This document shows positions 1-32,215 of a stretch of 32,215 nucleotides of DNA, piece after piece. Made by a program: the position numbers and the translations under genes. Location of the stretch: the IMG/VR virus record IMGVR_UViG_3300005538_000223, positions 1 through 32,215 of that record. One strand, given 5' to 3'. The notes under the pieces are model-generated. The model saw only the letters and a program-made list of their open reading frames with translations, was not told where the DNA came from and searched no databases. This stretch comes from a virus. How positions within the stretch are numbered: the first letter of the stretch is position 1; every line of letters starts with the position of its first letter.

Positions 1-1131
1 CTAGTGTTTACGCGGCGATTTGCGTTTTTTGCTTTTCTTGCTGGGCCACGTTTGGGCCACAAGTGACTCCAGCTTCCGCATCGCTACACGGCCTTGCTTT
101 CGAGATTCTAGCACGATGTAATGGCGTCTCGTGACGGCGCTGTCCGCATGTCTGAGAATCTTCGAAGCGACTTCGGGGTCAACTCCCAGGTCGAACAGAG
201 TGGTCGCGAGTCCGCGTCGCCAGCCCTGCCAGCCGTGCCAGCGGTCTCCGATCTTCGGAATGATGGACCGACGCGCAAGATTGTCGAGATTCAAAGCGAA
301 GTGTTTTTTCTCACCTGCGAAAATCCAGCCGTCCGTTCCGTTGCGCCGCTTGTGCGCGTCGAGCATTTTACGCAGCGGCCTGATGACCGGAACAGCGGCT
401 TTGCTCTCTGGCGTTTTCGTCACGCCTTCGAACGTCCGCCACACAGAGCGGCGAACAATCAGTTCCGCGCCATCGTAGTCTTCCCAACGCAGACCGCGAA
501 TCTCGCTCAGCCGAAGGCCAGTGAACGCCGCGACCGCGATTACAGTACGCGACGGCTCGTCTAGTTTCCCTAGGAAGAACTCAAGGTCAGCAAGCGAATA
601 CGCAACGGCTTCGAACTCGGAACGACGGCCTTCTGCTTGCGCTCCCTGTGCTGGATTGTTCAGGATAAATCCGAGCCGTTTTCCATGAGAAAAAACGGCT
701 GAGCACGCGCTCTTTATTCGAAGAAGGGAACCGTGTGAAAGGTCTGGCGCGTCGAGCAGTCGCTGAACGTGAACAGTCTGCACGTCCCGCATGCGGAGCT
801 GGCCGATCACTGGTGCGATGTCCCGCTTGATAGTGTCACGGTAGAAACGTAGCGTTGATGCTTTCTTCTTCGTCTTGACGAAGGGAAGGAAAAACCGCTC
901 CACAAAATCTGAGACGGCGAGAGAGCCTTCGGCTGCGCCGCCCTGTGTTTCCTGAGCGACGATAGTATCGGCAAGCGACCACACATCACGAGCCGAGCGG
1001 TACTCGTCGTTGACAGGAGCGAGACGCTTCGTCACCATGCGGCGCTGCGGCTTTCCGTCTGGGCCAACTTCTGTGACCCTGTAGCGAACGTGCCACGCAC
1101 CTGACTTCTGCCTAATCGAGCCGCGCTGCAT
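1..1131 (-). CDS. int: Phage tyrosine recombinase (integrase)
   Basis: Site-specific recombinase of the lambda integrase family that would insert and excise the prophage. The 376-residue protein is complete: it ends with TAG at bases 1-3. An arm-binding-like N-terminus (MQRGSIRQKSGAWHVRYR) is followed by a core-binding SAM-like region around residues 72-165 and the catalytic domain from about 175. Visible catalytic residues are Arg207 (TGLRLSEIRGLRW), a Lys at 239 or 244, Arg305 (GWRRGLAT), His328 (LRHAD) and the nucleophile Tyr338 (RRHYIV). The histidine expected three residues before Arg305 is a glutamine (Gln302, codon CAG). The tail is strongly basic (KKSKKRKSPRKH). It is the last gene of the leftward strand, so the attachment site probably lies just left of the window. 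Family assignment is secure; activity is not shown. Confidence 0.95.
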   Translation of the reverse strand: MQRGSIRQKSGAWHVRYRVTEVGPDGKPQRRMVTKRLAPVNDEYRSARDVWSLADTIVAQETQGGAAEGSLAVSDFVERFFLPFVKTKKKASTLRFYRDTIKRDIAPVIGQLRMRDVQTVHVQRLLDAPDLSHGSLLRIKSACSAVFSHGKRLGFILNNPAQGAQAEGRRSEFEAVAYSLADLEFFLGKLDEPSRTVIAVAAFTGLRLSEIRGLRWEDYDGAELIVRRSVWRTFEGVTKTPESKAAVPVIRPLRKMLDAHKRRNGTDGWIFAGEKKHFALNLDNLARRSIIPKIGDRWHGWQGWRRGLATTLFDLGVDPEVASKILRHADSAVTRRHYIVLESRKQGRVAMRKLESLVAQTWPSKKSKKRKSPRKH

Positions 1132-1288
1132 GTTCGAAGTCTAGCAGGGCATTCGACGGAGGGCCAGAAGCCGCGCCCAGAGCGGCTTTTCCCTTGCTAA
1201 TCCGTCCCGACTTTAGTAATATTGCAGAGTGACAGCCGCCGTCAGAGCGACTGCACAGAGCACGACCGCACTCAACACTCGCCAAATC

Positions 1289-1316
1289 AATCAACAGGAA
1301 AAGAGACCTGTTGATT
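1289..1316. promoter_or_regulatory. Perfect inverted repeat over the start of the HTH gene
   Basis: Arms AATCAACAGG (1289-1298) and CCTGTTGATT (1307-1316) are perfectly complementary over 10 bp and enclose the 8-base loop AAAAGAGA. The left arm holds the only Shine-Dalgarno-like AGG, and the right arm holds the proposed TTG start. It could be a dimeric operator or an RNA hairpin that hides the start. There is no T-run after it, so it is not a typical terminator. Confidence 0.6.
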
Positions 1317-1535
1317 AAAACCGCCGCAACTTTCGAACCGTCCGACATTCTCACGCCTGAAGAATGTGCCGCCCTCTTGCGCGTGAATCCTTCCTTCATC
1401 TACGAAAAATGCAGAAGGCGCTCTCGCGACCCTCTGCCTTGTCACCGCATCGGACGATACTTGCGGTTCCGCCGTTCCGAAGTCATGGCTTGGTTCGACC
1501 GCACCGTCGCGCCTGTGAAGAAAGTGCGCCGATAG
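1311..1535 (+). CDS. Small helix-turn-helix protein, excisionase or regulator type
   Basis: A 74-residue protein of the MerR-like HTH_17 / excisionase DNA-binding type. Residues 11-35 read DILTPEECAALLRVNPSFIYEKCRR, a helix-turn-helix followed by a short wing (HRIGRYLRFRRSEVMAWFD), the usual fold of phage excisionases and small AlpA-like regulators. It is divergent from the integrase with about 180 bases between them, which fits a directionality factor or a regulator of int. The only reasonable start is TTG at 1311, because the next in-frame ATG lies well inside the wing. This start sits in an inverted repeat, suggesting control of its own translation or transcription. The HTH assignment is firm; excisionase versus another regulator is inference. 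Confidence 0.8.
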   Translation: MIKTAATFEPSDILTPEECAALLRVNPSFIYEKCRRRSRDPLPCHRIGRYLRFRRSEVMAWFDRTVAPVKKVRR

Positions 1536-1542
1536 GCACTCG

Positions 1543-1719
1543 TCATTTCGGCGGCCAGCGGTCGTCGATAACGCTCAGAATCTTTTCCGCCCACATCACT
1601 GCGTCGGTGATTGCAATGATGGTCGCGGGGATTCTCGCCCCGGCTTCGTATTGCGAAAGTTTGCGGGCCGCTAGGATAGTTGCAGCAATCAAGAGGAAGC
1701 CTTTTCGGTTCTCGTCCAC
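1543..1719 (-). CDS. Small conserved-looking ORF with no clear start codon
   Basis: On the minus strand a frame stays open from 1842 (just after a TAG at 1843-1845) to TGA at 1543-1545. From the first usable start, GTG at 1719, it gives 58 residues: VDENRKGFLLIAATILAA, then RKLSQYEAGARIPATI, ending VIDDRWPPK. The open region before the GTG (PLFWFGREGEHKAKHDKLP) also looks like protein, but contains no ATG, GTG or TTG, and no Shine-Dalgarno precedes the GTG. This suggests a gene whose 5' end was lost, possibly when the neighbouring plus-strand Rap1a/Tai-like gene arrived, since that gene's ATG overlaps the upstream stop. Function unknown; the helical composition suggests a small soluble protein. 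It could also be a chance frame. Confidence 0.35.
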   Translation of the reverse strand: MDENRKGFLLIAATILAARKLSQYEAGARIPATIIAITDAVMWAEKILSVIDDRWPPK

Positions 1720-1844
1720 GGCAGGCAGTTTATCATGTTTCGCCTTGTGTTCGCCTTCGCGTCCGAACCAGAATAAAGGGCGACGGGTGTTGTTGCTTCG
1801 TTGGTAGACTTGTTCCCCGAAAGAGTTCTTACCATCACAAACCT

Positions 1845-2240
1845 ATGAAGAAGATTTGCACCGTGCTTGCGGTTTTCATCGCCCTGTCCGCTCCTGCGTT
1901 CTCTGCCGACAATCTGTATGACTCAGGAAACGCGTTTGCTCGTCTCTGCTCGTCCCTGGATAGGGCTAACGACTCCAATCTGACGATTCTTGAGAAGGCT
2001 CGCAATATGAATTGTATGGCGTATGTTGACGGCGTGTTAGACGGCGTCGCTTACGAGTACAAAATAGCCCAAGACAATCTGGCTACTCCCTTCTGCATTC
2101 CCGATGGAGTTACGAGTTTACAGGTAGGACTAATCACGCTTAAGTACATTAAGAACAATCCAGAACTGGCTAACCGTACTGCGGTCTTTCTCGTAGTTCA
2201 TGCTATAAGGGAAGCGTTTCCTTGTTCCGAGAAGCACTAG
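1845..2240 (+). CDS. Secreted Rap1a/Tai family immunity-like protein
   Basis: A 131-residue protein with an N-terminal signal peptide (MKKICTVLAVFIALSAPAFSA, cleavage near residues 20-21) and a mature part with the Rap1a/Tai pattern: a glycine- and cysteine-containing first helix (C35), C57 in MNCMAYVDGVLDG, FCIPDGVT with C84, a helix with KYIKNNPEL, and the terminal AIREAFPC with C127. Four cysteines would form two periplasmic disulfides. Known members bind and block type VI secretion amidase effectors of the Tae4/Ssp kind; many relatives are orphans of unknown role. Here it is a lone plus-strand gene against the leftward phage genes, with no effector beside it, so I read it as cargo. Start chosen because the signal peptide begins there. 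The stop TAG shares the palindrome CTAG with the stop of the converging gene. Confidence 0.8.
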   Translation: MKKICTVLAVFIALSAPAFSADNLYDSGNAFARLCSSLDRANDSNLTILEKARNMNCMAYVDGVLDGVAYEYKIAQDNLATPFCIPDGVTSLQVGLITLKYIKNNPELANRTAVFLVVHAIREAFPCSEKH

Positions 2241-2479
2241 CTGGCTTTTGCCTTCAGGCTTTCGAAGAACGCTGTCGCCGTCTCGCGCTTGTCGTGAAGT
2301 CCCTGAACATGGGCATGGCGACCATCTAGCCACGCCTTCAAGTCTGCTTCTGTGTTGTCGCCGCTCACTTCAATCGTGTGAACGGAGTCTGTGCTCGCGT
2401 CGGAGCAGCAGCGCAGCGTCACGGCAATCTGCGAGTCCGCAAGATGCTGAACGTTTACGACTTCGGTTGTGTGTGGCAT
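2237..2479 (-). CDS. Hypothetical 80-residue protein downstream of tail-tip gene
   Basis: Small soluble protein with no recognised family. It begins MPHTTEVVNVQHLADSQIAV and has mixed strand/helix composition, with a Cys-Cys pair at 24-25 and a charged C-terminal helix. A very good ribosome site (AAGGAGA about 6 bases before ATG) and its position 15 bases after the tail-tip stop make it a real gene, probably expressed with the tail operon. No signal peptide or membrane segment. It is the last leftward tail-region gene before the plus-strand cargo and ends tail to tail with that gene inside CTAG (2237-2240). Confidence 0.75.
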   Translation of the reverse strand: MPHTTEVVNVQHLADSQIAVTLRCCSDASTDSVHTIEVSGDNTEADLKAWLDGRHAHVQGLHDKRETATAFFESLKAKAS

Positions 2480-2494
2480 AAAATCTCCTTTTTT

Positions 2495-5400
2495 TTACGA
2501 AGTGCCCTGTGGCATGTTGTGGACGATGTGTCCGTTAGCGAGTGTGTACGAATGCTCTGTGTCTAAAGCGCTGCCATCGTCATCGGCTTCAGCGTCGATG
2601 CAAAGGTTCGCGATGAATCCTGTGTAATCGGCGCTCGCAGCAAAGATGCCGAGTTCGCTCGCAGGCGTCCAGCGCTCGCTCTTGAACAAGTGCCCGAGCG
2701 TGACCAGTTCGCTGTTACCCATGTCGAGCATAGGGCGGTCGGTCTGCTGTGAGCATCGAACCAGAACGATTGAGCGCCACGTTCCGCGAGCGGTCAGCGC
2801 CAAGTCGCCTTCTCGAATGTCCCAGAAGCTCACATCGCCGCGCTGCGTTTTGATTTTCGTGTTCGGACTGAAGCACGAACCGCCACCGCCGACACCGCCA
2901 CCGCCAGAGGCGGTAGTGATAGAACCGAACGAGACTCGTCCGTCGCTTTGAAACAGGACCAACTGATTGGTGGTTGCAAGGTAAGTGACCGCGCCGCCTG
3001 CAAACGTTGGGTCATCGGCGTAAATGTATCTCAAGCCATAGACAGCAGGCGTCACCGAACCAGAGCTATAGTTAACAGCGTTGCTTCCCCAGTTGATTGT
3101 GCTCGCGGCAATCAAAATGGTCTTCGTAGAGCCGCTTTGTGACAACGGATTGCCCGAGCTGAACGTCTGAATCGCATAGAGCGGCTTGGCGTTTAGCTGC
3201 GATGCGACCTGATTGTTCGCATCGAGCGCGTTATATGCACGGCCTGCACCAGTCACTTGATTGACGGTTGTGCGATTGTAGGTAGCGCCATCGGGCAGTT
3301 GGTCAACCGTCTTAGCGACGAAGCCAGTCGGGGCTATCTGCATGCCGGATGCTACTTCGTAGCCGAAGTATGTTGCGCCTGTCGGCGATAGTGAAGAGTC
3401 TACGGCTTTCCATTGCCAAGCGCCGTCCACGAATACACTCAACTGTCCACCGCTGACCTGCACTTTAACGTGATGCCAACCAGACAGAGCAGTACCGTTG
3501 ACTGCACCAACTGCCGAACCGATGAATCCGGTTGAAGCACCGTTAACGATTTTGAATATCTGCCCTGAGTTGTTTCCACTGCGCCCGTCAAAGCGGACCA
3601 CGTAGGCAGTTGGCCCTGAGCCGCCCGCCGATGCGTACAGCATCAGGTCAACAATTCCACCAGTCGAAAATACATCGAACTCGATTGTTCCCGGAAGCGC
3701 TACCGTCAACCCTGTGGTCCACGCGCCTATGGTCGTGGGAAAAGTGAGGGATGATGACACGGTAGTCGCTGCGCTTACCGGACATCCACCCTGACCCGCC
3801 GAAGCACCAACCAGCAGGCCGCTCGACGCGTCAATCGTGCCGGGATTGAGACCGGGAACAACGAACGTGACAGCAGGCAGCGTGCTGATGTCCTGCGCCA
3901 TGTTGCCGAACGTGTTCACAGCTTGGAACTTGAAGTAGAGCGTCTGCCCAGCCCACGTCGGGTCGTAGGTGTATTTGAAGACCGAAGAGTCGAGACGCAT
4001 GAACAGTGAGTTCGCAGCATGAGATGCGACAGTCGAACCCATCTGACCGCGCCGAATATAACCGTTCATCGTGTACTGGTTCTGACCGCTGATTGCACAA
4101 GCTGAATATGCGACAATCTCGCCATCGACGAAGCAAAGCGTCGTGCCGTTATCCGCGTCGCTAGTAGAGCCTGCTTCCATCTGTCCGCTGTTCTCGACCA
4201 TGTTTACTACGAGCGAGTTCGTCGTGTCAGGGTCAGAGCCTGAAGCGAAGGTAGACGCCAGCACGCCCATGCGTGCCTGCTGGTCGATGCTTCCAACCTG
4301 AAGGTACGCGCTTCCGTCTCGCGATACCCAGACGTTCGTGCTGCCGTAGTTGTCGGAAGTCCCGCAAGCACCCATCCAGATTTGGTTGCCTGCGTAGCCC
4401 GTCAGGCGGTTCGTCGCTTCGAACATCACGACTTCAGAGCTGCCGGGGTTTGCGTAGGCGTTCACTATCGTGTCGCCAGCCGAAATGCTTTTGTTGTAGA
4501 TGACAGGAAGACCTACAGAGAAGAGCGAGTCTTCGCAAGTAATCTCCAGACCTGCAATCGGGTCGTCAACAATCGTCTTGATGCGAACAGGCAGATTAGT
4601 TATGCCAAGATTCACGTTGTTCAAGCCCGCTGCCCACGCGCTCGTGGTGCTGATTTCAATTATGTCCATCGGTTCGAGATACGAATAGCAGAACGGCAGA
4701 CTGAAGACGTACTGATTGCGAATGTTGACGGACCGCTTCACTCGCATGTTCGCAGCGAAGACAGCCGCAGGTAATGTCGTGATGAAGTTCCAGCTCTGCG
4801 GGTCTTCGAGCCTCAAACCCCATCGGTTGATGCAGGCTTGGTCGAACTCCTGCGTCAGCTCATCGGAGTATTGATATGCTCTGTTGTTCCACGTGACCTG
4901 CACTTCGTTCCAACCGTCCTGCCACGCTTCGCGAGAAATCTTTACAGGGTCTACGCCTTCGGCGTGTACGAAGCACGAATCGTCGAGCGCAACAACAGCC
5001 GACGACGGAGCTACCCACGTGCAACCATTGCCAGCAGCGCTCTGCGTTCCGTAGGGAACTAGCTTGAGCAGACCTTCGGAAACGAAAGCAGCGCACATTC
5101 CAGCTTCGAGCCACTTGCTGATGTGACTGGCCGCGCTATCCTGCGCGTCGAGAACAGGCGAGATGAAAAAGCTGTTGGCCGCGAACCAGTTGTAAGCCGT
5201 GCTGTTTGTCGTTCGCGTTCCCGGCGTGCCAGCAGCGCTACCCCAAGTTCCTGTTGAGCCGTTGTCGAGTGCAGATACGGGAAAGGGAACCGCGCCAGCA
5301 CCCAAGCCCCACACAGTATTTGTGAGCACCTGCGTAATGCACCGAATCGGGTTGCAATCGACGATGCCGCCGCCGACCGCATCTGGCGTTATCACTTCGA

Positions 5401-6769
5401 CGGTGATGTCGGGTATTTCACCAGCAGAGCCGAGTGACATCGGTCCATAGGCGAGATACGCGGTGTTGCTGTAGCCGAGCGCTGCTCCTGGGAACGCCGA
5501 TTCTCTTGGCGACTGACCACCGTCCTGCGTCCCGATCGCCGAAGTTCCACCTGACAGAATGAAAGGCCAGATGGCTTGACTGATGCCACCGCCGAACAAC
5601 TCAAACTTGAGAAGGTTCGGTGTGTTGTTGGTTGCGGCGCTCAGGTTCTCGTACTTGTACGAAATTAAAACTTCCTTGCCAATGTCAGCCGTCGCGAAGG
5701 TGTACTGCGCTCCACCCGAGCTACCGCTTCCCGGCGTAGCGTATTTGTATTGACCTGTTGACGGCGTTCCGCTCGTAATCTTCGTGAGCGGCTGCATGTC
5801 GTTCGGTCCCGGCGTTCCGCTGGTGCTGTACCAGATGACGCCCATGTCTACAGTCGGATTGTAGGTCCCGCCGACCGTGATGCCGAGACCGGACGGGATA
5901 ACGTCGGTCTCTTGATTCATCAGTTCCTGAGTGCTGAGCTGGTAGTTGATGACAGCCGATTTGCCCACGTCGGCAGATGAGAAGTGATAAGTGTTGCCTG
6001 TCTCCGCTGCTGTAGCCGCATGAGTCTGCGCGACGCCATTAGCATTGGCTAAAGTCACACTCGATGCAGAAGACGCTACACAGACGAATGTTCCGTTGTT
6101 CAGCGGGTTGGAAAAGCCTGCGATGACGAAAGCAAAACCGATGTAGGCATTTGACGCGCCGCTCGAATATGGTGAAGCGCCGCCCGTGAACGTGCCAGTG
6201 TAAACCGTGTTGCCGCCTGATGCGTTCGCTACAGCCGTCAGCGTGAACGTCCCTATAGAGGCGGGATTGATAGAGTATTCGCCTGTCGTCAGAGCAGTTC
6301 CGTATGGTACGAGTTTCATCGGAGCAGCATCCGTGCCGCTTAGCACCGTAGCAGCAGGTGCGCCAAAGTCGTTATAGGTCGCACTGTACGTCGTCGCCAG
6401 CGAGACACCGTTATCCGCGAGCAACTGAACAGGGTACGACGGCGCATATACAGCCGCGATGGTGACAGAGTCATTCTTGGAAGTCGTGCTGAGCTGCGTC
6501 TGCCCATCCCAAACGCTTCCGATTGCGGCTACTGGCCCGTTGCACAGTGCGGCGATGACGTTGCTCGCGTAGATATAGCCAGCAGTTGATTTTCCGCCGC
6601 CTTTGCCGCCCATGTCAGACTTCCACGACACGAGACCGTCCAACCAGAGCAGACTCTGATGCAGCCTGCCTTGTCCCATAGCAGCAGGAACAGGTTTGCC
6701 CTGCGATGAGCTGGTGACGCGAATGTTATTGACTCGCGACGTTGCTGGTGTCTGTCCTGCGATTGCCAT
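2495..6769 (-). CDS. Giant tail-tip / host-specificity protein with C-terminal Hint domain
   Basis: A 1424-residue protein in the position of the lambda J / GTA gp15 tail-tip protein, which contacts the host at the distal end of the tail. The N-terminus has the typical phage-tail start (NNIRVTSSSQGKPVPAAMGQG, then GLVSWKSDMGGKGGGK). Residues ~880-960 include the GTA-type GYIRRGQMGSTVASHAANS segment, and ~1010-1150 form a LamG/concanavalin-like sandwich (WHHVKVQVSGGQLSVFVDG). A glycine linker (GGGGVGGGGS) leads to a Hint module from Cys1299: CFSPNTKIKT start, VTLGHLF with His1360, and a HIVHN end with His1417-Asn1418, leaving only MPQGTS after it. These residues are those used for autocatalytic splicing or cleavage in inteins and bacterial intein-like domains. 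Ribosome site AAGGACGG; the start overlaps the NlpC stop by one base (TAATG). Confidence 0.9.
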   Translation of the reverse strand: MAIAGQTPATSRVNNIRVTSSSQGKPVPAAMGQGRLHQSLLWLDGLVSWKSDMGGKGGGKSTAGYIYASNVIAALCNGPVAAIGSVWDGQTQLSTTSKNDSVTIAAVYAPSYPVQLLADNGVSLATTYSATYNDFGAPAATVLSGTDAAPMKLVPYGTALTTGEYSINPASIGTFTLTAVANASGGNTVYTGTFTGGASPYSSGASNAYIGFAFVIAGFSNPLNNGTFVCVASSASSVTLANANGVAQTHAATAAETGNTYHFSSADVGKSAVINYQLSTQELMNQETDVIPSGLGITVGGTYNPTVDMGVIWYSTSGTPGPNDMQPLTKITSGTPSTGQYKYATPGSGSSGGAQYTFATADIGKEVLISYKYENLSAATNNTPNLLKFELFGGGISQAIWPFILSGGTSAIGTQDGGQSPRESAFPGAALGYSNTAYLAYGPMSLGSAGEIPDITVEVITPDAVGGGIVDCNPIRCITQVLTNTVWGLGAGAVPFPVSALDNGSTGTWGSAAGTPGTRTTNSTAYNWFAANSFFISPVLDAQDSAASHISKWLEAGMCAAFVSEGLLKLVPYGTQSAAGNGCTWVAPSSAVVALDDSCFVHAEGVDPVKISREAWQDGWNEVQVTWNNRAYQYSDELTQEFDQACINRWGLRLEDPQSWNFITTLPAAVFAANMRVKRSVNIRNQYVFSLPFCYSYLEPMDIIEISTTSAWAAGLNNVNLGITNLPVRIKTIVDDPIAGLEITCEDSLFSVGLPVIYNKSISAGDTIVNAYANPGSSEVVMFEATNRLTGYAGNQIWMGACGTSDNYGSTNVWVSRDGSAYLQVGSIDQQARMGVLASTFASGSDPDTTNSLVVNMVENSGQMEAGSTSDADNGTTLCFVDGEIVAYSACAISGQNQYTMNGYIRRGQMGSTVASHAANSLFMRLDSSVFKYTYDPTWAGQTLYFKFQAVNTFGNMAQDISTLPAVTFVVPGLNPGTIDASSGLLVGASAGQGGCPVSAATTVSSSLTFPTTIGAWTTGLTVALPGTIEFDVFSTGGIVDLMLYASAGGSGPTAYVVRFDGRSGNNSGQIFKIVNGASTGFIGSAVGAVNGTALSGWHHVKVQVSGGQLSVFVDGAWQWKAVDSSLSPTGATYFGYEVASGMQIAPTGFVAKTVDQLPDGATYNRTTVNQVTGAGRAYNALDANNQVASQLNAKPLYAIQTFSSGNPLSQSGSTKTILIAASTINWGSNAVNYSSGSVTPAVYGLRYIYADDPTFAGGAVTYLATTNQLVLFQSDGRVSFGSITTASGGGGVGGGGSCFSPNTKIKTQRGDVSFWDIREGDLALTARGTWRSIVLVRCSQQTDRPMLDMGNSELVTLGHLFKSERWTPASELGIFAASADYTGFIANLCIDAEADDDGSALDTEHSYTLANGHIVHNMPQGTS

Positions 6770-7230
6770 TACCGTCCGTCCTTCAACGTGAAATATCGAC
6801 GTGCTGCACCGATGAGCAACGGGTGCTTGAAAGCGTCAGCGGCTTTTACTCCACCGTGTGCGACCGCATGCAGAACCAGCGGCCACTTCACGACAATCGC
6901 TGAGTGCGCGAAGGCGTGACCGTTCGCCATCTTGAACATGACGACATCACCTGCGCCGACTTCGTGCTCTCGAATCTCGCGCATGAAGAGCGCCAGACCG
7001 TCGATGTATTCCGTGTCAGCCTGATGCTGCCCTATTTGCAGTGAGTAGTCTTTCGGTATTGACGCGTCGGCTTCCTGCGCCGTGAGATGCCCTGTGTTTT
7101 GAAACACACCAGCGACAAACCCGATGCAGTCAGCTCCGCAGTGCTTCATCCGACTCCATCCGCGATACGGAGTGTTCAACCACTCCCACGCTTCCTTCAC
7201 GATTTCGTCGCGCTGCTTTACGTAGAGCAT
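6769..7230 (-). CDS. NlpC/P60-type tail cysteine peptidase
   Basis: A 153-residue cell-wall peptidase of the NlpC/P60 superfamily, matching the GTA gp14 / lambda gpK position next to the tail tip. The nucleophile is Cys35 in CGADCIGFVAGVF, followed by the catalytic His109 in HAFAHSAIVV and a third polar residue, His121 (LVLHAVAHGG). It would cut peptide cross-links of peptidoglycan during DNA injection. The N-terminal part (IVKEAWEWLNTPYRGW) is the usual entry helix and substrate loop. Full domain length with no extra module. It lies 8 bases after the DUF2163 hub gene and is coupled to the tail-tip gene through TAATG. Confidence 0.92.
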   Translation of the reverse strand: MLYVKQRDEIVKEAWEWLNTPYRGWSRMKHCGADCIGFVAGVFQNTGHLTAQEADASIPKDYSLQIGQHQADTEYIDGLALFMREIREHEVGAGDVVMFKMANGHAFAHSAIVVKWPLVLHAVAHGGVKAADAFKHPLLIGAARRYFTLKDGR

Positions 7231-7238
7231 GGTTCTCC

Positions 7239-8180
7239 TTACAACGCTGAAGTCGGCGGCGGGATGAACGGGAAGCCACCGAACTGGAGCGAGTTATCGA
7301 CCGAAGCACCTGCTGCCGTCTTTCTGGTTTTGCAGGAGGGCAGTGTTTTGTCACAACCAGCGATGACGCTGAACGTGTCGCCTGCGCTCACAGGCAGCAA
7401 GAACGGGTTCATCAGTTCGAGATTTCCTGATGCGTCATGTAGCTTGACCGACTGACTCAATCCCGAGTTGGCGCCAGCGGTGCATTTGACGACGCCCTGT
7501 GTTGCCCATCCAGCGGCCTGCGTGAATGCGGTGACAGGTGTCAGCAGTATCTGCGTGCTTCCGCTTTTTGCCGTGAACGCCTGTGTGTACGTCGCCGCGC
7601 TGAGAGTGCAGTTCGAGTCGCAGAACCCCCACATGCAATTGGCCTGAAACAGCCGTGCTGGAACTTTCGTGTTCAAAAGATAAAGCGGGTCGGCACATTC
7701 GAACTCGACCCTCAGTCGGTTGATATCTGTGATTTTGGTGATAGTGCCTGTGAACTTCGTCTCAATACCGCCAGCAGGAATCGTGCCGTAGGAACCGAGC
7801 GCCATGTACGCCGTGTAAACCGTCACCGTTGCCGCGTCGAACAGACCGTTGAATGCTGCGTTGAGCATGCCGATGGTCATGTTCGGATATACCGTCGTTG
7901 GCTGCGGCACACAGCTCAGAGCCATAGAGTTTGACTTGCAACTGAAGCCAGCTTCAGACGTAATGCTGCCGCGACTCCATCGACCATACTTCCCAGACTC
8001 GAACGTTGTAGTTGCGCCAGACCAGCCGACGGTGCCTGAAGGAATGGTGATTTTGAATTGACCTTCCGTCGCGTAGATCGTCGTTCCGGTCGGCAGCATA
8101 ATCGCAAACAGGTCTGCCTTTAAGCAGTTCTTGTTGGCTTGCAGCCAACCGACCAGCGTCGAACTCATCAGTCTTTTCAT
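7239..8180 (-). CDS. DUF2163 / BR0599-family tail hub protein
   Basis: A 313-residue baseplate hub protein of the DUF2163 plus phage_BR0599 C-terminal type, equivalent to GTA gp13 and functionally to lambda gpL. Family marks are the N-terminal MSSTLVGWLQANKNCLKADLFAI and the C-terminal CDKTLPSCKTR with LQFGGFPFIP. Clustered cysteines (C182, C187, C191 in CMWGFCDSNC; C276 and C283) match the C-terminal iron-sulfur site described for gpL-like and GTA hub proteins; cluster binding here is inferred. The start at 8180 is kept, although the ATG at 8168 is also possible because neither has a strong Shine-Dalgarno. The dispersed motif at 8195-8215 lies just upstream. Confidence 0.92.
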   Translation of the reverse strand: MKRLMSSTLVGWLQANKNCLKADLFAIMLPTGTTIYATEGQFKITIPSGTVGWSGATTTFESGKYGRWSRGSITSEAGFSCKSNSMALSCVPQPTTVYPNMTIGMLNAAFNGLFDAATVTVYTAYMALGSYGTIPAGGIETKFTGTITKITDINRLRVEFECADPLYLLNTKVPARLFQANCMWGFCDSNCTLSAATYTQAFTAKSGSTQILLTPVTAFTQAAGWATQGVVKCTAGANSGLSQSVKLHDASGNLELMNPFLLPVSAGDTFSVIAGCDKTLPSCKTRKTAAGASVDNSLQFGGFPFIPPPTSAL

Positions 8181-8194
8181 AAGGTGCCGTCTCT

Positions 8195-8215
8195 GTATCC
8201 GTGAGCTGTTACGGC
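8195..8215 (-). promoter_or_regulatory. Dispersed start-associated motif, copy a (DUF2163 gene)
   Basis: Minus-strand GCCGTAACA-GCTCAC-GGATAC, between the DUF2460 stop (TAA 8216-8218) and the DUF2163 ATG, about 15 bases before the ATG. It matches seven other sites in the window with the same orientation. Role unknown. Confidence 0.6.
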
Positions 8216-8902
8216 TTACACGAACTCAGAGCTGAACTTCACCGACGAAATATCCCACTGGTCGGTCCCGCTGTTGATGGTGAACACACGAGTTGCATCG
8301 AGGGTGTCTTCAGAGAATCTGCACAGGAAATAAAAGCTGCCTTGCCATGTCAGCGTAGGCGTGACAAGAGGCGAGATAGAGCCGGGCGCGACAGCGAATG
8401 TGACTACGCCAGTACTGCTGATGGTGTAATCCGTGCCCGCAGTTTTCGTTACTCCGTTCACCTTGATTACTGGCGAGCCGTTTGTGTTCTGCACGATGTC
8501 CCAAGCGACGCCGCCGATTGAGCGAGCGAGTTGAAACTGAGTGCTCACGCCGTTACCAGTTGTTCCCATAGGTGTCGCAGACGCGGGCGTTACGTCCAAC
8601 ATCCCGCTGTTCGCGTATACGACTGCATTGTCCTGAGCGTCAGTGAAGAGAAAAAGCTGAGCGGTTCCGTTGCACGCCATGAAGGTGCCCATGAACTGAG
8701 CGACAACCGATGCTGCTGCGGCTTCATTACCTGTGATTCGGTCCACATCGAACTCGAAATCCCACGTTGCGTAGGGCGTCAGGCTGACTGCGCTGTTGCC
8801 GCGCTGCGCCGCCACCTTCTGGGCAGCAGTGTTGAACACTGGCGATTTCTTCAAACCTTTTGCCATGCTCAATGGGAGGGTCGGCATTACTGGATAAGAC
8901 AT
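8216..8902 (-). CDS. DUF2460 distal tail protein
   Basis: A 228-residue protein of the DUF2460 family, equivalent to RcGTA gp12, a distal-tail (Dit-like) ring between tail tube and hub. Family marks are the early FNTAAQKVAAQRGNSAVSLTPYATWDFEFDVDRI segment, the QFMGTFMACNGTAQLFLFTDAQDN segment, and a C-terminal strand-rich part ending FRFSEDTLDAT-like (here CRFSEDTLDATRVFTINSG). The ORF follows the tape measure gene by 6 bases and precedes the DUF2163 hub, the usual order. The start has an AGGTAAAGAG-type ribosome site 5 bases upstream. Confidence 0.9.
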   Translation of the reverse strand: MSYPVMPTLPLSMAKGLKKSPVFNTAAQKVAAQRGNSAVSLTPYATWDFEFDVDRITGNEAAAASVVAQFMGTFMACNGTAQLFLFTDAQDNAVVYANSGMLDVTPASATPMGTTGNGVSTQFQLARSIGGVAWDIVQNTNGSPVIKVNGVTKTAGTDYTISSTGVVTFAVAPGSISPLVTPTLTWQGSFYFLCRFSEDTLDATRVFTINSGTDQWDISSVKFSSEFV

Positions 8903-8908
8903 AGCTCT

Positions 8909-10861
8909 TTACCTGTTCGCTTTCCGCATCTGAGTCTTGACGTGCTTCGCCACAACGTTCGCGTGCTTTGTGAGCAGCCCTTCGAAACCGGAAGCATCCA
9001 CCGCATGCACCGTGGTGTGAACATGAACATCGCCACCCTTGTTGTTCGTAGTGTTGTTGTTGCGAACGCTGTCGGTTAATTGCTTGCTGACGACCGTCTC
9101 ACCGGGGCTTAGCATTGCTGGCACGGTATCGCCTGAACCCGAACCGGGAACGAGACCGCCGTTAGCGAATGCCATGACGCCTGCAAATGTTGCCGCCGCC
9201 GCAATCGGCCCGAACGGGAAGGGCGCCATGTGAAATGCCTTTGTAGCAGCGCCTTCGGCGTGCATGAGCTTTTCGCGCCCTGTGATCGTCTCCATCTGAA
9301 GAAGGTTGGTAAGTGCGGTCTCCAACATCTGCTTGCCGACCTGCTCGAATGCGGCGACCATGCTCTTTCCTTCGACGATGCTCCTAGCTGCGGTCTTGGC
9401 AATCGCGTCTGCGGTTCTGTTTTCCGCCTGCTGAATAAGCCGCAATTTCTGCTCTTCCGCCGTCTCGGTTATCTTCACTATCTGGTTTTCGTTCTGCTGA
9501 ACGATTTGCTTCTTTTTGTTTTCGAGTTCCTGAATCTTCGCTAGTTCCTTGTCGCCGTATTTCTGAAGGTCCGCAATCTCCTTGTCGAGTGCTCTGGTCT
9601 CAATCTGTGTGCGGTCGTTGGCGGCCTTAATTTCAGCATCCATTACCTGCTTCGCGTTCGACTGGTGCATTACGAGAGCGTGCTTTGCTTCTTGCTCCTG
9701 TGCCGACTGTTTCAACTTCGCCATTGCAATTGATTGCTTGAGTTCTTCGGCTTCGCTCTTTTCTTGGCTTCTGAGAATTTCTTCTGAGACAGCGCGGGTC
9801 GCCGCGATCTGCTCTTCGTCAATTTGCGCGTCGAGATGCGCCGTCTTCTTAGCAGCTTCTTCAGCGGCTAGGAACTTCTTCTTAGTAAATTCGAACTCAG
9901 CATCGAGACGCTTCTTGAGTCCGGTTTGCTGTTCGCGGTAGATTCCTTCTTGGCGCTGCGCTTCTTGGTTAGCATCTTTCTGCACGTCAACTTTCTTCTG
10001 CTTGCCTTCGATGGCGTCGGCGTTGGCATACTCCTGCTGAAGGGCTTGCGCGAGATGCAGTTCTTGCTGAAGCGCTTCAACACGGTCTTTGTGGCCCGTC
10101 TCCTTGCCTGCAAGAGCCTGTTCTTTGCTCAGCGCTGCGGTGACATCGGCAAGGTGCTGCGTAGCGGCTGACGCCACTTCAGCTTTGCTGCCTGTCGAGA
10201 GAAGCAACTCAAAGCTGGTGTTCCATTTGTCTAGGTCTTCTTTGACCTGCTTTGCAGCACTGTTGAACTGACCGCCGAACCAGAAACTGGTCTCGGCTTT
10301 TTCAGCGCCTTCGAATACCTTGTCGCCGAGCTTCGCGAGATTCTCGAACTCCGCAGCCAGATGCTCTAGCGTCACGGCGTCGAGCAGTTTCATCTCGTCG
10401 ATGAGCGCTTTTGCGTGATTCTTTGTGAGGTTGTCGAACTCCACATCTAGTTCGAGCAGTTTCGTCTTCGTGGCTGTCGTGCTCTTCTGAATTGCTCCAT
10501 CGACGGATGCAGATGCGGTGGACAACTCTTGAAGCGCTTCTCTGTGTTTCTCGATGAGTTTTGAGACGATTGCGATTGCCGCTACAACGCCGATGATAGG
10601 AAGCATCGTAGCGAACGCAACACCGATGCCAGGAATTTCCGCGAGTAGCGTTCGCAGCTCTCGTGGAAGATGAATGCCCAGCTCTTCGCCGACTAACATC
10701 ATGGAACCACGAGCTTCGCGCATGGAAAAATCCATCGCGTCGCCAGCTTCGTTGGCCTTCTTGCCAAAATCCTCAAGGCTGTTTCCAGCCCTTCCTAAAT
10801 CAGCGGTGAAGGTCGCCGTGTTCGCGACTAAATCAACGGTTAGTGTCCCTACGACTGGCAT
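8909..10861 (-). CDS. Tail tape measure protein
   Basis: A 650-residue, mostly alpha-helical protein that would set tail length and be ejected with DNA. It starts MPVVGTLTVDLVANTATFTADLGRAG, typical of tape measures, and has a hydrophobic segment near 70-103 (PGIGVAFATMLPIIGVVAAIAIV). Long coiled coil follows from about 250 to 480 (repeated Glu/Lys/Gln/Ala heptads). A second hydrophobic stretch (~550-570) precedes GGLVPGSGSGDTVPAMLSPGETVVSKQL, the common tape-measure C-terminal signature. No peptidase or lysozyme domain was seen. By the usual 0.15 nm per residue, a tail of roughly 100 nm is expected (inference). The ribosome site AAGGAG is 9 bases before ATG, right after the chaperone stop. 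Confidence 0.92.
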   Translation of the reverse strand: MPVVGTLTVDLVANTATFTADLGRAGNSLEDFGKKANEAGDAMDFSMREARGSMMLVGEELGIHLPRELRTLLAEIPGIGVAFATMLPIIGVVAAIAIVSKLIEKHREALQELSTASASVDGAIQKSTTATKTKLLELDVEFDNLTKNHAKALIDEMKLLDAVTLEHLAAEFENLAKLGDKVFEGAEKAETSFWFGGQFNSAAKQVKEDLDKWNTSFELLLSTGSKAEVASAATQHLADVTAALSKEQALAGKETGHKDRVEALQQELHLAQALQQEYANADAIEGKQKKVDVQKDANQEAQRQEGIYREQQTGLKKRLDAEFEFTKKKFLAAEEAAKKTAHLDAQIDEEQIAATRAVSEEILRSQEKSEAEELKQSIAMAKLKQSAQEQEAKHALVMHQSNAKQVMDAEIKAANDRTQIETRALDKEIADLQKYGDKELAKIQELENKKKQIVQQNENQIVKITETAEEQKLRLIQQAENRTADAIAKTAARSIVEGKSMVAAFEQVGKQMLETALTNLLQMETITGREKLMHAEGAATKAFHMAPFPFGPIAAAATFAGVMAFANGGLVPGSGSGDTVPAMLSPGETVVSKQLTDSVRNNNTTNNKGGDVHVHTTVHAVDASGFEGLLTKHANVVAKHVKTQMRKANR

Positions 10862-10867
10862 CGTGCT

Positions 10868-11335
10868 CTACTCCTTCGGCTTCAGGGTCGGCCAGCAACT
10901 GTCGAACAACTCTTCGGCGTCCTGTCGTCCTTGCGATTTCAAAGATGCGATAGTCCTGCTTCTTATAACGTTCAGCTTGTCTTTCGGTGTGTCGCTCGGT
11001 AGCTGCCCGACTACCTGCTTAATGAGGGCCTTAATCTTCCTGGTCTCTTCTTTTGCAGCCGTGTCCTTCTCTTCTCTGATGAAGTCAAACGCACTCAGCA
11101 TCGGTGTATCAGCGCCTGCGCGGTTGACGTTGTATACTGCGCTACAAATCATTCCCGCTGCGAAGCGGTCGTACTTGAAGTGAATGTTCCGACGCTTGCA
11201 TAAAGCGTTGAACATGCTCGGCGTCAGCTCTTCAAATTCTTCCCAACTCAACGACAAGTCATAGCGAGCGACCGCCCACAATTCTTGCCATGTTTCTACT
11301 GGCGGCTCTATGTGCTCTGAGTCGCCGTCTGTTCG
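10868..11335 (-). CDS. Tail assembly chaperone, frameshift extension (GT-like part)
   Basis: Second half of a lambda gpG/gpGT-type pair. The frame is open from 11335 to its stop at 10868; a TTG at 11281 exists but has no good ribosome site. Coding character continues upstream of it (EPPVETWQELWAVARYDLSLSWEEFEEL), so the part is most likely made by -1 frameshifting on CCCAAAC at 11335-11341. The fused protein would be about 290 residues. Typical T-domain features are the LSWEEFEELTPSMFNALCKRR helix and a charged C-terminal helix. The chaperone recruits the tape measure and tail tube protein during tail assembly. It lies directly before the tape measure gene, as in most siphophages. Confidence 0.8.
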   Translation of the reverse strand, partial: RTDGDSEHIEPPVETWQELWAVARYDLSLSWEEFEELTPSMFNALCKRRNIHFKYDRFAAGMICSAVYNVNRAGADTPMLSAFDFIREEKDTAAKEETRKIKALIKQVVGQLPSDTPKDKLNVIRSRTIASLKSQGRQDAEELFDSCWPTLKPKE

Positions 11336-11721
11336 TTTGGGACGGCAGTTGCACCGTCTTCTTTCTGCTTCTTGAACGCTTCGACGACGCCCGGAAACGT
11401 GATGCAGAATAGGGCATCGCTCAAAGGCAGTTGCGCTTGCGGGTTAAGGTTCTCAAGCACGTCATCGAGCGTCACGTCGGGGTTGTAGCGACGCAGACAG
11501 CAGTGAATGATTTGCGGGAACTCTTTACCGCTAGAAATGTCTTTCCAGTTTTCGATTTTCTTCAGGTCGCGATTCGTGGCGTCTTCGATTGCTGCCAGCG
11601 CTCGATAGTCAAGGCACAGCTTCCACGTCTTTGTGGTCGGGTTGCCTGCGGCGTCTTCGCCGTTGATGACGATGCTAAAAGTCGGGGTCACTGCCGATTG
11701 AACGGTAGTTTCTCTGGACAT
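11308..11721 (-). CDS. Tail assembly chaperone (G-like)
   Basis: A 137-residue first chaperone ORF, in the place of lambda gpG between tail tube and tape measure genes. The N-terminal beta part (PTFSIVINGED, KTWKLCLDYRALAAIEDATNRDL) is followed by helices (DVTLDDVLENLNPQAQLPLSDALFCITFPG) and a loose polar C-terminal tail, where the frameshift site lies. I chose ATG at 11721 with GAGGAA 5 bases upstream over the GTG at 11739, which lacks a ribosome site. The stop TAG is at 11308-11310. Most ribosomes would end here, and a minority would shift into the following frame. Confidence 0.85.
   Translation of the reverse strand: MSRETTVQSAVTPTFSIVINGEDAAGNPTTKTWKLCLDYRALAAIEDATNRDLKKIENWKDISSGKEFPQIIHCCLRRYNPDVTLDDVLENLNPQAQLPLSDALFCITFPGVVEAFKKQKEDGATAVPNEQTATQST
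11335..11341 (-). promoter_or_regulatory. Programmed -1 ribosomal frameshift site CCCAAAC
   Basis: In the G-like gene the codons GTC CCA AAC form the canonical X-XXY-YYZ heptamer C-CCA-AAC. Slipping back one base puts ribosomes in the GT frame, which has no stop until 10868. Position near the end of the first ORF and the gene order match lambda G/GT. Confidence 0.75.
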
Positions 11722-11772
11722 AATTTCCTCAGTGTTCACTTACTGTTATTCGCCTTGCGGTCTTAACTTGCA

Positions 11773-11826
11773 GCGGAGAGCATGCTGGGAGACACACTCT
11801 CCGCGAGTTCACAGGCGGGTCGCCTG
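11773..11826 (-). other. Two hairpins between tail tube and chaperone genes
   Basis: The 127-base gap contains GCGGAGAG / CTCTCCGC (11773-11780 and 11797-11804, 16-base loop) and CAGGCG-GGT-CGCCTG (11812-11826). Neither is followed by a T-run. They could attenuate transcription or stabilise the abundant tail tube mRNA. Confidence 0.45.
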
Positions 11827-11848
11827 CTGTAATCTTGTTCGGGCGTTC

Positions 11849-12274
11849 TTATCCGTTGCTGGCGGTTACGACGCCAGTAATCTTGATCTTGATGTCCACA
11901 ACAGCTTCTTTGTCCAAAGGAATGCTGCGCGTGATGGACTCGACGATGCCGCTGAAGGTCACGCTGCCGAGAGATAGCGGATAAACCACTTCAAACGGAA
12001 CAGCCGCGCCCGAATTGCGGAGCGCTTCGAGAGCAATCAAGGACGCATCGCCCGGTTGCAGAAGGGCTTTCACGTCAACGGTGCCAGGTTCGGTCGTCCC
12101 CGAAATGTAGGTATCGACGCCTGACGTGGTCAGCATGTTTGTGGTCTTGATGGTGCTCGTCTTATCGCCCGAAAATGCGACGCTAGTGACGCCTAAGAGA
12201 TTCGTGAAAGAGGCGGGCGACAGAACAGAGGCAAACTCGACCTGTGTTCCTAGTCCGATAAAAGGTACGCTCAT
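11849..12274 (-). CDS. Major tail tube protein
   Basis: A 141-residue protein in the tail tube position, directly before the chaperone pair. It begins MSVPFIGLGTQVEFASVLSP and is strand-rich with Thr/Ser/Val pairs (SVAFSGDKTSTIKTTNM, VTFSGIVESITRSIPLDKEAVVDIKIKITG), as expected for a tube protein fold. Length is normal. The start at 12274 (ATG) is preferred; an in-frame TTG at 12310 would add 12 basic residues. The upstream leader is about 90 bases long and carries copy b of the dispersed motif, so this gene may have its own promoter, in line with the need for many copies. Confidence 0.8.
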   Translation of the reverse strand: MSVPFIGLGTQVEFASVLSPASFTNLLGVTSVAFSGDKTSTIKTTNMLTTSGVDTYISGTTEPGTVDVKALLQPGDASLIALEALRNSGAAVPFEVVYPLSLGSVTFSGIVESITRSIPLDKEAVVDIKIKITGVVTASNG

Positions 12275-12365
12275 GGTGTGCTCTTTTCTGCCCCGAAGGG
12301 CGTGCTGCAAAGTTGACTTTCTCTATTCGCCGTTAAAGGCAGAAATCGCGGGATTCCCCGTCTCT

Positions 12366-12386
12366 CTATCCGCGAGCTGTGACGGC
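12366..12386 (-). promoter_or_regulatory. Dispersed start-associated motif, copy b (tail tube gene)
   Basis: Minus-strand GCCGTCACA-GCTCGC-GGATAG lies over the last codons and stop of the glycosyltransferase gene, 92 bases before the tail tube ATG. The flank is also shared with copy a: both continue into GAGACGG. Confidence 0.6.
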
Positions 12387-13043
12387 CAGCCAGAACTCAC
12401 GCGGCAGGGAAGTGCTAGGGACTAGCGGAAACGCGCTTCGACCGAATGACGGCGGGCAGGTACTGTCTCCGTGGCCGCGAGCTACAGCGAGTTGGCCGCA
12501 ATCGCAACTGTCAAGCTGGCCTGCGTCGGCAGCGTCCTTCTGAAACCAGAAGTCTTCGCCTTTGCTGATTGCTTGAAACGGGTGTTGTCCCCACCACGAG
12601 CGCGTGTACATCTGAGACGTTCCTACCGCGTAAGGAGGGTGACCGCCGTACTGGTAGCGGTAGCAGCGCTGGTCAGACGTGTCGTAGAAAAGAAGGTTGT
12701 GGAATCCGGTTACTGACTTACCAGCCGCTTGTAGGCGCTCCAACTGAACCGCAACGCGGTCTGCACTCGACCAATCGTCTTCATCACCGTTGACGATGAT
12801 GTCGCCAACCGTGTGCGCCGCTCCAAGGTTCCGCAGCGCTCCGATAGACATTCGCTCGCAGCGCAGATATTTGACGCGCTCGTCCTGCGGCAACAGGTGT
12901 TCTATCGGCTGCGTGCTGTTGTCGAGCACGAGAACATCGAGTCGCCCTGTATAGGTCTGATTGAGGAAGCAACTGAGCGCGACGCGGAAGAACCGAGCGC
13001 CAGCGCCAACGGGCATGACTACGCTTACCGAAGGAAGAGCCAT
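12366..13043 (-). CDS. Family 2 (GT-A fold) glycosyltransferase
   Basis: A 225-residue nucleotide-sugar transferase of the GT2 type. It starts PSVSVVMPVGAGARFFRVALSCFLNQTY, the common first strand and loop, then VLVLDNSTQ, and NLGAAHTVGDIIVNGDEDDW with the metal-binding Asp87-Glu-Asp89 (DXD). An acidic GEDFWF at 162-167 is the usual catalytic-base region. It is short for the family and lacks membrane segments. It sits between the tail tube gene and a head-tail gene, so it is either cargo or modifies a virion protein or surface sugar; the sequence does not say which. Coding stops at TAG inside motif copy b. The ATG at 13043 follows copy c by only 4 bases. Confidence 0.85.
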   Translation of the reverse strand: MALPSVSVVMPVGAGARFFRVALSCFLNQTYTGRLDVLVLDNSTQPIEHLLPQDERVKYLRCERMSIGALRNLGAAHTVGDIIVNGDEDDWSSADRVAVQLERLQAAGKSVTGFHNLLFYDTSDQRCYRYQYGGHPPYAVGTSQMYTRSWWGQHPFQAISKGEDFWFQKDAADAGQLDSCDCGQLAVARGHGDSTCPPSFGRSAFPLVPSTSLPREFWLAVTARG

Positions 13044-13047
13044 CGGT

Positions 13048-13068
13048 ATAGCCGTAGAATGTGACGGC
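13048..13068 (-). promoter_or_regulatory. Dispersed start-associated motif, copy c (glycosyltransferase gene)
   Basis: Minus-strand GCCGTCACA-TTCTAC-GGCTAT, ending 4 bases before the ATG of the glycosyltransferase; GTCACA to ATG is 22 bases. It lies in the gap after the gp10-like stop. Confidence 0.6.
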
Positions 13069-13104
13069 GGTTAAACGGGTCTGTTGGTGAGTTGGCGGTT
13101 TAGG

Positions 13105-13512
13105 CTATTTTTGCTTCTCTTCCATGTCGGCAAGCCGCGCAAGCGCTTCGGTCGCGAACACGCTCAGGCATCTGTCTTGGCAGGATTCCCACGCTCTCGA
13201 CAGCCAGTGCTGCGCGGCCTGAAACCGCGTGCCGAACTCTTGCAGCGAGCCGTAGTGAGACTGAGCGCCCTTCAGCGGACCAATTTGCACCTTCAAAGTA
13301 GTTCCGTCGTCATCGCCTTCGAAACGCGTCTGATAGCCGATGAGATGCGACAATCTCTCCGTCGCGCCGACAGGCGCTGACGCTTCCGCTGCGTCAACGA
13401 CGACTTGTGCAGCTGGTGCGGCGCAGTTCACTAGATAGCGCTTCGCTGTGCGAACGCTTTCGTGTGTGAGCATCTCCGACAGCTCCGACAAGCCCTTGAT
13501 GACGATAGGCAC
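13105..13512 (-). CDS. HK97 gp10-like tail completion / head-tail protein
   Basis: A 135-residue protein of the HK97 gp10 type, which completes the head-tail joint. Visible marks are the N-terminal VIKGLSELSEML, AAQVVVDAAEASAPVGATERLSHLIG (the usual APV-TG.L topology), and YGSLQEFGTRFQAAQHWLSRAW, the conserved EFGT-x-x-x-A-x-P-like ending. GTG at 13512 was chosen because the frame before it overlaps the preceding gene, whose TAA ends 3 bases earlier. A ribosome site GGAATAAGA overlaps that stop, suggesting coupling. C-terminal helix is acidic/basic (ALARLADMEEKQK). Confidence 0.82.
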   Translation of the reverse strand: MPIVIKGLSELSEMLTHESVRTAKRYLVNCAAPAAQVVVDAAEASAPVGATERLSHLIGYQTRFEGDDDGTTLKVQIGPLKGAQSHYGSLQEFGTRFQAAQHWLSRAWESCQDRCLSVFATEALARLADMEEKQK

Positions 13513-13514
13513 TC

Positions 13515-13850
13515 TTATTCCGCCGTTCCCGTCACCTTGCCCGACGCAAGAATGAATTGGTCGAACTCTGCCTTCAGTTGCGCGACCAGAGCTGGAACTG
13601 AAACTACCGAGCCAGTCCACGAGCTATCGGTAGAAACGAACGAACCGTCAGGGTTAACGCAGATATCAAGGTCGTCCATGTTTGGAACAAACGGCGTGCC
13701 TGTCCCGCGCTTAATCGTGGCATAGAGCGCACCTGTTGTGAAGTCCATGCGGACGCAAGAAACGAAGAGCGTGTCGGTAGTGACCGTAGTCGTCGCTCCA
13801 CCCATCGTCGATACGATGCCTGTTATGAATGCTGTGTCGAGCTTAATCAT
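13515..13850 (-). CDS. Hypothetical virion-region protein, 111 residues
   Basis: No family recognised. The protein starts MIKLDTAFITGIVSTMGGATTT and is strand-rich with many Thr/Ser/Val, then PNMDDLDICVNPDGSFVSTDSSW, and a helical end (ALVAQLKAEFDQFILASGK). A strong ribosome site (AAGGAG, 5 bases before ATG at 13850) rules out the longer frame that starts at 13892. It lies directly after the fibre-like gene and before the gp10-like gene with almost no gap, so it is probably a structural or assembly partner, perhaps of the fibre. Function unknown. Confidence 0.75.
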   Translation of the reverse strand: MIKLDTAFITGIVSTMGGATTTVTTDTLFVSCVRMDFTTGALYATIKRGTGTPFVPNMDDLDICVNPDGSFVSTDSSWTGSVVSVPALVAQLKAEFDQFILASGKVTGTAE

Positions 13851-13893
13851 GGTGCTCCTTTGGACTTCGTAGTGCGGCAGTTTGTAGTTCAAG

Positions 13894-16137
13894 TTAGACC
13901 GCTGTCAATGTCGCCGCTTTCCATGTAGCAGCTCCCGCTGCGCCGCCAGATGTGCAGACATAAATCTTTCCCGAGTCCCACGCGATCTGTCCCGTTTGTC
14001 CAGCGGTCGCCGCCGATGTTGGCGATGTTGTAGTTGAAAGGACGATATAGCCTGCATGAACAGCGTTGCCCTTGTTGTCAACCGAGAACATTGGCGTCGT
14101 GCCAGCAGCGCCTGCGTAGCAGTCGATCAGCTTGTGAACTACCCCCGAAGGTGCTGCCGTTTCTACAGGTGCGATGCGAAGCGCTGCGTATGTTCCGGGC
14201 GTTTGGGTTATAGTGCCGGAATCTGCCGCCGCCGTGTGCGTCGTCCAGCCGGAGCCTGTGATGACTACAGTAGTCGCCGCTGTTGATGCAATTACCCACG
14301 TGCCGTTTAGCTGAGTGTTAGTGCCACCAGTAAGGCCACTGACAACAATCGTCGCGCCGACCGTGTAGTTTGTTCCGGTCGTGACGGTCAGAGTAGCCGC
14401 TGTCGCTGAAGTAATAGTGCAAGACGTTATAGTCTGGGTTACAAGCACGGCGGTGCTGTTGATGCCAGGAGCGATTGATACGGCGGCGAAATTGTTCGAG
14501 CCAGCGGACGGTATCCACTGCAAGTTGCCGTAGCCTGTTCCCGCCCCCGTGCCGAACGCAATACCTGTGGAGTTCCCGCCATGTTGATTAAATGCGCTGG
14601 CATTCATGTTTCCCAGCGTCATTGAAGGGACGCTGCTGCCATTGACATTGCCGCACATCGTAATGGTGCCTGCTGCAAGACCGCCGCTGTAGTAACCGAC
14701 CGCCATCAAGACGCCGCTGGCGCCATTGGGCGCTATACAGATTGACGACACGCCTGCGGAAGTCTGTATATCTAAAACTCCAGACGATGCTAGATAACCG
14801 CCGCCAGCTGCGGATTGCGACAAACCGACTCCTGTGCTTGCCCCGGTAAATTGGAGGGCTGGCTTGCCCGCTGCTCCCGCGGGCAACATTACCGTCGCTT
14901 GGCCGCTTGAACCGCTGTGCGTGATGTTGAGAACACTAGCGGCGTTGGTGCCAGCGGCTAGCGATGTTCCGATTGTCCACGTGTCGGTTGCCGAAGCAGA
15001 GCCTGTGTAATACTGAGCCGCTAATTCGAGCAGCGGGCTTGCGTTGATAGTGCTGCCTGTTGCCGCTGTCGTGTTTGCCCACAGCCACGCAACCGCAGCC
15101 GTTTGATTGAATGTCGTCGTGAATGCGGCGTTCGATATCGCCATGTTTCCGGTCGCGTTTCCTTCTACATTCCATGCTGGGCTTCCTGAAAGCATTGCGT
15201 AAGTGATACCGCCCACCGTGCCAGTAAAAGTTGGGGATGCTATCGGCGCGAGTAGTGTTTCAGCAGCGAGTGCTCTTGCCTTTTCGACACCTACCGCCGC
15301 ATCAGCGTATGCCGTCGTCGCCAGTTTCAGAGAATTGTCGAGAGCTGCTTGTGTGGTCGCGGTCGTTCCAGCCGGAAGAGCAACAGCAGCCGCAAGGTTA
15401 GTCGCAGTCGCAGCATTGCCTGTGCAGCTCGCCGAAGAACCGCTCGTATTCGCAGCGTTGTTCGGAATGTCACCGCTCAGCAACGTAGGAAGCTGAGCGT
15501 GTGGAAGTGTTCCAGTAGTTATGTCAGAAGCTGACACGATGACGTTTGCCGATAGAGCATGGCCGTTTACTGTAGTCGTTTTCAGCGCGAGAAGACCTTC
15601 GGCGGTTTCGGCGCGTGAAGTCTCGACCGCAATCGCAGTGTTTCGGTTTGTGACTTCGGTCGCCACAGCCGCAGCCGCTGCGCCTGACGCATCGGCTCCT
15701 ACCATCGCGGCAGTAATACCGCTCACCGTTCCAGTAAAAGTCGGTGACGCTTTCGGAGCGAGAAGACCCTCAGCGGTTTCGGCGCGGGATGTTTCGGCAG
15801 CGACTGCGGACGTTGCAAAAGACTGAGCAGTAGAGAGCGCTGATGCAGCCAAGCCAGAAGCATCATAGGGCAAAGCGGGAATGTCAGCAGCAACGAGCGA
15901 GCGCAGCGCAGATGCTGCGGACGAGCCGTCAGCAGGTGTCGCGACAATCTTGTTGCCGCTGCCAGTCGGCAGCGTAGTGCTGCTACCGCCGCCAACCTGC
16001 TGAATAGGCGTGCTAGGGCCTTTACCGACATAAATTAGATTCGTGTCGGTCGTGATGATGAGTTCGCCGTTGGTAGCGTAAGTTGGCAGGCTTGCCTGCG
16101 GCATCCGACGCGGTAAGATTTTGAAAAGTTCGCTCAC
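13894..16137 (-). CDS. Fibre- or whisker-like structural protein
   Basis: A 747-residue Ala/Thr/Ser-rich protein built like phage tail fibres. Residues ~112-127, 170-184 and 285-297 repeat AETSRAETAEGLLA-type segments, and ASPTFTGTV occurs at 130-138 and 300-308. NGHALSANVIVSASDITTGTLPHAQLP, NNAANTSGSS and KLATTAYADAAV are standard fibre phrases. The C-terminal third is strand-rich and ends AATWKAATLTAV with no recognisable chaperone or pectinase domain. The start is GTG at 16137 with GAGG 5 bases upstream; the N-terminal SELFKILPRRMPQASLPTYATNGELIITTDTNLIYVG is an attachment-type module. It lies among head-tail joining genes rather than after the tail tip, so it may decorate the neck. Confidence 0.82.
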   Translation of the reverse strand: MSELFKILPRRMPQASLPTYATNGELIITTDTNLIYVGKGPSTPIQQVGGGSSTTLPTGSGNKIVATPADGSSAASALRSLVAADIPALPYDASGLAASALSTAQSFATSAVAAETSRAETAEGLLAPKASPTFTGTVSGITAAMVGADASGAAAAAVATEVTNRNTAIAVETSRAETAEGLLALKTTTVNGHALSANVIVSASDITTGTLPHAQLPTLLSGDIPNNAANTSGSSASCTGNAATATNLAAAVALPAGTTATTQAALDNSLKLATTAYADAAVGVEKARALAAETLLAPIASPTFTGTVGGITYAMLSGSPAWNVEGNATGNMAISNAAFTTTFNQTAAVAWLWANTTAATGSTINASPLLELAAQYYTGSASATDTWTIGTSLAAGTNAASVLNITHSGSSGQATVMLPAGAAGKPALQFTGASTGVGLSQSAAGGGYLASSGVLDIQTSAGVSSICIAPNGASGVLMAVGYYSGGLAAGTITMCGNVNGSSVPSMTLGNMNASAFNQHGGNSTGIAFGTGAGTGYGNLQWIPSAGSNNFAAVSIAPGINSTAVLVTQTITSCTITSATAATLTVTTGTNYTVGATIVVSGLTGGTNTQLNGTWVIASTAATTVVITGSGWTTHTAAADSGTITQTPGTYAALRIAPVETAAPSGVVHKLIDCYAGAAGTTPMFSVDNKGNAVHAGYIVLSTTTSPTSAATAGQTGQIAWDSGKIYVCTSGGAAGAATWKAATLTAV

Positions 16138-16177
16138 ATTATCCTCTTTGTTCCGCCACCACGGCGGGAGTAACGTT

Positions 16178-16696
16178 CTAGCTTGTGCCGCCGTCAACCT
16201 GTGCTTCTGTGACTTCGCTGTTATCGTTTTCCGTACCAGTGCCGCCGTCCAAAGTGGCGTAGGGGTTGCTCGGCGAACTTACTGGCAGGCTCGTGTCGTA
16301 GTAGTGCATCCGAACTTCGAGTAGCGCTCTGTAAACGAATCCTTTTGCGCCAGTCTCGAACGGCATGTCCCAGTCTTTTTCAACGACGCAACCAATGACC
16401 TGTGTCGCGTCGGCGTCAGGCATATTTCCTGAGTAATTTTCCAGCAGCAGTCGCACTGCTCGCGAAGTTGCGCGAGCGTCGTAGTAGTTGCTGGCGTAGG
16501 CATCCACTTGAATCAGTGCATCGCGCAGGCCGCTCGCGCCGTTAAGCGAATAGGTGTCGCCAGTCGCAACGATGCTAAGCACGATGCTCGGCACGCTGGT
16601 GCCTTTCGTTTGCAGTATCCAGTAGACACGGCCATTCACCAGAGCATTGACGCCTGAGTCCTGCGATATTAGCTCGTAGATTCCTTTTTCGAACAA
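16178..16696 (-). CDS. DUF3168-type tail terminator protein
   Basis: A 172-residue protein resembling DUF3168 (lambda gpU-like tail terminator / tail completion). It has a GIYELISQDSGVNALVNGRVYWILQTKGTSVPSIVLSIV start, with helix then strand and the conserved P-x-hydrophobic strand, then GLRDALIQVDAYASNYYDARATSRAVRLLLE, a family hallmark. The acidic, glycine-rich C-terminus extends beyond usual length. TTG at 16696 was chosen because AGAAGG sits 6 bases before it; the longer frame from 16756 overlaps the head-closure gene. Motif copy d is just upstream. It would cap the tail tube before joining to the head. Confidence 0.82.
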   Translation of the reverse strand: MFEKGIYELISQDSGVNALVNGRVYWILQTKGTSVPSIVLSIVATGDTYSLNGASGLRDALIQVDAYASNYYDARATSRAVRLLLENYSGNMPDADATQVIGCVVEKDWDMPFETGAKGFVYRALLEVRMHYYDTSLPVSSPSNPYATLDGGTGTENDNSEVTEAQVDGGTS

Positions 16697-16711
16697 AATG
16701 CACCTTCTAAT

Positions 16712-16732
16712 GAGACCGTGAAGTGTTACGCG
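16712..16732 (-). promoter_or_regulatory. Dispersed start-associated motif, copy d (DUF3168 gene)
   Basis: Minus-strand CGCGTAACA-CTTCAC-GGTCTC overlaps the stop codon of the head-closure gene; GTAACA to the TTG start is 33 bases. The flanking AGAAGGTGC resembles the flank of copy g. Confidence 0.5.
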
Positions 16733-17094
16733 TTCAAACCGTCGTTCTCTATCCATGCCCAGATTTCAATTTGTACTTGCTGGCCGTCTATGTCGCTGAC
16801 GCTCTCGATGTTGTACGTCTGGCCGTGATAAAGAATTGTCATATCCGAAGTTGGCACGAACTGCTTCGAATAGCGCATGGTGATTTTGAAACTCGACGCC
16901 GCATTGCGTTGCTGCGTTTTGTCGTCTTCCCGCCCGCGCCACATCGCAATGTTCGCGTGAGCAGTCCACACGGTCGTAGGCGGGTTTAGAGTGCCGTCAT
17001 TCTCAGCGCCGACAGCCTTTTGAAATGTGATGAGGCAGTTCAGTTCGCTCGCGGTCTTGTATCGAACGCCAGTTGATATTCTTTTCGTGAACAT
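16726..17094 (-). CDS. Phage head closure protein
   Basis: A 122-residue head-closure / head-tail joining protein of the SPP1 gp16 / HK97 gp7-like family. Marks are LNCLITFQKAVGAENDGTLNPPTTVWTAHANIAMWRGRE (the usual R-x-x-F-x-x-x...W-x-x-x-A-x-V layout), SKQFVPTSDMTILYHGQTYNIESVSDIDGQQVQIEIWAW (the I-x-Y-x-G-x-x-Y-x-I-x-x-V ending). It would cap the portal-connector stack. Ribosome site AAGG is 6 bases before ATG, overlapping the previous gene's stop region. Length normal for the family. Confidence 0.87.
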   Translation of the reverse strand: MFTKRISTGVRYKTASELNCLITFQKAVGAENDGTLNPPTTVWTAHANIAMWRGREDDKTQQRNAASSFKITMRYSKQFVPTSDMTILYHGQTYNIESVSDIDGQQVQIEIWAWIENDGLNA

Positions 17095-17097
17095 GGT

Positions 17098-17802
17098 TTA
17101 CCTTGGAATCCTGAAGCTGCGATAGCTCGAAAGCAGAGAACAGAGCGTCATGTATATTTCTGAAGTTGGTTCGACGGTGGCGATAGATCGGTTCTCGTAG
17201 AAGTGCGCTGCGAGAAACATCACAGCCAGCTTCAGTTGCGAAGGCACCGTGTCGGACGTGGCGCCATAGCCAGCCGTGTACGTTATTTGAATGCAATCTT
17301 GGCGTCGGTCGGTTAGCGGCCACGTGCAGCCGACGTTCAGAGTGATTTTGTTGTAGTTCACCGTGTAGGTGGACGGGTCGAGTGTCTGCAACGCACCCGT
17401 CGTGTCGTTGTACGTTATGACAGGCGCGACGAGCGGCGAAAGGCTCGATTGAACAGGACGCCTCACTATTTCGATTGAGTCTTGTGTTTGGAAACCGAAC
17501 CACCACCAAGGCGTCTGGTTAAAAAGTCCAAGCTCGTAGTTGTACAACTGGCGCGGGTCAGCCTGACCGGGAAAGAAATCAAAGGTCAAAACCATAGTCT
17601 CGGTAATCATCGCCGTCGCAGCGAGCTGCTCTACTTGGTCGCTGGCCGCGTCGATGAAGGTCTGAAGCAACGTGTAATCCGAATTGGGCACGAGCGGCGA
17701 CAAGCTGGTGTACTGCTCTGGCAAGTCGAAGCGCCCGAACGACGCAAGGTCAGCGGGAAGCACAACAGGATTAGAGCGCGGCGTGATTATCTGCTCGTAC
17801 AT
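17098..17802 (-). CDS. Head-tail connector protein (gp6-like)
   Basis: A 234-residue protein of the gp6-like connector type, which forms a ring under the portal. It contains LLQTFIDAASDQVEQLAATAMITETMVLTFDFFPG and a C-terminal helix QLKLAVMFLAAHFYENRSIATV, a strong signature of gp6/gp15-type adaptors (helical hairpin, LA...HFYENR). The central strand-rich part (residues ~70-185) is longer than in small gp6 proteins and contains TPWWWFGF, which is odd. Ribosome site AAGGAAG precedes ATG by 6 bases; its stop is followed after 3 bases by the head-closure start. Confidence 0.85.
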   Translation of the reverse strand: MYEQIITPRSNPVVLPADLASFGRFDLPEQYTSLSPLVPNSDYTLLQTFIDAASDQVEQLAATAMITETMVLTFDFFPGQADPRQLYNYELGLFNQTPWWWFGFQTQDSIEIVRRPVQSSLSPLVAPVITYNDTTGALQTLDPSTYTVNYNKITLNVGCTWPLTDRRQDCIQITYTAGYGATSDTVPSQLKLAVMFLAAHFYENRSIATVEPTSEIYMTLCSLLSSYRSFRIPR

Positions 17803-17805
17803 GGG

Positions 17806-18753
17806 TTACTTCCTTCTTTTCAAAAGTTCAATGCGCTTTTGCATGATGTCTAGCTGCACATCGTTGAGTGACGCAGTCGGGCCTGCTGCGGTCGGCTCTG
17901 ACACCGTGATGCCGTGCTCTGTGCAGAGGCGAACCAGTTTCGCTTTTGCTTCAGGCTTCGACGCGGCGGGAATCTTTTCCTCTTGGTCGAAACGCGATAG
18001 CGCGTCGCGCAGGTGCGACTGCGTCTTTTCTTCGGTAGAGAATTTCCACGGCAGCGCCCACGTCGAAGTGTCATGCGGGTTGCCGCACCAGACGAAGTCT
18101 TCGGAAGTCAGATTTTCGCCATCGACTTCCTTGGTCTTGACCTGAAATTCAACGGGAGTGTTCTTGAACACGGACAGGTCGAACGAGTTCGTGACTTTCG
18201 CCTTGTCCTTGCTGACCGAAGTCGCGAAGCCTTGTGCAACGGCTTCTTCGGGACTCATCCACGTTTCAGCTTCCATCAGCGTTAGCACCGCATCTTTCGA
18301 CATGCCAGTCTTTGCGACGTAGATGTCAGCAGCGCTGGCGGAAACGGCATCGAGAGTGTCGGCCATCTTCCGCATATCGTTTGAGTAGCCAGCAGATATC
18401 GCCATAGCGCGGTGAATCATTAGCTGTGTGCCGAGTTGCATCGTCACTTTGTCGCCAGCCATCGCGATGAGCGACGCGGCTGATGCAGCTAGACCGACAA
18501 TGTTGACGGTCACAGGCTTGCCACACGCTTTGAGCGTGTTGTAGATCGCAACGCCGTCAAACAAGCTGCCGCCCGGCGAATTGATGCTGACGTTCACGCT
18601 GGAAAAATCTCCAGCGGCCTTGATGGCGTCGGACACGGCAGATGCAGTGATGCCGCTCTCGAACATGCTCTCGCCGATAGCGTCGAAAATGTCGAGCGCC
18701 AATACGTCAGCGGTCTTAACTGCCATGAAGAACTTGGTGTCTTTGGTAGTCAT
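17806..18753 (-). CDS. ClpP-like head maturation protease with C-terminal extension
   Basis: A 315-residue serine protease related to ClpP that would process capsid and scaffold during head maturation. Residues ~18-180 form the ClpP domain: INSPGGSLFDGVAIYN oxyanion region, nucleophile Ser91 in GLAASAASLIAMAG, His114 in MIHRAMA, and Glu163 (ETWMS) at the usual Asp position, as often in phage members. Residues ~213-285 (DGENLTSEDFVWCGNPHD...TWALPWKF...HLRDALSRFDQ) look like the small module often added to phage proteases (DUF6582-like, my recollection). The C-terminal helix is basic. ATG at 18753 has GAAGGG upstream; it follows the portal stop by 12 bases. In this phage the capsid gene does not follow it. 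Confidence 0.9.
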   Translation of the reverse strand: MTTKDTKFFMAVKTADVLALDIFDAIGESMFESGITASAVSDAIKAAGDFSSVNVSINSPGGSLFDGVAIYNTLKACGKPVTVNIVGLAASAASLIAMAGDKVTMQLGTQLMIHRAMAISAGYSNDMRKMADTLDAVSASAADIYVAKTGMSKDAVLTLMEAETWMSPEEAVAQGFATSVSKDKAKVTNSFDLSVFKNTPVEFQVKTKEVDGENLTSEDFVWCGNPHDTSTWALPWKFSTEEKTQSHLRDALSRFDQEEKIPAASKPEAKAKLVRLCTEHGITVSEPTAAGPTASLNDVQLDIMQKRIELLKRRK

Positions 18754-18765
18754 GTTGGTCCCTTC

Positions 18766-20778
18766 TTATTTCCACTTAATATCTAGGTCGCCATTGCTCC
18801 ACGACACGTCGCCAACTTTCGCTGTCGTACCGTCAGGATTGGCTACCCACAGTTGGTTGTGGCTCAGTTCGTAATTCGGTATTCCAAACTGCTTTGCGAT
18901 GGCAATGTCAGCGTCCGACGGCTTCGGGTCAGTTCCGTTGGGATGCGAATGAACTATCGTTTTGTCGCCGGGGTGAACCGTGACAGAACTCTTAGCGCTG
19001 TCGTGGCTCGACTGAATATTTCTAGGTTGCCCAGCTCCATCTACTGTGAAGCTGTGCTCGATTTTGTCGGTGCCGTGATATGACGGCGATGCTTCCGCAT
19101 AGAGCTTAGTCAACTGGTCGTGAACGGCTGCGGTCTTTAGAAGCTCGTGAGCGCCGCCGCTGCCACCAGTCGCAAACCGACCGCTAGAGTCTCGGTTGGC
19201 ATCTGCGTTCGTAATCAGCGCTATGAGAGCAGACTTTGCTGTATCGGCGGTAATCGCTCCGCTCTTTCTATCGCAGAGATAAACGGTTGCATTCTCGACG
19301 CTGATGTTGAGAACGTCTGACACGAACTCGGGATCCAGTTTGCCGCCCTTCGACTCTTTGCGAAGCACGCGCTCTGCGAGCGAGTTTGCAATCGCGGCGA
19401 GACGTGCTGTTGCTGCTGACGGCTTCTCGGAAACCGCTGGCGCTGGCTTTGCAGCCGCGTCGTCGGCGTCAGTCTCTTTACCGGGAAGGTCTTGGCCCGG
19501 AATGTAAATCTCCTGCGTGTCGGGATTGAACACGGCAGAGTTCGCAGGCAACTGGAAGTAGTCGAGACCGTCAACGGTGTCCATGTCTTCTTGGATACGC
19601 ACTTCGTTTCCGCAAATCTGACCGCTCTCCAATTGGATTTTGTAGGTCTCTGCTCGCTCACGCAGTGAACCGCGTAGGATAATGTTGGCGTCGTGCTTGG
19701 CGTAGAGCGTGGCACGGTCTTTCTGTGGAATCAGATCGCGCATGATTGTCTGCTCGAACGAAACGCAGAACGGAAGCAGCGAAGTGTTGTAATACTCGTC
19801 GAGAAATGCAGAGCTAGATGCGTAGGTAGAGTTCTGTGCGCCCATGCCGAGCTTCACGAGCAGCGGTGCGCCGCCGAGCAAGCGAATAACTTCTTCGGCA
19901 TTCCACTTTCTCGATTCGAGCAACTGCGACTCGGCTGCGTTGAATGACATCTTTTCCCACTTCAAACCGCCGGGGAGAATGGAGAACTTGGCCGCGTTCT
20001 GCGAACCTGAAAAATCTTTCTTGAGTCTGTCAACGGTGTTCTGTGCTTCAACTTCAGTGATGCTCGACTCGGGCGGTGCGGAGAGAAAACCGCTCATGCC
20101 GAGACCGTTCGCGAACTGTCGTCCCGCTGTTTCTTCCGCAGCCATCAAGACGCTGAGCGCTTCCTTGGCGAGCACGGTGATTGCGGTTCCCTCAATGCCC
20201 ATACCTTCAAGGTTCACGCTCGTCGTGTGCCAGATATCAGCCTGCTCGAAGCGTCGTATGTTGCCAGCGCCGTCGGTGTAGCGCCAAAAGAGAACGGGCG
20301 TTCCCGGCACTTCTCTGTCCCACTGCTGCACCATGTTCCATGCGTTGACAGGCCAGAGCGAGATAATGTCGCCCTTTCTATTCCGTATGATTTGGCAGAA
20401 GGCATTGCCAGCCATGATGAGTTGCGATGCAAGGAACCAGCGCATCTGGTACGAAGTCTGCAAAGCGTTCGGACAATCTTTCAGAAGCGTGTAGAGCGGG
20501 TTGGTAATGGCGGACTGTGTTCGAACACGGCCTTTTACTTCGGTGCGCGAGCGCAACACCAACGGCATTTTGGCAATGTCGGCGCTGAGCATCTTCACGC
20601 CTGCGAGAAAAGACGCAACACGAATGGCCGTCTCGCGAGTTACCACCTTGCCCGATGCTGTAGGGAAACCCATCAGGCCGCGAACAAAATCGGCGGATGG
20701 AGCGGCGAGCGTCGAAGTGCCGCCATCGTTCTTGATAGCTGCCCACGCATTGCGAAGGCCAGTTAGGTTGAAACCCAT
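18766..20778 (-). CDS. HK97-family portal protein fused to a JAMM/MPN-like domain
   Basis: A 670-residue portal. Residues ~30-420 are an HK97-type portal (ETAIRVASFLAGVKMLSADIAKMPL, QLIMAGNAFCQIIRNRKGDII, ESRKWNAEEVIRLLGGAPLLV), forming the ring for DNA entry. Residues ~430-525 are a low-complexity linker and a helical part. The linker NRDSSGRFATGGSGG (528-542) resembles those before toxin or enzyme tails in phage head proteins. The C-terminal ~120 residues have HSHPNGTDPKPSDAD: His610, His612, Ser621, Asp624, the HxH-x8-SxxD metal motif of JAMM/JAB proteases; the Glu may be Glu574. This makes a zinc-dependent peptidase or isopeptidase likely. Ribosome site AGGACGG; motif copy e lies upstream. 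Confidence 0.9.
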   Translation of the reverse strand: MGFNLTGLRNAWAAIKNDGGTSTLAAPSADFVRGLMGFPTASGKVVTRETAIRVASFLAGVKMLSADIAKMPLVLRSRTEVKGRVRTQSAITNPLYTLLKDCPNALQTSYQMRWFLASQLIMAGNAFCQIIRNRKGDIISLWPVNAWNMVQQWDREVPGTPVLFWRYTDGAGNIRRFEQADIWHTTSVNLEGMGIEGTAITVLAKEALSVLMAAEETAGRQFANGLGMSGFLSAPPESSITEVEAQNTVDRLKKDFSGSQNAAKFSILPGGLKWEKMSFNAAESQLLESRKWNAEEVIRLLGGAPLLVKLGMGAQNSTYASSSAFLDEYYNTSLLPFCVSFEQTIMRDLIPQKDRATLYAKHDANIILRGSLRERAETYKIQLESGQICGNEVRIQEDMDTVDGLDYFQLPANSAVFNPDTQEIYIPGQDLPGKETDADDAAAKPAPAVSEKPSAATARLAAIANSLAERVLRKESKGGKLDPEFVSDVLNISVENATVYLCDRKSGAITADTAKSALIALITNADANRDSSGRFATGGSGGAHELLKTAAVHDQLTKLYAEASPSYHGTDKIEHSFTVDGAGQPRNIQSSHDSAKSSVTVHPGDKTIVHSHPNGTDPKPSDADIAIAKQFGIPNYELSHNQLWVANPDGTTAKVGDVSWSNGDLDIKWK

Positions 20779-20803
20779 GTTATTACCGTCCTATATACCC
20801 GCT

Positions 20804-20828
20804 GATATCCCTAGAATCTGTGACAGGT
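20804..20828 (-). promoter_or_regulatory. Dispersed start-associated motif, copy e (portal gene)
   Basis: Minus-strand ACCTGTCACA, then GATTCTAG and GGATATC, in the gap between the terminase stop (20834) and portal ATG. It is the most divergent copy, with 8 bases between the two halves. Confidence 0.45.
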
Positions 20829-20833
20829 CTTTT

Positions 20834-22567
20834 TCACTTCGACGTTACTGACCAGAAAGCCTGTTTCTTCTTCTGATTTGCAGGGTCAGTCGCTCGCGCC
20901 AGCGCCATAATCATCGCGGCTGGCCCGTCAATCTTTTCTCGCTTAGAGTCGCGGTCAGGCTTGATGAACTTCGTGCTGGATTGCGTGTTCCACCTAAGAT
21001 TGCTCACCTGCCAGCGCATGACAGGGTCTGCGTCGTGTGCGAACTCGTTTCGCAGAATCTTTCTCATCCACTCCTGGCACGGCCCGTTCATCTTGACGTG
21101 ACTCTGCGGATAGGAAACGAACTTCTGCATCGGAAAGCCCGCTTCGCCGAGCATCCTGATTAGTTCCGACGACCACGCATCGTCGTAAGCTAGCTCAACA
21201 AGGTCGAACGTCTTGTTAATCGTGATGATTGCGTCCGAAATAAAACGAACGTCGGTCAGATTGCCTTCGGTAGTGGTAATGAATCCGTCTTCAGACCAAC
21301 GGTCGTAAGGCACGCGGTCTTTCTTCACGCGACCCTCAATGTTGTCCTGCGGGCACCAGAACCACGGAATCACCCGCCACTTCTCGCCGTCTTTGTCGGG
21401 CGGGAACAGAAGGACGAGCGATGATGTATCTAGCTTTGGCGCCAAATCGACGCCTGCAAAACAGCGACGGCCTTTCAGTGCAGCGATGGACTCGCGTCGA
21501 AGGCGTACAGGGTCGGGGTGCGCTCCTAGGTCTTCACGACAACACTCGTCCCATTTGCTCAGCTCAATTGCTGGGTTCTCCGCTTCGCTCGACCACATGT
21601 TCAGACAGAATCGTTTGAACTCGCCTAACGCAGTCGGCTTTCCTTGTGCCTCGCTAAATTCCTTCTTACTTGTGTTGATATCGAGCAGAACCCCGAGCGA
21701 AGGGTTTGGTTTTATCCAGTTGTTCGAATCCTTCCAATCATCTTTGTCGTCCATCGAAAAGATGAACGGACAGAACTCGTCGTCGATGACGTGCCCGTCC
21801 AGAACTTTTGTGCCGTACTCGCGCTCAGCCCAACATAGCGATGTTCCGCCCGCTGACGAGCCAGCAGTCGTGATTTCAAACATCAGCGGCTGTTTACGCG
21901 TTCTGCCGCCGTAGCGAAGGACGGAGTAGATGTTGCTGCCTAACTTCCAGCGGTGTAGCTCATCCAAGCACGCGAATGAAACGACCGCGCCGTCTTCGCT
22001 GTCACCGTCTCTCGACATTGCGCTGAGCCGAGAGCCTGTCGCGGGTAAGTGCAGCGCGTGAACAGGCTCGTTACCAGATTGCTCGATTGCAGCCTTGAGT
22101 TCTGGGTGACGATTTCGCATCGCCACTGCTTCTTTGAAACAAATTCCAGCCTGTTTCCTTGTCGTCGCAGCAATAAAACACCGCGCCGACCGTTCGCCAT
22201 CGGCAATCAGGTGATAGAGACAGAGCGCGGCGACGAATGCTGTCTTGCCGTTCTTTTTTGCGACTTCTAGGTATGCTCGACGGAACCTGCGCGAGCCGTC
22301 TGCTATTCGCTTCCATCCGTAGAGAATGAAAAGTACGGCGTGCTGCCACGCCATAAGCACCATCGGTGTGTCTTGGTTCGGTGGAGTGCAGAAGGTCTCG
22401 ATAAACTGCGCGACGTACTCGCCAGCGCTGGCGTCAAAATACAAGCCACGCTCTGCCCCTGTTTTGAGGTCGGAGACGTGGCGCAGTATTGTCTTTTTCA
22501 TCCACGAGCCAACGACCTGCGTGCCGTCGAGAACGTCGTCGATGTATTGCTGTGCCTTGCTCAACAA
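20834..22567 (-). CDS. terL: Terminase large subunit
   Basis: A 577-residue HK97/P27-type TerL packaging motor. The ATPase part has Walker A EVAKKNGKTA (101-110) and Walker B VVSFACLDELH with Asp202-Glu203, followed by the coupling region FEITTAGSSAG. The nuclease part has the acidic residues Asp374 (FAGVDLAPKLDTSS), Asp462 (LAYDDAWSS) and Asp547 (KIDGPAAMIMALARA), all expected for RNase H-like cleavage. Length is normal. TTG at 22567 is accepted because GGAG lies 5 bases before it; no in-frame ATG is close. The gene follows the capsid gene, not the small terminase gene, which is unusual. Confidence 0.95.
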   Translation of the reverse strand: MLSKAQQYIDDVLDGTQVVGSWMKKTILRHVSDLKTGAERGLYFDASAGEYVAQFIETFCTPPNQDTPMVLMAWQHAVLFILYGWKRIADGSRRFRRAYLEVAKKNGKTAFVAALCLYHLIADGERSARCFIAATTRKQAGICFKEAVAMRNRHPELKAAIEQSGNEPVHALHLPATGSRLSAMSRDGDSEDGAVVSFACLDELHRWKLGSNIYSVLRYGGRTRKQPLMFEITTAGSSAGGTSLCWAEREYGTKVLDGHVIDDEFCPFIFSMDDKDDWKDSNNWIKPNPSLGVLLDINTSKKEFSEAQGKPTALGEFKRFCLNMWSSEAENPAIELSKWDECCREDLGAHPDPVRLRRESIAALKGRRCFAGVDLAPKLDTSSLVLLFPPDKDGEKWRVIPWFWCPQDNIEGRVKKDRVPYDRWSEDGFITTTEGNLTDVRFISDAIITINKTFDLVELAYDDAWSSELIRMLGEAGFPMQKFVSYPQSHVKMNGPCQEWMRKILRNEFAHDADPVMRWQVSNLRWNTQSSTKFIKPDRDSKREKIDGPAAMIMALARATDPANQKKKQAFWSVTSK

Positions 22568-22661
22568 GTCTCCAACCCCCTCAAAAGGTTGCTCAGGGAA
22601 AGTGTTTGAGGCACCTTCCCCAAGACTGAGCGCAGGAGCAACCCCGCGCTGTAAGCGTGTG

Positions 22662-22693
22662 GAGCGGGCGCGTCGGTTAACGTCGCCCGCCTC
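22662..22693 (-). terminator. GC-rich hairpin after the capsid gene
   Basis: Directly after the capsid stop, minus-strand GAG(G)CGGGCG pairs with CGCCCGCTC around a 13-base loop, one bulge. No T-run follows, so it may be a weak terminator, attenuator or mRNA stabiliser that separates abundant capsid mRNA from terminase mRNA. Confidence 0.35.
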
Positions 22694-22697
22694 AGAC

Positions 22698-23888
22698 TTA
22701 GCCGTTGATGGTCATCACCTGCGTGGCTTCCGTGAGGATGCAGCGCTGGTCGGCACGTTTGTAGCCCAGAATCGCGGTCTGGCCGTTGGCGGCGAGAACC
22801 TGATCCAGAACCTTCACGCGAATACCAGAGCCGCCACGATCACCGATTACCCATCCGGCAGAGAAATCACCGAAGATGAGTGCGCCGCTGACGGAGGGCG
22901 AAGCAGAGTAGACGGGCATCTCGGACGAGAACGCGACCGGGAAGCCGAGCAGCGTGCATTTGCCGCTGGCGTCGTACTGGATATAGTTCTGGAACTGCGA
23001 GCTGGCAATCTGGGCCTTGTACAGCGCGATGATGGTCTGGCGGTTAGCCAAGAACTTCGCGTTCGCGTAGTACGCTTGACGCAGAGCGCCCGTCAGAGTC
23101 AGAACGTTGTTGATGGTCAGCGCAGCGGTAGACTGAGCGATGCCACCTTCGAGATAGCCGAGCGGCGAAGAGGCACCGTTCGTACCACCCACAACGAACT
23201 GCACTTCTTCCAGAGTGACAATCATGCGGTTGAGTTCAGCCGACACGAAGTCTTGCAGCGCTTTCACGTCCTGCAACAGTTCCCACGACACGTTGATTTG
23301 GTCGCCATACTGATAAGCACCCAGAGTGGTGTTAGCGAACGTCGGAACGTTCGTCGCGAATGCGTTAGTTCCCGAGTTGGTTGACTCGGCTTTCGCTGCG
23401 GCGACGCCACGGCTCGCTTGGTACGGGAACACGATGTTCATTTCGGTGGTCATGACGCGAGACAAAGAACGAGCGCTCGCTTCAATCAACGCCAAGTTAG
23501 GGATGGACGGGTCGGTCTGAGCCGGAACGAGATAGCTACCGTCAGCGGCAGTTCCACCTTCCGCCAATGCGGCGTTGGTGAAGTTGCGCGTCGCGAGTGC
23601 GTTCCAGAACGCTTTCTCATACGCAGCGGACAGAACCTTCTTGCCATTCTTGCTGGCGGTCGGTACGAACGCTTCGCTGGTCGGCGCAGCAACTTCTTTC
23701 TTGCCTTTCTCGATTTCGGCCAAGCGAACCAGAGTCTGGTTGATGGAGTTGATTTCTGCGGTGTGATTTGTGTACTGCTCTTCCTGAGCAGCGGTGAGTT
23801 TCACGCTGGCATCCATCGCAGCCTTGAGCATCAGCTCTTGCGCGGCGATGAGTTCAGCTTTCTTGGTATTCAGAATCTTCGAGTCCAT
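22698..23888 (-). CDS. Major capsid protein, HK97 fold
   Basis: A 396-residue HK97-type capsid protein. Residues 1-75 are a coiled-coil delta (internal scaffold) region, from MDSKILNTKKAELIAAQELM onward, that a protease would remove. The mature part begins near 80-110 and has typical phrases: GGTAADGSYLVPAQTDPSIPNLALIEASARSLSRVMTT, YGDQINVSWELLQDVKALQDFVSAEL and FGDFSAGWVIGDRGGSGIRV. Ribosome site AAGGA lies 8 bases before ATG. The leader is 120+ bases and carries motif copy f, suggesting its own promoter. The gene is placed upstream of TerL, portal and protease in transcription order, unlike the usual protease-capsid order. Confidence 0.93.
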   Translation of the reverse strand: MDSKILNTKKAELIAAQELMLKAAMDASVKLTAAQEEQYTNHTAEINSINQTLVRLAEIEKGKKEVAAPTSEAFVPTASKNGKKVLSAAYEKAFWNALATRNFTNAALAEGGTAADGSYLVPAQTDPSIPNLALIEASARSLSRVMTTEMNIVFPYQASRGVAAAKAESTNSGTNAFATNVPTFANTTLGAYQYGDQINVSWELLQDVKALQDFVSAELNRMIVTLEEVQFVVGGTNGASSPLGYLEGGIAQSTAALTINNVLTLTGALRQAYYANAKFLANRQTIIALYKAQIASSQFQNYIQYDASGKCTLLGFPVAFSSEMPVYSASPSVSGALIFGDFSAGWVIGDRGGSGIRVKVLDQVLAANGQTAILGYKRADQRCILTEATQVMTING

Positions 23889-24000
23889 TGCGGTTTTCCT
23901 TGGAACGATGTCACCCGTAGTGCGTCGATGGACGCTGGAAAGGTGCGTGGCCGATTGCCGCCGCTCGAAGGAGTAGGACGACGCAAGGCTTCGCAGACTT

Positions 24001-24018
24001 TCCTGTTGCTGTGACGGC
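24001..24018 (-). promoter_or_regulatory. Dispersed start-associated motif, copy f (capsid gene)
   Basis: Minus-strand GCCGTCACA-GCAACA-GGA lies in the 320-base divergent gap between the capsid gene and the plus-strand membrane protein, 113 bases before the capsid ATG. The rest of this gap shows only the palindrome at 24168-24187. Confidence 0.5.
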
Positions 24019-24167
24019 CACTGGAAACGTGGAAGGAAAATTAAGAGAGACTAAGTCAGTGATGGCAAAAGGAGTTACTTCACATCGGACGAGTTACTGT
24101 CGAACGTCAGTTCGGAAGATTTCTAAGAAGATTTTCTTTTTCCGGATTTTTCGAGCGCTGATTGGTG

Positions 24168-24187
24168 CGGTGGTAGAATTGCCACCG
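24168..24187. promoter_or_regulatory. Operator-like palindrome before the membrane protein gene
   Basis: CGGTGG (24168-24173) and CCACCG (24182-24187) are perfect inverted arms around TAGAATTG. The loop contains TAGAAT, a plausible -10 box, 22 bases before the ATG; no good -35 was seen. It resembles an operator covering a promoter. Confidence 0.4.
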
Positions 24188-24208
24188 TCCAAACTGAGGT
24201 GCTCCAGA

Positions 24209-24988
24209 ATGTGGTCGGATATAACGATTGTCGCGGCGATTGCGCTCTGCCAACTTTTTGTTACCGTCTACGCGGTCTGGGTGTCTGTGACTGACCACAA
24301 ATTAAAAATCGCCTTCATCATAGGGGTAGTTGGCGCTATCGGCGTAGTTCTGACGGTGTATGCGGCAATTCGCGCCGGAAGTACGCAGAAGTCGCTTCAA
24401 GCGCAGCTCGACAGGATTCAGCACAACACGGAGCAGCCGCAGCCACCGCCAGTCGTAAATTTTAACCCCCAGATAACCGTTCCGCCGACGCCTTCTCCGA
24501 AACAGCATACTCACGTTGAGTACGAGCCTCAGGTCGTCACCGCAGGGCATGGATTCCCTGACCTGACAATGCACCTGCAACCACAATTAGCTCCGACTGT
24601 GGTGTTCGCGTTTCGCAATTCTGGTGATTTTACGGTACAGCGCCCGTCCGATGCGGGCCTTGTCTTGCTAGTTCCTAACGAGAGAGCGAACTCTGTGTTC
24701 AAAGACCACCAGAAACAATTGAGGTTCTACGGGCCCGGCGGTTCATTGACCGCGCACTCCGTGACAGGTGGATACCACACGGGTCAAGGTGTGCCGCTAA
24801 CTGCGGACGATGTTGTGAAAATAAAAGCAGGCATACTGGCACTTTGTGGAATCGGCGCAATTAGGTGGTCGGATTCCACTGGAAAATACGAAACGCGTTT
24901 CGCTCAGTGCCTTCAAAGCGAACCAGACCACACCGGGTTGAACTGGCACATCATGCAAGAAGACAACGAAGAATACAGACTCAACTGA
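24209..24988 (+). CDS. Two-helix membrane protein, divergent cargo gene
   Basis: A 259-residue protein with no recognised family. Two membrane helices lie at about 5-27 (ITIVAAIALCQLFVTVYAVWVSV) and 33-54 (KIAFIIGVVGAIGVVLTVYAAI), joined by a short loop. A short coil (~58-72), a proline-rich spacer (76-98) and a strand-rich soluble domain (~105-259) follow. Start is ATG at 24209 with GAGG 9 bases upstream; the longer frame back to 24011 is arginine-rich and unconvincing. It is on the plus strand between the capsid and small terminase genes and meets the TerS stop tail to tail, so it is likely a cargo gene expressed from the prophage. A role in superinfection exclusion or other lysogen benefit is only a guess from position and membrane topology. 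Confidence 0.75.
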   Translation: MWSDITIVAAIALCQLFVTVYAVWVSVTDHKLKIAFIIGVVGAIGVVLTVYAAIRAGSTQKSLQAQLDRIQHNTEQPQPPPVVNFNPQITVPPTPSPKQHTHVEYEPQVVTAGHGFPDLTMHLQPQLAPTVVFAFRNSGDFTVQRPSDAGLVLLVPNERANSVFKDHQKQLRFYGPGGSLTAHSVTGGYHTGQGVPLTADDVVKIKAGILALCGIGAIRWSDSTGKYETRFAQCLQSEPDHTGLNWHIMQEDNEEYRLN

Positions 24989-24996
24989 CCCCGCTT

Positions 24997-25440
24997 CTAG
25001 TTCGGCAGCGATGCGTCTAAAGGTTCCGTGGAGCGTTGATCTGCCGTCTCTCGTGGGCGGCTCTTGTTGAGGAAATCCGATAACGAAGACTTCGGTGCGG
25101 CTGGCACTGAAACCTTGCTGCGCGACGCAGGCGTCAAGCCGAACTGCGCGTACAGCGTAATCATCTGACCACGGTCGGCAGCGAGAATAAGGCCACCCCT
25201 TTCGCGCAGCTTCAGCAGCACGAGAGTCTCGAAGGCGTGGCGGTCAGATTTCTTCGCGACTCCCGGTAGCAAATCTCGCTTCAATTCCTTCCACAGTTCT
25301 GCTTCGGCTTCTTCGAAGTGCTTAGGTGGTCCGCCGAGCGGCCTTCCGCCGTCAGGTTCGTTAGGTCTTTTTCGACTTGGGTTCGCGATGAAACTTCCAC
25401 GTGCATCTAGGATTGCGGTTGGCGTCCGATTTCTGCCCAT
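24997..25440 (-). CDS. terS: Terminase small subunit, P27-like
   Basis: A 147-residue protein resembling P27-family small terminases, which recognise the packaging site. It begins MGRNRTPTAILDARGSFIANPSRKRPNEPDGGRPLGGPPKHF, the usual basic, proline-rich N-terminus of this family (G-x-x-P-x-x-x-x-x-x-x-G-T). A helical domain follows (EEAEAELWKELKRDLLPGVAKKSDRHAFETLVLLKLRERG) with the W-x-x-hydrophobic pattern. It ends with a polar, Ser/Pro-rich tail. Start ATG at 25440 follows AGGAG; the 13 codons further upstream are rejected. TerL is separated from it by a cargo gene and the capsid gene. Confidence 0.85.
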   Translation of the reverse strand: MGRNRTPTAILDARGSFIANPSRKRPNEPDGGRPLGGPPKHFEEAEAELWKELKRDLLPGVAKKSDRHAFETLVLLKLRERGGLILAADRGQMITLYAQFGLTPASRSKVSVPAAPKSSLSDFLNKSRPRETADQRSTEPLDASLPN

Positions 25441-25507
25441 CTTGTTGGCTCCTGAACTTGTAACACCTGTGAAACACAAACATGAATATCGACTTTGTGT
25501 GTAAAAA

Positions 25508-25604
25508 CCGTGGCGGACGGCCTTCTACAAAAACGCCCTTGGAGATTCTGGTAGGCACGGGGTGCTGATTGAGGCACGCAGGTACTCCGCCACCACGGGG
25601 TGCT
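25508..25604. repeat. Direct and inverted repeats upstream of terS
   Basis: CACGGGGTGCT occurs at 25556-25566 and 25594-25604. Enclosing them is an inverted pair, CCGTGGCGGA (25508-25517) and TCCGCCACCACGG (25586-25598, one 2-base insertion). On the minus strand the second arm is followed by TTTTTA. The gap 25441-25612 has no convincing gene. It may hold a cos or pac site or a transcription stop. Confidence 0.4.
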
Positions 25605-25612
25605 ATTCCTGC

Positions 25613-25804
25613 TCACGAGTCCACGTCTCGCTTCGCATGCACAAATAGGAGTGGCTTTGCGCTCACGATGTCGGTTGTGGTTTCGTCACTCGGTTTCAGC
25701 GTCTCAACTGCTCGCTGAAATCCGTTGCGACGCGCTGCTGCGAGCTTGGCATCAGAGCGCGACTGACCACCTTTGCGGCCAGCGTCTACAGGATTCGTCG
25801 GCAT
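25613..25804 (-). CDS. Small basic protein, 63 residues
   Basis: Starts MPTNPVDAGRKGGQSRSDAKLAAARRNGF; the KGG-SRS-AKLAAARRN phrase recurs in small phage and bacterial proteins that I cannot name. It is basic at the N-terminus, so nucleic-acid binding is possible. The second half is unremarkable. AGGTG lies 4 bases before ATG, and motif copy g is just upstream. It precedes the packaging genes in transcription order. Function unknown. Confidence 0.65.
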   Translation of the reverse strand: MPTNPVDAGRKGGQSRSDAKLAAARRNGFQRAVETLKPSDETTTDIVSAKPLLFVHAKRDVDS

Positions 25805-25816
25805 AAGGCACCTACA

Positions 25817-25838
25817 ATACTCGGCTTCCTGTGACGGC
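25817..25838 (-). promoter_or_regulatory. Dispersed start-associated motif, copy g (63-residue gene)
   Basis: Minus-strand GCCGTCACA-GGAAGC-CGAGTAT, with GTCACA 31 bases before ATG. Upstream lies AAGCACG three times (25841-25847, 25855-25861, 25862-25868), two of them in tandem. Confidence 0.55.
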
Positions 25839-26077
25839 TTCGTGCTTGGCGTTTCGTGCTTCGTGCTTCGACTGGTACTTGTGGAAACAGCGGCACTGGC
25901 GAGCGCTCAGGCTGGCGCGTTGGCATGTGAACTCAGTCAGATAGGCGGGAATTACAACCACGCTGCCGTAGCGCGGCCAATCGTTAGGGTGCAGGTGTTC
26001 TGGTTGTTATGTGTGCGGTTGTTGTTGTCTTGCATTGCTCTACCGTTTTTGGGGTTTCGTAGTGCTCTATCGCCAGT
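25839..26077. other. Gap without a supported gene
   Basis: Only short open frames are present, for example a 46-residue arginine-rich minus-strand frame at 25786-25926 with no ribosome site. Besides the AAGCACG repeats I see no signal. It may be the leader of the packaging operon. Confidence 0.4.
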
Positions 26078-26293
26078 TCACTTTGCGGACGCGGCTTTAA
26101 TCTTGACTAGTAACTCTGCATCGCCGAGATGCGAGTCGGTGCCCATGACGGAATCTAGGTATCGAAACATCGCGACCTGCCCCTTGTCATTGAGGTCGCC
26201 GTTTGCATCGAAGCAATCGTCGGGTGCCTGTGCGATGAAGGTTTGTGCGAACGTTTCTGGATCAATAAATCCGACCTTCTTCTTAGCCGTCAT
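26078..26293 (-). CDS. Hypothetical protein, 71 residues
   Basis: Starts MTAKKKVGFIDPETFAQTFIAQAPDDCF; acidic centre (DANGDLNDKG) and a lysine-rich end. No recognised family. A very strong ribosome site (AAGGAGG) precedes the ATG, which overlaps the stop of the upstream gene (ATGA), so it is a real, coupled gene. It is the last of four coupled genes between the lysozyme gene and the packaging region; function unknown. Confidence 0.7.
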   Translation of the reverse strand: MTAKKKVGFIDPETFAQTFIAQAPDDCFDANGDLNDKGQVAMFRYLDSVMGTDSHLGDAELLVKIKAASAK

Positions 26294-26535
26294 TTCCCCT
26301 CCTTAGCGCCGCCTGCTTCATCGTCTTTGGATTTTACGATTCCCTTTGCCACTACATTGCGGCGCAGCCACTCGCGCACCGTTTGCTCTGCGTTCTCAAG
26401 GGCAGCGTCGAAGTTTTCCCAGCCCAGTTCGGTTTTATGCATCTTGTTGAAGGTGCCAATCGTTTTCTGTAGTTGTTCGATGACGCGCAAGGTGCTGTCT
26501 TCGAATGAATGGTCGGCTTGCTCTGAAGTTGTCAT
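26290..26535 (-). CDS. Hypothetical protein, 81 residues
   Basis: A helical, charged protein: MTTSEQADHSFEDSTLRVIEQLQKTIGTFNKMHKTELGWENFDAALENAEQTVREWL, then a lysine- and glycine-rich tail. A coiled-coil dimer is plausible. No family recognised. Start and stop both overlap neighbours by ATGA, which supports the frame. Confidence 0.7.
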   Translation of the reverse strand: MTTSEQADHSFEDSTLRVIEQLQKTIGTFNKMHKTELGWENFDAALENAEQTVREWLRRNVVAKGIVKSKDDEAGGAKEGK

Positions 26536-27209
26536 GCGTTGCCCGCTGCCGCTGTCGCGGCTTTCAGATTATGACGCCTAGCAAATTCCTTCTGAACGAT
26601 GCGAGACATCTTTGCGCGGTCTGCCGCGTGCCGCTCTGGAACAGCAGTATTCGTAGCTTGAATGAGCAACTCTAAAGCGCCGTCGCTGAGCGTTATAACG
26701 ATCTGTTCAGCTTCTTCGTCGGTTCGTGCCGTTACTAAAGACATCGCTTGAGCCTGTCGCTCTTCGGTCTCTGGTGGCGTAGGCGTCTCACGCACAGCCG
26801 CAACAAGTTCTTCGTGTGTAAGCGGTGACCACGGCATAGGCATCGCTTCTAGGTTCATCCGTACTTTTTCGAAGGCAGATACTTCCATTAGAGCGATAAC
26901 TTCGGCACCGCCAGCAATTCTCTGCTCGAAATCAGACGTTCCATTTTGCACATCTGTGAAGCCGACAAGACAGAACTCCTTTGTTGTCGAGTTGTGTAAT
27001 AACGCGACAGACTTTTGAGATACCAGCATCAGATTGAGCAGTCCCTTCGGTGAGCGAATCTCCAACCGAACGACCGCATCATTGGCCAGTTTTCTCACAT
27101 GATGCGCTGCTTTTTGCGCGTCAGTTGGTTCCGGTTTAGATGCCTTGCTTCTCAGGTAATCCATGTGACGCGCTTTTCTGTCTGCTTCGTATTTGCTGCG
27201 TCGGCTCAT
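26532..27209 (-). CDS. Hypothetical protein, 225 residues
   Basis: No recognised family. Residues 1-35 are basic (MSRRSKYEADRKARHMDYLR). A strand-rich middle (VVRLEIRSPKGLLNLMLVSQKSVALLHNSTTKEFCLVGF) is followed by acidic helices and an alanine-rich basic tail. Nothing suggests membrane location. The ATG at 27209 overlaps the upstream stop; the frame before it, up to 27254, is a shadow. Largest of the four coupled genes; possible late-phase accessory protein. Confidence 0.72.
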   Translation of the reverse strand: MSRRSKYEADRKARHMDYLRSKASKPEPTDAQKAAHHVRKLANDAVVRLEIRSPKGLLNLMLVSQKSVALLHNSTTKEFCLVGFTDVQNGTSDFEQRIAGGAEVIALMEVSAFEKVRMNLEAMPMPWSPLTHEELVAAVRETPTPPETEERQAQAMSLVTARTDEEAEQIVITLSDGALELLIQATNTAVPERHAADRAKMSRIVQKEFARRHNLKAATAAAGNA

Positions 27210-27508
27210 GCTTTGCTCGCTTTCGTTTTGGTCACCTTCACCACATCCAGCCAAGATGATTCGTCGGCATCTCCGCTTTTCGGGCCGATAGCCAACCCAG
27301 CGAACCGACCATCGTGAGTCTTGTGATATTTGACAGTGTAGGCGAGCGTGGAAGGTACTTTAGCGATTGAGTTATCAAGCCGATTTATGTTAGTTAGAGC
27401 ATTGAGCATCTCGTGCAGCTTAGTCCCGGTGAGGTCTCCCAGATATTCAGTGATTGTTTCCTGTCTGCTGGCGCGGTTGTCGAGTGCAGGTTTCGCTTTT
27501 GTTGTCAT
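27206..27508 (-). CDS. Hypothetical protein, 100 residues
   Basis: Starts MTTKAKPALDNRASRQETITEYLGDLTGTKLHEMLNALTNINRLD, then strands with KTHDGRFAGLAIGPKSG and a lysine-rich end. No recognised family. Start at 27508 is the second in-frame ATG-type start; the frame before it would run into the lysozyme-side gap and has no ribosome site. First of four overlapping genes after lysozyme. Confidence 0.65.
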   Translation of the reverse strand: MTTKAKPALDNRASRQETITEYLGDLTGTKLHEMLNALTNINRLDNSIAKVPSTLAYTVKYHKTHDGRFAGLAIGPKSGDADESSWLDVVKVTKTKASKA

Positions 27509-27555
27509 GCTTGGAAGCGTACTCGGCAGGGCGCTCCGCTCCAAGTTACGTTCGG

Positions 27556-27987
27556 TCAGGCTGCTTGGAACTCCTGAGTTTCAGCTTCCCGGCGTCGCAA
27601 CAATCCCGCCACAACCACCCCAGATGCGTGGTCCCAAAGGTCGAACTGCGACGCTGCCCCGGAATAATCACCGTGATTTAGCAATTTCAGCATGGTCGAA
27701 CCTGCGAAGGCAGTGCAGCCACAATTGAATGCAAAATCGACGAGCGCGTCGAACTCGGATTGGGTTATTGAAACCATCACGAGAGCGTTCACGCGATTTA
27801 CGGCGCTCTGAACATCGCGCAGCAGCAGTGCGTCTGCCTGAACGGGCGTAATCGTCAGACCTTCGAAAACATCAGGTCCAGTGTGCCCCCATCCGATTGT
27901 CCAGATTCCCCGAATGTCCTGATACGCGGTCAGCTTGCACGACTCGAAACTCTCAGTTAACGACAATCCGTTCTTGCTGTATTGCAT
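27556..27987 (-). CDS. Phage lysozyme (endolysin), GH24
   Basis: A 143-residue T4/lambdoid-type muramidase that cuts peptidoglycan at lysis. It carries LTESFESCKLTAYQDIRGIWTIGWGHTG: catalytic Glu15, Asp24 and Thr30, with the same spacing as the T4 lysozyme triad Glu11-Asp20-Thr26. The C-terminal lobe has the usual FDALVDFAFNCGCTAF and LWDHASGVVVAGLLRRREAE phrases. No signal-arrest anchor, so a holin is needed for release. The start could instead be GTG at 27993, which overlaps the upstream TGA and is better spaced from AAGGAAGG. Long upstream frame is a shadow. Confidence 0.93.
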   Translation of the reverse strand: MQYSKNGLSLTESFESCKLTAYQDIRGIWTIGWGHTGPDVFEGLTITPVQADALLLRDVQSAVNRVNALVMVSITQSEFDALVDFAFNCGCTAFAGSTMLKLLNHGDYSGAASQFDLWDHASGVVVAGLLRRREAETQEFQAA

Positions 27988-27989
27988 GT

Positions 27990-28286
27990 TCACTTTGCGC
28001 GACCTTCCTTCTTGATCTGCTCTGCCGTCATATCCAGTGCTCGAAGTTCTTCCAGCGAAAACGGTGCGCTGCGGGTCCGCCGCTCTGGTGGTAGTTGTTT
28101 CAGCCAGCCGTCGAGTTCGGTTAGCAGCGCGGAGTCGGCGCGGTTCGTCAGCAGAATGAAATCGAGACAGCATGCAGTGTCGCAAGAGTTCAGTTGCTGA
28201 ACTGTGGACATGATGCGCTCGTAGCGATGATCTGGCGGCGTCGGTGGGGCGGTCGGCGGTTGCACGCCGTAGACCTTGGGCGTCAT
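27990..28286 (-). CDS. Hypothetical protein between holin and lysozyme
   Basis: A 98-residue soluble protein: proline-rich start (MTPKVYGVQPPTAPPTPPDHR), central helix with two vicinal cysteines (SCDTACCLDFILL), and a helical lysine-rich end (EELRALDMTAEQIKKEGRAK). No membrane segment or lipobox, so it is not an obvious spanin. Overlaps the holin stop by ATGA and ends in GTGA/TGA overlap with lysozyme. A lysis accessory role is suggested by place only. Confidence 0.7.
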   Translation of the reverse strand: MTPKVYGVQPPTAPPTPPDHRYERIMSTVQQLNSCDTACCLDFILLTNRADSALLTELDGWLKQLPPERRTRSAPFSLEELRALDMTAEQIKKEGRAK

Positions 28287-28516
28287 GGTTTTTCTCTTTT
28301 CTCAGTGATTTTGTTCGCGGCATATCCGCTGAAGCCAGCCGTGACGAAAAGCGAAGGCCCGCTCAGGTCAGGCAGATGGTGCTGCGTGAAAACGATGTAG
28401 GAAATCCAAATCAATGTGGACGCGACAGTCGAACCAGCCAGCACGCGAGTTGCTGAGCCAGATCCATCTGCTTCGGAGAACGTCGATTTTAGGAATGCAA
28501 TGAAGCGCTCTTTCAT
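28283..28516 (-). CDS. Holin-like small membrane protein
   Basis: A 77-residue protein with an amphipathic N-terminus (MKERFIAFLKSTFSEADGSG), a hydrophobic helix at about 25-44 (VLAGSTVASTLIWISYIVF), a short loop, a second semi-hydrophobic helix (GPSLFVTAGFSGYAANKI) and a charged tail EKREKP. Two helices, charged tail and location upstream of lysozyme fit a class II-type holin. Start is ATG at 28516, overlapping the HNH stop, with AAGGA upstream. Confidence 0.75.
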   Translation of the reverse strand: MKERFIAFLKSTFSEADGSGSATRVLAGSTVASTLIWISYIVFTQHHLPDLSGPSLFVTAGFSGYAANKITEKREKP

Positions 28517-28899
28517 ACTCGTCCTTTTGCGAAGCCTGCTGTTCGCGCCGTGTGTGAATCGTGACAAGGCTTGCACCAGCCGATGAGATTGGTCACATCA
28601 TAGAAATCGCCGCCTTGCGCGAGCCAGATAACAGCGTCGATGACGTGGTGAACAACCTTCGCGGCTCTATGACCACATTCCTGACAGAGAATGTCGCGTC
28701 GCAAAACGAACGCTCTTGCCGTCTCCCAGCGCTTACACCGATAGAGAAGTCGGTGCTCATCATGCGCTCTGTTTTTGTCGAACTCTTTTCTGTATGCCTG
28801 CGCTAGCGTGTTGTTCGTATGTGCCGCGCAGTAGTGAGTTCCGTCCACGGCACGAGATGAACAGTCGCGGCAGATTTTCCCGGTTCCAGAACTCGGCAT
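28513..28899 (-). CDS. HNH endonuclease
   Basis: A 128-residue HNH nuclease. N-terminal zinc knuckle Cys10, Cys13, Cys24, His27 (KICRDCSSR, HYCAAH), then helices, then CQECGHRAAKVVHHVID with His84-His85, DVTNLIGWCKPCHDSH with Asn104 and His113/His116, and Zn ligands Cys72, Cys75, Cys109, Cys112. HNH proteins of HK97-like phages help the terminase cut cos sites, so a packaging role is likely, though here it lies next to the lysis genes, 3 kb from TerS. Start ATG 28899 overlaps the stop of the preceding gene (TGATG); TTG just before it is not needed. Confidence 0.92.
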   Translation of the reverse strand: MPSSGTGKICRDCSSRAVDGTHYCAAHTNNTLAQAYRKEFDKNRAHDEHRLLYRCKRWETARAFVLRRDILCQECGHRAAKVVHHVIDAVIWLAQGGDFYDVTNLIGWCKPCHDSHTARTAGFAKGRV

Positions 28900-29108
28900 C
28901 AAAATATCCGCTGAGTGTGACGACTCGGTTTAGGACGAGAGCCGTTTCGCCATATTCGGTTCATCTTGTGAACGGCCTTATCGCTGCGAAGCGAGCGCAA
29001 TGCGTCGGCCACATCGACGGCGGACCGTCCTGGCACCTGCGCCATAATCGACCAGAAATCAGCGGGACCTACGGAGAGCACTGCGATGATGCTGTCTTGA
29101 AGACTCAT
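28899..29108 (-). CDS. Small winged-helix-like protein
   Basis: A 69-residue protein: MSLQDSIIAVLSVGPADFWSIMAQVPGRSAVDVADALRSLRSDKAVHKMNRIWR. This is a three-helix winged-helix outline (helix, recognition helix, wing) seen in phage regulators, followed by a basic tail (SRPKPSRHTQRIF). Likely DNA-binding; target unknown. ATGA overlap with the upstream gene, TGATG overlap with HNH. Motif copy h covers its final codons. Confidence 0.65.
   Translation of the reverse strand: MSLQDSIIAVLSVGPADFWSIMAQVPGRSAVDVADALRSLRSDKAVHKMNRIWRNGSRPKPSRHTQRIF
28904..28924 (-). promoter_or_regulatory. Dispersed start-associated motif, copy h (HNH gene)
   Basis: Minus-strand GTCGTCACA-CTCAGC-GGATAT, in the last codons of the winged-helix-like gene, with GTCACA 22 bases before the HNH ATG, the same distance as copy c. 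It is read in a different frame from copy b, so protein constraint cannot explain the match. Confidence 0.6.
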
Positions 29109-29527
29109 TTCAGCCGCCAGACTTTGTTGCTATGAGCGTGATTGCTTTCGCGCTCTGAGTTCTTTAGGCATCCTGTCCACTCCCAATCTCCACCACGGAA
29201 GAGCGAACCTGCTGCGTTGCCGAGCGCGTCGGCCGGGAGACCGATGCTTTCGAGATAACGAGCGCTATCGTCTGCGGTTGAAGTACGGTCAGCGCGGCAC
29301 AGAGCCGCTTTCCGAACTGCGGCGCGGCACTCGTTGAGTAGTTCTTTCTTGGCATCAGCAGCTTGATTCATCCCAAATGACTTTCTATAGTCACCGTTTT
29401 GCCCGTTAAAGGCGTTTGGAGCGGCTGGTTTGATTAGCAAGGTACTCCGAGCCGCCTGAGCAGCTACCAGCTCAGCCTGCCTCATTAGCTCGATACCCTC
29501 TGCGAACGTTGGTTGTAGGCTGCTCAC
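29105..29527 (-). CDS. Hypothetical protein, 140 residues
   Basis: Starts MSSLQPTFAEGIELMRQAEL, helical first half (AAQAARSTLL; AADAKKELLNECRAAVRKAALCRADRT), then LFRGGDWEWTGCLKNSERESNHAHSNKVWRLK. The ending W-x-x-TG-x-x-x-NS-x-R-x-x-x-HA-x-x-x-x-VWRLK looks like a phrase I remember at the C-termini of phage DNA-binding proteins, but I cannot name the family. ATGA overlaps at both ends support the frame. Early-region regulator or replication accessory by position. Confidence 0.7.
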   Translation of the reverse strand: MSSLQPTFAEGIELMRQAELVAAQAARSTLLIKPAAPNAFNGQNGDYRKSFGMNQAADAKKELLNECRAAVRKAALCRADRTSTADDSARYLESIGLPADALGNAAGSLFRGGDWEWTGCLKNSERESNHAHSNKVWRLK

Positions 29528-29901
29528 TGTCTTTCTCCAATTTCAATTTGCGACATGGTCTTGTTGAATCTGACGGCGTCCCGAAGCTCTTTCACTTCCT
29601 TCACAAACGCAGCGCTCAGTCGCCACGACTCTCTGACCATCATTGCTGGTACAGGAGCGCCTAACGGTGTGCCGTCGGGCATCGGGAGCGCCTGACGCAC
29701 AAGATTCTCGCAGTGCTGTATCGTGATTCCGAATCGCGTAGCTTGCACGTTGAGAAAATCGCCGTAGCTCATTTCGCTTTGTTCGATGGCTCTCTCAAAG
29801 GCGGCTCTAGCATTCGTCAGCTTTGGTCTTTGCCGACGGCGCTCCATCCGTTCGCGCATCTCTGCCTGCTTCTGTTCCAGTCCTACTCTGTTTGCTCGCA
29901 T
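29524..29901 (-). CDS. Hypothetical protein, 125 residues
   Basis: Starts MRANRVGLEQKQAEMRERMERRRQRPKLTNARAAFERAIEQSEMSYGDFL, a strongly basic helix, then FGITIQHCENLVRQALPMPDGTPLGAPVPAMMVRESWRLSAAFVKEVKELRDAVRF. No recognised family; helical and basic, so nucleic-acid or protein binding is possible. Ribosome site GGAG 6 bases before ATG; stop overlaps next start. Confidence 0.7.
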   Translation of the reverse strand: MRANRVGLEQKQAEMRERMERRRQRPKLTNARAAFERAIEQSEMSYGDFLNVQATRFGITIQHCENLVRQALPMPDGTPLGAPVPAMMVRESWRLSAAFVKEVKELRDAVRFNKTMSQIEIGERQ

Positions 29902-29920
29902 TGCTCTGCTCCAGTTTTCT

Positions 29921-29935
29921 GTCCGCTTTGCGGAC
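29921..29935 (-). terminator. Hairpin after the DUF1376 gene
   Basis: GTCCGC and GCGGAC pair perfectly around a 3-base loop, 10 bases after the DUF1376 stop, in a 43-base gap. It is followed on the minus strand by AGAAAAC rather than a T-run, so a terminator role is uncertain. Confidence 0.35.
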
Positions 29936-29944
29936 GGTTAGTTG

Positions 29945-30874
29945 TTATGAGTTCGGGTCGCCTGTTTCAAGCCAGCGTTTCCAGCGGCCATATTGCAGTG
30001 TGTGTAGAGGCGGACTCTGCGTCTCTTCCCAGTCTGAAATCGACTGTCCCAAATACTCAGCCTTCGTAGTACCGCGTTGGCGTAGGTATTCGGGAACGAC
30101 GGTTGCCTCTAACTGAGCGAGCACCGCTCTGCGTTCTTCATCGGTCGGTTGAGCGTGCCTCATCGTTTCAGGCAGACCCGCTTTCTTGTCTGTTACAAAC
30201 GCAATCCACATTTCTTTCTCGACTTTCGCTTGGTTGCGGAGTTTCAGAGGCGCAGCCTCTGAGAAAGAAGTCTGTTCCTTCAAGCTCCTGCCTTCCGGCC
30301 TGCCGTTTTCCGTAGGAAGGCAGGCAGGCTGTTGTAGTGGGACTTTGGTTGTCGCTGCGCTCTGCTCTTGCTCTGCTCTGTTGTTGCTCTGTTGTGGTTC
30401 TGAATCTGTTCTGTTCTGCTCTGCTCTGTTAGTTATCGTTTTGCTATCGCGTTCGCTATCGTTGTCTGATAGCGGATTTGATACGCCCGCTATCGTTTTG
30501 CTACCGCGATTACGATAGGCACGCTGAGCATCGGAGTCGGCGCTACCGCCTAACCGTCCGTTCTCAGCGGCAGCGCGACGAGCGCCGTCTGTGTTTTGAA
30601 TCTCAAAGTCGATGCGCGACTGGCAGTAGCATCCGGCAACGTTTTTCTTGAAGAAACGGTTCAGGACGAAAGCAACGGACTCCTGCTCGTCTTTTGTGAA
30701 CGCTCCAACCATCCTGAAAACTGTCGGAAGTTCTGACGGCAAAGGTCCGCCAACTTTGTAGTACGCCAACATGCAGCACAAATAAGCACCGTGTTGGGCT
30801 TGGGTTAAATCGAGCGTGTCGTTCGTGTAATCGTTCCAGTAAAACGGAAACCATAGGTCTTTATTTCGGCTCAT
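29945..30874 (-). CDS. DUF1376 (YdaU-like) replication-associated protein
   Basis: A 309-residue protein. The N-terminal ~95 residues are a DUF1376 domain: KDLWFPFYWNDYTNDTLDLTQAQHGAYLCCMLAYYKVGGPLP and RFFKKNVAGCYCQSRIDFEI. Members sit next to replication genes in many prophages and may act in origin binding. Residues ~100-215 are a low-complexity Gln/Asn/Ser/Glu/Arg linker (NRAEQNRTDSEPQQSNNRAEQEQ). A C-terminal helical part ends LQYGRWKRWLETGDPNS. The linker DNA contains an iteron-like cluster (30433-30519) and GAGCA-type repeats (about 30355-30430). ATG overlaps the upstream stop (ATGA). Confidence 0.85.
   Translation of the reverse strand: MSRNKDLWFPFYWNDYTNDTLDLTQAQHGAYLCCMLAYYKVGGPLPSELPTVFRMVGAFTKDEQESVAFVLNRFFKKNVAGCYCQSRIDFEIQNTDGARRAAAENGRLGGSADSDAQRAYRNRGSKTIAGVSNPLSDNDSERDSKTITNRAEQNRTDSEPQQSNNRAEQEQSAATTKVPLQQPACLPTENGRPEGRSLKEQTSFSEAAPLKLRNQAKVEKEMWIAFVTDKKAGLPETMRHAQPTDEERRAVLAQLEATVVPEYLRQRGTTKAEYLGQSISDWEETQSPPLHTLQYGRWKRWLETGDPNS
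30433..30519. repeat. Iteron-like cluster, candidate replication origin
   Basis: Seven CGATAGC-like units, in both orientations, lie at about 30433, 30443, 30455, 30469, 30490, 30500 and 30513. One pair, GCTATCG and GATAGCG-type, makes a perfect 7-bp inverted repeat around GTTGTCT. Two longer units share ATCGTTTTGCTA(T/C)CGCG. The position inside a replication-associated gene resembles the lambda origin in gene O. Confidence 0.5.
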
Positions 30875-31068
30875 CGCACACCCCCGACCGATTCCGGCTC
30901 GAAAAAGGCTTTCAAGAAGAGAAGCCCTGCTTTGGTGGTAGTGATGTCATCTTCTACAGTGAAGATTTCATTTTCTGAGTCTGGTGATTCCAACATCACC
31001 TTCTTGTCGGAAGTGACGATGATTTTGATTCCGCGCCCTAAGTCAAATACCTGTGCGTCACAGTTCAT
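30871..31068 (-). CDS. Hypothetical protein, 65 residues
   Basis: Starts MNCDAQVFDLGRGIKIIVTSDKKVMLESPDSENEIFTVEDD and ends LLFLKAFFEPESVGGVR. Strand-rich with an acidic middle; no family recognised. ATG at 31068 has GGAG 6 bases upstream and lies inside the end of the upstream gene; the longer basic frame from 31146 is a shadow. The stop overlaps the DUF1376 ATG. Confidence 0.65.
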   Translation of the reverse strand: MNCDAQVFDLGRGIKIIVTSDKKVMLESPDSENEIFTVEDDITTTKAGLLFLKAFFEPESVGGVR

Positions 31069-31321
31069 TTTCTTTCTCCGTTTCTGCTTCGTCTTCTTCA
31101 ATCGGGAAAACAGGCCCGAAGGCGTCTTGCATTTCGTGAAGAGCACGCACCTGCGCGTTCGGTGACGTGAAGGTCTGATGATTCATCTCGCAGTCGAGCA
31201 GGTGAAGGAAGCGCTCTTTCAGTTCCTGCTCGTCGTCCATGTCGTAAATCGGGTCTGCACAGAAACCACGAAGCAGACCACCAAGCCATCGAACTTGTTC
31301 CGGCGTGAGTTCTACCTTCAC
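31058..31321 (-). CDS. Hypothetical protein, 87 residues
   Basis: Acidic helical protein: starts VKVELTPEQVRWLGGLLRGFCADPIYDMDDEQELKERFLHLLDCEM and ends with a very acidic tail (PIEEDEAETEKENEL). GTG start overlaps the upstream TGA (GTGA) with GGAG just before it. No family recognised; an acidic small early protein could be a DNA mimic, but that is only a guess. Confidence 0.68.
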   Translation of the reverse strand: MKVELTPEQVRWLGGLLRGFCADPIYDMDDEQELKERFLHLLDCEMNHQTFTSPNAQVRALHEMQDAFGPVFPIEEDEAETEKENEL

Positions 31322-31608
31322 AGCTCCACCCCCAGAAGTTCGTCAGCAACCTTCGCGGCATCGGCCATGTGACTCAATGTCCCATTTGTGAACCGATAGA
31401 GTTCAGCCTCTGGCCGCGTAATATTCGGCGTCTTGCTCGCCCATTTCTTGGTTATCGCGATTGCTTTGCGAATGTAGTCGTGGGGAAAATACTGCGCCCA
31501 GGAAACAATCCACGCCCGCTCAGGCTTGAAGCCGAAGGCTTGATGCCACAGCATTATTTCGTCGCGTAGGAACGGAACATCATCTCTAGTAAGACTTCTC
31601 TTTTGCAT
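31318..31608 (-). CDS. Hypothetical protein, 96 residues
   Basis: Starts MQKRSLTRDDVPFLRDEIMLWHQAFGFKPERAWIVSWAQYFPHDYIRKAIAITKKW, then TPNITRPEAELYRFTNGTLSHMADAAKVADELL. Tryptophan-rich helical protein, no named family; it vaguely recalls phage replication accessory or loader-type proteins. ATG at 31608 is chosen because GGAG lies 7 bases before it; TTG at 31614 is rejected. Confidence 0.68.
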   Translation of the reverse strand: MQKRSLTRDDVPFLRDEIMLWHQAFGFKPERAWIVSWAQYFPHDYIRKAIAITKKWASKTPNITRPEAELYRFTNGTLSHMADAAKVADELLGVEL

Positions 31609-31652
31609 TTTCAATCTCCTTGTCGATTCGCCGATTCGGTCGGCCTTCCGTG

Positions 31653-31913
31653 CTACTGCTTTGTTTCCGGTTCCACGATGCGAACTTTAGTGGCGCCTGC
31701 ATATTTGTAGAAATGAACGATGTGTCCATCAGGGACCGACGCGAAACTCTTCAGAGTTTTCTTAAGGTTTGCGACGACGGCGGAGTCGGCTAAAAACTCC
31801 ACGAGTTCGTTCTCGGCGCTGTGCTGCGTTTTAGAGAAGGTCTTCATCGACTTTTCGTTTTCGATTGCGGTCGCTAGATTTCTTCGTAGTTCTTGGATCG
31901 GGATTGTTAACAT
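31653..31913 (-). CDS. Hypothetical protein, 86 residues
   Basis: Starts MLTIPIQELRRNLATAIENEKSM, then KTQHSAENELVEFLADSAVVANLKKTLKSFASVPDGHIVHFYKYAGATKVRIVEPE. Helix-then-strand layout; no recognised family. Ribosome site GGAGCAAGAAA-ATG. The 44-base gap to the next gene shows nothing of note. Confidence 0.68.
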   Translation of the reverse strand: MLTIPIQELRRNLATAIENEKSMKTFSKTQHSAENELVEFLADSAVVANLKKTLKSFASVPDGHIVHFYKYAGATKVRIVEPETKQ

Positions 31914-31942
31914 TTTCTTGCTCCGTTGTTTCTTTGGGATTG

Positions 31943-32215
31943 TTAGCTGCTGTGATTGTCGATAGTGGAAAAACCGAGTTGGCGCAGCGCCGAAAGGTCA
32001 TTCCACAATTGTTCGCGCCACTCTGACTCTCGCGTTGAGACTGTCAGCTCGTATGTGTCGGTCTCATCGTCAGCTCGCCATCGGGCGAATGTTAAGATGA
32101 CGAACCCTCCGGTGCCTGGCTCTTGCGTCCGTTCCTCTACTAACTCCGCAATCGCGTCATTTGCTCCTTTGTCATCCAACTTGATAGCGAAAAGCTCATC
32201 TAATAAGCAGGTCAT
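31943..32215 (-). CDS. Hypothetical protein, 90 residues, at window edge
   Basis: Starts at the last base of the window with MTCLLDELFAIKLDDKGANDAIAELVEERTQEPGTGG, then strands (FVILTFARWRADDETDTYELTVSTRESEWREQLWNDLSALRQLGFSTIDN). Acidic, soluble, no family recognised. The true start could lie further right, outside the window. Confidence 0.6.
   Translation of the reverse strand: MTCLLDELFAIKLDDKGANDAIAELVEERTQEPGTGGFVILTFARWRADDETDTYELTVSTRESEWREQLWNDLSALRQLGFSTIDNHSS

What the first reader, a model, noticed from the sequence alone, without database searches (positions are those of the whole stretch)
2495..2875. Hint (intein-like) domain ending the tail-tip protein
The last 126 residues start at Cys1299 and have the Hint layout with VTLGHLF and terminal HIVHN, with only six residues (MPQGTS) after Asn1418. 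With no real C-extein and Met rather than Cys/Ser/Thr next, self-cleavage or ligation of the tail tip to another molecule is more likely than splicing. It follows a glycine linker and a LamG-like domain, so cleavage would expose or release the receptor-contact region.
Basis: partly seen in the sequence, partly recalled or inferred. Interest (0 to 1): 0.7.

Follow-up and report, generated by a model that had tools for sequence, protein, structure and literature searches.

The report
Self-cutting domain capping phage tail tip
The protein at the tip of this virus's tail ends in a small domain of the kind that cuts or splices itself out of proteins, and at least a dozen other uncultured bacterial viruses carry the same domain at the very end of their host-contact proteins, which suggests that the tip is chemically trimmed, or linked to something, after it is made.

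Summary
Observation confirmed. The 1424-aa tail-tip protein (2495-6769, minus strand) ends in a Hint domain (Cys1299-Asn1418) followed only by MPQGTS. Its AlphaFold2 model (pLDDT 85.8) matches BIL and intein structures best. I found 16 further distinct Hint domains in uncultivated viruses and no close relative in 50,697 phage records. All 17 keep Cys1, TxxH and His-Asn. None has Cys/Ser/Thr after the Asn. Fourteen sit at the extreme C-terminus with 3-6 residues after Asn, 13 of them behind a Gly-rich linker. The same tail-tip scaffold carries different Hint subtypes, and related Hints cap unrelated tail proteins, so it behaves as a mobile terminal cassette. Best reading: a type A BIL-like self-processing domain that removes itself, leaving a Gly-rich stub or joining it to another amine. 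Activity is predicted, not shown. Corrections: type A BILs can splice without a +1 nucleophile, so splicing is not excluded; both scissile bonds lie beyond the lectin-like domain, so processing cannot release it; and an extra ~90-residue beta domain separates that domain from the linker. Known chemistry in an apparently undescribed setting.

The parts
2495..6769 (-). Tail-tip (megatron / lambda J-like) protein, 1424 aa, the Hint-bearing protein
   Evidence: PF13550 52.7 bits and Rcc01698_C 45.4 bits, both over cut-off; phrog_1101 E 8e-50; GTA_megatron E 1.8e-24, below that model's cut-off
2516..2875 (-). Hint domain, Cys1299-Asn1418, type A BIL-like
   Evidence: Hint_2/Vint matches, AF2 pLDDT 85.8, Foldseek to BIL/inteins, 16 homologous domains
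2873..2875 (-). Cys1299, predicted nucleophile of the N-S acyl shift (block A)
   Evidence: invariant in 17 of 17 distinct domains
2690..2701 (-). T1357-L-G-H1360, block B TxxH motif
   Evidence: Thr and His invariant in 17 of 17
2516..2521 (-). His1417-Asn1418, block G, predicted Asn cyclisation site
   Evidence: invariant in 17 of 17
2498..2515 (-). C-terminal tail MPQGTS; in 14 terminal members the tail is 3-6 aa, never starting with C/S/T
2876..2902 (-). Gly-rich linker (GGGVGGGGS) ending at the predicted N-scissile bond
   Evidence: sequence; 13 of 14 terminal members have at least 40% Gly in the 20 residues before Cys1 against 11% in the host proteins
2903..3163 (-). Beta-rich segment between the lectin-like domain and the linker (residues ~1203-1289), shared with L007, L005, L012
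   Evidence: alignment A4; 46% identity to L005 over residues 1202-1421, a span that includes the Hint
3203..3734 (-). Concanavalin A/LamG-like domain, probable receptor or glycan contact (residues ~1012-1189)
   Evidence: Laminin_G_2 E 0.041, CBM66/galectin fold hits from a low-confidence model
6769..7230 (-). NlpC/P60 tail-tip peptidase, neighbour in the tail operon
   Evidence: PF00877 28.4 bits, over cut-off
7239..8180 (-). Baseplate hub protein (phiJL001 Gp84-N / BR0599); a hub-type tail protein carries a Hint in relative L029
   Evidence: PF09931, PF09356; L029

Best explanation
The C-terminus is a mobile, type A BIL-like Hint cassette that processes the tail tip after translation. Cys1299 attacks the Ser1298-Cys1299 bond (N-S acyl shift), making a thioester at the end of the Gly linker. 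Asn1418 cyclises and cuts off MPQGTS. The thioester is then resolved by water (Hint simply removed, tip ends in GGGGS), by the freed MPQGTS amine (splicing without a nucleophile), or by an outside amine (ligation). In each case the mature virion keeps the lectin-like receptor-contact domain and loses the Hint cap. Shown: fold prediction, intact conserved catalytic residues, terminal placement, modular spread over host-contact tail proteins. Inferred: that the domain is active, which resolution is used, and that the point is maturation or unmasking of the tip, by analogy with self-cleaving intramolecular chaperones of tail fibres.
For: Hint fold model matches BIL2, gp41-1, CthBIL, NpuDnaE and others. 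Cys1, TxxH and HN are invariant in 17 distinct domains while most other positions vary (members compared directly are 30-63% identical to the window's). No C/S/T at +1 in 17 of 17 (about 0.02 by chance from the 20.9% C+S+T of the host proteins). Tail of 3-6 residues in all 14 terminal members, 13 behind a Gly-rich linker. Purifying selection against L007: pN 0.22, pS 0.72 in the Hint. Module swapping: window and L030 are 56% identical over 759 aa of tip scaffold but carry different Hint subtypes, and L030's Hint is 50% identical to that on an unrelated hub-type protein, L029. Host proteins carry PA14, CBM_4_9, CBM_5_12 and LamG domains. Type A BIL chemistry as described in PMC4031507.
Against: No processing has been observed. 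The Pfam match of the window's own domain is below cut-off. With 3-6 residues after Asn, C-terminal cleavage alone would achieve little, so the strict retention of HN is not fully explained by simple removal. The block F His is Arg in one member (L015).
Confidence: 0.62

Rival explanations
1. Ligase cassette: the thioester at the Gly linker is attacked by an amine or hydroxyl of another molecule (a neighbouring tail subunit or the host surface), so the tail tip becomes covalently joined to it, as Hedgehog joins cholesterol and T. thermophila BIL2 joins a ubiquitin-like domain to lysines.
For: Top structural neighbour is BIL2, for which isopeptide ligation to other proteins is reported (PMC8616854). 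A flexible Gly linker ending at Cys1 would suit transfer. The cassette sits on carbohydrate-binding or receptor-contact proteins. The residue before Cys1 is often Gly, Ser or Thr.
Against: Hedgehog and type B BILs do without a C-terminal HN, yet HN is invariant here. No acceptor or acceptor-binding domain was identified; the downstream gene is not conserved across the family. Hydrolysis is the default fate of such thioesters.
Confidence: 0.15
2. True splicing passenger: a mini-intein-derived element that happens to sit near the C-terminus and excises itself, joining the short tail to the linker, with no benefit to the phage.
For: Type A BILs can splice without a +1 nucleophile. A related Hint sits inside a MuF-like head protein with HN-Cys and a real C-extein (L016/L017).
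Against: 14 of 14 terminal members have only 3-6 unconserved residues after Asn, an unlikely repeated landing site for an invader; the Gly linker comes with the module; no +1 nucleophile in any member; no room for a homing endonuclease (domains of 110-120 aa).
Confidence: 0.12
3. Catalytically dead Hint kept as a structural or adhesive knob on a flexible Gly linker.
For: Terminal position on host-contact proteins; no activity shown; several other displayed domains on these proteins are binding modules.
Against: Nucleophile, TxxH and HN are invariant in 17 of 17 although much of the surface varies; a binding knob would not need them.
Confidence: 0.08

Closest known systems
Type A bacterial intein-like (BIL) domains (e.g. 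CthBIL, PDB 2lwy)
   Same: Hint fold, Cys1, TxxH, C-terminal His-Asn, no nucleophile at +1, set in variable surface-contact proteins
   Different: Here on phage tail and other virion proteins, mostly at the extreme C-terminus with 3-6 residues after Asn, behind a Gly-rich linker; one tandem pair (L020)
T. thermophila BUBL BIL2 (6y75, 6tmm)
   Same: Best structural match; a Hint that processes the flank on its N-side
   Different: Flanked by ubiquitin-like domains on both sides, eukaryotic; 16-18% identity
Hedgehog C-terminal autoprocessing (Hog/Hint) domain
   Same: Terminal Hint releasing an N-terminal domain through a thioester
   Different: Sterol-recognition region absent here; HN kept here; weaker fold match (1at0, E 3.7e-3)
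Self-cleaving intramolecular chaperone domains of phage tail fibres
   Same: C-terminal self-removing domain on a receptor-contact phage protein, exposing potential binding sites in T5 (PMC12403621)
   Different: Different fold and chemistry (Ser-Lys dyad); no such Pfam match in the window protein
Mini-inteins in phage head, portal and terminase genes
   Same: Hint fold; internal relatives in L016/L017, and partial matches in Gordonia phage head genes
   Different: L016/L017 have a real C-extein and Cys at +1

Membership tests
Type A BIL domain | Hint (horseshoe) fold | tested here: met
   AF2 pLDDT 85.8; Foldseek hits to BIL and intein structures
Type A BIL domain | N-terminal Cys nucleophile and block B TxxH | tested here: met
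   Cys1299, T1357xxH1360, invariant in 17 of 17
Type A BIL domain | C-terminal His-Asn | tested here: met
   H1417-N1418, 17 of 17
Type A BIL domain | No Cys/Ser/Thr at +1 | tested here: met
   Met here; M,I,V,Y,G,A,Q,L,V,K,L,L,F,N,L,F,F across the family
Type A BIL domain | Sequence clusters with characterised type A BILs | not tested
   no set of reference BIL sequences was at hand; only 2lwy by structure (21% identity)
Type A BIL domain | Self-cleavage or splicing activity | not testable with these tools
   needs expression
Class 1 intein | Cys/Ser/Thr at +1 and a functional C-extein | tested here: not met
   Met at +1; six-residue tail
Type B BIL | Block G unlike inteins (no HN) | tested here: not met
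   HN present
Hedgehog Hog domain | Sterol-recognition region after the Hint | tested here: not met
   only 6 residues follow the Hint
Pfam Hint_2 (PF13403) | Score over the curated cut-off of 28.4 bits | tested here: not met
   window 20.2-24.6 bits; the records of relatives L011, L012, L016 and L019 pass
Vint (PF14623) | Score over the curated cut-off of 27 bits; VWA-Vwaint-Vint architecture | tested here: not met
   16.2 bits; no VWA domain
Megatron / J-like tail-tip proteins | PF13550 and Rcc01698_C over cut-off; gene order tape measure, DUF2460, BR0599, NlpC/P60, tip | tested here: met
Intramolecular chaperone of tail fibres | Peptidase_S74-type domain | tested here: not met
   no Pfam match

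The most novel reading that the evidence does not exclude
A chemical harpoon: the tail tip uses the Hint thioester at its Gly linker to bond covalently to the host surface or to a neighbouring tail subunit, a Hedgehog/BIL2-like ligation used in phage adsorption or tail assembly.
Probability: 0.13. Interest if true: 0.88.

Novelty: new variant of a known kind. Interest (0 to 1): 0.56.

Why it matters
Self-processing Hint domains in phages are usually met as inteins in terminases, polymerases and head proteins. Here the same chemistry caps receptor-contact tail proteins of many unrelated uncultivated phages as a swappable terminal module. If active, it means that tail tips are trimmed or ligated by a mechanism different from the known self-cleaving chaperones, and it supplies small compact Hint domains (110-120 aa) behind natural Gly linkers that could be tested as protein-ligation tools. 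It also makes a testable case for what BIL domains, whose biological role is largely unknown, are for.

Tried and rejected
Single-sequence scans of viral contigs and genome contigs with the window's Hint gave nothing; degenerate DNA motifs and alignments were needed. Both genome-contig scans found no relatives, so hosts remain unknown. Four of the matches to the second motif pattern (L004, L006, L008, L009) were chance frames. phmmer and hmmsearch against PDB sequences gave no convincing hit, so the fold evidence rests on structure comparison. PF07591 (PT-HINT) does not match the window. A split or trans-splicing partner or hidden C-extein downstream was looked for: the next gene is a separate 80-aa ORF with its own Shine-Dalgarno-like sequence, and only two relatives share it. 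A search of bacterial genomes around a centre genome was not possible for a virus record. The second AF2 job (residues 975-1424) was of low confidence (pLDDT 55.8) and is used only as weak support for a lectin fold. A toxin-release role as in polymorphic toxins is rejected: nothing but six residues follows the Hint.

Full report
Observation. By single-sequence profile search the Hint assignment is real but sub-threshold (Hint_2 24.1 bits against a cut-off of 28.4, and Vint over nearly the whole domain). The protein is a tail-tip protein: PF13550 and Rcc01698_C over cut-off, phrog_1101 E 8e-50 and a partial GTA megatron match. It follows genes for a tape measure, a DUF2460 protein, a BR0599/Gp84-N hub protein and an NlpC/P60 peptidase. 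The record also holds terminase, portal, head maturation protease, major head protein and an integrase, so it is a temperate tailed phage or prophage.

Relatives. The window's domain alone retrieves nothing from 2.9 million viral contigs or 85,000 prokaryote genomes, and only distant partial head-gene hits from 50,697 phage records. Degenerate motifs and growing alignments retrieved 16 further distinct Hint domains from uncultivated viruses. Cys1, TxxH and HN are present in all 17; Phe1300, Gly1384, Asn1388 and Leu1410 are invariant in the 14 aligned. Two subtypes exist, roughly CF[ST]PNT...TEHSYTLANGxxVHN and CF[ST]Gx[VT]...H[YF]xLxNGxxAHN. Fourteen are at the extreme C-terminus with tails of 3-6 aa; 13 of these have at least 40% Gly in the preceding 20 residues, against 11% in the host proteins. 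The residue after Asn is never C, S or T (0 of 17; about 0.02 by composition). The exceptions are informative: L029 has a 26-aa Gly-rich tail on a hub-type tail protein; L061 has an internal Hint with Phe at +1; L020 ends in two tandem Hints, one of each subtype. Searches of the cultured-phage collection with four other members of the family found no match or only weak intein-like partial matches.

Modularity. Window and L030 tip proteins are 56% identical over 759 aa but carry different Hint subtypes; L030's Hint is 50% identical to that of the unrelated L029 protein; the window's Hint is 54% identical to the second Hint of L020, with no other similarity found between those two proteins. Host proteins include megatron-like tips (window, L007, L010, L005, L030), lambda J-like tips (L019/L049, L028), PA14/CBM/LamG fibres (L012, L002, L015), a hub-type tail protein (L029) and a virion structural protein (L032). 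Between window and L007 the tip scaffold is about 86% identical, the lectin-like region about 50%, the Hint 65%; Hint pN 0.22 against pS 0.72 indicates purifying selection, with the caveat that synonymous sites are close to saturation.

Structure. The AlphaFold2 model from 7 sequences has pLDDT 85.8 and pTM 0.82. The 17 PDB hits with E <= 0.001 are all BIL domains, inteins or Vint, headed by T. thermophila BIL2, with CthBIL (2lwy) and NpuDnaE among them; Hedgehog 1at0 follows at 3.7e-3. A model of residues 975-1424 is poor (pLDDT 55.8) but retrieves CBM66 and galectins besides BIL2, agreeing with the weak Laminin_G match.

Mechanism. Type A BILs keep Cys1 and HN, lack the +1 nucleophile, mostly cleave, and can splice when the freed C-flank amine attacks the N-thioester (PMC4031507). 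All of these sequence features are met here. The top structural neighbour, BIL2, is reported to join its N-flank to lysines of other proteins (PMC8616854). The most likely outcome is therefore removal of the Hint, leaving the tip ending in the Gly linker, with or without MPQGTS; ligation to an outside amine is possible but unproved. Because both scissile bonds lie after the lectin-like domain, processing cannot release the receptor-contact region; at most it unmasks it, as cleavage of the intramolecular chaperone does for T5 fibres (PMC12403621). The strict retention of HN ahead of a dispensable-looking 3-6 residue tail is the least explained point; it argues that the C-terminal reaction, not only N-cleavage, is under selection.

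Novelty. The domain is a BIL-like Hint, a known kind. I found no paper in the held library describing a terminal Hint cassette on phage tail proteins, which is not proof of absence. I rate it a new variant of a known kind.

Noticed in passing
L020 7653-8372 (+), record of 463033 bases: Two tandem Hint domains, one of each subtype, at the end of a 989-aa protein, separated by KAAV.
   Followed up: partly
L061 4687-8379 (+): Internal Hint of the same family in a 1231-aa protein with about 680 residues after it and Phe at +1; an internal BIL-like domain.
   Followed up: partly
L016 5131-6567 and L017 5128-6528 (+): Hint inside a MuF-like head morphogenesis protein with HN-Cys and a real C-extein: probably a mini-intein.
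   Followed up: partly
window 2237-2479 (-): 80-aa ORF directly after the tip gene, with homologues at the same place in L018 (42%) and L012 (37%); unknown function.
   Followed up: partly
L049/L050 (record of L019, 39622 bases): 127-base identical ends; the Hint of its J-like tip protein (KDG-CFSPNTRLKT) runs across the contig ends, so the record is probably a complete circular assembly.
   Followed up: yes
window ~2903-3163 (-): Beta-rich segment before the linker shared by window, L007, L005 and L012; other members have a different beta domain there (FTYTSTTSSITWxW...).
   Followed up: no
NZ_CP050305.1 (L055): Two adjacent Hint domain-containing proteins on a Rhizobium plasmid, distant partial matches to this family.
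   Followed up: no

Follow-up and report, generated by a model that had tools for sequence, protein, structure and literature searches.

Does the gene for a DUF1376 protein also contain the origin from which its phage is replicated? Lambdoid phages (PMC7466680) and SPP1 (PMC6316719) have well-established origins inside their initiator genes, and an earlier note on the DNA analyzed here had read a DUF1376 gene as holding a lambda-like origin. The window, by which we mean the whole 32,215-base virus record, carries minus-strand genes for capsid, terminase, portal, and lysozyme (Pfam, PHROGs). A lambda-like origin is still the reading that the sequence comparisons support best, with linker repeats that reflect constraint at the DNA level and that recur in relatives, and we consider it likely that the DUF1376 gene is a phage replication initiator gene containing its own lambda-like origin. 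The following features enter into this assessment.

29945 to 30874, minus strand: DUF1376 gene (309 amino acids; Pfam PF07120, PHROGs), a candidate replication initiator gene with an embedded origin.
30599 to 30853, minus strand: DUF1376 domain (residues 8-92; Pfam, AlphaFold pLDDT), a predicted winged helix and the presumed DNA-binding part.
30432 to 30519, minus strand: module I (repeat and family tests), candidate iterons, comprising seven CGATAGC-like units in direct and inverted orientation, spaced by 11-13 bp.
30454 to 30474: perfect inverted pair within module I, CGCTATC (30454-30460) and GATAGCG (30468-30474), found by sequence match.
30434 to 30508: 18-nt direct repeat (repeat search), with copies at 30434-30451 and 30491-30508 that are 94% alike.
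About 30343 to 30431, minus strand: module II (TRF, composition, relatives), a CAGAG/CAGAA array in 5-6-nt steps, a candidate unwinding or helicase-loading stretch.

The window protein scores 57.5 bits against PF07120 (E 1.8e-15; curated cut-off 30.1), which makes it a member of DUF1376. Several of its seven matching PHROGs families are named 'primosomal protein' (best 1.1e-19), and none of the seven is O-like. The DUF1376 domain is predicted with a pLDDT mostly above 90, and values below 50 are found at residues 133-138, 142-150, and 152-212 (AlphaFold). Weak fold matches of the predicted domain include ORC2, RepA-type, and DnaD winged helices (Z 5-6.4) as well as transcription factors; with Z at most 6.4, such model-based matches are too weak to carry weight, and Foldseek with the predicted structure returned no match at E≤0.001. 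Searches of viral and genome contigs with the window protein as a single query yielded no relative; relatives emerged from a profile search.

Seven CGATAGC-like units had been proposed at 30433-30519. We found seven when allowing up to one mismatch, although the first begins one base earlier: 30432-30438(-), 30443-30449(-), 30455-30461(-), 30467-30473(+), 30489-30495(-), 30500-30506(-), and 30513-30519(+). Three of them are exact copies, their starts are separated by steps of 11, 12, 12, 22, 11, and 13, and a further unit at 30542-30548 lies beyond the range first described. The perfect inverted pair that had also been described is present as listed above. Module I sits about 400 bp inside the gene, at residues 119-148, so that its proposed placement in a disordered linker holds for part of the cluster; the cluster begins where a predicted helix ends (pLDDT). 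Elsewhere in the window no 87-base stretch has more than four CGATAGC-like units. Across 500 synonymous recodings of codons 116-150, the most copies reached by any 7-mer was six, never seven, and in 500 codon-order shuffles of the same codons it was four. The window linker contains 15 inverted 6-mers vs 2.9 expected and 16 direct 7-mer pairs vs 1.5 expected (p 0.005 in both cases).

The CGATAGC unit is translated in two frames (ACG ATA GCG as TIA and AAC GAT AGC as NDS) and also lies on the other strand. With one unit serving two frames and either strand, a protein repeat cannot account for module I, and the suggestion in the earlier note that the linker peptide is shaped by the repeats is borne out. 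Coverage by repeated 8-mers leads to the same place: within codons 116-175 it extends over 111 nt, compared with 23.4 for synonymous draws and 40.3 after permutation of synonymous codons (0/1000 for each), and in the N and C parts it is not significant against synonymous shuffles. The iteron segment of lambda O, a positive control, gives 93 vs 14.0 nt (0/1000), and the ydaU linker of the E. coli Rac prophage gives 106 vs 17.8 nt (0/1000). Codons 1-105 of lambda O are also high (83 vs 21.8, 2/1000), and the coverage test thus falls short of full specificity for the iteron segment. The window holds clustered repeats inside coding sequence beyond what the protein dictates, one of the properties expected of a gene-embedded origin.

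Relatives were examined in two sets. The first comprises the best 80 of 553 profile-search loci, ten phage loci, and one of seven further loci; these contain 92 DUF1376 ORFs including that of the window, 86 of which have at least 60 residues after the domain (six short ones were dropped) and 65 of which are non-redundant. A held-out set from new scans supplied 106 ORFs, reduced to 56 non-redundant ones after 41 similar and 9 short ORFs were dropped. Redundancy was filtered by shared protein 4-mers; alignment A3 omits 2 of 62 ORFs and alignment A4 omits 1 of 41. Control segments came from neighboring ORFs (280 in the first set and 269 in the held-out set, 549 together).

Mean repeat coverage in the linkers of the first set is 66.0 nt vs 26.5 nt in synonymous sequences (p≤0.05 in 41/65), in N-domains 33.1 vs 20.5 nt (17/65), and in control segments 25.2 vs 19.5 nt (33/280). 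In the held-out set the same threshold is reached by 36/56 linkers, 30/269 controls, and 8/56 N-domains. Inverted 6-mers average 7.26 per gene vs 2.46 expected in the first set (p≤0.05 in 25/65), and direct 7-mer pairs 12.58 vs 2.23 (38/65). Exact 6-mer repeats 11 nt apart occur in 71 of the 121 linkers (41/65 and 30/56; 10.8 expected), a peak that is missing from the controls (20/549 segments), and further excesses are found at 12 nt (53 linkers, 27.1 expected), 23 nt (44, 8.6 expected), 34 nt (21, 4.8 expected), and 35 nt (28, 5.7 expected). Eleven is not a multiple of three, so no protein repeat makes this spacing. The window linker does not belong to these 71, as its neighboring units at 11 bp differ by one base. 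Across the family, module I consists of phage-specific direct and inverted repeats at 11-12 bp spacing, a phasing that the earlier note did not mention.

The earlier note had called for linker DNA to be compared in related phages, naming relatives that keep the protein and lose the repeats as the outcome that would speak against an origin. We found instead that the repeats are kept at the equivalent place, mostly with another sequence. The N-domain nearest to that of the window (L020, 41% identity; the 64 others compared are drawn from the best 80 of 553 loci and the added loci) is followed by a linker with GATAGC three times and a peptide unlike the window's. Repeat excess is absent in some homologues, for example L011, L021, L026, L086, and L097 in the first set and L520 and L522 in the held-out set. 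By eye, the DUF1376 ORFs of L021, L026, L068, L071, and L520 contain an in-frame HNH-endonuclease-like segment that follows the DUF1376 domain and precedes the repeat array or C-terminal part, a place at which iterons would be expected; in L021, L026, L068, and L520 the repeat test is not significant. These segments are possibly nucleases invading at the origin.

N-domain segments had been intended as a control, and their raised coverage may be explained by copies of each gene's own motif there. Exact 6-mer repeats 11 nt apart occur in 17/121 N-domains, with a concentration 30-50 codons ahead of the domain end. Across 97 genes, a gene's own linker motif is found 165 times in the code for its own DNA-binding domain vs 58.8 times with motifs swapped between genes (0/5000); the C part is nearer background (58 vs 41.6, 188/5000). 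The window N-domain has only one such match. In relatives, a second cluster of the own iteron motif lies within the DNA-binding-domain code, 20-50 codons before the domain end.

Module I motif likeness tracks N-domain identity (Mantel r 0.279, 0/2000). At aligned sites with the same amino acid, codons are identical at a rate of 0.592 in the linker vs 0.447 in the N-domain, and synonymous conservation is higher in the linker in 49/56 disjoint pairs (Wilcoxon p 3.3e-8). Shared descent can contribute to both the Mantel and the synonymous-conservation results, from which selection is not fully separable.

Module II adjoins module I directly downstream in the direction of the gene and was absent from the features listed in the earlier note. 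Its TRF rows span 30359-30430, and its gene strand is almost free of T (A42 C22 G22 T3). At 51% A+T the window array is not AT-rich; arrays of relatives have 53% A+T with 4% G. One-strand arrays of 5- or 6-nt tandem units (score ≥8), such as (TCACCT)n, are present in 47/65 and 37/56 linkers (84/121), compared with 5/280 and 6/269 controls (11/549) and 1/65 and 2/56 N-domains. Their median start in the first set is 118 nt past the DUF1376 domain, and the order of module I followed by module II is fixed in relatives. The window has the rarer 5-nt form, the usual form being a hexamer, and its position agrees with that of the hexamer arrays. A 14-mer from the window array is found at at least 120 loci, with a DUF1376 ORF in none of the matches listed; these are therefore chance matches. 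A G-quadruplex reading of module II was set aside, as several groups appear by eye to have no G runs.

Codon usage within the arrays is close to fixed. Where the hexamers encode (SP)n, serine is TCA in 89/94 codons of the first set and 93/97 of the held-out set, and proline is CCT in 74/93 and 74/105, respectively; elsewhere in first-set loci TCA accounts for 16% of serine codons and CCT for 19% of proline codons. This background was computed over all long open frames and then repeated with non-overlapping ORFs.

The composition of the arrays raises an alternative for module II, which might be a Rho-utilization (rut) site whose RNA halts transcription within the operon. Sites of this kind are C-rich and G-poor, and the coding strand of the relatives' arrays in the first set is indeed 43% C and 4% G; within DUF1376 genes the arrays are moreover always in the sense orientation among the matches listed. 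The window array has as much G as C (22 each), however, and the arrays of other groups, for example (ATACAG)n, and that of the ydaU linker are A-rich. A stop within the initiator gene would also cut its own message. We regard a rut site as unlikely overall; it is a live alternative for the C-rich groups and less so for the window.

Scans from DNA alone returned at least 120 loci each for (TCACCT)3.5 and (CACAAC)3.5. Among the 120 (TCACCT)3.5 matches listed, 38 lie inside a DUF1376 ORF, all of them sense and none antisense. At the remaining 82 the longest ORF is sense in 22 and antisense in 51, and 9 have no 150-aa ORF. Nineteen of the 22 non-DUF1376 sense ORFs among the matches listed were scanned (ten picked by eye at first; three large ORFs were left out), and for 10 of the 19 the PHROGs match is to a replication family: replication initiation, DnaD-like loader, O-like, and replisome organizer. 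Antisense ORFs, of which 40 of 41 were scanned, belong mostly to other families. Sense (TCACCT)n is thereby seen in other replication-family proteins (L222, L224, L242, L247, L254, L272, L279, L283, L287, and L308), several of which also have repeats ahead of the array by eye.

Two other hexamers were set aside. (CACAAC)n was rejected as a specific mark, with DUF1376 at 19 of the 120 matches listed and mostly other proteins at the rest; 60 sense ORFs scanned had PHROGs matches mostly outside replication families. CCACTT was rejected as a clean control hexamer, as it falls within DUF1376 genes at 3/45 loci. QPQPQP arrays at (CACAAC)n loci (e.g., L342, L343, and L373) recur in phrog_28737 (7/60 scanned), a family that looks scaffold-like by eye.

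The genes that follow DUF1376 in relatives bear on a second alternative, in which module I is an operator for transcription of the replication operon, bound by the DUF1376 protein or another regulator, and the origin lies elsewhere. Winged helices are common in regulators, and transcription factors are among the fold matches noted above. Against an operator, the sites lie far inside the gene and are followed in fixed order by a strand-asymmetric module, as in lambda ori and SPP1 oriL, and the neighboring genes of relatives are helicases and loaders: the next gene encodes a DnaB-like helicase family in 9/60 cases, a P-like helicase loader in 6/60, and each of two DnaC-like families in 1/60. No helicase or loader was recognized among the scanned window proteins (Pfam, PHROGs), the record being a fragment. 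That the sites serve solely as an operator seems quite unlikely to us; an origin may regulate too, and the two roles are not mutually exclusive.

A third alternative is neutral, namely that a disordered linker tolerates slippage-derived low-complexity repeats that have no function. Much of the linker is predicted to be disordered, the array resembles a microsatellite, and (CACAAC)n occurs in other phage proteins as well. Slippage, however, predicts neither inverted copies nor the off-frame 11-bp spacing of the 71 genes, neither near-fixed codons in unrelated genes nor a linker whose synonymous sites are better conserved than those of the folded domain, and neither the presence of the linker motif within that folded domain nor the 38 sense and 0 antisense (TCACCT)n matches listed in DUF1376 genes. 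We consider this explanation very unlikely. Recombination hot spots for swapping initiator domains are more improbable still: linkers do connect conserved N-domains with varied C-terminal parts in relatives, but phased, inverted units are unnecessary for this purpose, and repeat sequences differ between phage groups and so offer little shared homology.

Returning to the gene-embedded origin, we infer three things: module I is bound by the N-domain, module II melts or serves in helicase loading, and replication starts at this locus. The predicted N-terminal winged helix would bind module I with about one subunit per helical turn (11-12 bp). The strand-asymmetric module II would then be opened or kept single-stranded for loading of the replicative helicase, and the helicase or loader, often the product of the next gene in relatives, would be placed there. 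The linker peptide may be largely a by-product of these DNA signals. Among the relatives compared, an equivalent hidden layout recurs in distantly related phages.

A more detailed proposal is tentative. DUF1376 phages might share an undescribed origin design, in which an initiator multimer sits on phased sites at 11-12 bp, some of them in the DNA-binding-domain code, each helical turn taking one subunit, and in which a 6-nt one-strand ladder, with CA recurring every 6 nt, is gripped in register in single-stranded form for directional helicase loading. Such a ladder would be a phage analogue of the DnaA-trios.

A comparison with known systems places the locus close to lambda. Lambda ori in gene O has iterons in mid-gene, between the N-terminal DNA-binding and C-terminal parts, followed by an unwinding stretch (PMC7466680), an arrangement that the two modules of the window would match, and its repeats also stand out against synonymous shuffles. 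Lambda differs in having 18-bp iterons at 20-24-bp steps, compared with units of about 7 bp at 11-13-bp steps in the window, and in having an adjacent AT-rich tract in place of a 5-6-nt array; the window protein, with no O-like match, is not a member of the lambda O family. SPP1 oriL likewise has direct repeats within an initiator gene, gene 38; there they are bound by the initiator and adjoin an unwinding element that is AT-rich, and a further origin of SPP1 lies beyond that gene (PMC6316719). In Pseudomonas phage MD8, repeats inside an O-like replication gene are presented as support for a lambda-like mechanism (PMC8508860); its protein is O-like and is not shown to be DUF1376, and the accessible text of that paper contains no family-wide or DNA-level test. 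The window locus would be lambda-ori-like in its working, and the unit size, the 11-12-bp phasing, and the 5-6-nt ladder set it apart.

In the E. coli Rac prophage the DUF1376 gene is ydaU. Its linker repeats are significant, and the gene after it, ydaV, carries the annotation putative ATP-binding protein. The repeat sequences of ydaU (TGTTCAA-like, GATAAA/GATACA) are unlike those of the window. An active Rac origin, oriJ, has been reported (PMC3945230), and an oriJ paper of 2000 is cited in PMC11014345; within the open-access literature we found no source giving the position of oriJ relative to ydaU. The ydaU linker is a concrete candidate for oriJ in E. coli K-12. DUF1376 itself is named in the literature (including PMC5795418), and the titles and abstract openings of the open-access articles searched report no origin in a DUF1376 gene.

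The reading of the locus as an origin would give a candidate function to a family of unknown function and could make the replication start predictable from sequence in many temperate phages and prophages. It would also explain the odd SPSPSP, QPQPQP, and NRAEQ linkers as side effects of signals in the DNA. Should the (TCACCT)n ladder that is common to other replication proteins prove functional, it would bear on how phage origins are opened and helicases loaded.

GC skew has no clear turn at the DUF1376 locus, which in a fragment neither favors nor disfavors an origin. An AT skew of -0.36 to -0.38 at window positions 9001-10500, inside a 650-aa ORF (8909-10861), equals in strength that around the origin candidate. 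A plus-strand open frame of 325 aa without a PHROGs match lies at 24011-24988 amid otherwise minus-strand genes, and a tandem array of GCTTCGT occupies 25837-25870 (4.9 copies, 77% matches).
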